48,821 bases of DNA from NCBI GenBank assembly GCA_003225215.1, contig QIBC01000078.1:1-48821 (forward strand), read 5' to 3'. Origin of the DNA: Acidobacteriota bacterium. Lineage in GTDB: Bacteria > Acidobacteriota > Terriglobia > Terriglobales > Acidobacteriaceae. Numbering within the stretch: the stretch's first letter is position 1; every line of letters begins with the position of its first letter. The notes under the pieces are model-generated. The model did no database searches and had not been told where the DNA came from. It was given only the letters and a program-made list of their open reading frames with translations. The position numbers were made by a program, and so were the translations under genes. Positions 1 through 48,821 of this stretch are shown here, in pieces.

Positions 1-1
1 A

Positions 2-1420
2 AGACAAATTGCGAAGCTGGAAACATCCGTTGAAGAGCTGCGCAGCGAGGCGAGTCGCTACCGCGAGGAGACCTTGGAGCTCCAGCGTCGCTTGGAGCTA
101 CTTGCGCAGCGCGATGTGCCGGAGCAAGTCTCGCCCCCCTCAGCGGCAAGCTACGGCGATCAGGAATCTGAGTCCGCCTCCGCGAGATCTGCAGCAGCAA
201 GACTTTCGAAGCTCGAAGAGGCGTATGAACTGCTTACCGGCAAGGTCGACGATCAGTATCAAACCAAGATCGAGAGTGGATCGAAATACAGGGTACGCTT
301 GTCGGGCTTAGCGATGTTGAACATGTTCAGCAATCGTGGCGTGCCCTACAGTATTGACTCTCCTGGTGTAGCGCCGCCAACGAGCATTTCGTACGGCGCC
401 GGCTCGTTTGCAGGGACTCTACGACAATCCCAGATTGGGATTGAAGCTTTTGGCCCGGAATGGGCAGGAGCCAGAGTTTCGGGCGACCTCAGATTCGATT
501 TTGCTGGAGGATTTCCCAATACTGCGGACGGAATCACTCTTGGATTGATGCGCCTGCGCACGGGAAACGTAAGATTCAATTGGTCGCGCACATCGTTGAC
601 TGCCGGACAGGATGCGCCCCTATTCTCGCCGCTTTCGCCGACATCTATCATTTCCCTCGCACAGCCGGAATTCTCCTACAGCGGTAACTTATGGACTTGG
701 ACGCCGCAAATCCAGGTGCAACACTGGTTTGGGCTGCCAAGCTCGCAGCGCATAACGGTCACGGCCGGCATTGTGGACTCACTCACCGGCGAGCCTCCGA
801 ACTCGCAATTCGAGCGCCAGGCGCAGGCCGGTGAAGCCTCAAGGCAGCCTGGATATACGGCTCGTGTCGCTTGGTCGAGAGCCACGGATGAAGATCGGCC
901 GCTCTCAATTGCCGCCGGTGGCTACTTCGGCCGTCAAAACTGGGGCTTCAATCGCGGCGTCGACGGCTGGGCTGCCACTGCCGATTGGGAGATTCCTTTG
1001 GTACGTCGTTTTGGTCTGAAGGGAGAGTTTTACCGTGGCCGCGCACTGGGAGGCTTCGGTGCAGCCGCAGGAACAAGCGTGCTTTCGTCGGATGCTCTGC
1101 AAAACAGGTCGGCAATTGTTCGTGGACTCGACACTGTCGGGGGATGGACGCAAGCGAGCTATCAGGTGAGTCCGGTCGTGCAGTTGAACACCGGTTACGG
1201 CTTGGACAATCCCTTTTCCAATGAACTTCAACAGTTTGCGGCAGTACAGAGCTTTTATCCAAGACTCGGGCGAAATCGCAGTGCAATGGCCAACGTGATC
1301 TACCGACCGCGTTCAGACCTGCTCTTCTCGCTAGAGTACCGACATATTGTTTCCTCCAGACTCGGACAGCCGACCGCTTCTGTTGAGAATATTGGCATGG
1401 GAATAGGGCTGCTGTTTTGA
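2..1420 (+). CDS. Outer membrane beta-barrel (porin-like) protein, 5' end outside window
   Basis: The frame is open from the first bases of the window, so the start and any signal peptide lie upstream; at least 472 residues are visible. The N-terminal part (about 100 residues) is rich in Glu, Arg, Leu and Lys in heptad-like spacing, which suggests a coiled coil. After it come alternating hydrophobic/polar strands with many Gly, Tyr, Trp and Phe, and the protein ends in a hydrophobic strand (GMGIGLLF) with a terminal Phe, as outer membrane barrels do. The coiled coil plus barrel resembles DcaP-like porins of Acidobacteriota and Proteobacteria, probably trimeric. The substrate cannot be read. 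The next gene starts within a few bases and encodes a copper protein, so the two are probably co-transcribed. The barrel call is good; the family name is tentative. Confidence 0.7.
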   Translation, partial: RQIAKLETSVEELRSEASRYREETLELQRRLELLAQRDVPEQVSPPSAASYGDQESESASARSAAARLSKLEEAYELLTGKVDDQYQTKIESGSKYRVRLSGLAMLNMFSNRGVPYSIDSPGVAPPTSISYGAGSFAGTLRQSQIGIEAFGPEWAGARVSGDLRFDFAGGFPNTADGITLGLMRLRTGNVRFNWSRTSLTAGQDAPLFSPLSPTSIISLAQPEFSYSGNLWTWTPQIQVQHWFGLPSSQRITVTAGIVDSLTGEPPNSQFERQAQAGEASRQPGYTARVAWSRATDEDRPLSIAAGGYFGRQNWGFNRGVDGWAATADWEIPLVRRFGLKGEFYRGRALGGFGAAAGTSVLSSDALQNRSAIVRGLDTVGGWTQASYQVSPVVQLNTGYGLDNPFSNELQQFAAVQSFYPRLGRNRSAMANVIYRPRSDLLFSLEYRHIVSSRLGQPTASVENIGMGIGLLF

Positions 1421-1425
1421 TCCAC

Positions 1426-2133
1426 ATGACCCCTAGCAAAAAGCTCGTTCTCTCACTGTTATCTGTAATTTTCTGTGGATCGATGACCGACCTGAGAGCC
1501 ACCGACATTCTCGGAAAGGTGCAGGTAGGATTAGAGAAGAGCGAAGGCACGTCAGGAATCGTGATCTCCTTAACACCGCTGAACCAGTCGGAGGCAGCGG
1601 CATTAAAGCAGCCGCCCATACATGCGGTACTCACTCAGAAAAATAAGACTTTTTCCCCGCATCTACTAGTCATCCCGCCCGGATCTGTCGTAGAGTTCCC
1701 GAATCGAGATCCGTTCTTTCACAATGTCTTTTCGTTGTTCGAAGGCAAGAGATTCGATTTGGGACTCTATGAATCCGGGACCAGCCGTTCAGTGAAGTTC
1801 GATCGTCCCGGAGTGAGCTACATCTTTTGCAACATCCATCCGCAGATGAACGCTATTGTCATCTCACTCGATACGCCGTATTACTCTCTCGCGGACAATT
1901 CCGGCTCGGTGAAGATTGCAAACGTAAAGTCGGGAGAATATCTCCTGCAGATCTGGGCCGAGGGATTGAACAGCGATGAGATGGGTAGGCTCTCTCGTCA
2001 TATCACGGTCACCGACGATCCAGTCCAGCTCGGGGTCATCCAAGTGCCTTCCAATGAGACTCTGGCCCAGCACAAGAATAAGTATGGCCGCGACTACGAC
2101 TCTGCTGCCAGTTCTTCGTACGAGCCGCATTAG
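1426..2133 (+). CDS. Exported cupredoxin-like (type-1 copper) protein
   Basis: A protein of about 235 residues. The N-terminus (basic MTPSKK, then a hydrophobic run to about residue 20) is a signal peptide, so the protein acts outside the cytoplasm. The middle has the blue-copper ligand pattern: a His in FHNVFS after a VVEFPNRD strand, then Cys, His and Met in FCNIHPQM (C-x2-H-x2-M), as in plastocyanin-like and methylamine-utilisation-type proteins. The C-terminal half reads as a carboxypeptidase-regulatory-like beta domain (VKSGEYLLQIWAEGL). The start used is ATG 1426, just after the stop of the porin-like gene; a TTG at 1417 would overlap that stop. Role is probably electron transfer or copper handling; the redox partner is unknown. 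Confidence 0.75.
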   Translation: MTPSKKLVLSLLSVIFCGSMTDLRATDILGKVQVGLEKSEGTSGIVISLTPLNQSEAAALKQPPIHAVLTQKNKTFSPHLLVIPPGSVVEFPNRDPFFHNVFSLFEGKRFDLGLYESGTSRSVKFDRPGVSYIFCNIHPQMNAIVISLDTPYYSLADNSGSVKIANVKSGEYLLQIWAEGLNSDEMGRLSRHITVTDDPVQLGVIQVPSNETLAQHKNKYGRDYDSAASSSYEPH

Positions 2134-2245
2134 CCTACGGCCACTATCCAACGTTTCGACAAGGCTCTAGGGAACCAGGGCCGTTCTTGAAGGCCTTTGT
2201 CAGCATGCTCGTGAACACCGATGAGGGCGAGCGCGTGGCGCAGTT

Positions 2246-2734
2246 TTATGCCAATGCTCGCAAAGCGTTCTGCGCTTCTTTGTGCTTGCGGCTCACAACC
2301 AATTCTCTTCCGTTATGGAGGGTGAGCAGGCTATCTCCACGTCGAATTGCGCGGCACCTCTTCACGTGACTGAGGTTCACAATGGTGCAGCGATGGATCC
2401 TCACAAAAATCGTGGGACTGAGGCGATTCAGGAACTGCTTCAAAGTGGAACGAACTCTGTAAGTCGATCCACCAGCATGAACTTCAACGTAGTTGGCAGC
2501 AGACTCGATGAACTCGATCTCCGCGGTCGAGAGTGATACGAGTCTCCCTTTACAAATAATTCTGATCTGGGGTATGGGATCCGGGCCTATTGGGCGCGGC
2601 TGTTTAGCTTTTTCCGACAAAGCAAAATTATGAGTGACCAGCCGATCATCACTTCGGTCGCTCAGGACAGGTCCGAGGTTTTTGTGTTCGGTAATAGTTG
2701 AAACTTCAGATCGAGGCATCTTCAGTGGCTGCAT
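2246..2734 (-). CDS. LytTR-family DNA-binding protein without a receiver domain
   Basis: A protein of up to 162 residues. The C-terminal 100 residues match the LytTR DNA-binding fold: the entry motif IEFIESAANYVEVH, then VRSTLKQFLNRL and the signature FVRIHRCTIVNLSHVK, ending in a strand-rich tail. LytTR domains bind direct repeats in promoters and usually follow a response-regulator receiver. Here the N-terminal 55 residues are polar, low in structure, and show no phosphoacceptor site, so the protein must be controlled by another route (partner kinase-independent binding, redox, or level). ATG 2734 is used; ATG 2716 (MPRSEV) is an alternative. It lies convergent to the copper protein gene and alone. 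Confidence 0.75.
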   Translation of the reverse strand: MQPLKMPRSEVSTITEHKNLGPVLSDRSDDRLVTHNFALSEKAKQPRPIGPDPIPQIRIICKGRLVSLSTAEIEFIESAANYVEVHAGGSTYRVRSTLKQFLNRLSPTIFVRIHRCTIVNLSHVKRCRAIRRGDSLLTLHNGRELVVSRKHKEAQNALRALA

Positions 2735-2971
2735 TTGACGAGAACTCCGGTGAACGACCTGTTAGCTACCATAGCGGCACTTGATGGCCGGTTTGTCACC
2801 GAAATGTCTATGCAATGTAAAGATTTCGAGGCAGGAAGATCGGTGGTAATGCAGGGGCTCGTGAAAAAGCGACCTCGCCGGGCTTCGTAACAGTGTCTCA
2901 ACGCACTCAAAATCGGGCGAGCCCGGGTATGGGCGAAGAAGCTTGCTGCGTCCTTGTGTTAGCAGGCCTGA

Positions 2972-3760
2972 TTAACGGCGGATTCCAACCTCGAACTCGG
3001 CTCGGCAGCCATGGTCGACCCAAACACCTTCGCGATCATAGCCCCAGCTATAGCCCAGCCGACAAGCCGATTCGCTAACCTGTCGAACGAGCTTGACACC
3101 GCCCCGCGTGTCTACTGGGCAGCCTTGGCGGGTACCGAGATCGGACGAACATCTCATTGTGCCTACGGAGCCGGGGTAGCCTCCCCCACCAGCGTACGCA
3201 GTGCGACGGCCACTCAGTTGGAAGTCTGCGCGGCAGCCGTGATCAACCCAGATCCCACGACGGTCATAGCCCCAGCTATAACCTTCACGGCAGGGCGAAC
3301 CGCTGCGCTGCCTGGTCATCATCGCCTTTCCCTGGATGTCGCTCTCGCAGTAGTGGCGCCCTCCATCTTCAGAGGAGCATGTGAGCTGCATGCTCTCGTC
3401 ACCGCGGCGCCCATCATCTCGATAGCGGTCCCTGTCTCGGTCGCGATCTCTATCCCGGTCGCGATCCCGATCCCGATCTCTATCGCCGTCACGCTCTCTG
3501 TCGTGGTCCCGGTCTCCATCGTGATGACTGACAGATGACGGAGTGTTCACCAGAAAGTCCGCGCGGCATCCGCGGTCGACCCAAATGCCGTTCTGATCGA
3601 ATCCCCAGGTCGCCCCTTGAGTGCACGCCGACTTGCTGCGCTGTCGCTGCATACTAACGCCGGCACGCGTGTCGGCAGGGCAGTAGTGCCGGCGACCATC
3701 TTCCGAAGCATAATCGCCTCCATAGTTGCACGCTTTCGCAGCGGCGGATAGTACATGCAA
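2972..3760 (-). CDS. DUF3011-type protein with three repeats and a (DR)n linker; N-terminus doubtful
   Basis: About 262 residues holding three copies of a roughly 50-residue Cys-rich repeat of the DUF3011 type. The repeat pattern is C.S.DGxRxYC..D..G, then RQ.S.S.C..G.SWG(Y/F)D..GIWVD.GCRA(D/E)F. Copy 1 is at the N-terminus, copies 2 and 3 at the C-terminus, and between copies 1 and 2 is a low-complexity Asp-Arg alternating linker of about 40 residues. DUF3011 proteins are normally exported, yet here no ATG or signal peptide precedes the first repeat. The only plausible start is TTG 3760, and an in-frame TAG lies about 50 nt upstream of it. The gene may have lost its leader or begin at an unusual codon. 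The function of the family is unknown. Confidence 0.6.
   Translation of the reverse strand: MHVLSAAAKACNYGGDYASEDGRRHYCPADTRAGVSMQRQRSKSACTQGATWGFDQNGIWVDRGCRADFLVNTPSSVSHHDGDRDHDRERDGDRDRDRDRDRDRDRDRDRDRYRDDGRRGDESMQLTCSSEDGGRHYCESDIQGKAMMTRQRSGSPCREGYSWGYDRRGIWVDHGCRADFQLSGRRTAYAGGGGYPGSVGTMRCSSDLGTRQGCPVDTRGGVKLVRQVSESACRLGYSWGYDREGVWVDHGCRAEFEVGIRR
3425..3515 (-). repeat. Imperfect tandem repeat coding for alternating Asp-Arg
   Basis: The plus strand shows repeated units of the kind GATCCCGATC and GGTCGCGATC; on the minus strand they read as GAxCGxGAxCGx codons giving (DR)n in the linker of the DUF3011 protein. Slippage in this tract would change linker length in frame. Confidence 0.8.
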
Positions 3761-3933
3761 GTGCTCTGGGTAAATATGAACAAAAGTAACCAGTAATCGA
3801 AGCGGCTACGTTGACCGCTCGTGCGACGAAGCAGGTTCTCCCCTGGTTTCCCACGTGAATCGATGTTTCCCACAGGTTACTCACAGAGCTATCTCTCATT
3901 CCTGTACCCTGTTATCGGAACACTCCGCGACAA

Positions 3934-5742
3934 TTGTTTTCTTCGGTGGCAACGGCAACTACATTCTCCCAGGATTTGAAGCAGCAGGCGGATATCGTTC
4001 GCATCATTGGGGACTACATCCCCCTCAAGAAGGCGGGAGCGCAGAACTTCACCGGATTGTGTCCCTTCCACAAAGAGAAGTCACCGTCGTTCTCTGTGCA
4101 CGCTACGCGACAGTTCTTTCACTGCTTCGGTTGCGGGGTCAGTGGCGACGTCTTCACCTTCGTTCAGAAGATCGAGAACATTACTTTTCCCGAGGCTGTG
4201 CGGCGCGTCGCCGAGAAGATGGACATCCCGGTGCCACGCCAAACTTACTCGGGTCCGGGCGAGGCTCTAGAGGCGAAGCAACGCGGCGTGTTACTCGACA
4301 TGCACGAGAAGACCTGCGCATTCTTCGAAGAGCAGTTACGACGTCCAGAAGGCGCTCGAGCCAGTGAGTATCTGGCAGGACGCGGGCTGACCGAAGAGAT
4401 CCTTCGGCGCTTTCGCATCGGCTACGCCCCCGATTCGGGCTTTATGCTACGCGACCGTCTGCGCGGCATGGCTGACGAACAGCTTCTAAGGCTGTCGGGG
4501 CTGATGTCGTGGAAGCAGGATGAGAGCCAGGCCAATACCCGGTCTGCGGCGGCCGGATCCACCTCAGCCGAGACTACGCCTCTGTACTCCAAGTTCCGCA
4601 ATCGCGTGATGTTTCCTATCTGTAACGAACAGGGCAAGGTGATTGCATTTACCGGACGCACGCTGGATGCGAATGAAAAGTCCGGTCCCAAGTATCTGAA
4701 CTCACCAGAGACACCGATTTACTCCAAGGGGCGCGTGCTCTTCAATCTTGACAAGGCCAAAGAAGCAATCCGTCATCTTGGCTACGCGATTCTGGTTGAA
4801 GGCAATGTCGATTGCATTTCTGTGTTCACGGCAGGGTTCCAAAACGTGATTGCCACTTCGGGAACGGCTTTTTCTGAACCGCAGGTTCGGCTATTGAGCC
4901 GATTCACAAAGCAAGTTGTTGTTAACTTCGATCCGGACACAGCAGGCGCAGCGGCTGTTGAACGTTCGCTCTCCATGTTGATTGAAGAAGAGTTCGACAT
5001 TAAAGTGCTCACGCTTGAAGCCGGCTTCGATCCCGATCTTTTCATCCGGCGCAAGGGCGCAAAGGCTTATGCAGACGCGCTGATGCAATCGCCAAAGTAC
5101 TTCCCCTATCTCATCGGTCGGGCGATCAATACTTTTCCTGTGAAAACTCCCGAGGGGAAGGCCAAGGCAGTGAACTATCTGCTGCCATATATCAGGCGCG
5201 TGCCGCAAGCCATCGTGCGCGACGAGTTGGCCAACGACGTTGCGCAGCGATTGGGTATCGATTCGGCGCTTGTGCGCCAGGAGCTTCGCCATGCGGCGAC
5301 AAACCGCGGAGCAGCGTTCAAACCGTCAGCCGAGCCGCAAATCAGCGAGGCGGAAAGGATTGTCGTGTGCTTACTTGCCCCCGGAGCATCGCCAGAGCTG
5401 GATGAATTGCGACTGGCGGCCACGGACGTGCTATCGGCGGAAGGCTTGATCGATGGACTTCCGTCGCAGACTCTGCTCGAGTGGCTGCTCTCTCCGATGG
5501 AAGGTTCCACTGGATCCGAATCGGATCAGCGCCGCCTCGCCCAGATACTCATGCAGGAGTCAGACGAGATCACGCAAGAATTAGTAGAATCGGCGATCGA
5601 GGCACTGCGAAGACGCAAGATGGAACGTCGTAAGCGCGAGTTGAATCACAACATCGCCGAAGCTGAACGCAAGAATGACCTGGGCGCTCTTGCCGCGTTG
5701 CTGCAAGAAAAAGTGGCGATTGAGAAGGCGATGAGGGAATAG
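3934..5742 (+). CDS. dnaG: DNA primase DnaG
   Basis: Makes RNA primers for chromosome replication and works with the DnaB helicase. The 602 residues carry the expected order of domains. The CHC2 zinc finger has C43, H46, C64 and C67 (CPFH...HCFGC). The catalytic core follows, with the TOPRIM motif ILVEGNVDC near residue 290 and the acidic NFDPDTAG region near residue 330. The C-terminal helicase-binding part is Glu/Arg rich. The length is normal for the family. The start is uncertain: TTG 3934 is the first option and GTG 3946 is close; neither has a convincing ribosome-binding site and there is no in-frame ATG. A short Ser/Thr/Ala-rich insert near residue 200 (about 4525-4580) is longer than usual. 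The gene stands alone rather than in an rpsU-dnaG-rpoD operon. Confidence 0.95.
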   Translation: MFSSVATATTFSQDLKQQADIVRIIGDYIPLKKAGAQNFTGLCPFHKEKSPSFSVHATRQFFHCFGCGVSGDVFTFVQKIENITFPEAVRRVAEKMDIPVPRQTYSGPGEALEAKQRGVLLDMHEKTCAFFEEQLRRPEGARASEYLAGRGLTEEILRRFRIGYAPDSGFMLRDRLRGMADEQLLRLSGLMSWKQDESQANTRSAAAGSTSAETTPLYSKFRNRVMFPICNEQGKVIAFTGRTLDANEKSGPKYLNSPETPIYSKGRVLFNLDKAKEAIRHLGYAILVEGNVDCISVFTAGFQNVIATSGTAFSEPQVRLLSRFTKQVVVNFDPDTAGAAAVERSLSMLIEEEFDIKVLTLEAGFDPDLFIRRKGAKAYADALMQSPKYFPYLIGRAINTFPVKTPEGKAKAVNYLLPYIRRVPQAIVRDELANDVAQRLGIDSALVRQELRHAATNRGAAFKPSAEPQISEAERIVVCLLAPGASPELDELRLAATDVLSAEGLIDGLPSQTLLEWLLSPMEGSTGSESDQRRLAQILMQESDEITQELVESAIEALRRRKMERRKRELNHNIAEAERKNDLGALAALLQEKVAIEKAMRE

Positions 5743-5757
5743 TAGATCTTCTGTTGT

Positions 5758-5781
5758 AGAGACGCAGCATGCTGCGTCTCT
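5758..5781. repeat. Palindromic repeat, family A copy 1
   Basis: A perfect 24-bp palindrome with the core GACGCAGCATGCTGCGTC flanked by AGA/TCT, 15 bp after the dnaG stop. Followed by GCGATGCTG, which also follows copy 3. Confidence 0.9.
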
Positions 5782-5831
5782 GCGATGCTGACGGGCCTAT
5801 CGAATCTGTTCATGCAGCCCTAGACATCCTC

Positions 5832-5859
5832 GTAGAGACGCAGCTTGCTGCGTCTCTAC
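5832..5859. repeat. Palindromic repeat, family A copy 2
   Basis: A 13-bp perfect stem (GTAGAGACGCAGC and its complement) around a TT centre. It sits between the dnaG and methyltransferase 3' ends, so transcripts from both convergent genes would form the hairpin. There is no T-run. Confidence 0.9.
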
Positions 5860-5877
5860 CTCTTGGGTAACCCAAAT

Positions 5878-6966
5878 TTATTTCCGGATCTCAAAGAACT
5901 GATTGAACGGATTCTCGAGCGCGAGTTTCTTGAACTGTGTAAACCCCGCGAGGTGCGCCACGCGGCGGGCGTTTCCTTCTCCCATGCCAGCACCGTATCC
6001 GGCTCCTCCGTAGGCCAGTGAGCAAGTCATGCATTGCAGCGTACTTACGGAGTAGAAGAGCTTTCCTAGCGGATTAATATTGTCTTCTACTTTGTCGCGG
6101 ACATTGGGCTCGATGCAGAACCACGTGCCATCCGCTTTCAGCGCGCCGTAGATGGAGCGCGCGCATGTCTCTGGCGAGACCATGTCGTGCAGACAGTCGC
6201 ACGTCATTGCGAGATCAAAGTCACCGCTCTGCGGTAAAAGGTTCGCAGAGCGCTCTTCAAAGCGCAGATGATCTCCAACTCCCTCCTTTGCTGCAAGTGA
6301 GTTGGCATAAGCGATATTCGGTCCATAGTTGTCGTACCCCACGAACTGTGATTTCGGAAAGGCTTTCGCCATGTTGAGGAGAGCCTTGCCGCGTCCACAG
6401 CCTACGTCCGCGACTTTGGCTCCCGCTTGCAGCCGGCTGTGCACCGCCGGCATCGCTGGAATCCAAGTGCTGGTGAGGAAATTGTTGTACCCGGTCTCAA
6501 ACAGACGCTCGGTGCCTTCAAAGGTATCGTGTGTGTATTCACTATAAGGAACGCCACCGCCCTTGCGGAATGCCTCCGTAATTTTGGGAATGATGCTGTA
6601 GTGATCGGGAATCATTTGCGCCGCGCCCATGAGAAAAACCGGGCTGCCGTCCTTGGCTAGAACCAGAGCATGCTCCGGCGAGAGGGAGGCTCGTCCCGTA
6701 TCGGGATTATACGAGAGGTATTCGGCGGCGATCATCGCCTTCATCCATTCCCGCAGATATCGCTCAGTAAGTCCAGTCTTCTGCGCCAATTCCTCGGAAT
6801 CAACCGGCTTACCGTCGGCCATGGCCTTGAAAATGCCGAGACGATCGCCAATGTAAATCAGCGGCGTGTTCATCGCTGCAGCCAGATCGCCAACTACTTT
6901 GAATGCAAATTGAAGTGCTTGGTCGAGATTAGGAGCAATCGGACCTGCGCTCGTCGATGTGGCCAT
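5878..6966 (-). CDS. Class I SAM-dependent methyltransferase with N-terminal winged-helix domain
   Basis: A 362-residue cytoplasmic methyltransferase. Residues about 25-100 form the dimerisation/winged-helix part seen in O-methyltransferase-like enzymes (DRLGIFKAMADG, then the helix run LTERYLREWMKAM). The SAM-binding motif I is VADVGCGRGKAL near residue 185, followed by the acidic end of strand 2 (FVGYDNYG) and motif LAMTCDCLHDM. A Cys- and Gly-rich C-terminal segment (LQCMTCSLAYGGAGYGAG) is typical of the large group of methyltransferases of unknown substrate in Acidobacteria and actinobacteria. The start is set at ATG 6966 because a perfect AGGAGG lies 7 nt upstream (6974-6979). An upstream start at 7047 is less likely. 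Confidence 0.85.
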   Translation of the reverse strand: MATSTSAGPIAPNLDQALQFAFKVVGDLAAAMNTPLIYIGDRLGIFKAMADGKPVDSEELAQKTGLTERYLREWMKAMIAAEYLSYNPDTGRASLSPEHALVLAKDGSPVFLMGAAQMIPDHYSIIPKITEAFRKGGGVPYSEYTHDTFEGTERLFETGYNNFLTSTWIPAMPAVHSRLQAGAKVADVGCGRGKALLNMAKAFPKSQFVGYDNYGPNIAYANSLAAKEGVGDHLRFEERSANLLPQSGDFDLAMTCDCLHDMVSPETCARSIYGALKADGTWFCIEPNVRDKVEDNINPLGKLFYSVSTLQCMTCSLAYGGAGYGAGMGEGNARRVAHLAGFTQFKKLALENPFNQFFEIRK

Positions 6967-6973
6967 TGGGAAG

Positions 6974-6979
6974 CCTCCT
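6974..6979 (-). promoter_or_regulatory. Ribosome-binding site deciding the methyltransferase start
   Basis: AGGAGG on the minus strand, 7 nt before ATG 6966. Confidence 0.8.
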
Positions 6980-7133
6980 GAGGTGGGTGAGAAAGCGTAT
7001 CTCAAACCAGAGTGGGTCACAAGCTCCGGAGCCCGCCTTAAGCTCAACGCTCCAGGGAGAGACTCGGTTTCTTCCGTGTCGTTGGGGAAGAAGCAACTCT
7101 TTCCTTTGCTTTAGCGCAGAGTCTTGCTGAGGT

Positions 7134-7157
7134 AGAGACGCAGCATGCTGCGTCTCT
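7134..7157. repeat. Palindromic repeat, family A copy 3
   Basis: The same perfect 24-bp palindrome as copy 1, again followed by GCGATGCTG. It lies upstream of the methyltransferase gene and downstream of the amidase gene. Confidence 0.9.
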
Positions 7158-7209
7158 GCGATGCTGTATGGGAATGCCAAGGAGCAAAGTTTACTCGTGC
7201 TGCATCGTG

Positions 7210-7234
7210 CAGACGCAGCATGCTGCGTTTCTAC
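7210..7234. repeat. Palindromic repeat, family A copy 4 (diverged)
   Basis: The core GACGCAGCATGCTGCGT is kept; the left arm has lost its outer AGA and the right arm reads TTTCTAC. It is 52 bp from copy 3 and 18 bp from the amidase stop. Confidence 0.8.
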
Positions 7235-7252
7235 CAGAAATTGCCCTAGAGC

Positions 7253-8923
7253 TTAAAGCTCGGCCATTTCCGCGTCCAGATCCGGGTGCTTCAAGTGAAA
7301 TCCCGTGGCGTCCTGATAGGCCTTCGCGAACGACAGCAATTTCGCTTCGCCATATAGTGGACCAAGGAACGTGAGACTCACCGGAGTGCCGGGGCCGCCG
7401 TCGCCATCGTCAATGCCATTCTCTTTCCGCGGAGGCCTCGGCGCATCAGTTCCGCGGAATCCGTTTGGCACAATTACCGCCGGATGTCCGGTGAGATTCG
7501 TCGCCACGAGTTGCTGACTGAATGTAGGCGCGACGATTACATCGATGTTTTCGAACAATTTCTTCCACATCTCCATCGCCTGCATACGCGCGCGATTGGC
7601 CTGGATATATTCGACCGCAGGTGTGAGCCGCGCGACACGGAATGAATTGGGCCAGTCATTCGGCGATTGCTCGGTGAGCAGCTTGTCGCGGCCTGAACGC
7701 GTGAGATCATCAAAGGCCGCTGCAGCCTCAGCGAGGAGAAGTGATCGCATCGCCCCGTAGGGAATCTTGGGCAGCTCAAGCGGAATCAATTTCACACCCA
7801 TTCCCTGCAGCTTGGCGATGGCCGCTTCGCTGAATTGCTGATCGTACTTGCGCATGGCTTGCGCACGTTCGCGCGTGTGGGCGCGCTCCTCGCGTTTCTT
7901 TTGCTCCTCGGGTGTAACGGGACCTGTCTCTGCCGGAGGCTCGGCCGGAGGCTTGAACTCAAATTCTTCTTTGAAATAACCGACGCGCAGTTTGCGCCAA
8001 TCGAGGTTCGCGTCCCAGTTGAAAGCAACGTCATGGACGGTGCGATCTCTGCCGTCGGGACCATAAATCGCGCTTAACACGAGCGCCGTGTCTTCCACAG
8101 CGCGGCAGATCGGGCCGAGCTTGTCCATCGTCCACGAGAGGGCCATCGCTCCGGTGCGCGGCACGAGACCGAATGTCGGACGCAGTCCCGTAGCTCCGCA
8201 GCGCGTCGAGGGAGATGAAATCGAGCCGAGCGTTTCCGATCCGATGGCAAATGCGATGCATCCTGCTGCAGTTGCCGAAGAAGATCCAGCAGAGGATCCA
8301 CTCGAACCCTGATGCGGATTCCACGGATTGCGCGTCATGCCTCCGAACCACTTGTCGCCTTGTGCCAGGGCACCCAACGTGAGCTTCGCCACCAGCACAG
8401 CTCCAGCTTGGTCGAGGCGCTTGACGACGGTGGCGTCCTCATCGATATTCTGCTGCTCGAATCCGCCCGCACCCCAGGTTGTGCGGTATCCCTTGACTGC
8501 AAGCAGATCCTTCGCACCCCATGGCAGTCCGTGCAGCGGACTACGATATTTGCCCGCCGCGATCTCTCGATCAGCCTCTTGCGCCTTGGCAGCCGGAGCG
8601 CCCGACATGCGCAGCGGACGTTTCACTGAGTCAAATTTCATTCCGGGGAGCACCGGATCGAAGATGTAAGCCGGCGCCACTGAGTTCGCGATGTGCAGCT
8701 TGTAAATCTCCTCGTAGTTCTTCTTGTTTTGGTCCAGGTTCTCGAGCATCGCATCGCGCAGGTCGTCGGAAATAACAACGTCAGCAATGTCAGCCGCGTT
8801 ACCGATCATTTCTTTTGTGACTTTGCCTTGAGGTTCAGCCATGCCCCAAAGCACGCCGGGGAACAGCGTTGAAGTAAGTCCCAAGTGCGAACAGACGGCG
8901 AGAAAGCGTCTGCGATCGAGCAT
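7253..8923 (-). CDS. Amidase-signature family hydrolase with Tat-like leader
   Basis: A 556-residue amidase of the Ser-Ser-Lys family (GatA/fatty-acid amide hydrolase fold). The catalytic Lys is in LPWGAKDLLAVKG, the Ser/Gly-rich signature is GSSGSSAGSSSATAAG, and the nucleophile loop is ETLGSISSPSTRCG. The N-terminus MLDRRRFLAVCSHLGL has a twin-arginine RRRFL motif before a hydrophobic stretch, so export by Tat is likely. A charged Glu/Arg/Pro insert of about 35 residues (positions 335-370) is unusual for the family. The substrate is unknown; amides or small peptides are likely. The start at 8923 has a purine-rich GGAGAGG about 8 nt upstream. It is not in an operon. Confidence 0.9.
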   Translation of the reverse strand: MLDRRRFLAVCSHLGLTSTLFPGVLWGMAEPQGKVTKEMIGNAADIADVVISDDLRDAMLENLDQNKKNYEEIYKLHIANSVAPAYIFDPVLPGMKFDSVKRPLRMSGAPAAKAQEADREIAAGKYRSPLHGLPWGAKDLLAVKGYRTTWGAGGFEQQNIDEDATVVKRLDQAGAVLVAKLTLGALAQGDKWFGGMTRNPWNPHQGSSGSSAGSSSATAAGCIAFAIGSETLGSISSPSTRCGATGLRPTFGLVPRTGAMALSWTMDKLGPICRAVEDTALVLSAIYGPDGRDRTVHDVAFNWDANLDWRKLRVGYFKEEFEFKPPAEPPAETGPVTPEEQKKREERAHTRERAQAMRKYDQQFSEAAIAKLQGMGVKLIPLELPKIPYGAMRSLLLAEAAAAFDDLTRSGRDKLLTEQSPNDWPNSFRVARLTPAVEYIQANRARMQAMEMWKKLFENIDVIVAPTFSQQLVATNLTGHPAVIVPNGFRGTDAPRPPRKENGIDDGDGGPGTPVSLTFLGPLYGEAKLLSFAKAYQDATGFHLKHPDLDAEMAEL

Positions 8924-8949
8924 GGTGTGTAGTCCTCTCCGAAGCGTCT

Positions 8950-8975
8950 AAAAAACCGGCAATTATAGCTGCCGG
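8950..8975 (-). terminator. Terminator-like hairpin just upstream of the amidase gene
   Basis: Read on the minus strand: CCGGCA, an 8-nt loop, TGCCGG, then six T. This is a short intrinsic-terminator shape ending 26 nt before the amidase start. The loop contains TATAAT, so it could instead be a -10 box. It would stop any transcript entering the amidase gene from the right. Confidence 0.4.
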
Positions 8976-8999
8976 AATGAAGTGGGTAGTCTAAGACTC

Positions 9000-9137
9000 T
9001 TCACCACGGAGAACATCCGGATGAAACCACAAAGGACACAAGGACACGAAGAAACCGGAGTCTAGTTGCCATATTGCCTTCGTGATACTTCGTGCCCTTC
9101 GTGGTTGAGTTGGCAGTTCTCGTGTCTTCGTGGTGAA
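9000..9137. repeat. Inverted-repeat element, family B (CACCACGGAG / TTCGTGGTG type)
   Basis: The left end TTCACCACGGA and right end CTTCGTGGTGAA are inverted. Inside, ACCACAAAGGACACAAGGAC and the run ending CCTTCGTGGTTGA are also inverted with mismatches. It fills most of the spacer between the divergent amidase and ABC genes. Similar CACCACGGAGGACAC-like elements are familiar in many soil bacterial genomes. Confidence 0.6.
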
Positions 9138-9169
9138 ATCCGCTTTTTGTATGGTATGAATGCACAAGC

Positions 9170-10039
9170 ATGTCCTCGTCTCTCCTAGACGTTGAGCATC
9201 TCGACATCAGCTTTGGCTCAACGGCCGCTGTCCGTGACTTCAACTTCTCCATTGACAAGAGTCAGTCGGTCGGACTGGTGGGCGAATCTGGGAGCGGCAA
9301 ATCGGCTACGTCGCTGGCGATCATGCGACTGCTGGCTCCTCAAGCTCGCGTTCGCGGAAGCATCCGCTTTGCAGGCGAAGAACTGCTCTCCGCGACGGAA
9401 GAGCGGATGCGCAAACTTCGCGGGCGCGCGATGACTATGATCTTCCAGGAGCCCATGACCGCCCTGAATCCGCTGATGCGCGTGGGCGATCAGGTGGCCG
9501 AAGCAATCCTTGCGCATGAATCCGTCAGTGGCAGGGATGCCTGGACGCGCGCGGTAGCAGCGCTCGACGAGGTCGCAATTCCAAATCCATCAAGCAGAGC
9601 GCGAGACTATCCCCATCAGCTCTCCGGCGGACAGCGTCAGCGGGTGATGATTGCCATGGCAATCGTGAATCGTCCGCAGCTACTGATCGCCGACGAGCCA
9701 ACGACCGCCCTCGACGTAACCGTGCAGGCGCAGATATTGGATCTGCTGGCGCGACTGCGCGAGAAATTTTCGCTGTCGATGCTCTTTATCTCCCATGACC
9801 TGGGCGTAGTGTCGCAAGTCGCGGATCGAATTGCAGTGATGTATCGCGGGCAAATCGTCGAGAGCGGCGCCGCCAGGCAAGTTTTCACGGCTCCCGCGCA
9901 CCAGTACACGCAGGGACTACTCAACGCGATTCCCACTCTGCACAGCAATCGCGAGCAGGTGCTGGCGATGGTTGAGGCCAGGCAGTACTCAGATCTGCCG
10001 TTGAAAGAAGTCGAGCAAGGGCATTGGGCGCGGGTGTGA
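9170..10039 (+). CDS. Peptide/nickel-type ABC transporter ATP-binding protein (DppD/OppD-like), orphan
   Basis: A 289-residue ABC ATPase. It has Walker A GESGSGKSAT near residue 40, the Q-loop MTMIFQEPMTALNP, signature LSGGQRQRVMIAMAI near residue 145, Walker B LLIADEPTTALDV and H-loop LFISHDLGVVSQVADR. These are the motifs of the DppD/OppD subgroup that powers oligopeptide or nickel import. Family members are usually 320-340 residues and end with a Cys-rich oligopeptide-binding tail; this one stops soon after HQYTQGLLNAIPTL, without those Cys residues. No permease, binding protein or DppF partner is present nearby. It may be a remnant or serve a distant permease set. ATG 9170 has only a weak ribosome-binding site. 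Confidence 0.85.
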   Translation: MSSSLLDVEHLDISFGSTAAVRDFNFSIDKSQSVGLVGESGSGKSATSLAIMRLLAPQARVRGSIRFAGEELLSATEERMRKLRGRAMTMIFQEPMTALNPLMRVGDQVAEAILAHESVSGRDAWTRAVAALDEVAIPNPSSRARDYPHQLSGGQRQRVMIAMAIVNRPQLLIADEPTTALDVTVQAQILDLLARLREKFSLSMLFISHDLGVVSQVADRIAVMYRGQIVESGAARQVFTAPAHQYTQGLLNAIPTLHSNREQVLAMVEARQYSDLPLKEVEQGHWARV

Positions 10040-10064
10040 ATGCCTCAATCAAAAACAAAAACCG

Positions 10065-10240
10065 AACACGGATTGGACGGATCTAACGGATCGGACGGAT
10101 AACCATTTGCAGGCCAAGGATTGAGTGGCGACACGGCGGCGCACTTACAATTTGGAAATGCACGACTCGACTCCAGAGTAAGATGAAACCGCGAATCGAG
10201 ACTTATCCGTTCGACCCGCTACATCCGTCCAATCCGTGTT
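10065..10240. repeat. Inverted-repeat element, family C (ATCCGTCCAATCCGTGTT)
   Basis: Two inverted 38-bp arms (10065-10102 and 10203-10240). The outer 18 bp are perfect (AACACGGATTGGACGGAT and its complement); the inner 20 bp differ at 4 positions. About 100 bp of unrelated sequence separates them. It fills the space between the ABC ATPase and carboxylase genes. Confidence 0.8.
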
Positions 10241-10320
10241 CTAGCTTTTGATTTTGCCTTTGCGTCTCGCGGAACGCGTCTTTGTATAATCGCGTTCCGT
10301 GAATCTCCAATGAACCTTCC

Positions 10321-12408
10321 ATGAACCTCGAACAGAAGCTCGAAGATCTGAAGCGGCGTGAAGCGGCTGCCGAAGCCGGCGGAGGCCAGGAGCGGCGTGA
10401 GCGCCAGCACAAAGAGGGCAAGCTTTCGGCCCGCGAGCGCATTACCTTTCTGTTGGACGAAGGCACGTTCGAGGAGACCGATCGATTTGTCACGCATCGC
10501 GCCACCGACTTCGGCATGGACCAGCAGAAGGTGCTTGGCGACGGCTTCGTCACTGGCTACGGACGCATCGAAGGCCGCCTCGTCTTCGTCTTCGCTCAGG
10601 ACTTTACCGTATTCGGCGGATCCCTCTCGGAAGCCAACGCCGCGAAGATCGTGAAGATTATGGACATGGCGATGCGTGTTGGCGCTCCCGTCATTGGGCT
10701 GAACGACTCGGGCGGCGCACGCATACAGGAAGGCGTGATGTCACTTGCCGGATACGCCGACATCTTCTTGCGCAACACCCTCGCTAGCGGAGTAATTCCC
10801 CAGATCTCCGCCATCATGGGCCCGTGCGCCGGCGGCGCAGTCTATTCGCCGGCGATTACCGATTTTATTTTCATGGTCGACAAGACCTCATACATGTTTG
10901 TCACCGGTCCCGACGTAATCAAGACGGTCACGCACGAAGAAGTCACGAAAGACCAGCTTGGCGGGGCCACCACCCACAACGAGACGTCCGGAGTCGCGCA
11001 TTTTCTCGCGCACGACGACGCCGAATGCCTTTCGATGATTCGCGAGCTAATGACCTTCGTGCCGTCCAACAACATAGACGATCCGCCGCGCCGCGCGACT
11101 ACCGACGCAGCCGATCGCGTCGACGCAGAGCTCGACACCATCGTTCCGCCGCAATCGAATCAGCCGTACGACATCAAGGACGTGATCACACGCGTGGTCG
11201 ACGACGGCTACTTTTTCGAAGTCCAGGAGCTGTTTGCGAAGAATCTCGTCGTGGGATTCGCTCGGCTAAACGGAAAATCGGTAGGAATCGTGGCGAATCA
11301 GCCTGCATTCTTAGCCGGCGTCCTCGACATCAACGCGTCGGACAAAGGCGCGCGCTTCGTGCGCTTCTGTGACGCCTTCAACATTCCGCTCGTCACCTTC
11401 GAAGACGTTCCCGGCTTTCTTCCCGGCACACAACAGGAATACGGAGGCATCATCCGCCATGGAGCCAAGCTGCTGTACGCCTTCGCTGAAGCCACCGTTC
11501 CCAAAATGACGGTGATCACACGCAAGGCCTACGGCGGCGCATATTGCGTGATGTCGTCCAAGCACATTCGCACCGACGTTAACTACGCCTGGCCAACCGC
11601 GGAGATCGCTGTAATGGGCCCCGAAGGCGCCGTGAATATCGTGTACAAGCGAGAACTGGAACGCGCTGCCCAGATGGGCAAAACCGAAATCGAGCGCGCC
11701 GAGATCCTCGAACGCGAGCGCAGCAAGAAGATCGAAGAGTTCCGCGAGCGCCTCGCCAATCCCTACGTCGCTGCCGAACGTGGATACGTCGACGCCGTAA
11801 TCCGCCCCCGCGAAACTCGCAAGAAGCTCATTGATGCTCTGGAGATGCTCGATACTAAGCGCGAGAAGAACCAACCCTCCGCGACAAAGGGACGAGAGGC
11901 GTGTTTGACATGCCTGGAGGGGGAGGGCCCCATGACTTACACCAGCATCTCTGAAAAAGTCACACAGCACGTCATGCGAGCAATCAGGAGCAGCCGTTTG
12001 GTCGCGCTTGCCCTGGTTGCGACCTTTGCATCGATGGCGCTGCAGCCGGCTCAGGCTCAGAGTTCAGATACATGGAAGAGCATCGCCATCATCGGCGGAT
12101 CCACTGCGGCAGGTGCATACATCGGACACAAGGTAGGCGGATCCACAGGCACCTTCGTCGGAGCCGCCGTGGGGGCATCCGCCGGATACGCGATCGATAA
12201 GCGTCGGCGAGCAAACCAGTACTACAACCAATACGGCGACAATGGCTACTACGGCACCGGTGCTCCGTACTCAGGGGATGATGGTGGATACTACGGAAAC
12301 GGTGGATACAACGGCCCTTACGATAATGGTGGGTCTTATCCGTATCCCTCGGGATACCAGAGCAACAACTACTACAGAAACAGCAATCGGTTTTCGAGGC
12401 GACGCTGA
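10321..12408 (+). CDS. Acyl-CoA carboxylase beta (carboxyltransferase) subunit, frame running on into a glycine-zipper protein
   Basis: Residues 1 to about 520 are a biotin-dependent carboxyltransferase of the propionyl/methylmalonyl-CoA carboxylase beta type. It has the N-terminal crotonase half with [14 protein letters not shown] and [14 protein letters not shown], then the C-terminal half with [19 protein letters not shown] and [16 protein letters not shown]. It would transfer CO2 from biotin to propionyl- or acetyl-CoA in the cytoplasm. Homologs end soon after the helix reading [12 protein letters not shown] with a short basic tail. Here the frame lacks that stop and continues for 158 more residues through a signal peptide and a glycine-zipper domain, 695 residues in all. 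An internal signal peptide makes one fused protein unlikely; see the separate entry at 11932. No biotin carboxylase alpha subunit lies nearby. Confidence 0.85.
11932..12408 (+). CDS. Exported glycine-zipper protein, in the carboxylase frame
   Basis: A 158-residue protein starting at ATG 11932, with the purine-rich ribosome-binding site GGAGGGGGAGGG just upstream. The basic start and hydrophobic run ([15 protein letters not shown]) end in an Ala-x-Ala site (PAQAQ), a good signal peptide. Next is a glycine zipper ([18 protein letters not shown]...[13 protein letters not shown]) as in YMGG/OmpA-associated small envelope proteins, then a Tyr/Gly/Asn/Ser-rich tail ending RRR. It shares a reading frame with the carboxylase upstream, with no stop between them. 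I think it is normally translated alone from its own start. Glycine-zipper proteins insert in or span membranes; the precise role is unknown. Confidence 0.7.
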
Positions 12409-12823
12409 CCTCGAGAACGGAAAAAAAAAGAGATAGCTGGCGTGTTGCCGCGTCTGCCGCGCAGTATCGAGAAATTCCCGGTGCAGGGAAACGAGCAGGG
12501 AAATTTTCCCGTAGAAAAAAATTCTGATCGCGAAAGCCGCATGAACACTGGCGATTCGCAACTGACCAGGGAATTAGCAGGGAAGCAGCAGGGAACTTGT
12601 CTTCGGGAAAGGGGCGGCTCTGCTCCTGTCGTCCACATTCCCGAGAACGAACAAACTGATTCGGTTTTACTACCCACGGCTACCGTGCTACCACGAACAG
12701 TAAGGAGGCACAAGGAATTCGAAGATCTGCACGACCCGCTTCGTTCACTGAATTCGGACCAGTGAGGTCGCAGCGAAGCTCGTAAGTTGGGAACGCGCTC
12801 GCGTACTGTTGCTTCATCTGCCG
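12409..12823. repeat. Gene-free stretch with phased CAGGGAA motifs (family F, left copy)
   Basis: Five CAGGGAA motifs at 12484, 12496, 12567, 12578 and 12589; the last three are exactly 11 bp apart, one helical turn. Related TTCCCTG motifs with the same 11-bp phasing occur at 35333-35441. An A9 run is at 12421. I see no gene here; short frames on the minus strand follow the repeat and look spurious. Confidence 0.65.
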
Positions 12824-13717
12824 CTATGCCACCTGACGTTCTGCCCGGCGCAGCGCCATCAAATCACTTAAACCAAAGGCCTGCAGTGCGCCGGTTTGGA
12901 ACTGCAGCGCGAGATCGTTTAGCGGTTGACACTGCTGGGCGAATGTCCCAACCAGGGAGCGTACTGGACGCGATCCGGCGGGCATCTCGATCAGTTCCAC
13001 TACTCGATCGGCAACCTGCTGCACATCGTTGTTATTGCTGGCGAGACCCTCGAGAATTTTGCGTGGCATTTCGGCAACGGCCCCGTAATCGACGGCTCTG
13101 GCTTGATCCGCCGCCTCGGCAGCGTTTCCAAAGATCGCGGTGGGATACTCCCCCGGTTCCACGATAAGTGAATCGATCCCTAATTGGGAAACCTCGTAAC
13201 GCAGCGTCTCCGCCATCGCTTCAAGGGCAAACTTCGTGGCGCAATAAAGAGCCATCGAGGGCAGAACTAGTCGGCCGGCGATGCTGCTGATGTGAATCAA
13301 TAAGCCGCTTCGCCGCTGGCGCATGTGCGGCAAGACCGCCCGGTTCACACGCAGCGGACCAAAGAAATTGGTCTCGAAGATCTGTTTTGCCTGCTCCACG
13401 GTGAAGGTTTCCAGCAGTCCCCAGTAGGCAACTCCAGCGTTGTTCACCACCGCGTCGATCCTGCCCGCTTCGCGAACCACCTGCTCCACCGCCTGCTGCA
13501 CCGAAGTGTCACTCGTGACATCGACCTCGAGGGCGCGCAGCCGCAAACTCTCGTTCCGCCCCAACTCCTCCAGTTCCGCAGCGCGACTTCGGTTGCGACC
13601 GGTCAGGTCACGCATTGAGGCAAAGACCGTATAGCCCCGCCGCGCAAGCGTGACGCTGATAAGCCGCCCGAATCCCGTGCTCGCACCGGTTACAAGAACA
13701 ACGTTGCTGTCAGCCAT
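12824..13717 (-). CDS. Short-chain dehydrogenase/reductase
   Basis: A 297-residue classical SDR, NAD(P)-dependent. The cofactor motif is VTGASTGFG (TGxxxGxG) near residue 10, followed by the NNAGV strand and the active-site set Ser (ISSIAG) and YCATK (YxxxK). The C-terminal extension after residue 200 is longer than in small SDRs and resembles the retinol/steroid-dehydrogenase-like bacterial group. The substrate is unknown. The start is ATG 13717 because GGAGG lies 7 nt upstream; an in-frame ATG 12 nt earlier would include that site. It is convergent with the carboxylase region and codirectional with the kinase gene. Confidence 0.88.
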   Translation of the reverse strand: MADSNVVLVTGASTGFGRLISVTLARRGYTVFASMRDLTGRNRSRAAELEELGRNESLRLRALEVDVTSDTSVQQAVEQVVREAGRIDAVVNNAGVAYWGLLETFTVEQAKQIFETNFFGPLRVNRAVLPHMRQRRSGLLIHISSIAGRLVLPSMALYCATKFALEAMAETLRYEVSQLGIDSLIVEPGEYPTAIFGNAAEAADQARAVDYGAVAEMPRKILEGLASNNNDVQQVADRVVELIEMPAGSRPVRSLVGTFAQQCQPLNDLALQFQTGALQAFGLSDLMALRRAERQVA

Positions 13718-13905
13718 AATTTCCTCCATCGCGCAAAGGCTCGCTGACTATACTCCATTTCGTAGCAGAACGGCCTGCGGTAGCGGGCCGCGAGTTGGGT
13801 TGCAGTGAGATTTGCTTTACTGCAGCTCGAGCAAGCGAAAATCAACATCAACAGCGCCACCCGCTACCGCAGGTGGTTCCGCGCTAATGCGAGCCAGCCA
13901 ACCTA

Positions 13906-15735
13906 CTAATCCGACCGCGCCAGTTTCAAAGCGGGGTTGAAAATTCCAGGCTTATGATTCCCGACAGTCAAATCGCTTTCGGCCGGGTCAAATCCTTCAA
14001 GCTCCAGGCGAACGTGATGCTTGCCGGGCTTCACGGGAATCACCGCCGGCGAGGTCTGCCCGCTATCTTTTCCGTCGATCAGAATGCTCGCGCCCGGGGG
14101 CTTGCTGTTAATCACGAGTTTGGGTCCCGGAGCGCCCTGCTGCTTATTTGCCCATTGCTGCCAGAACCCAGCCTGGCCTTGTGGGTTCTTCGATAATTCC
14201 TGCAGCTTGGAAAGGTCGGGCATGCTGATATTCGGCACGGGAATATTCGGCATCGCCACGGTCAGATCCGGCGAGTACTCAAACTCTTCTCCACCCGCGA
14301 CCTTCACGGTCACGCTCGAAGTTTGGAAACCGGGCATACGCACGCTCACGCGATGCCGTCCGCGTCCGACTTGCAGCTCAGTTGGGGTCCGCTTGCCGGT
14401 GGATTTTCCATCCAACTCGACCTCTGCCGCGGGCGGATTGCTGTTGATTTTCATCAATGCAATGCTCTGATTGCCAGCGGTGTTCTCTCGCTTCACCAGC
14501 GCGGGAGAGGACTGTTGAGCGCGGGCCTCCTCGTCCCTTGCAGGCGCAGCGGGGGCTGCGGGTGCGGGTGGAGTGGTAACGCTCGACACTGGATTCTGAG
14601 TCCCGCTTCGATCTTCGTCTTCCGATTTCGATGAACGCCGCTCAAACTTTGAATAGAGGAAGACAGCGGCCAAAACAAAGGCAATCCACAAGCGCCTGCG
14701 CGACTTCGGAGAAAGTTGCTGCCACCAGTGTTGCGCTTGCTGAATCCGGGTCTGCGGCGGCGGACTCGAGGCGGACTGCTCTATCGCAGGCGAAACATTC
14801 GCAACAGACTGCGGCGGTGCAGGCGGCGCAGATCGCGCTTCATGCGTTGCATTCGCATCCACCAGACTGGGAAACTCTCCCGTGGGCTTGCCCAAGGTGC
14901 TGGCTGCGATCACGCTTGCGCTCTCGAAGTTCTGCAGCGCGCGCGCCAGTTCTGCCCCATTTGGGAAACGATCCTCCGCCGACTTCGCCAGCGACTTCTC
15001 GATCACCGCGCTAAGCCCGGGATGAATCGTGGAATCGAGCTTGCGCGGCGGAATCGGCGTCTCGTGCACGATCTTGTACATGATCGTGGTAATGCTCTGG
15101 CCTTCGAACGGACGCTCGCCGGTAACCATCTCGTAGAGCATCACGCCCACGCTGAACAGATCGCTGCGCCCATCGAGCGTCTTGCCCAGCACCTGTTCGG
15201 GAGACATGTAATTCGGAGTTCCAACGACCTGGCCGGTGATGGTCATCGCCTCGCCGGCGCGCGCGATGCCGAAATCCGTGATCTTTACCAGCCCATGCGC
15301 GGCCAGCATGATGTTTCCCGGTTTGATATCGCGATGGACGATGCCCTTCGCATGCGCAAAATCCAAACCCGAGCCGATCTGCCGCACAATGTCGATCGTC
15401 TGCGCGGTCGCAATCGTCCGCTGAGCACGGAGAAGGGCTTCGAGAGTTGCGCCCTCGATGAACTCCATGGCCAGATATAGAATTCCGCTATCTTCACCGG
15501 CGTCGTAGACAGTAACGAGGTTTGGATGATTCAGTCCGCCGGCCGCACGCGCCTCGTTCTTGAATCGCCGCGCAGCCTCGTCCGCGGTAGTGCCAATCCC
15601 ATCGAAACGGATCGCCTTAAGCGCGATCTTCCTGCCGATCGTAGGATCAAGCGCCTCATAGACCACGCCCATAGCTCCATGGCCGATCTCACGAACGATC
15701 TCGTAACGCCCGAACTTTTCAGGAATCGCCGCCAT
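13906..15735 (-). CDS. Membrane-anchored Ser/Thr protein kinase with two PEGA domains
   Basis: A 609-residue Hanks-type kinase. Residues about 10-270 hold the kinase domain: the glycine loop IGHGAMGVVYEA, Lys in IALKAI, catalytic VHRDIKPGN, metal site TDFGIAR, and APE-equivalent MSPEQ. A Pro/Ala/Ser-rich linker follows, then one membrane span near residue 350 (LWIAFVLAAVFLYSKF after RRR). The kinase is therefore cytoplasmic and the C-terminus outside. The outer part has two PEGA domains (INSNPPAAEVELDGKSTG and INSKPPGASILIDGKDSG), beta modules that bind envelope polymers or proteins. This is a sensor kinase layout common in Acidobacteria and myxobacteria. No phosphatase gene is adjacent. Confidence 0.93.
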   Translation of the reverse strand: MAAIPEKFGRYEIVREIGHGAMGVVYEALDPTIGRKIALKAIRFDGIGTTADEAARRFKNEARAAGGLNHPNLVTVYDAGEDSGILYLAMEFIEGATLEALLRAQRTIATAQTIDIVRQIGSGLDFAHAKGIVHRDIKPGNIMLAAHGLVKITDFGIARAGEAMTITGQVVGTPNYMSPEQVLGKTLDGRSDLFSVGVMLYEMVTGERPFEGQSITTIMYKIVHETPIPPRKLDSTIHPGLSAVIEKSLAKSAEDRFPNGAELARALQNFESASVIAASTLGKPTGEFPSLVDANATHEARSAPPAPPQSVANVSPAIEQSASSPPPQTRIQQAQHWWQQLSPKSRRRLWIAFVLAAVFLYSKFERRSSKSEDEDRSGTQNPVSSVTTPPAPAAPAAPARDEEARAQQSSPALVKRENTAGNQSIALMKINSNPPAAEVELDGKSTGKRTPTELQVGRGRHRVSVRMPGFQTSSVTVKVAGGEEFEYSPDLTVAMPNIPVPNISMPDLSKLQELSKNPQGQAGFWQQWANKQQGAPGPKLVINSKPPGASILIDGKDSGQTSPAVIPVKPGKHHVRLELEGFDPAESDLTVGNHKPGIFNPALKLARSD

Positions 15736-16081
15736 TGCGCTCTTCTTAGAGAGTAAACCGCGGCGGGTTGACCGGTCGAGATCAGGGATGGGCGCTATCC
15801 GATTGCGGCTTTAACATTTCGGGAAGCCAGCAGAATCCTAGCGCCGTCGAGACGCGACTGAATCCGGAACTGGTGAGGCATGACACCGAACAATCCTCAA
15901 AGACGCGGACGAGGGCGTAATGCGCTTTTTAGTCCCACCTTCGGAACTATCAGAACTGACAGTTCTTACCTCTGTGCAAAAGCGATTAGCTCTTCCTCTC
16001 GGGCTATTCAGTCCCTCCTGAGATTTGCTAGTCCTTCGGGACATTCGTCAGCCGAATTTCACGCCGAGCGTCGTGGCACAG
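15736..16081. other. Divergent promoter region between the kinase and lipoprotein genes
   Basis: No gene is supported. The one clear structure is a 7+1+7 inverted repeat AGAACTGACAGTTCT at 15952-15966, which could be an operator for the exported-protein block to the right. The rest shows nothing I can name. Confidence 0.4.
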
Positions 16082-16684
16082 ATGCGTATCAGTCCGCAGA
16101 CCGAGACTTCCTCGAAAGCAAGGACCCTGCTGTTCCTCATAAGTATTGCGCTGCTCTTTGGCATACCTACCCTTACTAGCTGCGGGAGCGGCTCGCATTT
16201 CGAAAACGGGTTCCCGAATCCGAATCCTCTTCCTCTCAAACTTACTGTTAGTCCCTCGCCGGTTACGGTTCCCGTGAACTCCACCACTACGTTCTCCGCC
16301 TCTCCTAATCCGCCGAAGGGTTTTTCCTTAGTTTGGTCTGTGAGTCCCACGAGCGGCGGGAACATAACCAACGCGGGCGTCTACACAGCATCGGAAACAG
16401 CGGGGAGTTGTGCGGTTGTCGCAACCTGGATACCTTCCAATCCGTCGGCGGGAAACAGGATCACTGGTTCCGCAATGGTCACGGTCCTTCAGCCTGTAGC
16501 GCTTAGTAGCGACTTGACGCAGGCGTCAGGCGCTCTGCAGGTTTCCACAACATTTCAGAACAATGCAATCGTTGGGGAAATTGTTCCGGCTGTGAAGTCA
16601 GTGGATCCAAGCGGCACTACGCAAGTTCTAAGTGGCTTTTCCATTCCGGTACCGTGCACAGGATCTAACTCCGGTTGTCATTAG
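16082..16684 (+). CDS. Exported lipoprotein with Ig-like domain
   Basis: A 200-residue protein. The start ATG 16082 gives a basic N-terminus, a hydrophobic run ([15 protein letters not shown]) and the lipobox LTSC, so it should be lipid-anchored in the envelope. A Pro/Asn linker follows, then a bacterial Ig-like (BIG) module: [22 protein letters not shown] through [19 protein letters not shown] and [10 protein letters not shown]. The C-terminus ([12 protein letters not shown]) ends abruptly after two Cys. An upstream start at 16025 is possible but would put about 19 extra residues before the leader. The next gene begins 9 bp after the stop, so both are probably one transcript. Likely a surface or adhesion partner of the collagen-like protein. 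Confidence 0.75.
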
Positions 16685-16692
16685 AGGATGTC

Positions 16693-19518
16693 ATGAGGGC
16701 AAGAAGTCGCGCGTTACATGAGGTCTTGGTCATGATCTCTCTTCTTTGCCTTTGTCGCGCGAGTGCCGCTCAGAGTGCAGATCCAGCGCCAAGTCCCTTG
16801 CTGGCATATCAGGGTCGTTTGCTTGAGTTTGGTACGCCCGTAACGGGAACGCGGAACTTTGTATTCTCCATTATCGATCCAACAGGAAAACAACAGTGGG
16901 CCTCGGGCCCACAGGCTTTGACCGTAACCGGCGGACTCTATGGCGTAGTGCTCGGCGGCAGCGGCATGCCACCACTCCCGGAGTCCTTGCTACTTCGGGC
17001 CAACCTCTCTCTCCGAGTTAGCGTGGAGGGAGTTCAGCTTTCTCCTGACGTTCCGGTGATCCCCGCCCTCCAGGCGAGTACAGCGTGGAATGTCATCGGG
17101 CCATTCATGGGTGACATTAGCGGGACGCAGCAAGCTATGTCAGTGGATAAGCTAAAAGGCATCGCGATAGACCTGACTATAACCCCAGCTAACGGAGACG
17201 TGCTCACCTTCAACGGAACTAGTTGGATCGCATCTCCTCTCTCACAAGGAAGCGCGGGACCGCCAGGACCCGCTGGACCACCCGGACCGCAAGGCAATTC
17301 CGGACCTCCAGGGCCGATGGGCCTACAGGGACCTCAAGGTGCAACCGGGTTGACGGGTCCGGCCGGACCCGTCGGATTGAACTGGCGGGGAAGCTGGGAC
17401 AACAGCACCGCGTTTGCGATCAACGACGCCGTGTTCTTCAGTGGATCGAGTTACGTCAGTATTCAGCCTGGTACCAATTTGGAACCAGACAAAAATCCGT
17501 CGGCTTGGACTCTATTGGCGCAACAAGGTGCCGCGGGTGCGACTGGACCAACCGGAGCCACAGGGCAGCAAGGAGCCACCGGCGTCACTGGACCGCAAGG
17601 ACCTCCGGGAGCTACTGGCGCAACCGGACCACAAGGAACGACCGGGCCACAAGGTCTGATGGGGTTGCAAGGTCCACAAGGAGCGACAGGTCCGACCGGT
17701 GCGATTGGACCCCCCGGACTGACCTGGCTGGATGCTTGGGACAGCAGCACCGCATATGCGGCCAACGCCGCCGTCTCCTTCAATGGATCAAGTTACATTA
17801 GCATTCAACCAAGCACCAATTTGGAACCAGACACCAATCCCTCCTTCTGGAGTCTATTGGCGCAGCAAGGCGCCACCGGTGCAATTGGACCAACCGGAGC
17901 GACAGGAGCCACTGGTGCACAAGGTTCGCCTGGAGCTATCGGGCCTCAAGGTCCAGCTGGAGCTACTGGGCCACAGGGCCCCATCGGGTTAACAGGACCA
18001 CCGGGTCCGCAAGGATCGCAGGGAGCGACTGGCGGAACAGGTCCAGCCGGGCTGACCTGGCGAGACGCCTGGAACAGCAGCACAGCCTATGCGGTCAACG
18101 ACGCGATGAATTTCAACGGATCGAGCTACATCAGCATTCAACCAGGTACCAATTTGGAACCGGACACAAATCCGTCGTTCTGGAGTTTACTTTCGCAGCA
18201 GGGAGCCACGGGTGCAACCGGAGCGACAGGTGCGCAAGGCCCGATAGGGCCGGTTGGGCCGCAAGGACCACAAGGATTGACTGGTACAACGGGAGCCACG
18301 GGGACTACGGGACCACAAGGTCCCATCGGGTTAACAGGATCACAAGGTCCGCAAGGACCGCAGGGGGCGACTGGTGCAACCGGCGCACAAGGCACAGCAG
18401 GGGCTGACGGAAAGACAGTCCTGAACGGAAGCAGTGACCCTATAGCAGCGATCGGCACCGATGGGGACTTCTACCTCAATACCACAACCAACATGATCTT
18501 CGGCCCGAAGGCTGCTGGAATTTGGCCGGCAGGAGTTTCCCTTATTGGTCCAACTGGTTCAGCTGGAGCGACAGGGGCGCAAGGCCCGATAGGACCGGTT
18601 GGGCCACAAGGAACACAAGGACTGACTGGAGCAACGGGAGCCACGGGGGCTACGGGACCACAAGGTCCCATCGGGTTAACAGGATCACAAGGTCCGCAGG
18701 GAGCGACAGGCGCCACTGGTCCCCAGGGAGCCGGATACACGGCTGGTTCAACGACCTCGCTTGCCATCGGAGTAGGCAGTAAGACGTTCACCACACAGTC
18801 GGGCTTGGCCTACACGGTAGGAGCGCGCGTGCGGGCTGCGAGCAATGCGACGCCAACCAACTACATGGAAGGGCTAGTGACGTCGTACGTGGGTAGCACT
18901 CTCGTGATTAACGCGGATACGACTGGGGGCAGCGGCACGGCCGCCGACTGGAACATCAACCTGGCGGGCAACGTAGGCGCCACCGGGGCCAGCGGATCTC
19001 AGGGAGCGACCGGACCGCAGGGGGCGACAGGCGCAACCGGTGCTACAGGTGCGCAAGGTCCGGCGGGAGCGACCGGAGGCACAGGAGCCACGGGACCACA
19101 GGGTCCTCCAGGTCCACAGGGTCCAGCAGGAACATCAGTACCGCCATCTGCCCGAACTGTTGCGAGATCGGAAACTACAGCCTCAACCACGTACACGAGT
19201 CTGACTACAGCAGGCCCGGCGGTCACTGTTTCCGTGTCGGCAACCGGCTCGGCACTCGTGATCCTCACGGCAGAATTGGTTGACACCTCTAACAAAGGCG
19301 GTTGTCTCATGAGTTTTGGTACCGGCGCTGCCAGCACCGCCTCAGACACAATCTCCCTTGAGTCTGATAACCCCAAAGCCTCCCCATTCCAGGGGAGCGC
19401 AACTTACCTAGTGACAGGCCTCACTGCCGGCAGTGTTACGTTTACTGCGTACTACCGCGCTGATCCCGGGGTGACTTGTACATTCGCCAACAGGAGCATC
19501 ATCGTGTTTCCGTATTGA
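16693..19518 (+). CDS. Secreted collagen-like Gly-X-Y repeat protein with carbohydrate-binding-like inserts
   Basis: A 941-residue protein starting at ATG 16693 (GAGG just upstream) with a signal peptide ending at about ASAAQ. Residues about 30-185 are a non-collagen head ([17 protein letters not shown]...) seen in front of bacterial collagen-like proteins. Then come many Gly-X-Y triplets ([23 protein letters not shown]), which in bacteria form triple helices without hydroxyproline. Three near-identical 50-residue modules interrupt the collagen: [36 protein letters not shown], the pattern of CBM5/12 chitin-binding modules. Two other inserts follow ([19 protein letters not shown] and a beta-rich segment around 18750-18960). 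The C-terminal 130 residues are a beta domain, probably for trimerisation. Probably a surface fibre. Confidence 0.85.
17380..18200 (+). repeat. Three tandem copies of a CBM5/12-like module coding segment
   Basis: Segments starting near 17386, 17725 and 18058 encode about 50 residues each and share most residues (AWx[25 protein letters not shown]). They are separated by collagen triplets. The DNA is also similar, so they arose by duplication inside the gene. Confidence 0.8.
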
Positions 19519-19708
19519 CAGGGCAGTCCGGGATGGAGACAACGCTGAGCGGGCTGAGTGAGACAGTGGGGTGAGATCTCGACATAAATCGGCGATGGGT
19601 ATTCAACAGGGATGGCACCCGATTGACCGTGATTGCCTCGATTACACACTCGTCGACGATGGCGCTCAGAAACAAGTCAGATTTGAAATCGCCAGAACGG
19701 CAGAGGCG

Positions 19709-20320
19709 GTGCATGTATGTCTGCGGCTGCTGATATTCTCCATCGCGTTGTTTGCTCTAAGTGCCGTCGGCGCATGGGCACAGGTGGTCGCAGATCGTCA
19801 GCCGCCGAAAGTTGAGCTATTCGGCGGCTACAGTTACATGCGCGCAATTACGCGGTTCAGCGGCACGCCAACCAATCTCCATGGCGCGAGCTTCTCGACT
19901 GCTCTTTACTTGCATCACTGGATCGGAATTGTGGGAGATGTAGGTGTGTATCATGCCGCCGACATCGCAAACCAATTCAGTCTCACCGTGTCGAGTTATC
20001 AACTGGGGCCGCGCTTACGGTTCTCCAATCGGACGCACTTCACTCCCTACGGACAATTTCTTCTGGGCGGTGGACATGCGGGAGGCACGCTTTACACCAG
20101 CTCTCTCGGCTTCGGACTGGCTCCTATCGGCGCCAACAACAGCTTTCTGTTTACGGCAGGCGGCGGACTAGATTACAGGCTGAATCGCAGAATCGGCATG
20201 CGCATCGTTCAGGCAGAGTACCTGCGCTCGGAGTTCCTCAACGGTAGTATTGTCGGCCACCAACAGAACAATTTCAGACTGAGTACGGGAATCGTCTTCA
20301 AGTTCGGGAAGAATGAATGA
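19709..20320 (+). CDS. Outer membrane beta-barrel protein
   Basis: About 203 residues from GTG 19709. A leader (VCLRLLIFSIALFALSAVGAWA) is followed by QVVADRQPPKVELFGGYSYMR, the usual first strand of small OmpA/OprF-type eight-stranded barrels in Acidobacteria. Later strands alternate (LGPRLRFSNRTHFTPYGQFLLGGG) and the protein ends IVFKFGKNE. An earlier in-frame GTG at 19571 would place 46 residues before the leader and is less likely. The function is unknown; such barrels often serve as adhesion or structural proteins. It belongs by position to the exported block that starts with the lipoprotein and collagen-like genes. Confidence 0.75.
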   Translation: MHVCLRLLIFSIALFALSAVGAWAQVVADRQPPKVELFGGYSYMRAITRFSGTPTNLHGASFSTALYLHHWIGIVGDVGVYHAADIANQFSLTVSSYQLGPRLRFSNRTHFTPYGQFLLGGGHAGGTLYTSSLGFGLAPIGANNSFLFTAGGGLDYRLNRRIGMRIVQAEYLRSEFLNGSIVGHQQNNFRLSTGIVFKFGKNE

Positions 20321-20433
20321 AGCGCGATGGACTCAGCAAGCCCCTCGCAGACTTGTCAAAACTACCAGTGGCCTCCCTGAATCCTGTCTGACATAGTCGG
20401 AGAACTCAGTTTCCAGAAAAGGAGAATTCCACC

Positions 20434-20961
20434 TTGAAGCGGAATATGGCCTTCGTTTTCTACGTGGCGACATCCGTGCTCGCTGCGTCTTCTTTGCTCA
20501 GCGCACAACAGCCCGCAGTCTCGCCGGCAAGTGCCAAGACTGTGAACGAAGAGGAGGTGAACGAGGCCAACATCCAGCTGATGCGGCAGGACATTCGTAG
20601 TGAACGGAAGAAGGTCGTAGCCGCCAACCTGCCCTTGATGGAAACGGAAGCTATTAAATTCTGGCCCGTGTACGACCGATATATCGGAGAGACCATCAAG
20701 GTGAACGATGTTCGCTACGCTTTGATCAAGGAGTACGCACAGAATTATCGGAACCTGAGCGAAGATCAAGCCGGCAGTTACATTAAGCGATGGCTAGCTC
20801 TCGACAATGACAACACTCAGCTGCGCCTCAAATTCATTCCTGAATTCGAGAAGGTGATCTCGCGCCAGAAAACCGCCATGTTCTTTCAGATCGATCGCCG
20901 TGTCGGCATGATGATCGAACTCCAACTCGCCTCGCAGGTTCCGCTAGTAAGTCCTAAGTAA
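20434..20961 (+). CDS. Periplasmic helical protein, conserved hypothetical
   Basis: 175 residues with a signal peptide (MKRNMAFVFYVATSVLAASSLLSAQ). The mature part is almost all helix with strong charge alternation. It contains the motif IKFWPVYDRYIGETIKVNDVR, then LSEDQAGSYIKRWLALDNDNTQLRLKF and IPEFEKVISRQKTAMFFQIDRR. It resembles small helical periplasmic proteins of the Spy/CpxP size class, though I cannot claim that family. TTG 20434 is the start because AAGGAGAA lies about 8 nt upstream; ATG 20446 is an alternative. It follows the beta-barrel gene by about 110 bp and may share its role at the envelope. I do not know the function. Confidence 0.7.
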   Translation: MKRNMAFVFYVATSVLAASSLLSAQQPAVSPASAKTVNEEEVNEANIQLMRQDIRSERKKVVAANLPLMETEAIKFWPVYDRYIGETIKVNDVRYALIKEYAQNYRNLSEDQAGSYIKRWLALDNDNTQLRLKFIPEFEKVISRQKTAMFFQIDRRVGMMIELQLASQVPLVSPK

Positions 20962-21149
20962 CCTCGATTGCTCCAAAAGCATCTCGGGATCTAATTTGAT
21001 ATCGCATTCCCCTGGCTCGCCGCACATGGGCTACGGGAACGGCGCGCCTCCGGCGCTCACGCACCGCACGTTTCGGTTGGTGAAGGGTGAGCTTTGCCGG
21101 GAATGCTTGCCGGCTGTCGGCGAAGACGAGTAGCGTACACTTTCCGGCT

Positions 21150-22106
21150 ATGTCCGGAACGCTGAAATCGTTGCTTCTGCTGCTCGTCTTCATTTCCTTC
21201 GTTCTTTCCGCCTTTGGGCAAACGCCAACACCTTCGGCCTGGCCACCGAGTTCGGAACATACAACCGCTCCTCTGTGGTCTGGCGGAGCGCCTGGCGCAT
21301 CGACCGCCAAGGCAGCAGAGCAGGACACCACGACCGCGAAGGACCGTCAGGTTGCGGGACGCCCCGTGATTCGGATCGGCAATGTTTCCGTGCCGACACT
21401 CACGCTTTATGGGGTCAAGAGCGCACCGAACTCAGGCCCTACACCTGCGGTGGTGGTGTTTCCCGGTGGCAGCTATCGCATCCTGGCGATCGACCTGGAG
21501 GGAACGGAGGTCTGTGACTGGCTGAACTCGATAAACGTGAACTGCGTGCTGGTGAAGTATCGCGTGCCGGAGAGTGGGCCATTTCCCAAATCGGGCGCGG
21601 CGCTTCAGGATGCGCAGCGTGCCGTCGGTATGGTGCGCGAGCATGCGGCGGAGTGGCACATCGATCCTAAGCGGGTGGGGGTCTTGGGATTCTCTGCAGG
21701 AGGACATCTGGCTGCGGCCGTCAGCACGCATTATGAGCAGCGGCTGTATCCGGCGGTGGATGCGGCCGATCAACTGAGCTGCCGTCCTGACTTCGCCATC
21801 ATCCTCTATCCCGGATATCTCGCCAACGCCGACAAGAACTTCGAGTTTAGTCCGGACATTCCGGTGACAGCCTCAACGCCGCCGAGCTTCCTGGTGCAGG
21901 CGGAGGACGACGGCGTGCACGTAGAAAATGCCGTCGAGTACTTCATGGCGCTAAAGAAAGCAGGCGTACCAGCCGAGCTGCACACTTACGCGCAAGGCGG
22001 CCACGGCTATGGCCTGCGTCCGACGGAGAAGCCGGTAACAAAATGGCCGCAGCTAGCCTCGCGCTGGCTGCATACAATCGGAGTTTTGCCAGGGGTGGCG
22101 GAATAG
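21150..22106 (+). CDS. Exported alpha/beta-hydrolase, acetyl-xylan-esterase-like
   Basis: 318 residues from ATG 21150, with a leader (LKSLLLLLVFISFVLSAFGQ). The hydrolase core has the oxyanion strand VVVFPGGSYRILA, the substrate-side DWLNSINVNCVLVKYRVP, the nucleophile elbow VGVLGFSAGGHLAA (Ser in G-F-S-A-G), an acid in VQAEDDGVHVENA and the catalytic His in GGHGYGLRP. This layout matches the BD-FAE/acetylxylan esterase group often found with plant-polysaccharide genes in Acidobacteria. It would deacetylate hemicellulose or pectin outside the cytoplasm. An earlier start at 21087 would put 21 residues before the leader. It is monocistronic. Confidence 0.85.
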   Translation: MSGTLKSLLLLLVFISFVLSAFGQTPTPSAWPPSSEHTTAPLWSGGAPGASTAKAAEQDTTTAKDRQVAGRPVIRIGNVSVPTLTLYGVKSAPNSGPTPAVVVFPGGSYRILAIDLEGTEVCDWLNSINVNCVLVKYRVPESGPFPKSGAALQDAQRAVGMVREHAAEWHIDPKRVGVLGFSAGGHLAAAVSTHYEQRLYPAVDAADQLSCRPDFAIILYPGYLANADKNFEFSPDIPVTASTPPSFLVQAEDDGVHVENAVEYFMALKKAGVPAELHTYAQGGHGYGLRPTEKPVTKWPQLASRWLHTIGVLPGVAE

Positions 22107-22155
22107 GAGCGAGCTGCTAAGCTCCTATACCGATTCCTGAATGATGTATTCGTTT

Positions 22156-22355
22156 ATTTAGGTGGAAGCCCCTGACTTCCAGTCGGGGGAGCGAGGCTTT
22201 TCAAGCCTCGCGACGAGTATCTCGTCCTTCCCGGAGAGCGCTTTAGCGCCGGCCCCAAAGCCGGCGCTAAAGCGCAATTCTTCTGCTTCGCATTTCTCCG
22301 CACGGCTTGAAAAGCCGTGCTCCCCCGACTGGAAGTCGGGGGCTTCCACCTAAAT
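22156..22355. repeat. 200-bp REPIN-like inverted-repeat element (family D)
   Basis: Both ends read ATTTAGGTGGAAGCC and its complement, and the outer arms of about 37 bp are nearly perfect. Inside are three further hairpins. At 22191-22211, GCGAGGCTT pairs with AAGCCTCGC. At 22238-22275, a perfect 16-bp stem GCGCTTTAGCGCCGGC has a 6-nt loop. At 22301-22319, CACGGCTT pairs with AAGCCGTG. Because of the symmetry both strands encode almost the same short peptide, which I do not call a gene. Confidence 0.9.
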
Positions 22356-22435
22356 GAAGAGACACACTCAATTCTGAAAATGCTCTAAGCCTCTAAGCTG
22401 CCAAGCAAAGAGTGCGAATCAGGGAGAGTCCCAAT

Positions 22436-22948
22436 ATGGCCTTCGATCTTGTTCAGATACGCGAGCGGGCCGAAGAAAAAGAGGACGAGAATTACAGGTT
22501 TCGTCAGTTCCTGAAGTCCAGATGCAATCTGGAGCCGGACGAAATTGACCGCCGCGTCTTTGCCAGCACTCGGCGCGTGTGGGCTGGAATCGATTGCACG
22601 AAATGCGCTAACTGCTGTCGCGAGGTGCAGCCGACGTTCAGCGAAAAGGAAGTCGAGCGCCTGGCGCACCGTCTTGAAATGACGCGTGAACAATTCATCG
22701 AGTCGTATCTCGAGCGCTCAGAACCGGATTGCGACAATCCTTGGATCCCCCCCTGTCCTTTCCTCAAAGATAACCTGTGCAGCGTGTATGGAGATCGTCC
22801 TGCCGATTGCAGCGGTTACCCATATCTCTATCAGCCGGAATTCGTTTGCCGCACCCTGGGAATGATTGAGCGCACTCTTACGTGTCCGATTGTCTATGAG
22901 GTTATGGAGGAATTGAAGAAATCTCTAGGTTTCTCGCGGCGCCGATGA
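22436..22948 (+). CDS. YkgJ-family cysteine-cluster protein
   Basis: 170 residues from ATG 22436, with GGGAG upstream. The Cys pattern is that of the YkgJ/CxxCxxCC family, proposed to bind zinc or an iron-sulfur cluster: IDCTKCANCCREV near residue 55, then CPFLKDNLCSVYGDRPADCSGYP near 105, FVCRTLG and LTCPIVYEV. The N-terminal 45 residues are charged and helical. The function of the family is not settled; Fe-S oxidoreductase is the usual label. It is separated from the esterase gene by the 200-bp repeat element and appears to be a single gene. Confidence 0.85.
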   Translation: MAFDLVQIRERAEEKEDENYRFRQFLKSRCNLEPDEIDRRVFASTRRVWAGIDCTKCANCCREVQPTFSEKEVERLAHRLEMTREQFIESYLERSEPDCDNPWIPPCPFLKDNLCSVYGDRPADCSGYPYLYQPEFVCRTLGMIERTLTCPIVYEVMEELKKSLGFSRRR

Positions 22949-23059
22949 CGGCAAATCTCATACGAGGGCGAATGGACACAAGGAGAGTCCAATGCCCGGT
23001 TCTCATGGCTTACCCAAATCGTCTCTCCCTTCCACGAGAGTGCCGCGGTTTCTGCTGCA

Positions 23060-23144
23060 CGGGTGAGAATAGCGGGTGAGAATAGCCCGGGGTTGCAATC
23101 CCGAATGGGGTTGTTCCAAAACCGAGTCCGGCTTCCAGCCGGAC
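23060..23144. repeat. 13-bp direct repeat and a small hairpin
   Basis: CGGGTGAGAATAG occurs twice in tandem from about 23063. A 7-bp stem GTCCGGC/GCCGGAC with a 5-nt loop lies at 23126-23144. It sits between the Cys-cluster gene and vapC. Confidence 0.55.
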
Positions 23145-23191
23145 GGGTGAATTGCCTTCCAGCCGCAAATCAATTCAGTAGATACCGACCC

Positions 23192-23590
23192 TCAGCTAAG
23201 CCAGTTCTCTCGTGGAAGCCCCGTGACTCGATCGAATTCGCGCTCGTTGTTGGTGACGATGCAGTAGCCCAGAGCTTCGGCGTGAGCGGCGATCAGAAGA
23301 TCGTTGCCGCCGATGAGCTGACCGCTTTCTTCCAGTCGGGCGCGTAGCAAGCCGTAATTCCTGTCGGCAGGTGCCTCGAAAGGCAGAACCTTAAGCGCCC
23401 CCAGTATCGCTTCAAGCTGAGCACTGAGCCGCGCCGATCCTTTCCTGGCGGCTCCGTAGCGCAGCTCGGCCGCCACAATGATGCTGGTGCAAACTTGATC
23501 TTCACCAACTTCACGGATGCGCTGCGCGACTCGGCCCTGCGGATGACGCACCAGATCCGAAACGATGTTGGTATCCAGCAAGTAGCGCAT
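23192..23590 (-). CDS. vapC: VapC-family toxin (PIN-domain ribonuclease)
   Basis: 132 residues. The PIN-domain acidic residues are visible: Asp in MRYLLDTNIVSDLV, Glu in IIVAAELRYGA, Asp in LIGGNDLLIAAHA and Asp/Glu in IVTNNEREFDRV. The family cuts RNA, often initiator tRNA or rRNA, and is held inactive by the paired antitoxin. The start ATG (23588-23590) overlaps the antitoxin stop in an ATGA arrangement, so the two are translationally coupled. The length is normal. Confidence 0.92.
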   Translation of the reverse strand: MRYLLDTNIVSDLVRHPQGRVAQRIREVGEDQVCTSIIVAAELRYGAARKGSARLSAQLEAILGALKVLPFEAPADRNYGLLRARLEESGQLIGGNDLLIAAHAEALGYCIVTNNEREFDRVTGLPRENWLS

Positions 23591-23832
23591 CAGAGCTTCA
23601 CAGGGTCAATCCCCAGCTCTGTGATCATAGGAAAATCTTCCTTTAGCGGTTTGAGCGTCTGAAGTAGGGCAAGCAGGGACGGCGGCGGGGCGGGTTCGAT
23701 AATCAGCCGCTCTCCTTCTTTGCGCATGATGGCGTCCTCACCAGGAAGTTCGAACTCTCGGGGAATTCGCACTGCCTGATTTCGGCCATTCTTAAAGATC
23801 TTTACCTGGCGGGTTCTCACCTGAGGTTTCAT
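23590..23832 (-). CDS. vapB: VapB-family antitoxin (AbrB/SpoVT fold)
   Basis: About 80 residues from ATG 23832. The N-terminal half is the swapped-hairpin DNA-binding fold: VKIFKNGRNQAVRIPREFEL, then DAIMRKEGERLIIEP. The Pro-rich C-terminal half (PAPPPSLLALLQTLKPLKEDFP) would wrap the toxin. The complex usually represses its own promoter. In-frame ATGs at 23838 and 23850 also exist. I prefer the inner one because homologs begin just before the KIFKNGRSQAVR strand and because the 23850 ATG lies within a perfect palindrome that looks like the operator. Confidence 0.85.
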   Translation of the reverse strand: MKPQVRTRQVKIFKNGRNQAVRIPREFELPGEDAIMRKEGERLIIEPAPPPSLLALLQTLKPLKEDFPMITELGIDPVKL

Positions 23833-23844
23833 TGGCATAGGCCA

Positions 23845-23856
23845 TAGCATATGCTA
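23845..23856. promoter_or_regulatory. Candidate VapBC operator
   Basis: Perfect 12-bp palindrome TAGCATATGCTA directly upstream of vapB. VapB-type antitoxins bind short inverted repeats at this position. Confidence 0.5.
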
Positions 23857-23976
23857 ATTTATCATCAGCGTCCACAGCAAGCTCACGCTCCCCGAGCACA
23901 ACTACGGCCAAGAGGGTTCCGACCGCGAAGAAAAGGCCGAGGTCAAAATGTGTGGGTTATGCGACGCGTGCTTCGA

Positions 23977-24153
23977 TCAGCGCTTGATGATCCACATCAG
24001 CCAGCTGGCGAGGATGGTTCCGACGGCAAAGAAGGCGAAGCATTTCGCGCCGTATAGGACCATGTCGCGCCGCGCGGTGCGCTGGGTAATGCCGAAGACA
24101 ATGGAGGCGAAGAAGGCAAAGATGATCGCTGCGCTGAAATGTGAGAGCTGCAT
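23977..24153 (-). CDS. Small two-span membrane protein (58 residues)
   Basis: Frame too short for routine lists. ATG 24153 overlaps the stop of the upstream membrane-protein gene by one base (TAATG), a strong sign of coupling. The product begins MQLSHFSAAIIFAFFASIVFG, turns at ITQRTARRDMVLYGAK, and has a second span CFAFFAVGTILASWLMWIIKR. The positive residues in the turn suggest both ends face outward and the loop is cytoplasmic. I do not recognise a family. A similar DNA stretch at about 23880-23945 may be a decayed partial copy. Confidence 0.7.
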   Translation of the reverse strand: MQLSHFSAAIIFAFFASIVFGITQRTARRDMVLYGAKCFAFFAVGTILASWLMWIIKR

Positions 24154-24569
24154 TATTCTTTTTTCCCGATAGCGATGTCATACGCGTCCACCGCGCTCAT
24201 CACGTTCAGCAACCCGGCCACGATAATGAACTTGGTTCCGTAATCGGCGGAGGCGAGTTGGATCGCTCCCTTACCCCAATCCATTAAGCGCGTCACAAAG
24301 TACAGGCCGCCGGCGCCGAGATCGCCGACGAAACCGAGCATGTCGAGCAGGTCGCCGCCATTCAGGCCATAAACCTTACCCTCCATCAGCACGCCAAGAA
24401 CGAACATGGCGAAGACGGAGATCATAAGCAATAGGCCGCGAATCCAGCGTCGCTGGATCAGATGGCCGGCCCCGGGGATGAGCCATCCAACAACGGGGGC
24501 GACGATGGCCATGGCGTTCGGTTCTTGTTGAGCGAGGATGACGTCAGCTTTGGATCTGGGTTGAGGCAT
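24153..24569 (-). CDS. Membrane protein, DUF6677-like
   Basis: 138 residues with three or four membrane spans: IVAPVVGWLIPGAGHLIQ, GLLLMISVFAMFVLGVLMEG, LLDMLGFVGDLGAGGLYFV and TKFIIVAGLLNVMSAVDAYDIA. The PGAGHL motif before a basic RRWIRG loop, and the final NVMSAVDAYDIA, match what I remember of DUF6677 proteins of Acidobacteria; this label is tentative. The function is unknown. It forms a tight two-gene unit with the 58-residue membrane protein downstream. Confidence 0.75.
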   Translation of the reverse strand: MPQPRSKADVILAQQEPNAMAIVAPVVGWLIPGAGHLIQRRWIRGLLLMISVFAMFVLGVLMEGKVYGLNGGDLLDMLGFVGDLGAGGLYFVTRLMDWGKGAIQLASADYGTKFIIVAGLLNVMSAVDAYDIAIGKKE

Positions 24570-24630
24570 CAGAATGCAATACGCAATGGGTCTGTTGGAA
24601 GTTTATCAGGGGAGCTTCCAGGATGCTTAC

Positions 24631-24684
24631 AGCTCAGAAGCTCAGAAGCTCAGAAGCTCAGAAGCTCAGAAGCTCAGAAGCTCT
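24631..24684. repeat. 8-bp tandem repeat AGCTCAGA, about 6.7 copies
   Basis: Six full units plus a partial one. It spans the stop codon of the sirtuin gene, so slippage would change the C-terminus. Because the unit is 8 bp, TGA occurs in every frame on the minus strand within three units. Confidence 0.95.
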
Positions 24685-25406
24685 GGCAACACCTGGGCGG
24701 CGCGTTCGCGGTATGTGAGATCGGCGGCTCCAGACAGTTCTGTCTCTTCGGGATTAATTTCCACCAGCACACCTCCAGAGCGCTTGGCCCGTAATGCCCA
24801 CTCAATGATGTAGTGAAAAGTTGCTGTTGTTCCCACTACGAGCACCAAGCCACATTTCGCCCGGCGAAGGAAATCCTCTACACGTTCGATGAATGCGGGG
24901 TTGAGGGACTCTCCAAACCAAACCACGCCAGGACGCAAGGGAGAACGTCGACATCGCGGGCATGATGGCGGCAGTTCGGACAAGCAAATAGGCTCGCGAT
25001 TCGAATAGTCGCATCCTGTGCACCGATTCAGGAACAGGTCGCCGTGGATGTGTACCAACTGATTCACGGGAGTTCCAGCTCGTTCGTGCAAGTCGTCGAC
25101 GTTCTGAGTGACGATTAGGCAGTCTTGGCCGCGGGTCGCGAGTTGGGCGATCGCCACGTGGCCCGCGTTCGGTTTCGCCTTCATAGCCTCGTCTCTGCGC
25201 CACTGATACCACTCCCACACCAGCTTCGGATCGAGCGCAAATGCTGCGGGCGTAGCCAGTGTCATGGGATTGTAATTTCGCCACAGTCCTCCGGCTCCGC
25301 GGAAGGTCTGGAGCCCGCTGTCGGCTGAAAGCCCAGCTCCCGTGATGACGAGCACAGGACCACTTAGGATTCGCTGCCAACGTTTTGGATCGGATTTGGA
25401 GACCAT
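24666..25406 (-). CDS. Sir2-family NAD-dependent protein deacylase
   Basis: 246 residues, normal length for bacterial sirtuins (CobB class III). NAD-binding GAGLSADSGLQTFRG lies near residue 23, followed by TQNVDDLHERAG and the catalytic His in VHIHGD. The zinc ribbon has CTGC and CPRC (two CxxC pairs), then the acetyl-lysine groove motif RPGVVWFGE and VGTTATFHY. It removes acyl groups from Lys using NAD+, and controls enzymes such as acetyl-CoA synthetase. The YxxR-like pair of desuccinylases is not evident. The last residues (PELLSF) and the stop codon are inside the 8-bp tandem repeat. Confidence 0.92.
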   Translation of the reverse strand: MVSKSDPKRWQRILSGPVLVITGAGLSADSGLQTFRGAGGLWRNYNPMTLATPAAFALDPKLVWEWYQWRRDEAMKAKPNAGHVAIAQLATRGQDCLIVTQNVDDLHERAGTPVNQLVHIHGDLFLNRCTGCDYSNREPICLSELPPSCPRCRRSPLRPGVVWFGESLNPAFIERVEDFLRRAKCGLVLVVGTTATFHYIIEWALRAKRSGGVLVEINPEETELSGAADLTYRERAAQVLPELLSF

Positions 25407-25641
25407 CGACCTAACTCATGAATGGGTGCCACTTTGGAACCGTGGCGCCACGCGATTAGAGCTGTCCCATTTTGGTAACTCGGAGCTTTGTTTAGACCTC
25501 GACAATCCTGTCATGCAGGTCCTACTATGAGGTTGCGCCTTCGTCGAGGCAAACTGCAGCTACTCTGATTCACAGTGGCTTTCCCCAGGAAGGAGTTCCT
25601 CTCCACAGTGCCAGCCGCTCGCCAGCCCAAAACTCGGCGGC

Positions 25642-26817
25642 ATGCAGCTTCTGGAGATGGTCGTAAACTTCGATCCTGCGATTGAAGTGTTTCTGTTCAC
25701 CGGCGATTACTCCACCGCCTCGGCAGTGGAAGCGATTCAAAAGGGAGCCGCCGACTATCTTACAAAGCCCATCTCCGTCGCCGATCTGCGCGCACGCGTC
25801 GGTAAGTTGATCGCGGAGATGAAACTCAAACGCGAGACCTTTCAGTTGGAGGAGAAGCTTGTCTCATCCTTCAAGTTCCAGGGAATGGTCGCTCGTAGTC
25901 CCCGCATGCTGGAGGTGTTTTCCACACTGGGGCGCATTGCTCCGCACTTCCGAACGGTTCTTGTAGGTGGACCTTCCGGAACCGGGAAAGAACTAGTGGC
26001 CCGGGCCCTGCATCAGATGTCTCCGGTTGCGCGTGGTCCGTTCGTGGTTTGCAACTGCGCCGGAGTTCCCGAGAGCCTCGCCGAAAGCGAATGGTTCGGA
26101 TACGTTAAAGGCGCGTTTACTGGAGCAAATCAGGACAAACTCGGACTGTTCGAGCACGCTAACGGGGGCACAATCTTTCTGGATGAGATCGGCGAGACGC
26201 CGCTAAGCCTGCAGGCTAAGCTGCTTCGCGTTCTTCAATCGCACGAAATTCAACGTGTAGGCTCGCCTTTGGCGCGAAAGCTGGATCTGAGGATCGTAGC
26301 TGCGACTAATCGCGATCTGAAACAGGAGGTTCGTGAGAAGCGTTTTCGCGAGGACTTGTACTACCGACTCTCAATCGTTGATATCAAGCTCCCCGCTCTT
26401 CGAGAGCGCAAAGAGGATCTTCCGCTCTTGCAGCGGCACTTCGTCGAGAAGTTTGCCGCGGAATACGGCAAGAACATCGTCGGCATCAGCCGGCGCGCGC
26501 AGAATGTTCTTTCTCGTTACAACTGGCCGGGAAACATCCGGGAAATGGAAAATGTGATTGGGAACGCCTGCATGATGTCCGACGGACCGATGATCGACAG
26601 CTGCCACCTTCCTTCTGAGCTACTGCGCCAGAACAGTTCTGATTCTGACTCCTCAATGCTGTCACTCGAAGAGGTTGAGCGGAAGCACGCCCGGCGTGTT
26701 CTGGAGATGGTTGGTGGAAACAAAGCGCAGGCCGCGGAAATCCTGGGAATCAGCAGATCCACCCTCTATAACCTTCTCGACGAGGTCGCGGAAGGAAGCT
26801 CGGCCAAGAGTTCCTAA
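25642..26817 (+). CDS. Sigma-54 activator (NtrC-like) with truncated receiver domain
   Basis: 391 residues. The first 60 residues are only the second half of a response-regulator receiver (FLFTGDYSTASAVEAIQKGAADYLTKPI), so the phosphoacceptor Asp and the acidic pocket are missing. The AAA+ domain is complete: Walker A GGPSGTGKE, GAFTGA sigma-54 contact loop, Walker B TIFLDEIGE, and the R-finger region LRERKEDLP. The C-terminus is a Fis-type helix-turn-helix (QAAEILGISRSTLYNLL). In-frame sequence upstream (ASPKLGGMQLL) is open but does not look like a receiver. The protein may be constitutively active, controlled otherwise, or a relic. It is divergent from the sirtuin gene. Confidence 0.85.
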   Translation: MQLLEMVVNFDPAIEVFLFTGDYSTASAVEAIQKGAADYLTKPISVADLRARVGKLIAEMKLKRETFQLEEKLVSSFKFQGMVARSPRMLEVFSTLGRIAPHFRTVLVGGPSGTGKELVARALHQMSPVARGPFVVCNCAGVPESLAESEWFGYVKGAFTGANQDKLGLFEHANGGTIFLDEIGETPLSLQAKLLRVLQSHEIQRVGSPLARKLDLRIVAATNRDLKQEVREKRFREDLYYRLSIVDIKLPALRERKEDLPLLQRHFVEKFAAEYGKNIVGISRRAQNVLSRYNWPGNIREMENVIGNACMMSDGPMIDSCHLPSELLRQNSSDSDSSMLSLEEVERKHARRVLEMVGGNKAQAAEILGISRSTLYNLLDEVAEGSSAKSS

Positions 26818-27009
26818 AGCCCTTTGTGGCGAAGCATTTTGCGGTGCTACGTAAGATCTCTTCAGAAATCTTCGCTGTTCGGAATCTGGAATAGTGTCCA
26901 AAAATAAGACACTCCTTTCCTCCTAAAACAGAGAGTACGTGTTGAATCTAAAGAGTTTAGTTTACCGCAGCCTGGATGGCCGCAGTCGTGCTCTCCCCAA
27001 GTGTGGGTC

Positions 27010-27288
27010 ATGAGAACACCAATGACGAACAACGACGCAGTTCGCATCCTGCAGCATGCCGCGTTCTACATCTTTTCCAGCCGCGTGGTTGGAGGTCCGG
27101 GCAGGAGGATGCGCGGAACCCTGGACGTCTGGCAAGCCATGGCGACACTGGATCAGTGCAGGAGAGAGCTTCTGCAGATGCCGATGACAATAATGGGCAC
27201 CCCATCCAGGGAAAAATTTAAGAAACCACCCTTTGGCAGCGTCGAGCTTAGACAAAACGCAGTTACTGCGGTGGTGATTTGCAGCTAG
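27010..27288 (+). CDS. Hypothetical protein, uncertain
   Basis: An open frame of 92 residues (from ATG 27010) on the plus strand; an overlapping minus-strand frame is equally open. The product is basic, with a hydrophobic patch (HAAFYIFSSRVVGG), and matches no family I know. No ribosome-binding site is clear. It lies between the sigma-54 activator and the cold-shock block. Low confidence. Confidence 0.25.
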   Translation: MRTPMTNNDAVRILQHAAFYIFSSRVVGGPGRRMRGTLDVWQAMATLDQCRRELLQMPMTIMGTPSREKFKKPPFGSVELRQNAVTAVVICS

Positions 27289-27321
27289 GGAGCCATCAAT
27301 TTCGGTAAGGAGAGAAGCATC

Positions 27322-27513
27322 ATGTTTCACGTGGTAACCCTGAATGCTGATGTTTTGGTTCTGTATAGGACCCGTGCAAACCGGTCAGAAGTGCTCCTGT
27401 ATAAACGCAATGAAGGTTTCCTCAGCAGGGTAACGCTTCCCGAAAAAGGAGCCGCGCTGGAGCGGCGGATTGCGCGATCCTTCGAGAACATCGTGGCACG
27501 GGCTGTGCAATAG
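27322..27513 (+). CDS. Small hypothetical protein (63 residues)
   Basis: ATG 27322 is preceded by AAGGAGAG at a good distance, the main support. The product (MFHVVTLNADVLVLYRTRANRSEV...) has a beta-rich start and a charged helix at the C-terminus (KGAALERRIARSFENIVARA). I do not recognise it. It precedes the cold-shock genes in the same direction but the csp promoter lies after it. Confidence 0.5.
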   Translation: MFHVVTLNADVLVLYRTRANRSEVLLYKRNEGFLSRVTLPEKGAALERRIARSFENIVARAVQ

Positions 27514-27578
27514 GAATGCTTGGGATTGCAGCCTTGGTAAGGTCTCTTAAAAATCAGGGTAGTGCAGTCAGCCCTCTG

Positions 27579-27587
27579 TGCTATACT
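27579..27587 (+). promoter_or_regulatory. Extended -10 promoter for the cold-shock gene
   Basis: TGCTATACT: an extended -10 (TG-n-TATACT) with no good -35. It would give a 5' leader of about 120 nt ahead of the cold-shock gene, in line with the long leaders of cspA-type mRNAs. Confidence 0.5.
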
Positions 27588-27711
27588 AGTCCCACGTTCA
27601 ATTCGACACGGACGTTTGAGCACGGTCCCGCCTGAAACGCAGTTCCTGCCAGCAGTAACATCCGCTTCAATTCAACGTAAATTAACAACAACGAAAGAAG
27701 TGTATCTACAA

Positions 27712-27912
27712 ATGGAACAAGGAACAGTGAAGTGGTTTAACGATGCCAAGGGTTTTGGTTTTATTCAACGCGAGAGCGGTGAGGACGTTTTCGTCCATCA
27801 CTCGGCCATCCAGGCCAACGGTTTCCGCAGTCTGGCCGAAGGTCAGCGCGTGGAATTCAAGGTGACCAAGGGTCAGAAGGGTCTGCAGGCCGAAGAAGTT
27901 CGCGCCCTGTAA
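27712..27912 (+). CDS. cspA: Cold-shock protein (CspA family)
   Basis: 66 residues, exactly the family size. RNP1 is KGFGFIQ and RNP2 is VFVHHSAI; the start [13 protein letters not shown] is standard. It binds single-stranded RNA/DNA as a chaperone. The start is ATG 27712; an in-frame upstream start at 27562 would lie before the promoter and is rejected. It is followed by a stable hairpin without T-run, then the omega-like and helicase genes in the same direction. Confidence 0.97.
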
Positions 27913-27937
27913 TTCAAGCATCCCACCACATTTTCAG

Positions 27938-27962
27938 GCCGGGGGGAGCAATTCCCTCCGGC
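27938..27962 (+). other. mRNA hairpin between the cold-shock and omega-like genes
   Basis: GCCGGGGGGAG and TTCCCTCCGGC form an 11-bp stem (with G-U pairs) around loop CAA. With no T-run, it is more likely a partial terminator, RNA-processing or stability element that lets some transcripts continue into the next genes. Confidence 0.55.
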
Positions 27963-27989
27963 AACACGTTGTGCAGCCAAGGAGCCGCC

Positions 27990-28223
27990 ATGCGTTCCGA
28001 GCTTGTGTTTCGCGCCAACGACAAGGTCGCAAACCGTTTTGAGCTTTGTCATCTCGCCTCTTCATCTGCCCGAACCATGGTCCGAAATTCGCAGGGCATG
28101 CATCTAACTATTAACCAGGCTTTTGAAGCCATCAGTGGACAATCTGTGCCGGCAAAACCGGTCGAAGTGTCCCTTGTTGAGGATGCCGGAGCCTCCATGC
28201 CCGCCCTCGACCCTGTAGTCTGA
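27990..28223 (+). CDS. RNA polymerase omega-subunit-like small protein (RpoZ paralog)
   Basis: 77 residues from ATG 27990, with AAGGAG 6-7 nt upstream. The N-terminus MRSELVFRANDKVANRFELCHLASSSAR follows the pattern I associate with acidobacterial RpoZ (MRxxxVF.A...V.NRF.LC.LASKATRK), and the following NQAFEAI matches the helix after it. The usual basic KATRKLHK segment is changed to SSARTMVRNS, so it may be a paralog specialised for cold or stress rather than the housekeeping omega. It sits between cspA and a DEAD-box helicase gene, an operon-like context. Homology is by eye; moderate confidence. Confidence 0.5.
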   Translation: MRSELVFRANDKVANRFELCHLASSSARTMVRNSQGMHLTINQAFEAISGQSVPAKPVEVSLVEDAGASMPALDPVV

Positions 28224-28237
28224 AGAAAGAAGACATA

Positions 28238-29470
28238 TTGATTCAACAATTTTCTGAGCTCCCAATCTCGAAGTATCTGCAGGAGCAACTCTCAACCAAC
28301 AACTTCCATACCCCGACTCCTGTACAAAACAGCGCAATCCCCGCCGCGTTGAGCGGCAAAGATCTACTCGCCACAGCGCAGACTGGAACTGGAAAAACGC
28401 TTGCGTTCCTGCTTCCCGTCGCGGAACGCTTACTCCAGACTCGCGCCGCAGGCGTCCAGGCGCTGGTACTAGTCCCGACGCGGGAACTGGCCATTCAAGT
28501 AGAACTGCAATTTGACCAACTGCGCGGCAGGAAGTTGAACAAGGCAGCCCTCGTGATTGGGGGCGCCGCCGAACGTCAGCAGATCGCGGCACTCAAGACC
28601 GCGCACCTCGTGATAGCGACGCCCGGCAGGTTAGAGGATTTTCTCCGCCGCAAGCTGGTAAAGCTGGGCAATATACAGATTCTGGTGCTCGATGAAGCTG
28701 ATCGCATGCTCGATATGGGTTTCTTGCCTGCGATTCGACGCATTGCAGACACGCTCCCGAAGACTCGCCAAACCCTTTGCTTCTCCGCGACGCTTGATCC
28801 GGCGGTTGCACACATCGTGAGTGATTTCGTGCAGAATCCGCTGCGCATCGCCTTTGGTTCAACCTCGAAACCAGCGGCGAGCGTTAGGTTGCAGGCATTT
28901 GAAGTCGCTACCAACCAGCGCCTCGCCTTGTTACAGCGGTTGTTGAGCGGTGAGGATGGCCGTTGTCTGGTGTTCGTTCGCACCAAGCGCGGCGCCGATC
29001 GCCTCACCCGCCAGCTACGCAAAGCCGGCTTTGCAGCGGGCATGCTGCATGGCGATCGTTCGCAATCGCAGCGTAATGCGGCGCTGGCCGATTTCCAAAA
29101 TGGGACGGTCCCTATCCTGGTTGCTACGGATGTAGCCTCTCGCGGAATTCACGTGGACGCAGTCGCGCACGTAATCAACTACGAGTTACCGCAGCTCGCT
29201 GAAGATCTGATCCACCGTGTTGGCCGTACCGGTCGCATTGGCGCCACTGGCACCGCATCGGTGTTCGTCGCTCACCAGGATCGTTCCGAATTCCGTGCCA
29301 TCGAACGTACGCTCGGACTTAAGATAGAACGGATGCGCGTCGATGGGGACTTGGCCATTGAAGAGCGTTCAGGGCCTGTGCTCGTGCAGGGAGCGCCTGT
29401 GCCGGTAATGCCGGGTTCTAAGATGGTGAGGCTGCCTGGAGAAGTGCTGCAGCGCTACGCAGCAGTTTAG
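28238..29470 (+). CDS. DEAD-box RNA helicase (RhlE-like)
   Basis: 410 residues. The motifs in order are Q-motif TPTPVQNSAIP, I AQTGTGKT, Ia PTRELA, Ib TPGRL, II DEAD (LVLDEADRMLDMGF), III SAT, IV VFVRTK, V ATDVASRGIHV and VI HRVGRTGR. The short C-terminal tail without a dbpA or basic extension places it with RhlE-like helicases. It unwinds structured RNA, for ribosome assembly or mRNA decay in the cold. Start TTG 28238 with a weak AGAAAGAAG upstream. It starts 14 bp after the omega-like gene and is presumably co-transcribed with it. Confidence 0.92.
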   Translation: MIQQFSELPISKYLQEQLSTNNFHTPTPVQNSAIPAALSGKDLLATAQTGTGKTLAFLLPVAERLLQTRAAGVQALVLVPTRELAIQVELQFDQLRGRKLNKAALVIGGAAERQQIAALKTAHLVIATPGRLEDFLRRKLVKLGNIQILVLDEADRMLDMGFLPAIRRIADTLPKTRQTLCFSATLDPAVAHIVSDFVQNPLRIAFGSTSKPAASVRLQAFEVATNQRLALLQRLLSGEDGRCLVFVRTKRGADRLTRQLRKAGFAAGMLHGDRSQSQRNAALADFQNGTVPILVATDVASRGIHVDAVAHVINYELPQLAEDLIHRVGRTGRIGATGTASVFVAHQDRSEFRAIERTLGLKIERMRVDGDLAIEERSGPVLVQGAPVPVMPGSKMVRLPGEVLQRYAAV

Positions 29471-29652
29471 AATTGAGTCAGGAGGCCGATTTTAGGCGCG
29501 CGGCCATCTTGGGCCGCCCGTGCCTGTGAGACACTACGAACGCCGAGTAGTGCTTAGCTAGTTCGAGCACATCGATCTTGCACTAGGATGGGCCCTGAGC
29601 GCCAGGCCGCGTCGGTCGGTTTTCATATTCATTTGCATTGGAGGACTATTCC

Positions 29653-29850
29653 ATGGCCGTTAGCCAGACATTCAAAAAGCGCGAAAGGGAACGTGCCCGG
29701 CGGGAGCGCCAGGTAGAGAAAGCAAAGAAGAAAGCTGAGCGGAAGCTGGAACCCAAGGCCGCTTCTACGGGCGATGTGGATGCGCCGAATCCCGCCGACC
29801 TCTTCGATGAGAACGGCGAGCCTCGCGAACTCGACTTCCACGACTTCTGA
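29653..29850 (+). CDS. Small charged protein, hypothetical
   Basis: 65 residues from ATG 29653, with GGAGG 8 nt upstream and a strong terminator after it, so a real gene. The N-terminal 35 residues are a very basic helix (FKKRERERARRERQVEKAKKKAERK), the C-terminal 25 acidic (DLFDENGEPRELDFHDF). Such bipolar small proteins often bind nucleic acid or ribosomes, but I know no family name. It follows the DEAD-box helicase with its own ribosome-binding site, about 180 bp on. Confidence 0.65.
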   Translation: MAVSQTFKKRERERARRERQVEKAKKKAERKLEPKAASTGDVDAPNPADLFDENGEPRELDFHDF

Positions 29851-29875
29851 TCACCGATCCAAGAGGGATTTTCCC

Positions 29876-29906
29876 AGCCGGGAGTCATTCGGACTCCCGG
29901 CTTTTC
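29876..29906 (+). terminator. Intrinsic terminator after the small charged protein
   Basis: An 11-bp perfect stem AGCCGGGAGTC/GACTCCCGGCT, 5-nt loop ATTCG, followed by a T run. It ends the cold-shock/helicase block. Confidence 0.85.
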
Positions 29907-30200
29907 ATTTTTTCAGGCTGCGGAAAGAGCATTGTGCAACTTTAGGAACTGGCATCCGAGCCCCGCGGTTGGCCGAAGCATCTCCCGCGATGACTGGGAC
30001 ATAAATGTAGTGGCGCGGCTCTTTCACGAAGACTCTCTGAAAAGCCAGGACGAATCAATCAAGTGCGATTCATTTACGGAAGGTCCTTCTGCCAACAAAG
30101 GGCCTCCCAGGATGACAGCTTTTGAAATTACAAGTGCGTCCGCAGAGTACCTAGCAGCGAATCGTCTCCACAAAAATCAAAATTGCCAGTATCTTTGGCA
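29907..30200. repeat. Gene-free stretch with one arm of repeat family E
   Basis: At 30078-30118 the sequence GGAAGGTCCTTCTGCC...CCCAGGATGACAG is a diverged single arm of the element seen complete at 48481-48648. The short frames here are not convincing genes. I see no other structure apart from the upstream region of the symporter operon. Confidence 0.6.
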
Positions 30201-30398
30201 ATGCCGATGGCTGCCCAGGCCAATCGAAAGTGGCTCCTACTGCTCGCGATTCCTTTTATCGCGCTGCTGTGCACTCCGCTCTATTCGCGCATAACCCCGG
30301 TCATTTGGGGCTTTCCATTCTTCTACTGGTATCAGTTCCTTTGGATTCCGCTTAGCGCTGCCATCACATTTCTGGTGTACCGGAAGAGCGGCCGATGA
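30201..30398 (+). CDS. DUF3311 small membrane subunit of a sodium/solute symporter
   Basis: About 65 residues with two spans: LLLLAIPFIALLCTPLYSR and FFYWYQFLWIPLSAAITFLVYR. This is the DUF3311 pattern, always next to an SSS-family symporter, and thought to be its small partner. The stop overlaps the symporter start (ATGA at 30395). The start is ATG 30201 or 30207; an upstream TTG at 30183 is less likely. The gene is absent from most short-gene lists because of its size. Confidence 0.85.
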   Translation: MPMAAQANRKWLLLLAIPFIALLCTPLYSRITPVIWGFPFFYWYQFLWIPLSAAITFLVYRKSGR

Positions 30399-31981
30399 AG
30401 ACGACGCTCGACTGGGCAGCCATTTCCGTCTTCGCATTCTTCCTGATTCTCATCAGCGCGGTCGCATTCATGGCCACGCGCTGGAAACGCGGCGATCTGA
30501 ATCTACTCGAGGAGTGGGGGCTCGCCGGACGCAGATTTGGAACCGTCATCACCTGGTTTCTGCTGGGCGGCGATCTGTTTACTGCGTACACGATCATCGC
30601 AGTTCCAGCGTTGGTCTATGGCACGGGCGCGCCGGGCTTCTTCGCGCTCCCATACAGCACGGTGTCATTCGCTTTCGCCTATCTCACGATGCCGCGGCTC
30701 TGGGCGGTGTGCCGGAGGCATCATTACGTCACCGCAGCGGACTTTGTGCGGGGAAGGTACGGAAACCACTGGCTGGCCCTGGCGGTTGCGGTCACCGGAA
30801 TTCTCGCTACCGTGCCGTACATCGCGTTGCAGTTGATTGGAATCCAGGTCTCGGTTGGGGCTTTGGGTTTAAGCGGCGGCGGATGGACGGGGCAGTTGCC
30901 GCTCGTAATCGCCTTTGCACTGCTCCTCGGCTACACCTACACCGGCGGACTGCGCGCCCCGGCCAGCATTGCGTTCATCAAGGATGTGATGATCTATATC
31001 GTCGTTCTCGCAGCGATCATTTGGCTTCCTTTGAAACTGGGCGGATACGGGAACATCTTCCACTCGGCGGCAACGGTGCTCGCGAGCCGCCCAAATCCGG
31101 CATCGCTCGTTCTACGACCAGGACAATATCTGCCTTTCTCGACGCTCGTGCTGGGTTCGTCGTTGGCGTTGTTCTTGTATCCGCACAGCATCACCGCTGT
31201 GCTTAGTTCCTCCAGTGCGGCGGTCATTAAACGTAATTCGGCGTTGATGCCTGCTTACAGCCTGTTGTTGGGAATGCTGGCTTTGCTCGGCTACGGAGCG
31301 CTGGCGGCGGGAGTTTCGGTTACGTCTTCGAGTTACGTGGTTCCCGCGCTGTTCGTGAAGATATTTCCCTCGTGGTTTGTGGGATTTTGCTTTGCCGCGA
31401 TCGCTGTTGGCGCGCTCGTGCCCGCGGCTATCATGTCGATCGCAGCCGCGAGTCTGTTCACGCGGAACATTTGTCGCGAGTATCTCTGGAGGAACCTTAC
31501 GCAGCGCGAAGAGGCACGTCTGGCAAAGCTGCTCTCAGTGCTGCTCAGTGTATCTGGGCTTCTGTTTGTCCTGTTCCTGCCAACGCAGTACGCAATCAAC
31601 CTGCAGTTGCTTGGCGGAATCTGGATTGTGCAGACGCTCCCCACAGTCATCTTCGGACTGTTCACGCGCTGGTTTCTCTCGACTGCTCTGCTTGCCGGAT
31701 GGGCGACGGGCATGGCTGCCGGAACCGCAATGGTGATCTCACAGAAGCTTTCGGCTGTATTCCCTTTGCATATTGGAGGTATGACCTTCTCCTCCTACTC
31801 CGCGGTGAATGCGTTGGCGCTGAACCTGCTGATTGCTACTGTTCTCACTCTTTCACTGAATGCCGCTGGTAGCAATGGTCGCTCCGACGAGACTTTCCCG
31901 TCCGACTACGACGACAGCGACCGTGAACTCTCGTCGGAGCGTTTGCTTAAGGAACCGTCGGCGCCGCAGGCTTCAAGGTAA
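30395..31981 (+). CDS. Sodium:solute symporter (SSS family)
   Basis: 528 residues with about 13 hydrophobic spans, the layout of the SSS (LeuT-fold) family that couples Na+ to uptake of sugars, carboxylates or amino acids. Characteristic parts are WGLAGRRFGTVITWFLLGGDLFTAYT in span 2 and GYTYTGGLRAPASIAFIKDVMIYIV near the family signature. The polar C-tail (SDETFPSDYDDSDRELSSERLL) is cytoplasmic. The DUF3311 partner points to the monocarboxylate/pantothenate-like branch. The substrate is unknown. Confidence 0.9.
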   Translation: MKTTLDWAAISVFAFFLILISAVAFMATRWKRGDLNLLEEWGLAGRRFGTVITWFLLGGDLFTAYTIIAVPALVYGTGAPGFFALPYSTVSFAFAYLTMPRLWAVCRRHHYVTAADFVRGRYGNHWLALAVAVTGILATVPYIALQLIGIQVSVGALGLSGGGWTGQLPLVIAFALLLGYTYTGGLRAPASIAFIKDVMIYIVVLAAIIWLPLKLGGYGNIFHSAATVLASRPNPASLVLRPGQYLPFSTLVLGSSLALFLYPHSITAVLSSSSAAVIKRNSALMPAYSLLLGMLALLGYGALAAGVSVTSSSYVVPALFVKIFPSWFVGFCFAAIAVGALVPAAIMSIAAASLFTRNICREYLWRNLTQREEARLAKLLSVLLSVSGLLFVLFLPTQYAINLQLLGGIWIVQTLPTVIFGLFTRWFLSTALLAGWATGMAAGTAMVISQKLSAVFPLHIGGMTFSSYSAVNALALNLLIATVLTLSLNAAGSNGRSDETFPSDYDDSDRELSSERLLKEPSAPQASR

Positions 31982-32189
31982 TCAGTCGATCCTCGTTTTC
32001 TCGGGGCGCAAGAAAAGTAGATCCCCTGCGCAAAAAGCGCGCGAGGACAGTCCTAAAATGAATTTCGGTAGACAATCCTCAAACTAACGCGTTCCCGAAA
32101 ATGTGCTGCATCTGAAAGCGGTTTCAGAGGAGTACACTGATGCTCTTGCTGTGTGTTTGCCGAAGCTTTTTCCAAAAGGAGGCGTTCTG

Positions 32190-32660
32190 ATGATCTCCTT
32201 TACTGTGAATGATCGGCACGTAGATGTGGAGGTCGATCCTTCAACTCCTCTTCTCTGGGTATTGCGCGACAACCTTGGCTTAACTGGAACCAAGTATGGC
32301 TGCGGAATGGCGCAGTGCGGCGCCTGCACCGTGCACCTTGACGGCGAAGCCCTGCGCTCCTGTGTAGCTCCGGTCTCGCGGGTTGCCGGGAAGAAAGTTA
32401 CGACCATCGAGGGATTATCTGCCGATCTTAGTCATCCATTGCAGCGTGCATGGATCGCTGAGGATGTTCCCCAATGTGGCTATTGCCAGTCGGGACAACT
32501 GATGAGCGCAGCGGTGCTGCTGCGCCAGAAGCCACAGCCTACCGACGAAGATATCGACGAGGCGATGACCGGGAACATCTGCCGCTGCGGCACCTATCCG
32601 CGGATTCGCAAGGCCATTTACCGCGCTGCTGGGATGATGACGAAGGGTGGTGCCAAATGA
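32190..32660 (+). CDS. (2Fe-2S)-binding subunit of an IorA-like molybdenum hydroxylase
   Basis: 156 residues with two [2Fe-2S] clusters: the plant ferredoxin type [18 protein letters not shown] and the helical type CGYCQSGQ...GNICRCGTY. It passes electrons from the molybdenum subunit. The start ATG 32190 has AGGAGG 7 nt upstream; a longer frame from 32103 is rejected. The stop overlaps the start of the large subunit. The small and large subunits alone, with no FAD subunit, are the isoquinoline 1-oxidoreductase layout. Confidence 0.92.
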
Positions 32661-34816
32661 GCGCTCCCCTTTTGGAACGTCGCGAATTTCTGAAGTTCTC
32701 TCTGGCCGCGAGCAGCGGCCTGCTCGTTGGCCTCTACATTCCGAGCGGGACAAAGGACGCCTTCGCGCAGGAGGCCTCAACCAGCAGTTTCATGCCGAAT
32801 GCCTTCGTGCGCATCGGCAACGATGAACGCGTAACCGTCATCGTGAATCACTCGGAGATGGGGCAGGGAGTCTACACCGCGCTGCCGATGTTGTTAGCGG
32901 AGGAACTTGATGCAGACTGGGGCAAGATTGGCTTTGAGCCCGCTCCAGTGGATCCGAAATACAACCATCCTATCTTCGGCATGCAAATGACCGGCGGAAG
33001 CTCGAGCGTGTACTCGGGCTTCGAGCAATTTCGCAACGCCGGCGCCGCAGCACGCGCGATGCTGGTCGCGGCAGCTGCGGAGAAGTGGAATGCAGATCCG
33101 GCGACACTCCGAACCGACTCAGGCGCGGTGTTCGATGGAGCAAATCGCAGACTGACCTACGGACAGTTGGCAGAAGCTGCAGCGAAGATGAAACCGCCGG
33201 AGAAGGTGGCACTCAAAGATCCAAAGACGTTCAAGCTAATCGGCAAGGCCAAGAGCCGGCTCGACACTCCCGAGAAAGTCAATGGCAAAGCCATTTTTGG
33301 CCTGGACATAAAGCAACCGGGAATGCTGACGGCGGTCATCGCGCGTCCGCCCATTTTTGGCGCGAAGGTTCGCAACTTCGATGACTCGCACGCACGAGCC
33401 ATGCCGGGCGTACGCAAAATCGTCGCCGTTCCCTCTGGCGTGGCGGTGATTGCCGACTCATTCTGGCAGGCCAAGGTGGCTCGTGATGCCCTTAAGGTCG
33501 ATTGGGACGAGGGCACGATGAGTGGCTTCAGTACTACGCAGATGATGCAGCAGTTTCGCGAACAGGCCAAGTCTCCGGGAAAGAGCGTGCGCAAAGAAGG
33601 CGATCCGGAGGGAGCATTCGCCTCGGCTGCCAGGAAGATTGAAGCGGTCTATGAAGTCCCGTATCTTTCGCACGCGATGATGGAGCCCCTGAATTGTGCT
33701 GTCGACTTGCGGGCAGACTCCTGCGAGATCTGGACGGGAACGCAATTTCAGACTGTCGATCGAATGAGTGCAGCCAAGGTCGCGGGGCTTCCTGCTGAAA
33801 AAGTACAGATCCACACGACCTACCTGGGTGGAGGATTCGGGCGGCGCGCAAATCCTCAGTCGGACTTCGTCGTTGAAGCTGTTCATGTGGCCAAGGCAGC
33901 CGGGGTTCCGGTAAAAGTGATTTGGACGCGTGAAGATGACATGCAGGGAGGCTGGTATCGTCCGGCGTTCCTGCACGCAATTGTCGGCGGTGTCGATGCT
34001 GGCGGAAACGCGGTCAGTTGGCGGTCGCGATTAGTTGGGCAATCGATCATGGCCGGAACAATGTTCGCCGAAGCCATGGGCATGACGAAGAAAGGCTACG
34101 ATCCTGCTTCGGTCGAGGGCGCTGACGATCTTCCTTATGAGATTCCGAATCTGGGAATCGAATCTCATCAGGCAGAGGTCCAGGTTCCCGTCCAGTGGTG
34201 GCGATCGGTGGGACACTCTCATACCGGTTTCGCCACAGAATGCTTCATAGATGAGCTTGCCACCCTGGCGGGCAAAGACCCATACCAGTTTCGGCGCGAT
34301 CTGTTGCAGAAGCACCCGCGCCATCTGGGTGTGCTCGACCTGGTTGCGCAGAAAAGTGGCTGGGGAAAGCCACTGCCCAAGGGTCGAGGACGGGGGATCG
34401 CAGTACACGCGTCGTTTGAGAGTTACTCTGCGCAGGTGGCCGAAGTGTCGGTCACGGAAGGGAACGTTCGCGTGCATCGGCTGGTATGCGCGATCGACTG
34501 CGGACGATATGTGAACCCGGGCATCATCGCGGCGCAAACGGAAGGTGGCGCAATCTTCGGAGCCTCGGCTGCACTGTTCCAGGAGCTGACATTCGAGGGA
34601 GGACGTCTGCAACAGACCAACTTCCACACCTTCCCAGTGATGCGCACAAATGAATGCCCTGAGATAGAGACGCACATCGTTGAGAACAACGAGAAGTCGG
34701 GCGGAATCGGAGAGCCGGGAGTGCCGTGTACCGCACCCGCCATTGCGAATGCCGTGTTCGCTGTCATGGGGAAAAGAATTCGCAAACTGCCGATTCGCAT
34801 GACGGAGGCGGTATGA
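32657..34816 (+). CDS. Molybdopterin-binding large subunit, IorB-like (isoquinoline 1-oxidoreductase/aldehyde oxidase type)
   Basis: 719 residues. The N-terminus [20 protein letters not shown] is a twin-arginine leader, so the enzyme folds in the cytoplasm with cofactor and is exported as a pair with the iron-sulfur subunit. The repeated IorB features are visible: [42 protein letters not shown] (Mo-cofactor contact), and [19 protein letters not shown] with the active-site Glu (GEPG) near the end. Substrates of the family are N-heterocycles and aldehydes. ATG 32657 overlaps the small-subunit stop; translation is coupled. A cytochrome c gene follows but is broken. Confidence 0.92.
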
Positions 34817-35275
34817 AGTACGCGCGTCAATTTGCTCGCATTTTCCTGACAGTTGCGCTGACTACATTTTTCGTGCCCTCATGTGATGAACGTGCGCCGT
34901 GGACCTGATGGCCACGGCGTTACAGCGGAAAAGTGCGTTACTTGTCATCAAGACCACAACCTCGTCGGTGCACACTTGCCACCCGGAGCGCCGAACTGGG
35001 GACTGCCTCCTACGAGCACACCAATGATCTGGCAAGGCTTGACGGACGCCCAAGTCTGTCGCTCGATCAAAGATCCAAAGCAAAACAAGAATCGGAACCT
35101 CGATCAACTTGTAGAACACCTGACTGAAGACAAGTTGGTGATGTGGGGTTGGAATCCGGGTGAAGGCAGGAACGCGATTCCAATGCCTCACGATGAGTTC
35201 GTCTCAAAAGTAAAGGCGTGGCAGGCAGCAGGTGCGCCATGTCCAACTGATACAGACAGGGCGTCGAGGTTGTAA
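34813..35275 (+). pseudogene. Broken diheme cytochrome c subunit of the IorAB-type enzyme
   Basis: ATG 34813 overlaps the IorB stop and opens a signal peptide ([20 protein letters not shown]) but the frame ends at 34908. From 34883 the +1 frame continues a recognisable cytochrome half: GPDGHGVTAEKCVTCHQDHNL (one CxxCH), PPGAPNWGLPP, LVMWGWNPGEGR and a final Cys. Proteins of this kind in IorAB clusters are about 180-200 residues with two CxxCH sites; the first site and its surroundings are missing here. The joint at 34880-34890 therefore marks an internal deletion and a frame change. If the electron route depended on this protein, the enzyme now needs another acceptor. Confidence 0.75.
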
Positions 35276-35705
35276 ACAGTCGCGGCAAATCTGAACGAGG
35301 CTGCGGAAAGTGAGGATCATCGCAGCCAGGAGTTCCCTGATAGTTCCCTGTTATTTCTTTGAATCGTGCGCCAAACAACAGCAAGTGCTTTGTTGATCGT
35401 GACTTGGGAAGAAATCCACAGAATTCCCTGTTAATTCCCTGGTTTTGGGCGAAATTTGCATATTTTGGGCAGAATTCGATGATTTCGAGATCGAATTCGA
35501 AACTCCCCTGTTTTTCTCCCTGTTTTTCGCGTTGGCGGTTGGATTTCCGAAGTCGATGAGCCGTCTCCGGGGGAACGTCAATGGTGCGGTTCCGCTCTTG
35601 CCGCGGCGGGCCGTGCCCCTTTAAACCCGATTCTCCTGACCTTGAGTTGGAGATGAATTTGGACACCCTTGATGAACTAGGCAGGCCAAGCCTGAGCTTC
35701 GTGGC
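35276..35705. repeat. Gene-free stretch with phased TTCCCTG motifs (family F, right copy)
   Basis: TTCCCTG at 35333, 35344, 35424 and 35435, in pairs 11 bp apart, plus CCCCTG/CTCCCTG at 35505 and 35516. The intervening sequence is AT-rich with GAATTCGATG and TCGAATTCGA repeats. Short minus-strand frames here (GNYQ, INREF and similar) look like by-products of the repeat. I see no gene. Near 35670-35715, CCTGAGC and GCTCAGG form a small hairpin by the deacylase stop. Confidence 0.7.
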
Positions 35706-36752
35706 TCAGGGCTCTGTTGTGATCGGTCCGATGTTTGCGACGTTGTCGTCCTTTTTCATCGACGGCACCGAGCAGATATAGAGAACTACGCCGGATGTAG
35801 GCGCGCGTGCTTCCCACACGGTCTTGCCAAAGTAGTCGGTCACATATCCGATCTTCATTCCTTCAGCTACATAAGTGCCGCGCCTCACCAGTGGATAAAA
35901 GAATCCTGCACTCGGACTGCTCACACTTGAAACTTTGCCGACCCAGACCGGGTTCTCGACCGTCTGCGCAGCGCCCGGAAGCATCTTGAGGTGTCGCATC
36001 ACGTTGTAGCAACCCTCGACGAGCTTCTGCACGTCTTCCGGCTCGGCTGTTCCGGAATAGCCCGCTTCTACAGCGATTGCAGGTTTGCCTCGAGTACTGG
36101 CCGTGCTGTCGAGGTAGCGCGATGCACTCGGATCTTTGGGGCGATCGGTTACGACGATGATGTGATCGAGCCCGAAGGCCAGCACCATTCCGCGCGAGGC
36201 CGTGTCGAGCCGTTCGTTTCCCGTTTTAGACCAGTAGGAGTAAGGACGCAGGCTCTCGTCGAGGTCGCCGCCGTGCAGATCGATCAGGTAGTCGCATTTC
36301 TCGACAACTTCTTTTGTGATCAGCCAGGAGGCCCGTTCGGTTTGTGTACCGTTTGCATTGCCAGGATAAAAACGATTCATGCTCTTCCCATCTGTGGGAT
36401 TCACATGCGGTACTTTCTTTTCGAAGGAACCGAGATTCACCAAAGGAACGATGATCAGCTTTCCTGAAACCTGGGCCGGATCAACGGATTGAATAACCTT
36501 CTCCAGAGCGATGATGGAAGCATACTCTGTCCCATGCGCGCCGGACACGAGTGCCAAAGTGGGACCTGGCTTGGTTCCATTTACCACGACTACTGGAATG
36601 TTCATGGCGGGATCCGATCCCGCAAGAACTTCGAGATAGCCAGTCGTCTTCTGCCCGGACTCCGCAGTCGCCGTACCAACCGAAAACGTTGCCGCACATG
36701 CCGGCAAAGCACACGCAACAGTGAGCACAACTTTGAGCAATGAAGTTCGCAT
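35706..36752 (-). CDS. Exported succinylglutamate desuccinylase/aspartoacylase-family deacylase
   Basis: 348 residues from ATG 36752, with a leader (LLKVVLTVACALPACAA). The metal-site motifs of the M14-like AstE/AspA family are visible: SGAHGTEYAS (His and Glu ligands) near residue 77, MNRFYPGN (substrate contact), and YLIDLHGGDLDE (His ligand), with VEAGYSG further on holding the likely catalytic Glu. The C-terminal beta domain (VWVGKVSSVSSPSAGFFYPLV) is also standard. It would hydrolyse an N-acyl amide outside the cytoplasm. An earlier start (36803) would put 17 residues before the leader. The neighbours give no clue to the substrate. Confidence 0.85.
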   Translation of the reverse strand: MRTSLLKVVLTVACALPACAATFSVGTATAESGQKTTGYLEVLAGSDPAMNIPVVVVNGTKPGPTLALVSGAHGTEYASIIALEKVIQSVDPAQVSGKLIIVPLVNLGSFEKKVPHVNPTDGKSMNRFYPGNANGTQTERASWLITKEVVEKCDYLIDLHGGDLDESLRPYSYWSKTGNERLDTASRGMVLAFGLDHIIVVTDRPKDPSASRYLDSTASTRGKPAIAVEAGYSGTAEPEDVQKLVEGCYNVMRHLKMLPGAAQTVENPVWVGKVSSVSSPSAGFFYPLVRRGTYVAEGMKIGYVTDYFGKTVWEARAPTSGVVLYICSVPSMKKDDNVANIGPITTEP

Positions 36753-36858
36753 GCCGCATAGGTTACAGAAAAGAGGCGATGGGGAACAGAGGATAGCGGA
36801 CACATAAAGGAGAAGGCAGCTTTAATTTGCTGCTTCTTATTCGTCTAACTTCAGGCTG

Positions 36859-37386
36859 TTAAGGCAGGGAAGAAAGGAGATCTGCGATTGGAGCGTTATC
36901 GCCAAAGGTCTTGCTGAGGTGGCTATAGCGATCCAGGTTGCCGGGGCCGAAGACGAAACTGCCCCCTAGCTGAAAGGGGTTCTTTCCAAAACGGTGTTGC
37001 CCATGTCCGGCCTCTCTTGCGCGTTTGCGCGCAATCGCGTTGTCCTTGCGCAGGATGTGGAGCACGGACGCGCGCTGCAGTTGAGCTGCGTCGTAGGCTT
37101 TCCGCTGCTCGTCGACAAGAAGTGGGAATCGAATGCCAGTCTCATCGCGAAAAATCCGGGCATAGTTCATGTCGCCGAGGCCGATCGCGGCGAGGCGTGT
37201 TCCCCTTGAGACAAATGCCTGCTGATTTGCGCTCAACTGCGCAACGTGCTCGCGGCAGAAGATTCAGCCGTAGTGGCGCAGAAAGACGATTACCGCCGGA
37301 CTGTCCGCCCACAGTGAACCTAATTTCACCTCCTGGCCGTGAGTATCCGGCAGAATAATCTCTGCAAGTCTGGCACTGAAAGACAT
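36859..37386 (-). CDS. Candidate selenoprotein: AhpC/TSA-like redoxin with UxxC site
   Basis: Reading from ATG 37386, 40 codons give a normal redoxin start (EIILPDTHGQEVKLGSLW, then VIVFLRHYG). Next is an in-frame TGA (codon 41, 37264-37266), and the frame then continues without a break for 134 codons: IFCREHVAQLSANQQAF, IGLGDMNYARIFRDETGI, FPLLVDEQRKAYDAAQL and QLGGSFVFGPG. In Cys homologs of this peroxiredoxin-like 2 (AhpC-TSA_2) family the motif is FLRHxGCxFCREH, so TGA replaces the first Cys of CxxC. Reading it as selenocysteine gives a 175-residue protein with UxxC. A hairpin follows at 37227-37244. A simple nonsense mutation (TGC to TGA) is the alternative. Confidence refers to the frame and family; the Sec reading is less certain. 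Confidence 0.75.
37227..37244 (-). promoter_or_regulatory. SECIS-like hairpin downstream of the in-frame TGA
   Basis: On the minus strand, TTGCGC and GCGCAA make a perfect 6-bp stem around a 6-nt loop AGTTGA. The loop starts 26 nt after the TGA and has G at its second position and GTT inside. Bacterial SECIS elements need a small stem-loop with an early G in the apical loop about 16-37 nt from UGA. An overlapping 8-bp alternative stem with a bulged C exists closer to the TGA. Confidence 0.5.
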
Positions 37387-37469
37387 TCACGGATTCTCAA
37401 GCGGTGAATCCGGGGTGTCAAGCTGGTAGTCTTGGAAATTCGCGTGGGCTGCAAAGACTATCTAAGCGC

Positions 37470-37832
37470 TCATGCGGCTTGTCCGCAGGCCTGCATCGCT
37501 TCGAACTCCGACGAATAGATTTCAAATACGGTATTTAGCCTGGTAATGCGAAGCAGATCGCGGACCTTGTCGGAGGCGCCACCTATCAATAGGAGGCATC
37601 CGAGAGAGCGCGACTTTTCCATACATGCAACCAGGGTTCCCAAACCTCGAGCATCAATCTGATGAATGGCCGTAAGACTCAACACACAGATCGAGAATTG
37701 CGAGAGCACACTATCGACACACTTTTTAAGCAGCTGAGACTCTTTTCCGAACTTTAATTGTCCGCGACAACGTATGAGTGCGATTCCCTGTTCTGCAAGG
37801 ATTTCCAAATTCAATTGCAATGAATCCTCCAT
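37470..37832 (-). CDS. STAS-domain protein (anti-sigma factor antagonist-like)
   Basis: 120 residues, one STAS domain. Strand 1 is IALIRCRGQLKFGKESQLL; the phosphorylation-loop region reads CVLSLTAIHQIDARGLGTLVACMEKSR, where DARGLG replaces the usual DSxGLG, so the Ser phosphorylated by RsbW-type kinases is an Ala. The C-terminal helix is LLRITRLNTVFEIYSSEFEAM. It probably binds a sigma-factor kinase or a signalling partner without being switched by phosphorylation at the usual place. AAGGAG lies 9-10 nt upstream of ATG 37832. A second STAS protein is 1 kb away. Confidence 0.88.
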   Translation of the reverse strand: MEDSLQLNLEILAEQGIALIRCRGQLKFGKESQLLKKCVDSVLSQFSICVLSLTAIHQIDARGLGTLVACMEKSRSLGCLLLIGGASDKVRDLLRITRLNTVFEIYSSEFEAMQACGQAA

Positions 37833-38158
37833 GAGACAGCTACTCCTTCGGTTGAATCGGCCTAATAAGTGAGACGGATATGGAACGAAAATGCTCCCTT
37901 AATCTTGTAGGAATTATTTACTTAGCGATTGCATTCGTGGTGCACTCGAGTGATGGCGGATTGTGAGCAGCGGTGGACATCAGAGACACTCTAAACTTCC
38001 TTCTACATACGTTCAAGGACGGAATTGGTTGCGTGCCAATACCTTCTCGTCCCAGAAAAGGCGCGATCGGTTTCAATTCGGGAGCGGTATCCGCAAACGC
38101 AATACTCCGCATGCTAACGACGAAGCGTGTTGCGTCGCTGCAGACATCAGGCGGCAAA
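37833..38158. other. Region between the STAS gene and the cysteine dioxygenase gene, no supported gene
   Basis: An open frame from GTG 37973 to 38221 (plus strand, 82 residues) overlaps the 3' end of the dioxygenase gene and has no ribosome-binding site or family match; I do not call it. The STAS promoter should be near 37860-37930, but no clear -35/-10 pair is visible. Confidence 0.4.
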
Positions 38159-38749
38159 TCACTGGCCGTACTGCGTCGTGTAGTGCAACTTAATGACACC
38201 GCAGGTGCCCTGCTGATCTGAGTACACCACACATGTGTCAAAGGGGCGTGAATAAACGTGCAGGCTCACAGCGCGTTGCTTTAGTTCTGCCGGGTTATAG
38301 ACTCGATGAACGGGTTCCTTCGGATCGACCGCCACGGGGTTTGTCGGATTCATTTCCACAGTGTCAGTAGGTTCGATCCTGCACGTGCCGGCATCAACGT
38401 CCTGTGCCAGGACCCGATAGTTCTGCACCCTAAGCGCGCCAATCGGCGCCGCCATCCAACAATTCTGATCACGATGATTATGAATCGAACTCGCCTGTCC
38501 AATCTCCCAGCAGATGGCGACTAATTCATAAAGACTGTTCTTGTCGATCAGGTTCCGAGTGTAGTGCTGACGGTCCCAGAGGAGATATGGAGAAAGACTC
38601 TCCGGGTTGACTGGGTGTTCGCAGAGAAAGCGTTGCACAGCATCGACATGCTCGAAGCTTGAAACAGGCAGCTTCCGGAGTTCGGAAGTGAAATCCTGTA
38701 TCGACAATAGATTTTGCGTACGCGGGCTGGCGATAGACATAGTTCTCAT
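38159..38749 (-). CDS. cdo: Cysteine dioxygenase
   Basis: 196 residues from ATG 38749 (GGAAGA upstream). The iron site is plain: SSIHNHRDQNCW, with H90 and H92 and the Cys (C97) that in the mammalian enzyme crosslinks to Tyr, then HVYSRPFDTC giving the third His. It oxidises L-cysteine to cysteine sulfinate with O2, the first step of cysteine breakdown toward taurine and sulfite. The presence of the crosslink Cys is not universal among bacterial CDOs. Upstream frame to 38905 is rejected. Directly downstream of a STAS gene in the same direction (40 bp gap). Confidence 0.93.
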   Translation of the reverse strand: MRTMSIASPRTQNLLSIQDFTSELRKLPVSSFEHVDAVQRFLCEHPVNPESLSPYLLWDRQHYTRNLIDKNSLYELVAICWEIGQASSIHNHRDQNCWMAAPIGALRVQNYRVLAQDVDAGTCRIEPTDTVEMNPTNPVAVDPKEPVHRVYNPAELKQRAVSLHVYSRPFDTCVVYSDQQGTCGVIKLHYTTQYGQ

Positions 38750-38789
38750 TATTATCTTCCAATTGGACGCTCGAGTCGCTGCCGGTCGC

Positions 38790-39272
38790 CTAGTCTCGTC
38801 CGCCCATGCTGAACTCCGAAAGTTCCTGCGCGCTCGAGAGTATGTGGAAAAGATCGTATAAGTATGTGGTTCGCAGTACACTCTCAACCTTTCGCGACGG
38901 GGCAATCAGTTTCAGGTCACCGCCTCGCGTTCGGGCAGACGTCAAATGAGAGGCAAGCCTGCCAACACCAGTGCTGTCCATATGATTGATGCCGCTCAGA
39001 TCGAGGGCAAAAGTTGGGCGTCCTCGCTGTAGCATCTCCAGGCACTTGGCGGAAAAGATCGTGACCGTGTCGCCGATAGTGATGCGTCCCGAACAGCGAA
39101 GGATAGGGATCGACCGAACTTGGTAGTCGACGATAATGTCGAGCTTGCGTCGATCAAGACCGCCGCGGCGATCGGCGACCCGGCGCTCCGGGCCGCTGTA
39201 ACTCGGTGCGAGGCGACGGTCTCGCGCGACTCGCATTGGCCCTTTTCGGCGTTGTTGTTTCCTGCGCTCCAT
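38790..39272 (-). CDS. STAS-domain protein with basic RR-rich N-terminus
   Basis: 160 residues. The first 45 residues are full of Arg (MERRKQQRRKGPM, then SGPERRVADRRGGLDRRK), the GPERR-type motif often found before STAS, PilZ or CheW-like domains in soil bacteria. The STAS domain follows: IPILRCSGRITIGDTVTIF, FALDLSGINHMDSTGVGRLA with the phosphorylatable Ser (DSTGVG) intact, and VESVLRTTYLYDLFHI. It is the phospho-competent partner to the Ala-type STAS protein 1 kb away. Probably an anti-anti-sigma factor; the kinase is not in the window. Confidence 0.88.
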   Translation of the reverse strand: MERRKQQRRKGPMRVARDRRLAPSYSGPERRVADRRGGLDRRKLDIIVDYQVRSIPILRCSGRITIGDTVTIFSAKCLEMLQRGRPTFALDLSGINHMDSTGVGRLASHLTSARTRGGDLKLIAPSRKVESVLRTTYLYDLFHILSSAQELSEFSMGGRD

Positions 39273-39434
39273 CGATTCGTCCCGTGCGTGATCGCACCTA
39301 TAGTTGTCGCACGTCAGCCAGCGTTATAGCAAAAACTTCTTCGCCACAGTCTGACGATGGCTTTCTTCGTCCCATTCTGACCTGCGAGCAGTCGGGGAGC
39401 ATCGGAAGTCTCTCGCCACAAACCGAGACTTCTC

Positions 39435-40448
39435 TCAAAGCTGTTGGAGGTCTCTCCAGATGCTTGCATTCACAGGTATACCTCGTGCCAGATTCTCGCT
39501 GCGCGTCTTGAGCACCTGCTCACCCGGATAGCGGACAGGCGCTCCGGAACTCTTAGCGCGATGCAGATCCTCGACTACGGCATCGGCAAGTGCGTTCACT
39601 CGTTCCGGCGGGCCGATTGAGTTGGGATTGATAGCTATGAATACCTGGGAAAGGCGGGTTTCCCGTTCTGGGTCGGATGGCAGCTCATGTGTCGTCTTTC
39701 CTCCTGAAAGAACGCCGGCAAGCAGATCAAGCATTAGCGCCAGCCCCGATCCTTTCCAGTAGCCGATCGGCAATGGTCTGTAGGATCTTTCGATTGCTGC
39801 GGGGTCGCTCGTCAACTCGCCCTCGACGGTGAATCCACCTGGAACGGGCAACATCTGCCCCTTTAGCCGATACGATTCGATCGCTCCGTAAGAAAACTGC
39901 GATATGGCCATGTCGAGCACGAGATGACCCTCTCGGCGCGGTACCGCAATAATCACCGGATTATTGCCGAGTCGCGGATCGCTGGCGCCCCAGGGTGGCA
40001 GATTGGGCATCGTATTGGTCCAGCAGATGCCGATCACGCCGGCATCTGCAGCCTGCCATCCGTAGTTTCCGCCACGCATCCAGTGATTGGTATTTGCCAG
40101 GGCGACGCAGCCAATGCCGTGGGCACCACTCAGTGCGATCGCCCGCTCCATGCACTGGTACGCGTTCAGCATGCCCGGACCGAGGCATCCGTCCCATCGT
40201 TCGAGAGCACCGAATTGGGATATCAGCACCGGTGTGGCCTGCGGATCCACGATTCCGTTTCGCAGTGCGCGTACGAATCGAGGAAAACGATTCACGCCGT
40301 GGGAATACACTCCGTCGCGGCTGGCATTGGCAAACAGGCCGGCGGCGCGACTCGCGCGATCTTCGGCAAATCCGAGTTCGAGTAATATTCGGGCGAGCAC
40401 ATTGACAAGATCGTCGTAGGGGACACGGATTTCCGTCGGTTCGACCAT
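39435..40448 (-). CDS. 3-dehydro-L-gulonate 2-dehydrogenase-like oxidoreductase (YiaK/DlgD, Ldh_2 family)
   Basis: 337 residues. It follows E. coli YiaK closely: SRDGVYSHGVNRFPRF near residue 45, HGIGCVALANTNHWMRGGNYGWQAA, GICWTNTMPNLPPWGA and PLPIGYWKGSGLALMLDLLAGVLSGG. The family (Ldh_2/malate-L-lactate dehydrogenase) reduces 2,3-diketo-L-gulonate or related acids with NADH in the cytoplasm. This fits the uronate genes to the right, though it is on the opposite strand. It is a single gene. Confidence 0.88.
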   Translation of the reverse strand: MVEPTEIRVPYDDLVNVLARILLELGFAEDRASRAAGLFANASRDGVYSHGVNRFPRFVRALRNGIVDPQATPVLISQFGALERWDGCLGPGMLNAYQCMERAIALSGAHGIGCVALANTNHWMRGGNYGWQAADAGVIGICWTNTMPNLPPWGASDPRLGNNPVIIAVPRREGHLVLDMAISQFSYGAIESYRLKGQMLPVPGGFTVEGELTSDPAAIERSYRPLPIGYWKGSGLALMLDLLAGVLSGGKTTHELPSDPERETRLSQVFIAINPNSIGPPERVNALADAVVEDLHRAKSSGAPVRYPGEQVLKTRSENLARGIPVNASIWRDLQQL

Positions 40449-40588
40449 CAGTTCCTATCTCGTATTCCGGGACGTTCAACAGCTTTGTTGAAGATTTTAT
40501 GGGGAAGATTCCGTACACTCTCATGCTGCTTGGCATCAATTGGTCATTTGGTCATTTTGTGCTGTGAAATCTCAGGAGAGTCACATCA

Positions 40589-41077
40589 ATGCATATCAGC
40601 GTTTCTCACGTAAGCGGAATTTTAACGTTGCTGACGGTCGGCGTCATGGCGTTCGCTCAAGGTACTAATTCGGAAAAGGCTGGCGCGACGGTTCAAACCT
40701 CCGGCAGTGGAGGCGTGAAATACTACTCAAAGGACGATCTCGCGGCATCGTTCGCCAAAGGCGGCACGCTGGTTACAGAGACGAATTACAAGGTGATGAC
40801 CGCTCACCGCACCGAATCCGGGAACGTGGAAGTGCACCGCAGTTATACCGACGTTTTCTACATCGTGCAGGGGAGCACGAACATAGTGACCGGCGGGAAG
40901 GTGATTGGGGAGAAGGCAACGAATCCGGACGAGCCGCGAGGTGACTCGATCGAAGGCGGAGAGACACGGAAGCTCTCTGCAGGCGATGCGATCGTGATTT
41001 CCGCGGGAGTTCCGCACTGGATGAAAGATGTCGAAGGTACCCTCCTGTACTTCGTTGTGAAGGTGAAGAACCCGTAG
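40589..41077 (+). CDS. Exported cupin-domain protein
   Basis: 162 residues with a leader (ILTLLTVGVMAFAQ). The single cupin barrel has motif 1 HRSYTDVFYIVQGSTNIVTGG and motif 2 LSAGDAIVISAGVPHWMKDVEG, with one His in each of the first and second motifs as metal ligands and Asp or Glu incomplete. The function is unknown; it lies next to uronate genes, so a carbohydrate- or aromatic-ring-related role is possible. Palindrome family A copy 5 follows the stop by 14 bp. Divergent from the dlgD-like gene. Confidence 0.8.
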   Translation: MHISVSHVSGILTLLTVGVMAFAQGTNSEKAGATVQTSGSGGVKYYSKDDLAASFAKGGTLVTETNYKVMTAHRTESGNVEVHRSYTDVFYIVQGSTNIVTGGKVIGEKATNPDEPRGDSIEGGETRKLSAGDAIVISAGVPHWMKDVEGTLLYFVVKVKNP

Positions 41078-41090
41078 CCGGACGAGTGGT

Positions 41091-41114
41091 AGAGACGCAG
41101 CATGCTGCGTCTCT
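41091..41114. repeat. Palindromic repeat, family A copy 5
   Basis: Perfect 24-bp palindrome identical in core to copies 1 and 3, 14 bp after the cupin stop. Confidence 0.9.
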
Positions 41115-41226
41115 CGATGGAGCTTGGTCAACCGAGGCGGCTTAGTCTTTCCCCGGTGCGTGTTGGAGACGCGTCTCTCCTGGTGCGGCCTCGTTCTTTT
41201 GAAACATTACTTCTGGTGAGCCAACA

Positions 41227-43395
41227 ATGCGAATTCGCACTCAGACGACACTCCTGGTACTGCTTCTTCTATCGCTGTCCTCATATGGCGCAGCACAGAC
41301 TCCAATTAAATCGCTGCAGATCTACTCAGTCGATGTCGAAGGCGGCCAAGCGACGCTGCTAGTGAGCCCCTCGGGCCAGTCCATGCTGGTCGATACGGGT
41401 TGGCCGGGATTTGAGGGCAGAGACGCCGACCGGATTATGGCAGCCACCAAGCTGGCTGGAGTGCAGCAGATCGATTATCTCGTAATCACGCACTATCACC
41501 GCGATCACGTCGGTGGAGTTACGCAGCTAGCCGATCGAATCAAGATCGCGAACTTCGTCGATCATGGCGACAACATGGAAGACGCCGATCAGACCCGAAC
41601 CGGCTACAGCGAATATCTTGCCGCCATTTCCAAAATGCATGGCAGACGCGTGACAGTGAAGCCGGGAGACCGCATTCCTGTTTCCGGAATCGACGTGCAG
41701 GTTCTTACCGCAGCGCGGCAACACATCAGCCGTCCGTTGCCTGGAGCGGGACAGCCGAATTCCTTCTGTGCGTCTGAGCCTGCGCCCCCCGACGATCCCA
41801 CCGAAAACTCGGCTTCGCTCGGCGTGCTCGTGAGCTATGGCAAGTTCCGCTTCCTCGATCTGGGCGACCTGACGAAGAAAGCTGAAGTCGCCATGGTGTG
41901 CCCGAATAATCCTGTCGGCAGAGTTGACGTGTTTCTGGTAAGCCATCACGGCCTGAATCAGTCAAACTCCCGGGCGCTGGTGCGGGCTGTGCGTCCGCGC
42001 GTGGCGATCATGAACAACGGTGCGCACAAAGGCGGCAGTCCTGAAGCCTGGCAAACCGTGCACGAAACGCCCGGCGTAGAAGATCTTTGGCAACTTCATT
42101 ACGCCATGGACTCCGACAAGGCACACAACAGCGCAGAGAATCTGATCGCGAACGTGAACGACGCCGAGGGAAACTACCTGAAGCTCGTGGCGCAGGCGGA
42201 TGGGTCGTTCACCGTCCAGAATTCGCGGAACAATTTCCAGAAGAACTATGCGCCGCTCATGCGGAATCCAACCGATCTCAGCCGGTTGCCCGCTCCGGCT
42301 GATTTCGACTATTCCGTCGCAGCGATCAATACCGTCACCGGCCCATATCGCAACCCGGCGGACTTCGGCCCTTGGTCCTATCAACGTGGGCTGTTCCTGT
42401 ATGGCGAATACCTCGTCTACCAGCGCACGCGGAATCCCGCATACCTCGACTTCATCAAGGGCTGGGTAAATTCCTACCTGGACGCCGACGGCAAGCTCAA
42501 CCACGGCCTCGATACCCTGGATTCAATGATGGCGGGAAATCTCTTCATCATTCTCTATCGCGAAACGAAAGATGAGCGCTACAAGCGCGCGGCGACTCAG
42601 ATTCGCGAACGCTTTGATACTTATCCGAGAACGAAAGACGGCGCTTTCTGGCACGGAAGCACTCGACAGTGGCAGACCTGGCTCGATGGAATCTTTATGT
42701 CTATGCCGCTGCTGGTCCGTTATGGCCAGACGTTTAACGACAGCGAATACGCCAACAACGAAGCGGCAAGGCAGATTCTCCTGTACGCAAAGCATTCAAA
42801 TGATCCCAAAACGGGACTGATGTTCCACGCCTACGACGAGAGCGGACAGCAGGCCTGGGCAGATCCCGTAACCCATCATTCTCCGGAATTCTGGGGCAGG
42901 GCTATGGGCTGGTATGGGGTGGCGACGGTAGACATCCTCGACATGATTCCCCAGGACCATCCGCAACGCGCTCAACTCGTCGCGCAACTGCAGCAGTTGG
43001 TGAAGGCGTATGCGAAATATCAGGATCCGCAGACCGGCCTCTGGTTTGAAGTCGTCAACCGCGGAGACGTGCCAGACAACTGGCTGGAGACGTCGAGTTC
43101 AGCGATGTACACCTACACCATCTCGCGCGCGGTGGAGCGCGGATACGTGAGCAAGGATTATGACAAATTCGCGCAAGAAGGATATCGCGGCGTGCTGGCG
43201 AGCATCACGCGAAATCCCGATGGCACCATCGCCATGCCGAATATCTGTGAGGGCACAAACGTCGGCGATCTGGATTTCTATCTGGGACGGGCGCGCCATA
43301 CGAACGATCTGCATGGTCTCGGGGCCTTCCTGATCATGAACGAGCAATTGCGCAAGAGCGCCGTGCCAAGTGGCGTGGCGGCGGCTCGCGAGTGA
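41227..43395 (+). CDS. Secreted fusion of a metallo-beta-lactamase-fold domain and a GH105 unsaturated glycosyl hydrolase
   Basis: 722 residues with a leader (LLVLLLLSLSSYGAAQ). Residues about 25-330 are an MBL-fold hydrolase of the ComEC/Rec2-like type (IYSVDVEGGQATLLVSPSGQSMLVDTGWPG, THYHRDHVGGV, FLVSHHGLNQSNS). Residues about 340-710 are a GH88/GH105 (alpha/alpha)6 barrel as in unsaturated rhamnogalacturonyl hydrolase YteR: GLDTLDSMMAGN, TWLDGIFMSMPLLVRYG (catalytic Asp) and FWGRAMGWYG. GH105 enzymes cleave unsaturated uronate from lyase products; the MBL part may cleave esters or nucleic acid, or act as a binding module. The start is ATG 41227. It precedes the uronate operon and fits its role. 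Confidence 0.88.
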   Translation: MRIRTQTTLLVLLLLSLSSYGAAQTPIKSLQIYSVDVEGGQATLLVSPSGQSMLVDTGWPGFEGRDADRIMAATKLAGVQQIDYLVITHYHRDHVGGVTQLADRIKIANFVDHGDNMEDADQTRTGYSEYLAAISKMHGRRVTVKPGDRIPVSGIDVQVLTAARQHISRPLPGAGQPNSFCASEPAPPDDPTENSASLGVLVSYGKFRFLDLGDLTKKAEVAMVCPNNPVGRVDVFLVSHHGLNQSNSRALVRAVRPRVAIMNNGAHKGGSPEAWQTVHETPGVEDLWQLHYAMDSDKAHNSAENLIANVNDAEGNYLKLVAQADGSFTVQNSRNNFQKNYAPLMRNPTDLSRLPAPADFDYSVAAINTVTGPYRNPADFGPWSYQRGLFLYGEYLVYQRTRNPAYLDFIKGWVNSYLDADGKLNHGLDTLDSMMAGNLFIILYRETKDERYKRAATQIRERFDTYPRTKDGAFWHGSTRQWQTWLDGIFMSMPLLVRYGQTFNDSEYANNEAARQILLYAKHSNDPKTGLMFHAYDESGQQAWADPVTHHSPEFWGRAMGWYGVATVDILDMIPQDHPQRAQLVAQLQQLVKAYAKYQDPQTGLWFEVVNRGDVPDNWLETSSSAMYTYTISRAVERGYVSKDYDKFAQEGYRGVLASITRNPDGTIAMPNICEGTNVGDLDFYLGRARHTNDLHGLGAFLIMNEQLRKSAVPSGVAAARE

Positions 43396-43643
43396 AGGCG
43401 ACACTCTCATTGTGTGTTGTGTGATAGGCCATTGAGTGCCATCGATAAACTGAGCGTCCGGCGCCCTCGCCCGGCGAACTAGAGTCTAATCTGGATCATT
43501 CCATTGTGGGGGACCTGACAGTCCGCCGGGGGACGGTCAAGCCATAGCGGCTGCGGTTACGAGTGCGGATGTCTTCAGGAATTCGGCAAGTGAGCTTATC
43601 GACTCAATCCATGGGTGAAGAACAAAAATACAGCAAACTTAGT

Positions 43644-43672
43644 TTGGACGGCTTTCTTTCTTCCCATATAAT
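43644..43672 (+). promoter_or_regulatory. Candidate promoter of the IclR gene
   Basis: TTGGAC at 43644, 17-bp spacer, perfect TATAAT at 43667-43672. The predicted transcription start is only a few bases before the GTG at 43681, so the mRNA may be leaderless. Confidence 0.5.
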
Positions 43673-43680
43673 GGGCGGCC

Positions 43681-44532
43681 GTGTCACATACTAAGACAAA
43701 GCGTGATGCTAGATCGCCATACCAGATTCAAGTAGTCGACAGAGCACTGGCGTTGCTCGAAGTTCTCTCTCATCAGGGACCAGATCTCACTCTGGTGCAG
43801 ATCTCCGCGATGCTCAAGCTCCACAAGAGCACTGCGCATCGACTGATTATGGTGCTTGAGCGTCATCGCCTGATTGAGAAAAACTCGAACACAGGCAAGT
43901 ATCGGCTCGGGCTCAAGCTCTTCGAACTCGGTACGAAAGCTATCGGCCAGCTCGATCTGCGCGAGCGTGCCCGGCCCTATCTTGAACGCGCGGTTCTCGA
44001 TGCAGGGGAGACGGTCCACCTTTGCGTCTACGATGATGGTGAGGTCGTCTATCTCGACAAAGTTGAGCCCGCCAGAAGTGTACGGTTGACGTCGAGCGTA
44101 GGCCGGCGTAATCCCGCCTACTGCACTTCGGTAGGCAAGGCCATCATGGCTTTTTTGCCTGAGGAGCAGGTTGAAATCGCCGCACATAAGCATGGCTTTC
44201 GTCAGCTCACGCGCAAGACCATCAGCAACATGCTTGAACTGCGTGCCGAATTGGCGAAGGTTCGCAAGCTGGGCTACGCCGTCGATAACGAAGAGAATGA
44301 AGAAGGAGTGTGCTGCGTGGGTTGTCCCGTGTGGGGTTTTGCTCCGCATCCCATCGCAGCGATCAGCGTTTCCGGCCCGACGTTCCGGATGACTGCGGAA
44401 AAGATTCCCATAGTGGCGCAATCAATCGTCAAGATCGCCAACGCACTCTCAAAGGATCTGGGGATGCGGACTGTACCGGTAACGGCAGGAACCAGCAACC
44501 AGGAGGTTCACGCTCATGTAATCGGGGCTTGA
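43681..44532 (+). CDS. IclR-family transcriptional regulator of the uronate block
   Basis: 283 residues starting at GTG 43681. The N-terminal winged helix-turn-helix (VVDRALALLEVLSHQG, LTLVQISAMLKLHKSTAHRLI) is followed by the IclR effector-binding domain (YCTSVGKAIMAFLP, EENEEGVCCVGCPVWG). IclR proteins such as KdgR sense 2-keto-3-deoxygluconate or related acids and control pectin genes. Position and direction just ahead of the kduI-like/kduD/exuT/eda genes support such a role. A strong terminator follows its stop, so the operon downstream needs its own promoter. Confidence 0.92.
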   Translation: MSHTKTKRDARSPYQIQVVDRALALLEVLSHQGPDLTLVQISAMLKLHKSTAHRLIMVLERHRLIEKNSNTGKYRLGLKLFELGTKAIGQLDLRERARPYLERAVLDAGETVHLCVYDDGEVVYLDKVEPARSVRLTSSVGRRNPAYCTSVGKAIMAFLPEEQVEIAAHKHGFRQLTRKTISNMLELRAELAKVRKLGYAVDNEENEEGVCCVGCPVWGFAPHPIAAISVSGPTFRMTAEKIPIVAQSIVKIANALSKDLGMRTVPVTAGTSNQEVHAHVIGA

Positions 44533-44539
44533 CCTGGGC

Positions 44540-44565
44540 AAACCCGGCCGCGAACCGGGTTTTTG
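44540..44565 (+). terminator. Intrinsic terminator after the IclR gene
   Basis: Stem AAACCCGG/CCGGGTTT with a 7-nt loop followed by TTG; it begins 8 bp after the stop codon at 44530-44532. Confidence 0.8.
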
Positions 44566-44702
44566 TTCGCCTCTTAAGCCGTGTGATATGAAGTACTGTA
44601 ATGCGGTACGTAGTCAGTAGGCATGAAAAAGAATTTTCGTGATTGGGGCGTAAAGGCAAGCAGTTGATGAAGGCCTTTCGCCGGGCAGGAGTACTAACAG
44701 AT

Positions 44703-45542
44703 ATGAGTACGCTATCGTCCGTTTTGAATGAGCCCGTCACTCGCGAAGGCAACGTTTTTCGCCGAACCAATTCCCATAAAGGGCGCAAAGTTTTCATCAC
44801 TCCTGCGAATAGCACAATGAAGCATCTGTGCTACGCGCGCATCATACTGGACAAGAGCGTTCCCAAGGCAAAGTTTGAAAATGGCAACCAGGAGACTGCG
44901 CTTATCTGCCTGTCTGGAGAGGTTGAAGTAGCAGTTGGCGCTGAGATCTTCAGATTAGGCGAACGCGATTCTGTGTATGTGCCGCGAGGTTCCGCCATCC
45001 ATCTGGAAACGTCCAGTTCGGCGGACATTGCGGAGTTTGCTGCGGACGTCGATCAAAAGTATCCATTGCAGATTGTCCGCTATTCGGACGTGAAGGATGA
45101 CAAAGCGCTGCACTTTACTGCCGGCGGGGCAGCGACAACTCGCGATCTGAATATTCTGATCGGCAAGAACGTGGAGGCCGGACGTCTTCTCGCTGGGCTT
45201 ACCATTTCGGAACCAGGCAACTGGACGAGTTGGCCTCCGCACGAACACGCAGCGATGCTGGAGGAGATGTACGTTTACACCCACATGCCGCCGCCTGGAT
45301 TCGGCATTCAATTCGTTTATACCGACACTAAGGAACCGGAGTTGGCCACGATCGTCCGCGATGGCGATGCCGTCCTGATGCCGCGCGGTTATCATCCCAA
45401 CGTTGCCGCGCCCGGACATCGCATCGGATTCCTGTGGGCCATGGCCGCGCACCGGGAGAAGGAAGACCGCCAGTTTGGCGTAGTAAACATGCAGCCGGAG
45501 TTCAGCCAGTCAGGATCGGGGCTGGAAGCGAGCAGAAAATAA
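44703..45542 (+). CDS. IolB/KduI-type isomerase, probably acting on 5-keto-4-deoxyuronate
   Basis: 279 residues from ATG 44703 (AGGAG lies about 11 nt upstream; ATG 44667 is an alternative). The double cupin resembles IolB, 5-deoxyglucuronate isomerase: WTSWPPHEH...LEEMYVYTH, PPGFGIQFVYTDT, VRDGDAVLMPRGYHPNVAAPGH with the metal-binding His and Glu residues. IolB and KduI share a fold and catalyse similar aldose-ketose changes. As the next genes are kduD, an MFS carrier and eda, it most likely fills the KduI step, turning 5-keto-4-deoxyuronate into 2,5-diketo-3-deoxygluconate. No myo-inositol genes are seen nearby. Confidence 0.8.
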   Translation: MSTLSSVLNEPVTREGNVFRRTNSHKGRKVFITPANSTMKHLCYARIILDKSVPKAKFENGNQETALICLSGEVEVAVGAEIFRLGERDSVYVPRGSAIHLETSSSADIAEFAADVDQKYPLQIVRYSDVKDDKALHFTAGGAATTRDLNILIGKNVEAGRLLAGLTISEPGNWTSWPPHEHAAMLEEMYVYTHMPPPGFGIQFVYTDTKEPELATIVRDGDAVLMPRGYHPNVAAPGHRIGFLWAMAAHREKEDRQFGVVNMQPEFSQSGSGLEASRK

Positions 45543-45545
45543 GTC

Positions 45546-46304
45546 TTGATCCTCGACCAGTTCAGGCTTGACGGCAAGACGGCGCTGGTCACCGGTGCCT
45601 CTGCGGGGCTTGGAGCGGCCATGGCCATCGCGCTCGCGCAAGCGGGTGCAGACGTAGTTTGTCATGGCAACTCGCGTTCGCCGCGGACCTGCGAGAAAAT
45701 TGAGAAGCTCGGGCGGCGGACAGCAGCAGTCCAGGCTGATCTGGCGCAATCCGGAGCTGCGGAATCGTTGTTCGAGAAGGCGCAACAATTTGCGCCAGTA
45801 GACATCGTCATCAATAATGCTGGAACCATTCGCCGCGCTAAGGCCATCGAGTACAGCGACGCGGACTGGACGGCGGTTCTCCAGGTGAATCTGAATTCGG
45901 TGTGGAAGCTTTGTCAGGCTGCCGGTCGATTTTTTATCGCGAGACAGGCTACCGGAAAGATTGTAAACATCGCTTCTTTGCTGGCATTTCAAGGTGGCAT
46001 CACAGTGCCGGCATACGCTGCTTCAAAAGGGGCGGTGGCGCAATTGACGAAGCCATTGGCGAATGAATGGGCATCGCAGGGTGTGAATGTGAATGCGATT
46101 GCCCCTGGGTATATGCGCACGGCCAACACCGCCGCGCTGCAACGCGACGAGATTCGCAATCGTCAGATTCTCGAACGAATTCCCGCGCAGCGTTGGGGAG
46201 ATCCGGCCGACATCTGTGGGGCGGCCGTGTTTCTGGCTTCAGCGGCGAGCGATTATGTTAACGGTCACGTTCTTGTAGTCGATGGCGGCTGGATGGGCAC
46301 GTAA
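45546..46304 (+). CDS. kduD: 2-deoxy-D-gluconate 3-dehydrogenase KduD
   Basis: 252 residues, SDR family. The cofactor motif is VTGASAGLG, then NNAGTIRRAKAIEYSD (the IRR insertion of KduD), active site Ser in NIASLLAFQGG and YAASKGAV, and PGYMRTANTAALQRDEIRN typical of KduD. It reduces 2,5-diketo-3-deoxygluconate to 2-keto-3-deoxygluconate with NADH. Start TTG 45546, only a few bases after the isomerase stop, so the two are co-translated in one operon. Confidence 0.93.
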   Translation: MILDQFRLDGKTALVTGASAGLGAAMAIALAQAGADVVCHGNSRSPRTCEKIEKLGRRTAAVQADLAQSGAAESLFEKAQQFAPVDIVINNAGTIRRAKAIEYSDADWTAVLQVNLNSVWKLCQAAGRFFIARQATGKIVNIASLLAFQGGITVPAYAASKGAVAQLTKPLANEWASQGVNVNAIAPGYMRTANTAALQRDEIRNRQILERIPAQRWGDPADICGAAVFLASAASDYVNGHVLVVDGGWMGT

Positions 46305-46347
46305 TTGCGGCAGTTGGAGCATTTTCAGGTAAGACAGTGGCCATCGG

Positions 46348-46383
46348 CATGGTAGAGACGCAGCATGCTGCGTCTCTACCATG
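46348..46383. repeat. Palindromic repeat, family A copy 6 (36 bp, perfect)
   Basis: The longest copy: the 24-bp core extended by CATGGT and ACCATG on both sides with no mismatch. It lies between kduD and the MFS gene and would fold on the operon mRNA. Confidence 0.95.
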
Positions 46384-46406
46384 CGGCCGGCAGTGTCTGT
46401 AGACGT

Positions 46407-46415
46407 TGAGGGGAG
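46407..46415 (+). promoter_or_regulatory. Ribosome-binding site deciding the MFS start
   Basis: TGAGGGGAG, 7 nt before TTG 46423. The earlier ATG 46381 is inside the palindrome and has no such site. Confidence 0.7.
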
Positions 46416-46422
46416 CACAAAT

Positions 46423-47760
46423 TTGGATCAGACTTCATCGCCTGTCGATCGATCATTCTCCGCTCCTACGCCGGCTGCGATTGAGGCTGCAATGCATGTC
46501 AGTCCCGGCGGAAATTATCGCTGGCTCATCTGCGCCCTGCTCTTCTTTGCCACGACCATCAATTACATGGATCGTCAGGTGCTGGGCCTGCTGGCTCCCG
46601 ACCTGCAAAAGATCTTTCGCTGGAACGAGATTCAATACGGATACATAGTTACCGCCTTCCAAACCACTTACGCTTTAGGGCTGCTACTCATGGGCCGATT
46701 TATGGATCGTGTTGGGACGCGGATTGGCTATGCGGTCTCGATCGGGATCTGGAGTCTGGCCGCGATGGGACATGCGCTTGCCAACTCGGTCTTCGGATTC
46801 GCCTTCGCTCGCGGCATGTTGGGACTAGGCGAATCTGGAAACTTCCCCGCTGCGATAAAGACCGTCACAGAATGGTTCCCAAAAAAGGAACGAGCGCTTG
46901 CAACCGGGGTTTTCAATTCCGGTACGAATGTAGGAGCTATTATCGCGCCGCTCACCGTTCCCTGGGTGGCAGTGCATCTTGGGTGGCGCTGGGCCTTTCT
47001 CTTCACCGGATTTTTTAGCGCCACTTGGCTGGTCTTGTGGCTTCTGGTGTACCGTCGCCCGCAAGAACACCCGCGCCTCTCGCTGGGCGAACTCCAGTAC
47101 ATTCAAAGCGATCCAGTTGAGCCGACAACGCGAATTCCATGGATGCGGCTGTTGCCGCATCGCCAGACGTGGGCGTTCGCGCTCGGCAAGTTCATGACTG
47201 ACCCCATCTGGTGGTTCTATCTGTTCTGGCTTGCCAAGTTCTTCGCCTCAGCCCATGGCCTGACTCTTACGAAACTCGGTCCGCCATTAGTGGTGATTTA
47301 CCTCGCAGCCGACATCGGCAGCATCTTTGGAGGCTGGCTTTCGTCCAGTCTGATCAAGCAAGGCTGGAGCGTGAATCGAGCGCGTAAGACCGCAATGCTG
47401 ATTTGCGCGCTCTGCGTGGTACCGGTGATGCTGATTCCTTACCTGACTGGCCTTTGGCCGCAAGTCGCGCTATTCAGTTTGGCGACGGCCGCGCATCAGG
47501 GATGGTCGGCCAACATCTTTACTACGGCTTCCGATATGTTTCCGCGCCGGGCCGTGGGCTCGGTGGTTGGCATCGGCGGCTTTGGGGGCGCGGTAGGCGG
47601 CATGTGCATCGCCAGCTTCACCGGCTTTCACTTGCAGCACACTCACAGCTATTCACTGCTGTTCGTTATCGCGGGGTTTGCCTATCTCTCGGCGTTGCTC
47701 ATCATTCAACTGCTAGTGCCGAGGCTGGAACCAGCGCTCATTCAAACCGGGGCCGAATAG
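46423..47760 (+). CDS. MFS transporter, ExuT/GudP-like (hexuronate)
   Basis: About 445 residues with twelve spans. It has ICALLFFATTINYMDRQVLGLLAPDLQK, the start of the anion:cation symporter branch (ExuT, GudP), and the loop-2 signature MGRFMDRVGTRIGYA. It imports hexuronates or their unsaturated derivatives with H+. The start is TTG 46423, chosen by its ribosome-binding site. The stop is 3 nt before the eda start. Confidence 0.88.
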   Translation: MDQTSSPVDRSFSAPTPAAIEAAMHVSPGGNYRWLICALLFFATTINYMDRQVLGLLAPDLQKIFRWNEIQYGYIVTAFQTTYALGLLLMGRFMDRVGTRIGYAVSIGIWSLAAMGHALANSVFGFAFARGMLGLGESGNFPAAIKTVTEWFPKKERALATGVFNSGTNVGAIIAPLTVPWVAVHLGWRWAFLFTGFFSATWLVLWLLVYRRPQEHPRLSLGELQYIQSDPVEPTTRIPWMRLLPHRQTWAFALGKFMTDPIWWFYLFWLAKFFASAHGLTLTKLGPPLVVIYLAADIGSIFGGWLSSSLIKQGWSVNRARKTAMLICALCVVPVMLIPYLTGLWPQVALFSLATAAHQGWSANIFTTASDMFPRRAVGSVVGIGGFGGAVGGMCIASFTGFHLQHTHSYSLLFVIAGFAYLSALLIIQLLVPRLEPALIQTGAE

Positions 47761-47763
47761 AAC

Positions 47764-48441
47764 ATGACAAGGGAAGAAGTTCGCGCACGAGTGCTGGAAG
47801 TTGGGATCGTTCCGGTGGTGCGGGCCAGTTCGGCCAAACACGCCATTGTCGCTGCTGTGGCTGTTGCTGCCGGTGGAATCTCGATCGTCGAAGTCACAAT
47901 GACCGTGCCTGGAGCCATCAACGCGATCAAGCAATTGATCAAGACTCTCGGCAACGAGGTCATCGTCGGCGCAGGCACCGTTCTCGATGCTGAAGCTGCC
48001 CGCCAGTGCTTCGATGCGGGTGCAGAGTTTCTCGTGACTCCTGGTCTCGATTTGGGAACCATCAAGGCCGCAAACAATGCGGGTAAGTTGATCATGGCTG
48101 GCGCGCTTACACCCACCGAAGTGATCACTGCATGGAGAGGGGGCGCGGATTTCGTGAAAGTCTTCCCCGCAAGTGCGATGGGCGGCGCAGCCTACCTGAA
48201 GGCTCTGCGCGGTCCGCTGCCGCAAGTGCCTCTTGTTCCAACCGGCGGCGTGAATCTGAATACTGCAGCAGACTTTCTCCGGGCAGGAGCTTCTGCGCTT
48301 GGCGTGGGAGGAGAACTCGTCCTGGCGGCTGCGCTCAAGAGCGGAGACGTCGCGCAGATCACCGCGCTCGCCCGCAAGTATCTGGAAATCGTACAGCAGG
48401 TGCGCGAAGCGGAAGCGAAGCCCGCGATGGCTTCAGACTAG
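47764..48441 (+). CDS. eda: 2-keto-3-deoxy-6-phosphogluconate aldolase
   Basis: 225 residues; class I aldolase. It has IVPVVRASS, the active-site Glu in ISIVEVTMTVPGAI, VGAGTVLDAEAARQCFDAGAEFLVTPG and the Schiff-base Lys in GADFVKVFPASAMGG. It splits KDPG into pyruvate and glyceraldehyde-3-phosphate, the last step of the uronate route (and of Entner-Doudoroff). The KDG kinase that makes its substrate is not in the window. Start ATG 47764 is directly after the MFS stop. Confidence 0.95.
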   Translation: MTREEVRARVLEVGIVPVVRASSAKHAIVAAVAVAAGGISIVEVTMTVPGAINAIKQLIKTLGNEVIVGAGTVLDAEAARQCFDAGAEFLVTPGLDLGTIKAANNAGKLIMAGALTPTEVITAWRGGADFVKVFPASAMGGAAYLKALRGPLPQVPLVPTGGVNLNTAADFLRAGASALGVGGELVLAAALKSGDVAQITALARKYLEIVQQVREAEAKPAMASD

Positions 48442-48480
48442 TGGGGCCACCTGCATTCCGCATGGGAATGATGTGATGCC

Positions 48481-48648
48481 TGTCATCCTGAGCCCCTCTT
48501 CTGGGCGAAGGATCTCCCGGAATGCGTCGAACTTGAATGCCGCATCTTGGCATTTTGGCAGAAGAGTGTTGTGAAAGAGCCACGACGGAGCGAGTAAGCC
48601 CGACAGATCACGGGAGATCCTTCGTCAACAGAGGGCTCAGGATGACAG
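48481..48648. repeat. Inverted-repeat element, family E (TGTCATCCTGAGC)
   Basis: The left arm TGTCATCCTGAGCCCCTCTT...GAAGGATCTCCCG (48481-48519) matches inverted CGGGAGATCCTTCG...GAGGGCTCAGGATGACA (48611-48647) with small indels. It sits between eda and the last gene. A single arm of the same family is at 30078-30118. Confidence 0.8.
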
Positions 48649-48677
48649 TTGTGATTAGAGTTCGACGATAAAACAGA

Positions 48678-48821
48678 ATGAGACTCAAAGAAGCTCTTTG
48701 GTTTTGCATTGCATGGTTCGCCGCCGCCGGCTTGCTTTGGGCCGAACCCCATCTAACGTCAATCAAGATCGCAGTCACCAACCCTTCAGATCAGAATCGG
48801 CCAGCAGAGAACATCGTTCTT
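48678..48821 (+). CDS. Exported protein, DUF4861-like, cut by the window end
   Basis: 48 codons are visible. A leader (WFCIAWFAAAGLLWAEP) is followed by LTSIKIAVTNPSDQNRPAENIVL, which resembles the first strand of DUF4861 proteins found beside GH105 and pectin genes. The 3' part is outside the window, so the family is only a suggestion. It follows the uronate operon after about 235 bp. Confidence 0.5.
   Translation, partial: MRLKEALWFCIAWFAAAGLLWAEPHLTSIKIAVTNPSDQNRPAENIVL

Follow-up and report, generated by a model that had tools for sequence, protein, structure and literature searches.

The 48,821-nucleotide stretch of Acidobacteriota DNA analysed here, hereafter the window, very probably (about 95 %) harbours a gene for a 175-residue selenoprotein of the PRX-like 2/SelL-related redoxin group, in which, judged from sequence comparison, one in-frame TGA is read as selenocysteine (Sec).

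Gene structure and genomic context

The gene is located on the minus strand (37386 to 36859) and its frame is, upon translation, interrupted solely by one TGA: 40 codons (ATG counted) precede the TGA, and 134 codons and the stop codon TAA follow. The original prediction of a frame of 40 + 134 codons, broken only by a TGA in place of the first CxxC Cys, is thus confirmed by translation; the surrounding motif FLRHYG-U-IFC-REH places the TGA exactly at the first Cys of the CxxC seen in relatives. The following features were assigned:

36859..37386, minus strand: predicted complete selenoprotein gene, PRX-like 2/SelL-related redoxin; ATG at 37386; 175 sense codons, one of them the Sec-TGA
37264..37266, minus strand: in-frame TGA, codon 41, predicted Sec; opens the U-x-x-C redox motif and is found at this site in every orthologue read out
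37255..37257, minus strand: TGC, Cys44, second residue of UxxC; read from the sequence, column C44 invariant in alignment A2
37227..37244, minus strand: SECIS-type hairpin TTGCGC-AGTTGA-GCGCAA, beginning 22 nt past the T of the TGA
36861-36859, minus strand: terminal stop TAA of the selenoprotein gene, from translation
36859..37236, minus strand: fragment ORF with TTG start, as listed by a mechanical caller; the true gene start lies further upstream, in a half that is conserved and evolves under purifying selection

The mechanical ORF list contains exactly the fragment 36859-37236 that routine annotation had been expected to yield. A gene for cysteine dioxygenase type I (38159-38905, minus strand) is located upstream of the selenoprotein gene, occurs close to it in one congener (L017) as well, and is flanked by genes for two STAS-domain proteins (37470-37832 and 38790-39272, minus strand). 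Within 1.5 kb of the selenoprotein gene, no conserved neighbour genes were detected beyond small groups of close relatives.

Conservation of the TGA codon

The search of 399 class genomes yielded 25 close homologues of full length, that of the window among them, all with a single TGA; the other 24 are 58–86 % identical to the window protein. A wider sample of the phylum contributed six additional homologues from other families (58–65 % identity), again all with a single TGA, bringing the total to 31 full-length close homologues with one TGA each. The scan of genome contigs yielded only three relatives. One homologue of the same class (L040/G170) has a sequence identical to that of L045, from a named Acidobacteria gp2 MAG, and the assignment of the organism to the acidobacteria is based on this identity. 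The position of the TGA is identical in all 29 homologues read out (the 25 of the class and four of the six loci from the phylum sample), and the motif across the class homologues is FLRHYG-U-[IV]FC. No close Cys orthologue was found among the 399 class genomes and the wider phylum sample. The nearest Cys forms in the tree (L046 and L047, from Chloroflexi and Planctomycetes MAGs) are 32–34 % identical and carry TGC at this site, so that the in-frame UGA occupies a redox Cys position with Cys homologues, as is expected of bacterial selenoproteins. An alignment of homologues had been proposed as a check of the original prediction, with a TGA unique to this strain as the outcome speaking against it; the TGA is instead common to all close relatives found, and Cys occurs in distant ones.

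Within the genus, dN amounts to 0.07–0.12 versus a dS of 0.75–1.67 on both sides of the TGA (dN/dS about 0.05–0.14), and the low dN relative to dS in the downstream half indicates that it is translated in the same frame. These data bear on the explanation that the locus is a pseudogene, i.e. a Cys redoxin in which TGC was turned into TGA by nonsense mutation or sequencing error. Such a change would require one base only and the more distant homologues L046 and L047 do possess Cys; however, the TGA is common to every full-length close homologue in 31 genomes, dN/dS is low downstream of it and the hairpin described below is conserved. Based on the shared TGA and the purifying selection downstream, this explanation, regarded as extremely improbable, was rejected.

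A distant homologue from the same bacterial family (L041:1501-2007) retains the TGA within the motif WLRHFG-U-QFY, with the second Cys replaced by Tyr, and possibly represents a one-Sec variant.

Protein family and predicted fold

With the TGA read as a residue, the window protein matches Pfam AhpC-TSA_2 (PF13911) with an E-value of 1.3e-15 and 58.1 bits (gathering cut-off, 27 bits), and also AhpC-TSA (pfam00578, 5.5e-12) and Redoxin. The match to NCBIfam NF040769 (SelL-related redox protein) covers the full length (7e-34) and at 116.9 bits remains just under the cut-off of 120, so that the protein is related to this family without strict membership (at least 120 bits). NF040769 is matched by all 37 aligned proteins, and most members of this family across the phylum carry TGA, UxxC, UxxU and CxxC forms all being represented. 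In the tree, the subfamily of the window protein forms one well-supported clade with Sec in 25 of 25 members. A second SelL-related gene of the same genome (L077:1477-2001, contig C101), whose TGA occupies the corresponding motif position (FLRHFG-U-PFC), is placed in a different branch.

The AlphaFold2 model, run on the 37-sequence alignment, reaches a pLDDT of 95.7 over the full length and positions residue 41 just before the active-site helix. Among solved structures, the closest is that of PRXL2B, human prostamide/prostaglandin F synthase (9usa; Z 23.3, 1.5 Å over 158 residues), which ranks above Bcp/PrxQ-type peroxiredoxins in the structure comparison and is also the top PDB sequence match; ResA ranks next in sequence and Foldseek searches. 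Both the PF13911 score above the gathering cut-off and the PRX-like 2 fold, in which C/UxxC is located at the active-site helix, agree with the PRXL2/SelU-like superfamily, and the earlier assignment to peroxiredoxin-like 2 proved right. The canonical peroxiredoxin motif PxxxT/SxxC is absent, FLRHYGUIFC having no Thr/Ser three residues before Cys44, and the motif is UxxC and not the UxxU of SelL.

Selenocysteine machinery

A tRNA-Sec gene (64.4 bits; ARAGORN likewise calls tRNA-SeC) is present in the genome to which the window belongs (4.94 Mb in 421 contigs, 88 % complete), together with genes for SelA (562 bits), SelB (381 bits) and SelD (364 bits). All four components of bacterial Sec insertion (selA, selB, selC and selD), a search for which had been advised, are therefore present, and an absence of selB or selC, which would have spoken against Sec, does not apply. 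The selD gene itself (L048) has an in-frame TGA near the N-terminus (KAAG-U-ASK). Of the 25 class genomes with the gene, 24 possess selA and 23 tRNA-Sec, and every one at least one of the two (25/25); the association of the gene with selA is only modest (hypergeometric P = 0.002), because selA is present in most of the class.

Since the frame would be open under any recoding, UGA might also be translated as Trp or Cys owing to an altered code or to readthrough in general, with no Sec involved. UGA, however, serves as an ordinary stop, ending eight of 17 window ORFs checked and constituting the terminal stop of many orthologues; moreover, the full Sec machinery is present and, within the gene, UGA sits only at the redox Cys. 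A change of the genetic code was rejected on the grounds of ordinary UGA stops and Sec machinery, and recoding without Sec in general is rated very improbable.

SECIS-type hairpin

The bacterial SECIS signature is a small apical loop containing a G just after the UGA (PMC1088965). A SECIS-like hairpin, originally placed 20–37 nt downstream of the TGA, was found at 37227-37244, is conserved and agrees with this signature in having a small G-containing apical loop. Orthologues outside the genus have the hairpin TCGCGC-AGTT-GCGCGA at the same place, 22 nt past the T of the TGA; members of the window's own genus have a 3' arm displaced by 2 nt and hence a 6-nt loop, and L016 contains a mismatch. 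In 22 orthologues outside the own genus, the five codons from +7 to +11 past the TGA (V A Q L R) have a synonymous entropy of zero, compared to about 0.8–2.4 bits at most other conserved positions of the gene. The Leu of the hairpin is encoded by TTG in 22 of 22, while TTG accounts for 11.5 % of the Leu codons elsewhere in these genes.

In the more distant Sec relatives L056, L059 and L067 the stem changes on both sides. With four distant relatives added (L056, L059, L067 and L075), two pairs are changed on both sides, which is a small number of such events; the covariation score of the hairpin, which rests on these few events, exceeds those of all 500 shuffles and all slid versions. A SECIS covariance model built without the own genus, which scores primary (coding) sequence besides structure, retrieved the window site as top match in the whole genome (E=2e-19) and recovered the four held-out phylum loci L090-L093, coding similarity contributing in both cases. 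Nothing convincing was detected by this model as further selenoproteins of the window's genome (next match, E=0.01). When the model was applied to eleven loci of Cys homologues, weak scores were obtained for L046 and L047 and none for the others; the AGUU hairpin is absent from the nearest Cys homologues. Sec and Cys forms of the wider family are told apart only by the specific, conserved AGUU hairpin; the energy of the best hairpin past the codon does not suffice by itself (P=0.42). At gathering thresholds, no Rfam family matched the window.

The hairpin also bears on the reading of the TGA as a real stop, followed by an internal restart at TTG 37236 and synthesis of a 125-aa protein. The mechanical ORF 36859-37236 exists and its Leu TTG is conserved, but the latter is accounted for by the hairpin, the flanking codons of which are equally frozen. 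Furthermore, the fold is predicted as a whole (pLDDT 95.7), whereas the fragment would be devoid of its first strands and of both redox residues, and purifying selection also acts on the 40 codons at the N-terminus. With the upstream half under selection and the TTG explained by the hairpin, the restart was rejected and is deemed most unlikely.

Proposed mechanism and function

Comparative evidence suggests that SelB and Sec-tRNA-Sec bind the hairpin just past the UGA, such that Sec would be inserted at codon 41 without termination. In the predicted thioredoxin/peroxiredoxin fold, a model of high confidence, Sec41 would be located at the N-terminus of the active-site helix. By comparison with other UxxC/CxxC redoxins, Sec41 is most likely the nucleophile attacking a peroxide or disulfide, after which Cys44 and Sec41 may form an internal selenenylsulfide to be reopened by a thioredoxin-type reductant.

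By analogy, peroxide chemistry is considered slightly more probable than even and disulfide exchange somewhat less than even. That the selenoprotein is chiefly a thiol-disulfide oxidoreductase and not a peroxidase, an alternative concerning function and not Sec, deserves serious weight short of even odds: UxxC/CxxC is thioredoxin-like, ResA ranks next in sequence and Foldseek searches, and a near class was named Prx-like thiol:disulfide oxidoreductase in the literature (PMC13188914). On the other hand, the nearest fold, PRXL2B, is an endoperoxide reductase ranking above the other matches listed, no N-terminal hydrophobic export segment was seen in the window protein, unlike in ResA, and the gene neighbourhood outside the genus contains no conserved gene suggestive of a disulfide pathway. 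For peroxidase activity, an organic or lipid peroxide may, as a first guess by analogy with PRXL2B, be the substrate.

Relation to known selenoproteins

Sec is already known in this superfamily from eukaryotic SelU, SelL, bacterial pfam13911 UxxS and Prx-like UxxC/UxxU proteins. SelL, a UxxU diselenide Prx-like protein with two Sec, has been described from fish and marine bacteria (PMC2397514, PMC3316567) and as restricted to aquatic organisms (PMC2397514); the window protein of the same superfamily possesses one Sec (UxxC). SelL-type UxxU genes (ULPU, ULLU) with the shared AGUU hairpin were observed in the Acidobacteriota relatives L056, L059 and L067. Eukaryotic SelU/PRXL2, represented by human PRXL2B (9us9/9usa), shares 27 % identity over 158 residues and has C44/C47 at the U41/C44 site; the human forms have Cys, whereas the window protein is bacterial and has an in-frame bacterial-type SECIS. 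A Sargasso SelU sequence was judged eukaryotic, and a bacterial SECIS was not found for it (PMC1088965). NF040769 is matched over the full length, but the window protein remains below its cut-off and belongs to a well-supported Sec-only clade of its own.

Two prokaryotic catalogues record Prx-like UxxC/UxxU and pfam13911 UxxS selenoproteins (PMC9312934, PMC13188914). The bacterial AhpC/TSA selenoprotein with pfam13911 (PMC9312934) shares the Pfam domain with the window protein, the second motif residue being Ser there and Cys here. Prx-like UxxC proteins share the motif and pfam00578 matches here, too, but the better match is AhpC-TSA_2; this comparison is with the catalogue entries by description. 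In the catalogue entries consulted and likewise by description, pfam13911 (cd02970 in PMC13188914) is paired only with UxxS and never with UxxC, and term searches of the two catalogues did not retrieve Acidobacteria. For one Acidobacteriota genome, a tool paper lists no more than three known selenoprotein genes (PMC12013277). The suggestion that Sec in this subfamily may be new thus holds in part: the UxxC subfamily and its spread in Acidobacteriota seem to be unlisted, but Sec in the superfamily is known and an NCBI SelL-related model exists.

A tentative broader reading, put at a little under even, is that of a Sec-obligate bacterial SelU/PRXL2 branch, widespread in Acidobacteriota, which would correspond in bacteria to eukaryotic SelU and share its SECIS type with SelL-like UxxU genes. 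If such a branch exists, the failure to find a close Cys form suggests a substrate or redox step requiring selenium. The PRXL2B match points to lipid peroxides as candidate substrates by analogy. Genes of this kind are cut short or dropped by ordinary gene callers, and the frozen five-codon hairpin provides a ready SECIS pattern for finding more of them. The present locus and its relatives indicate a sizeable, apparently uncatalogued use of Sec in an abundant bacterial phylum.
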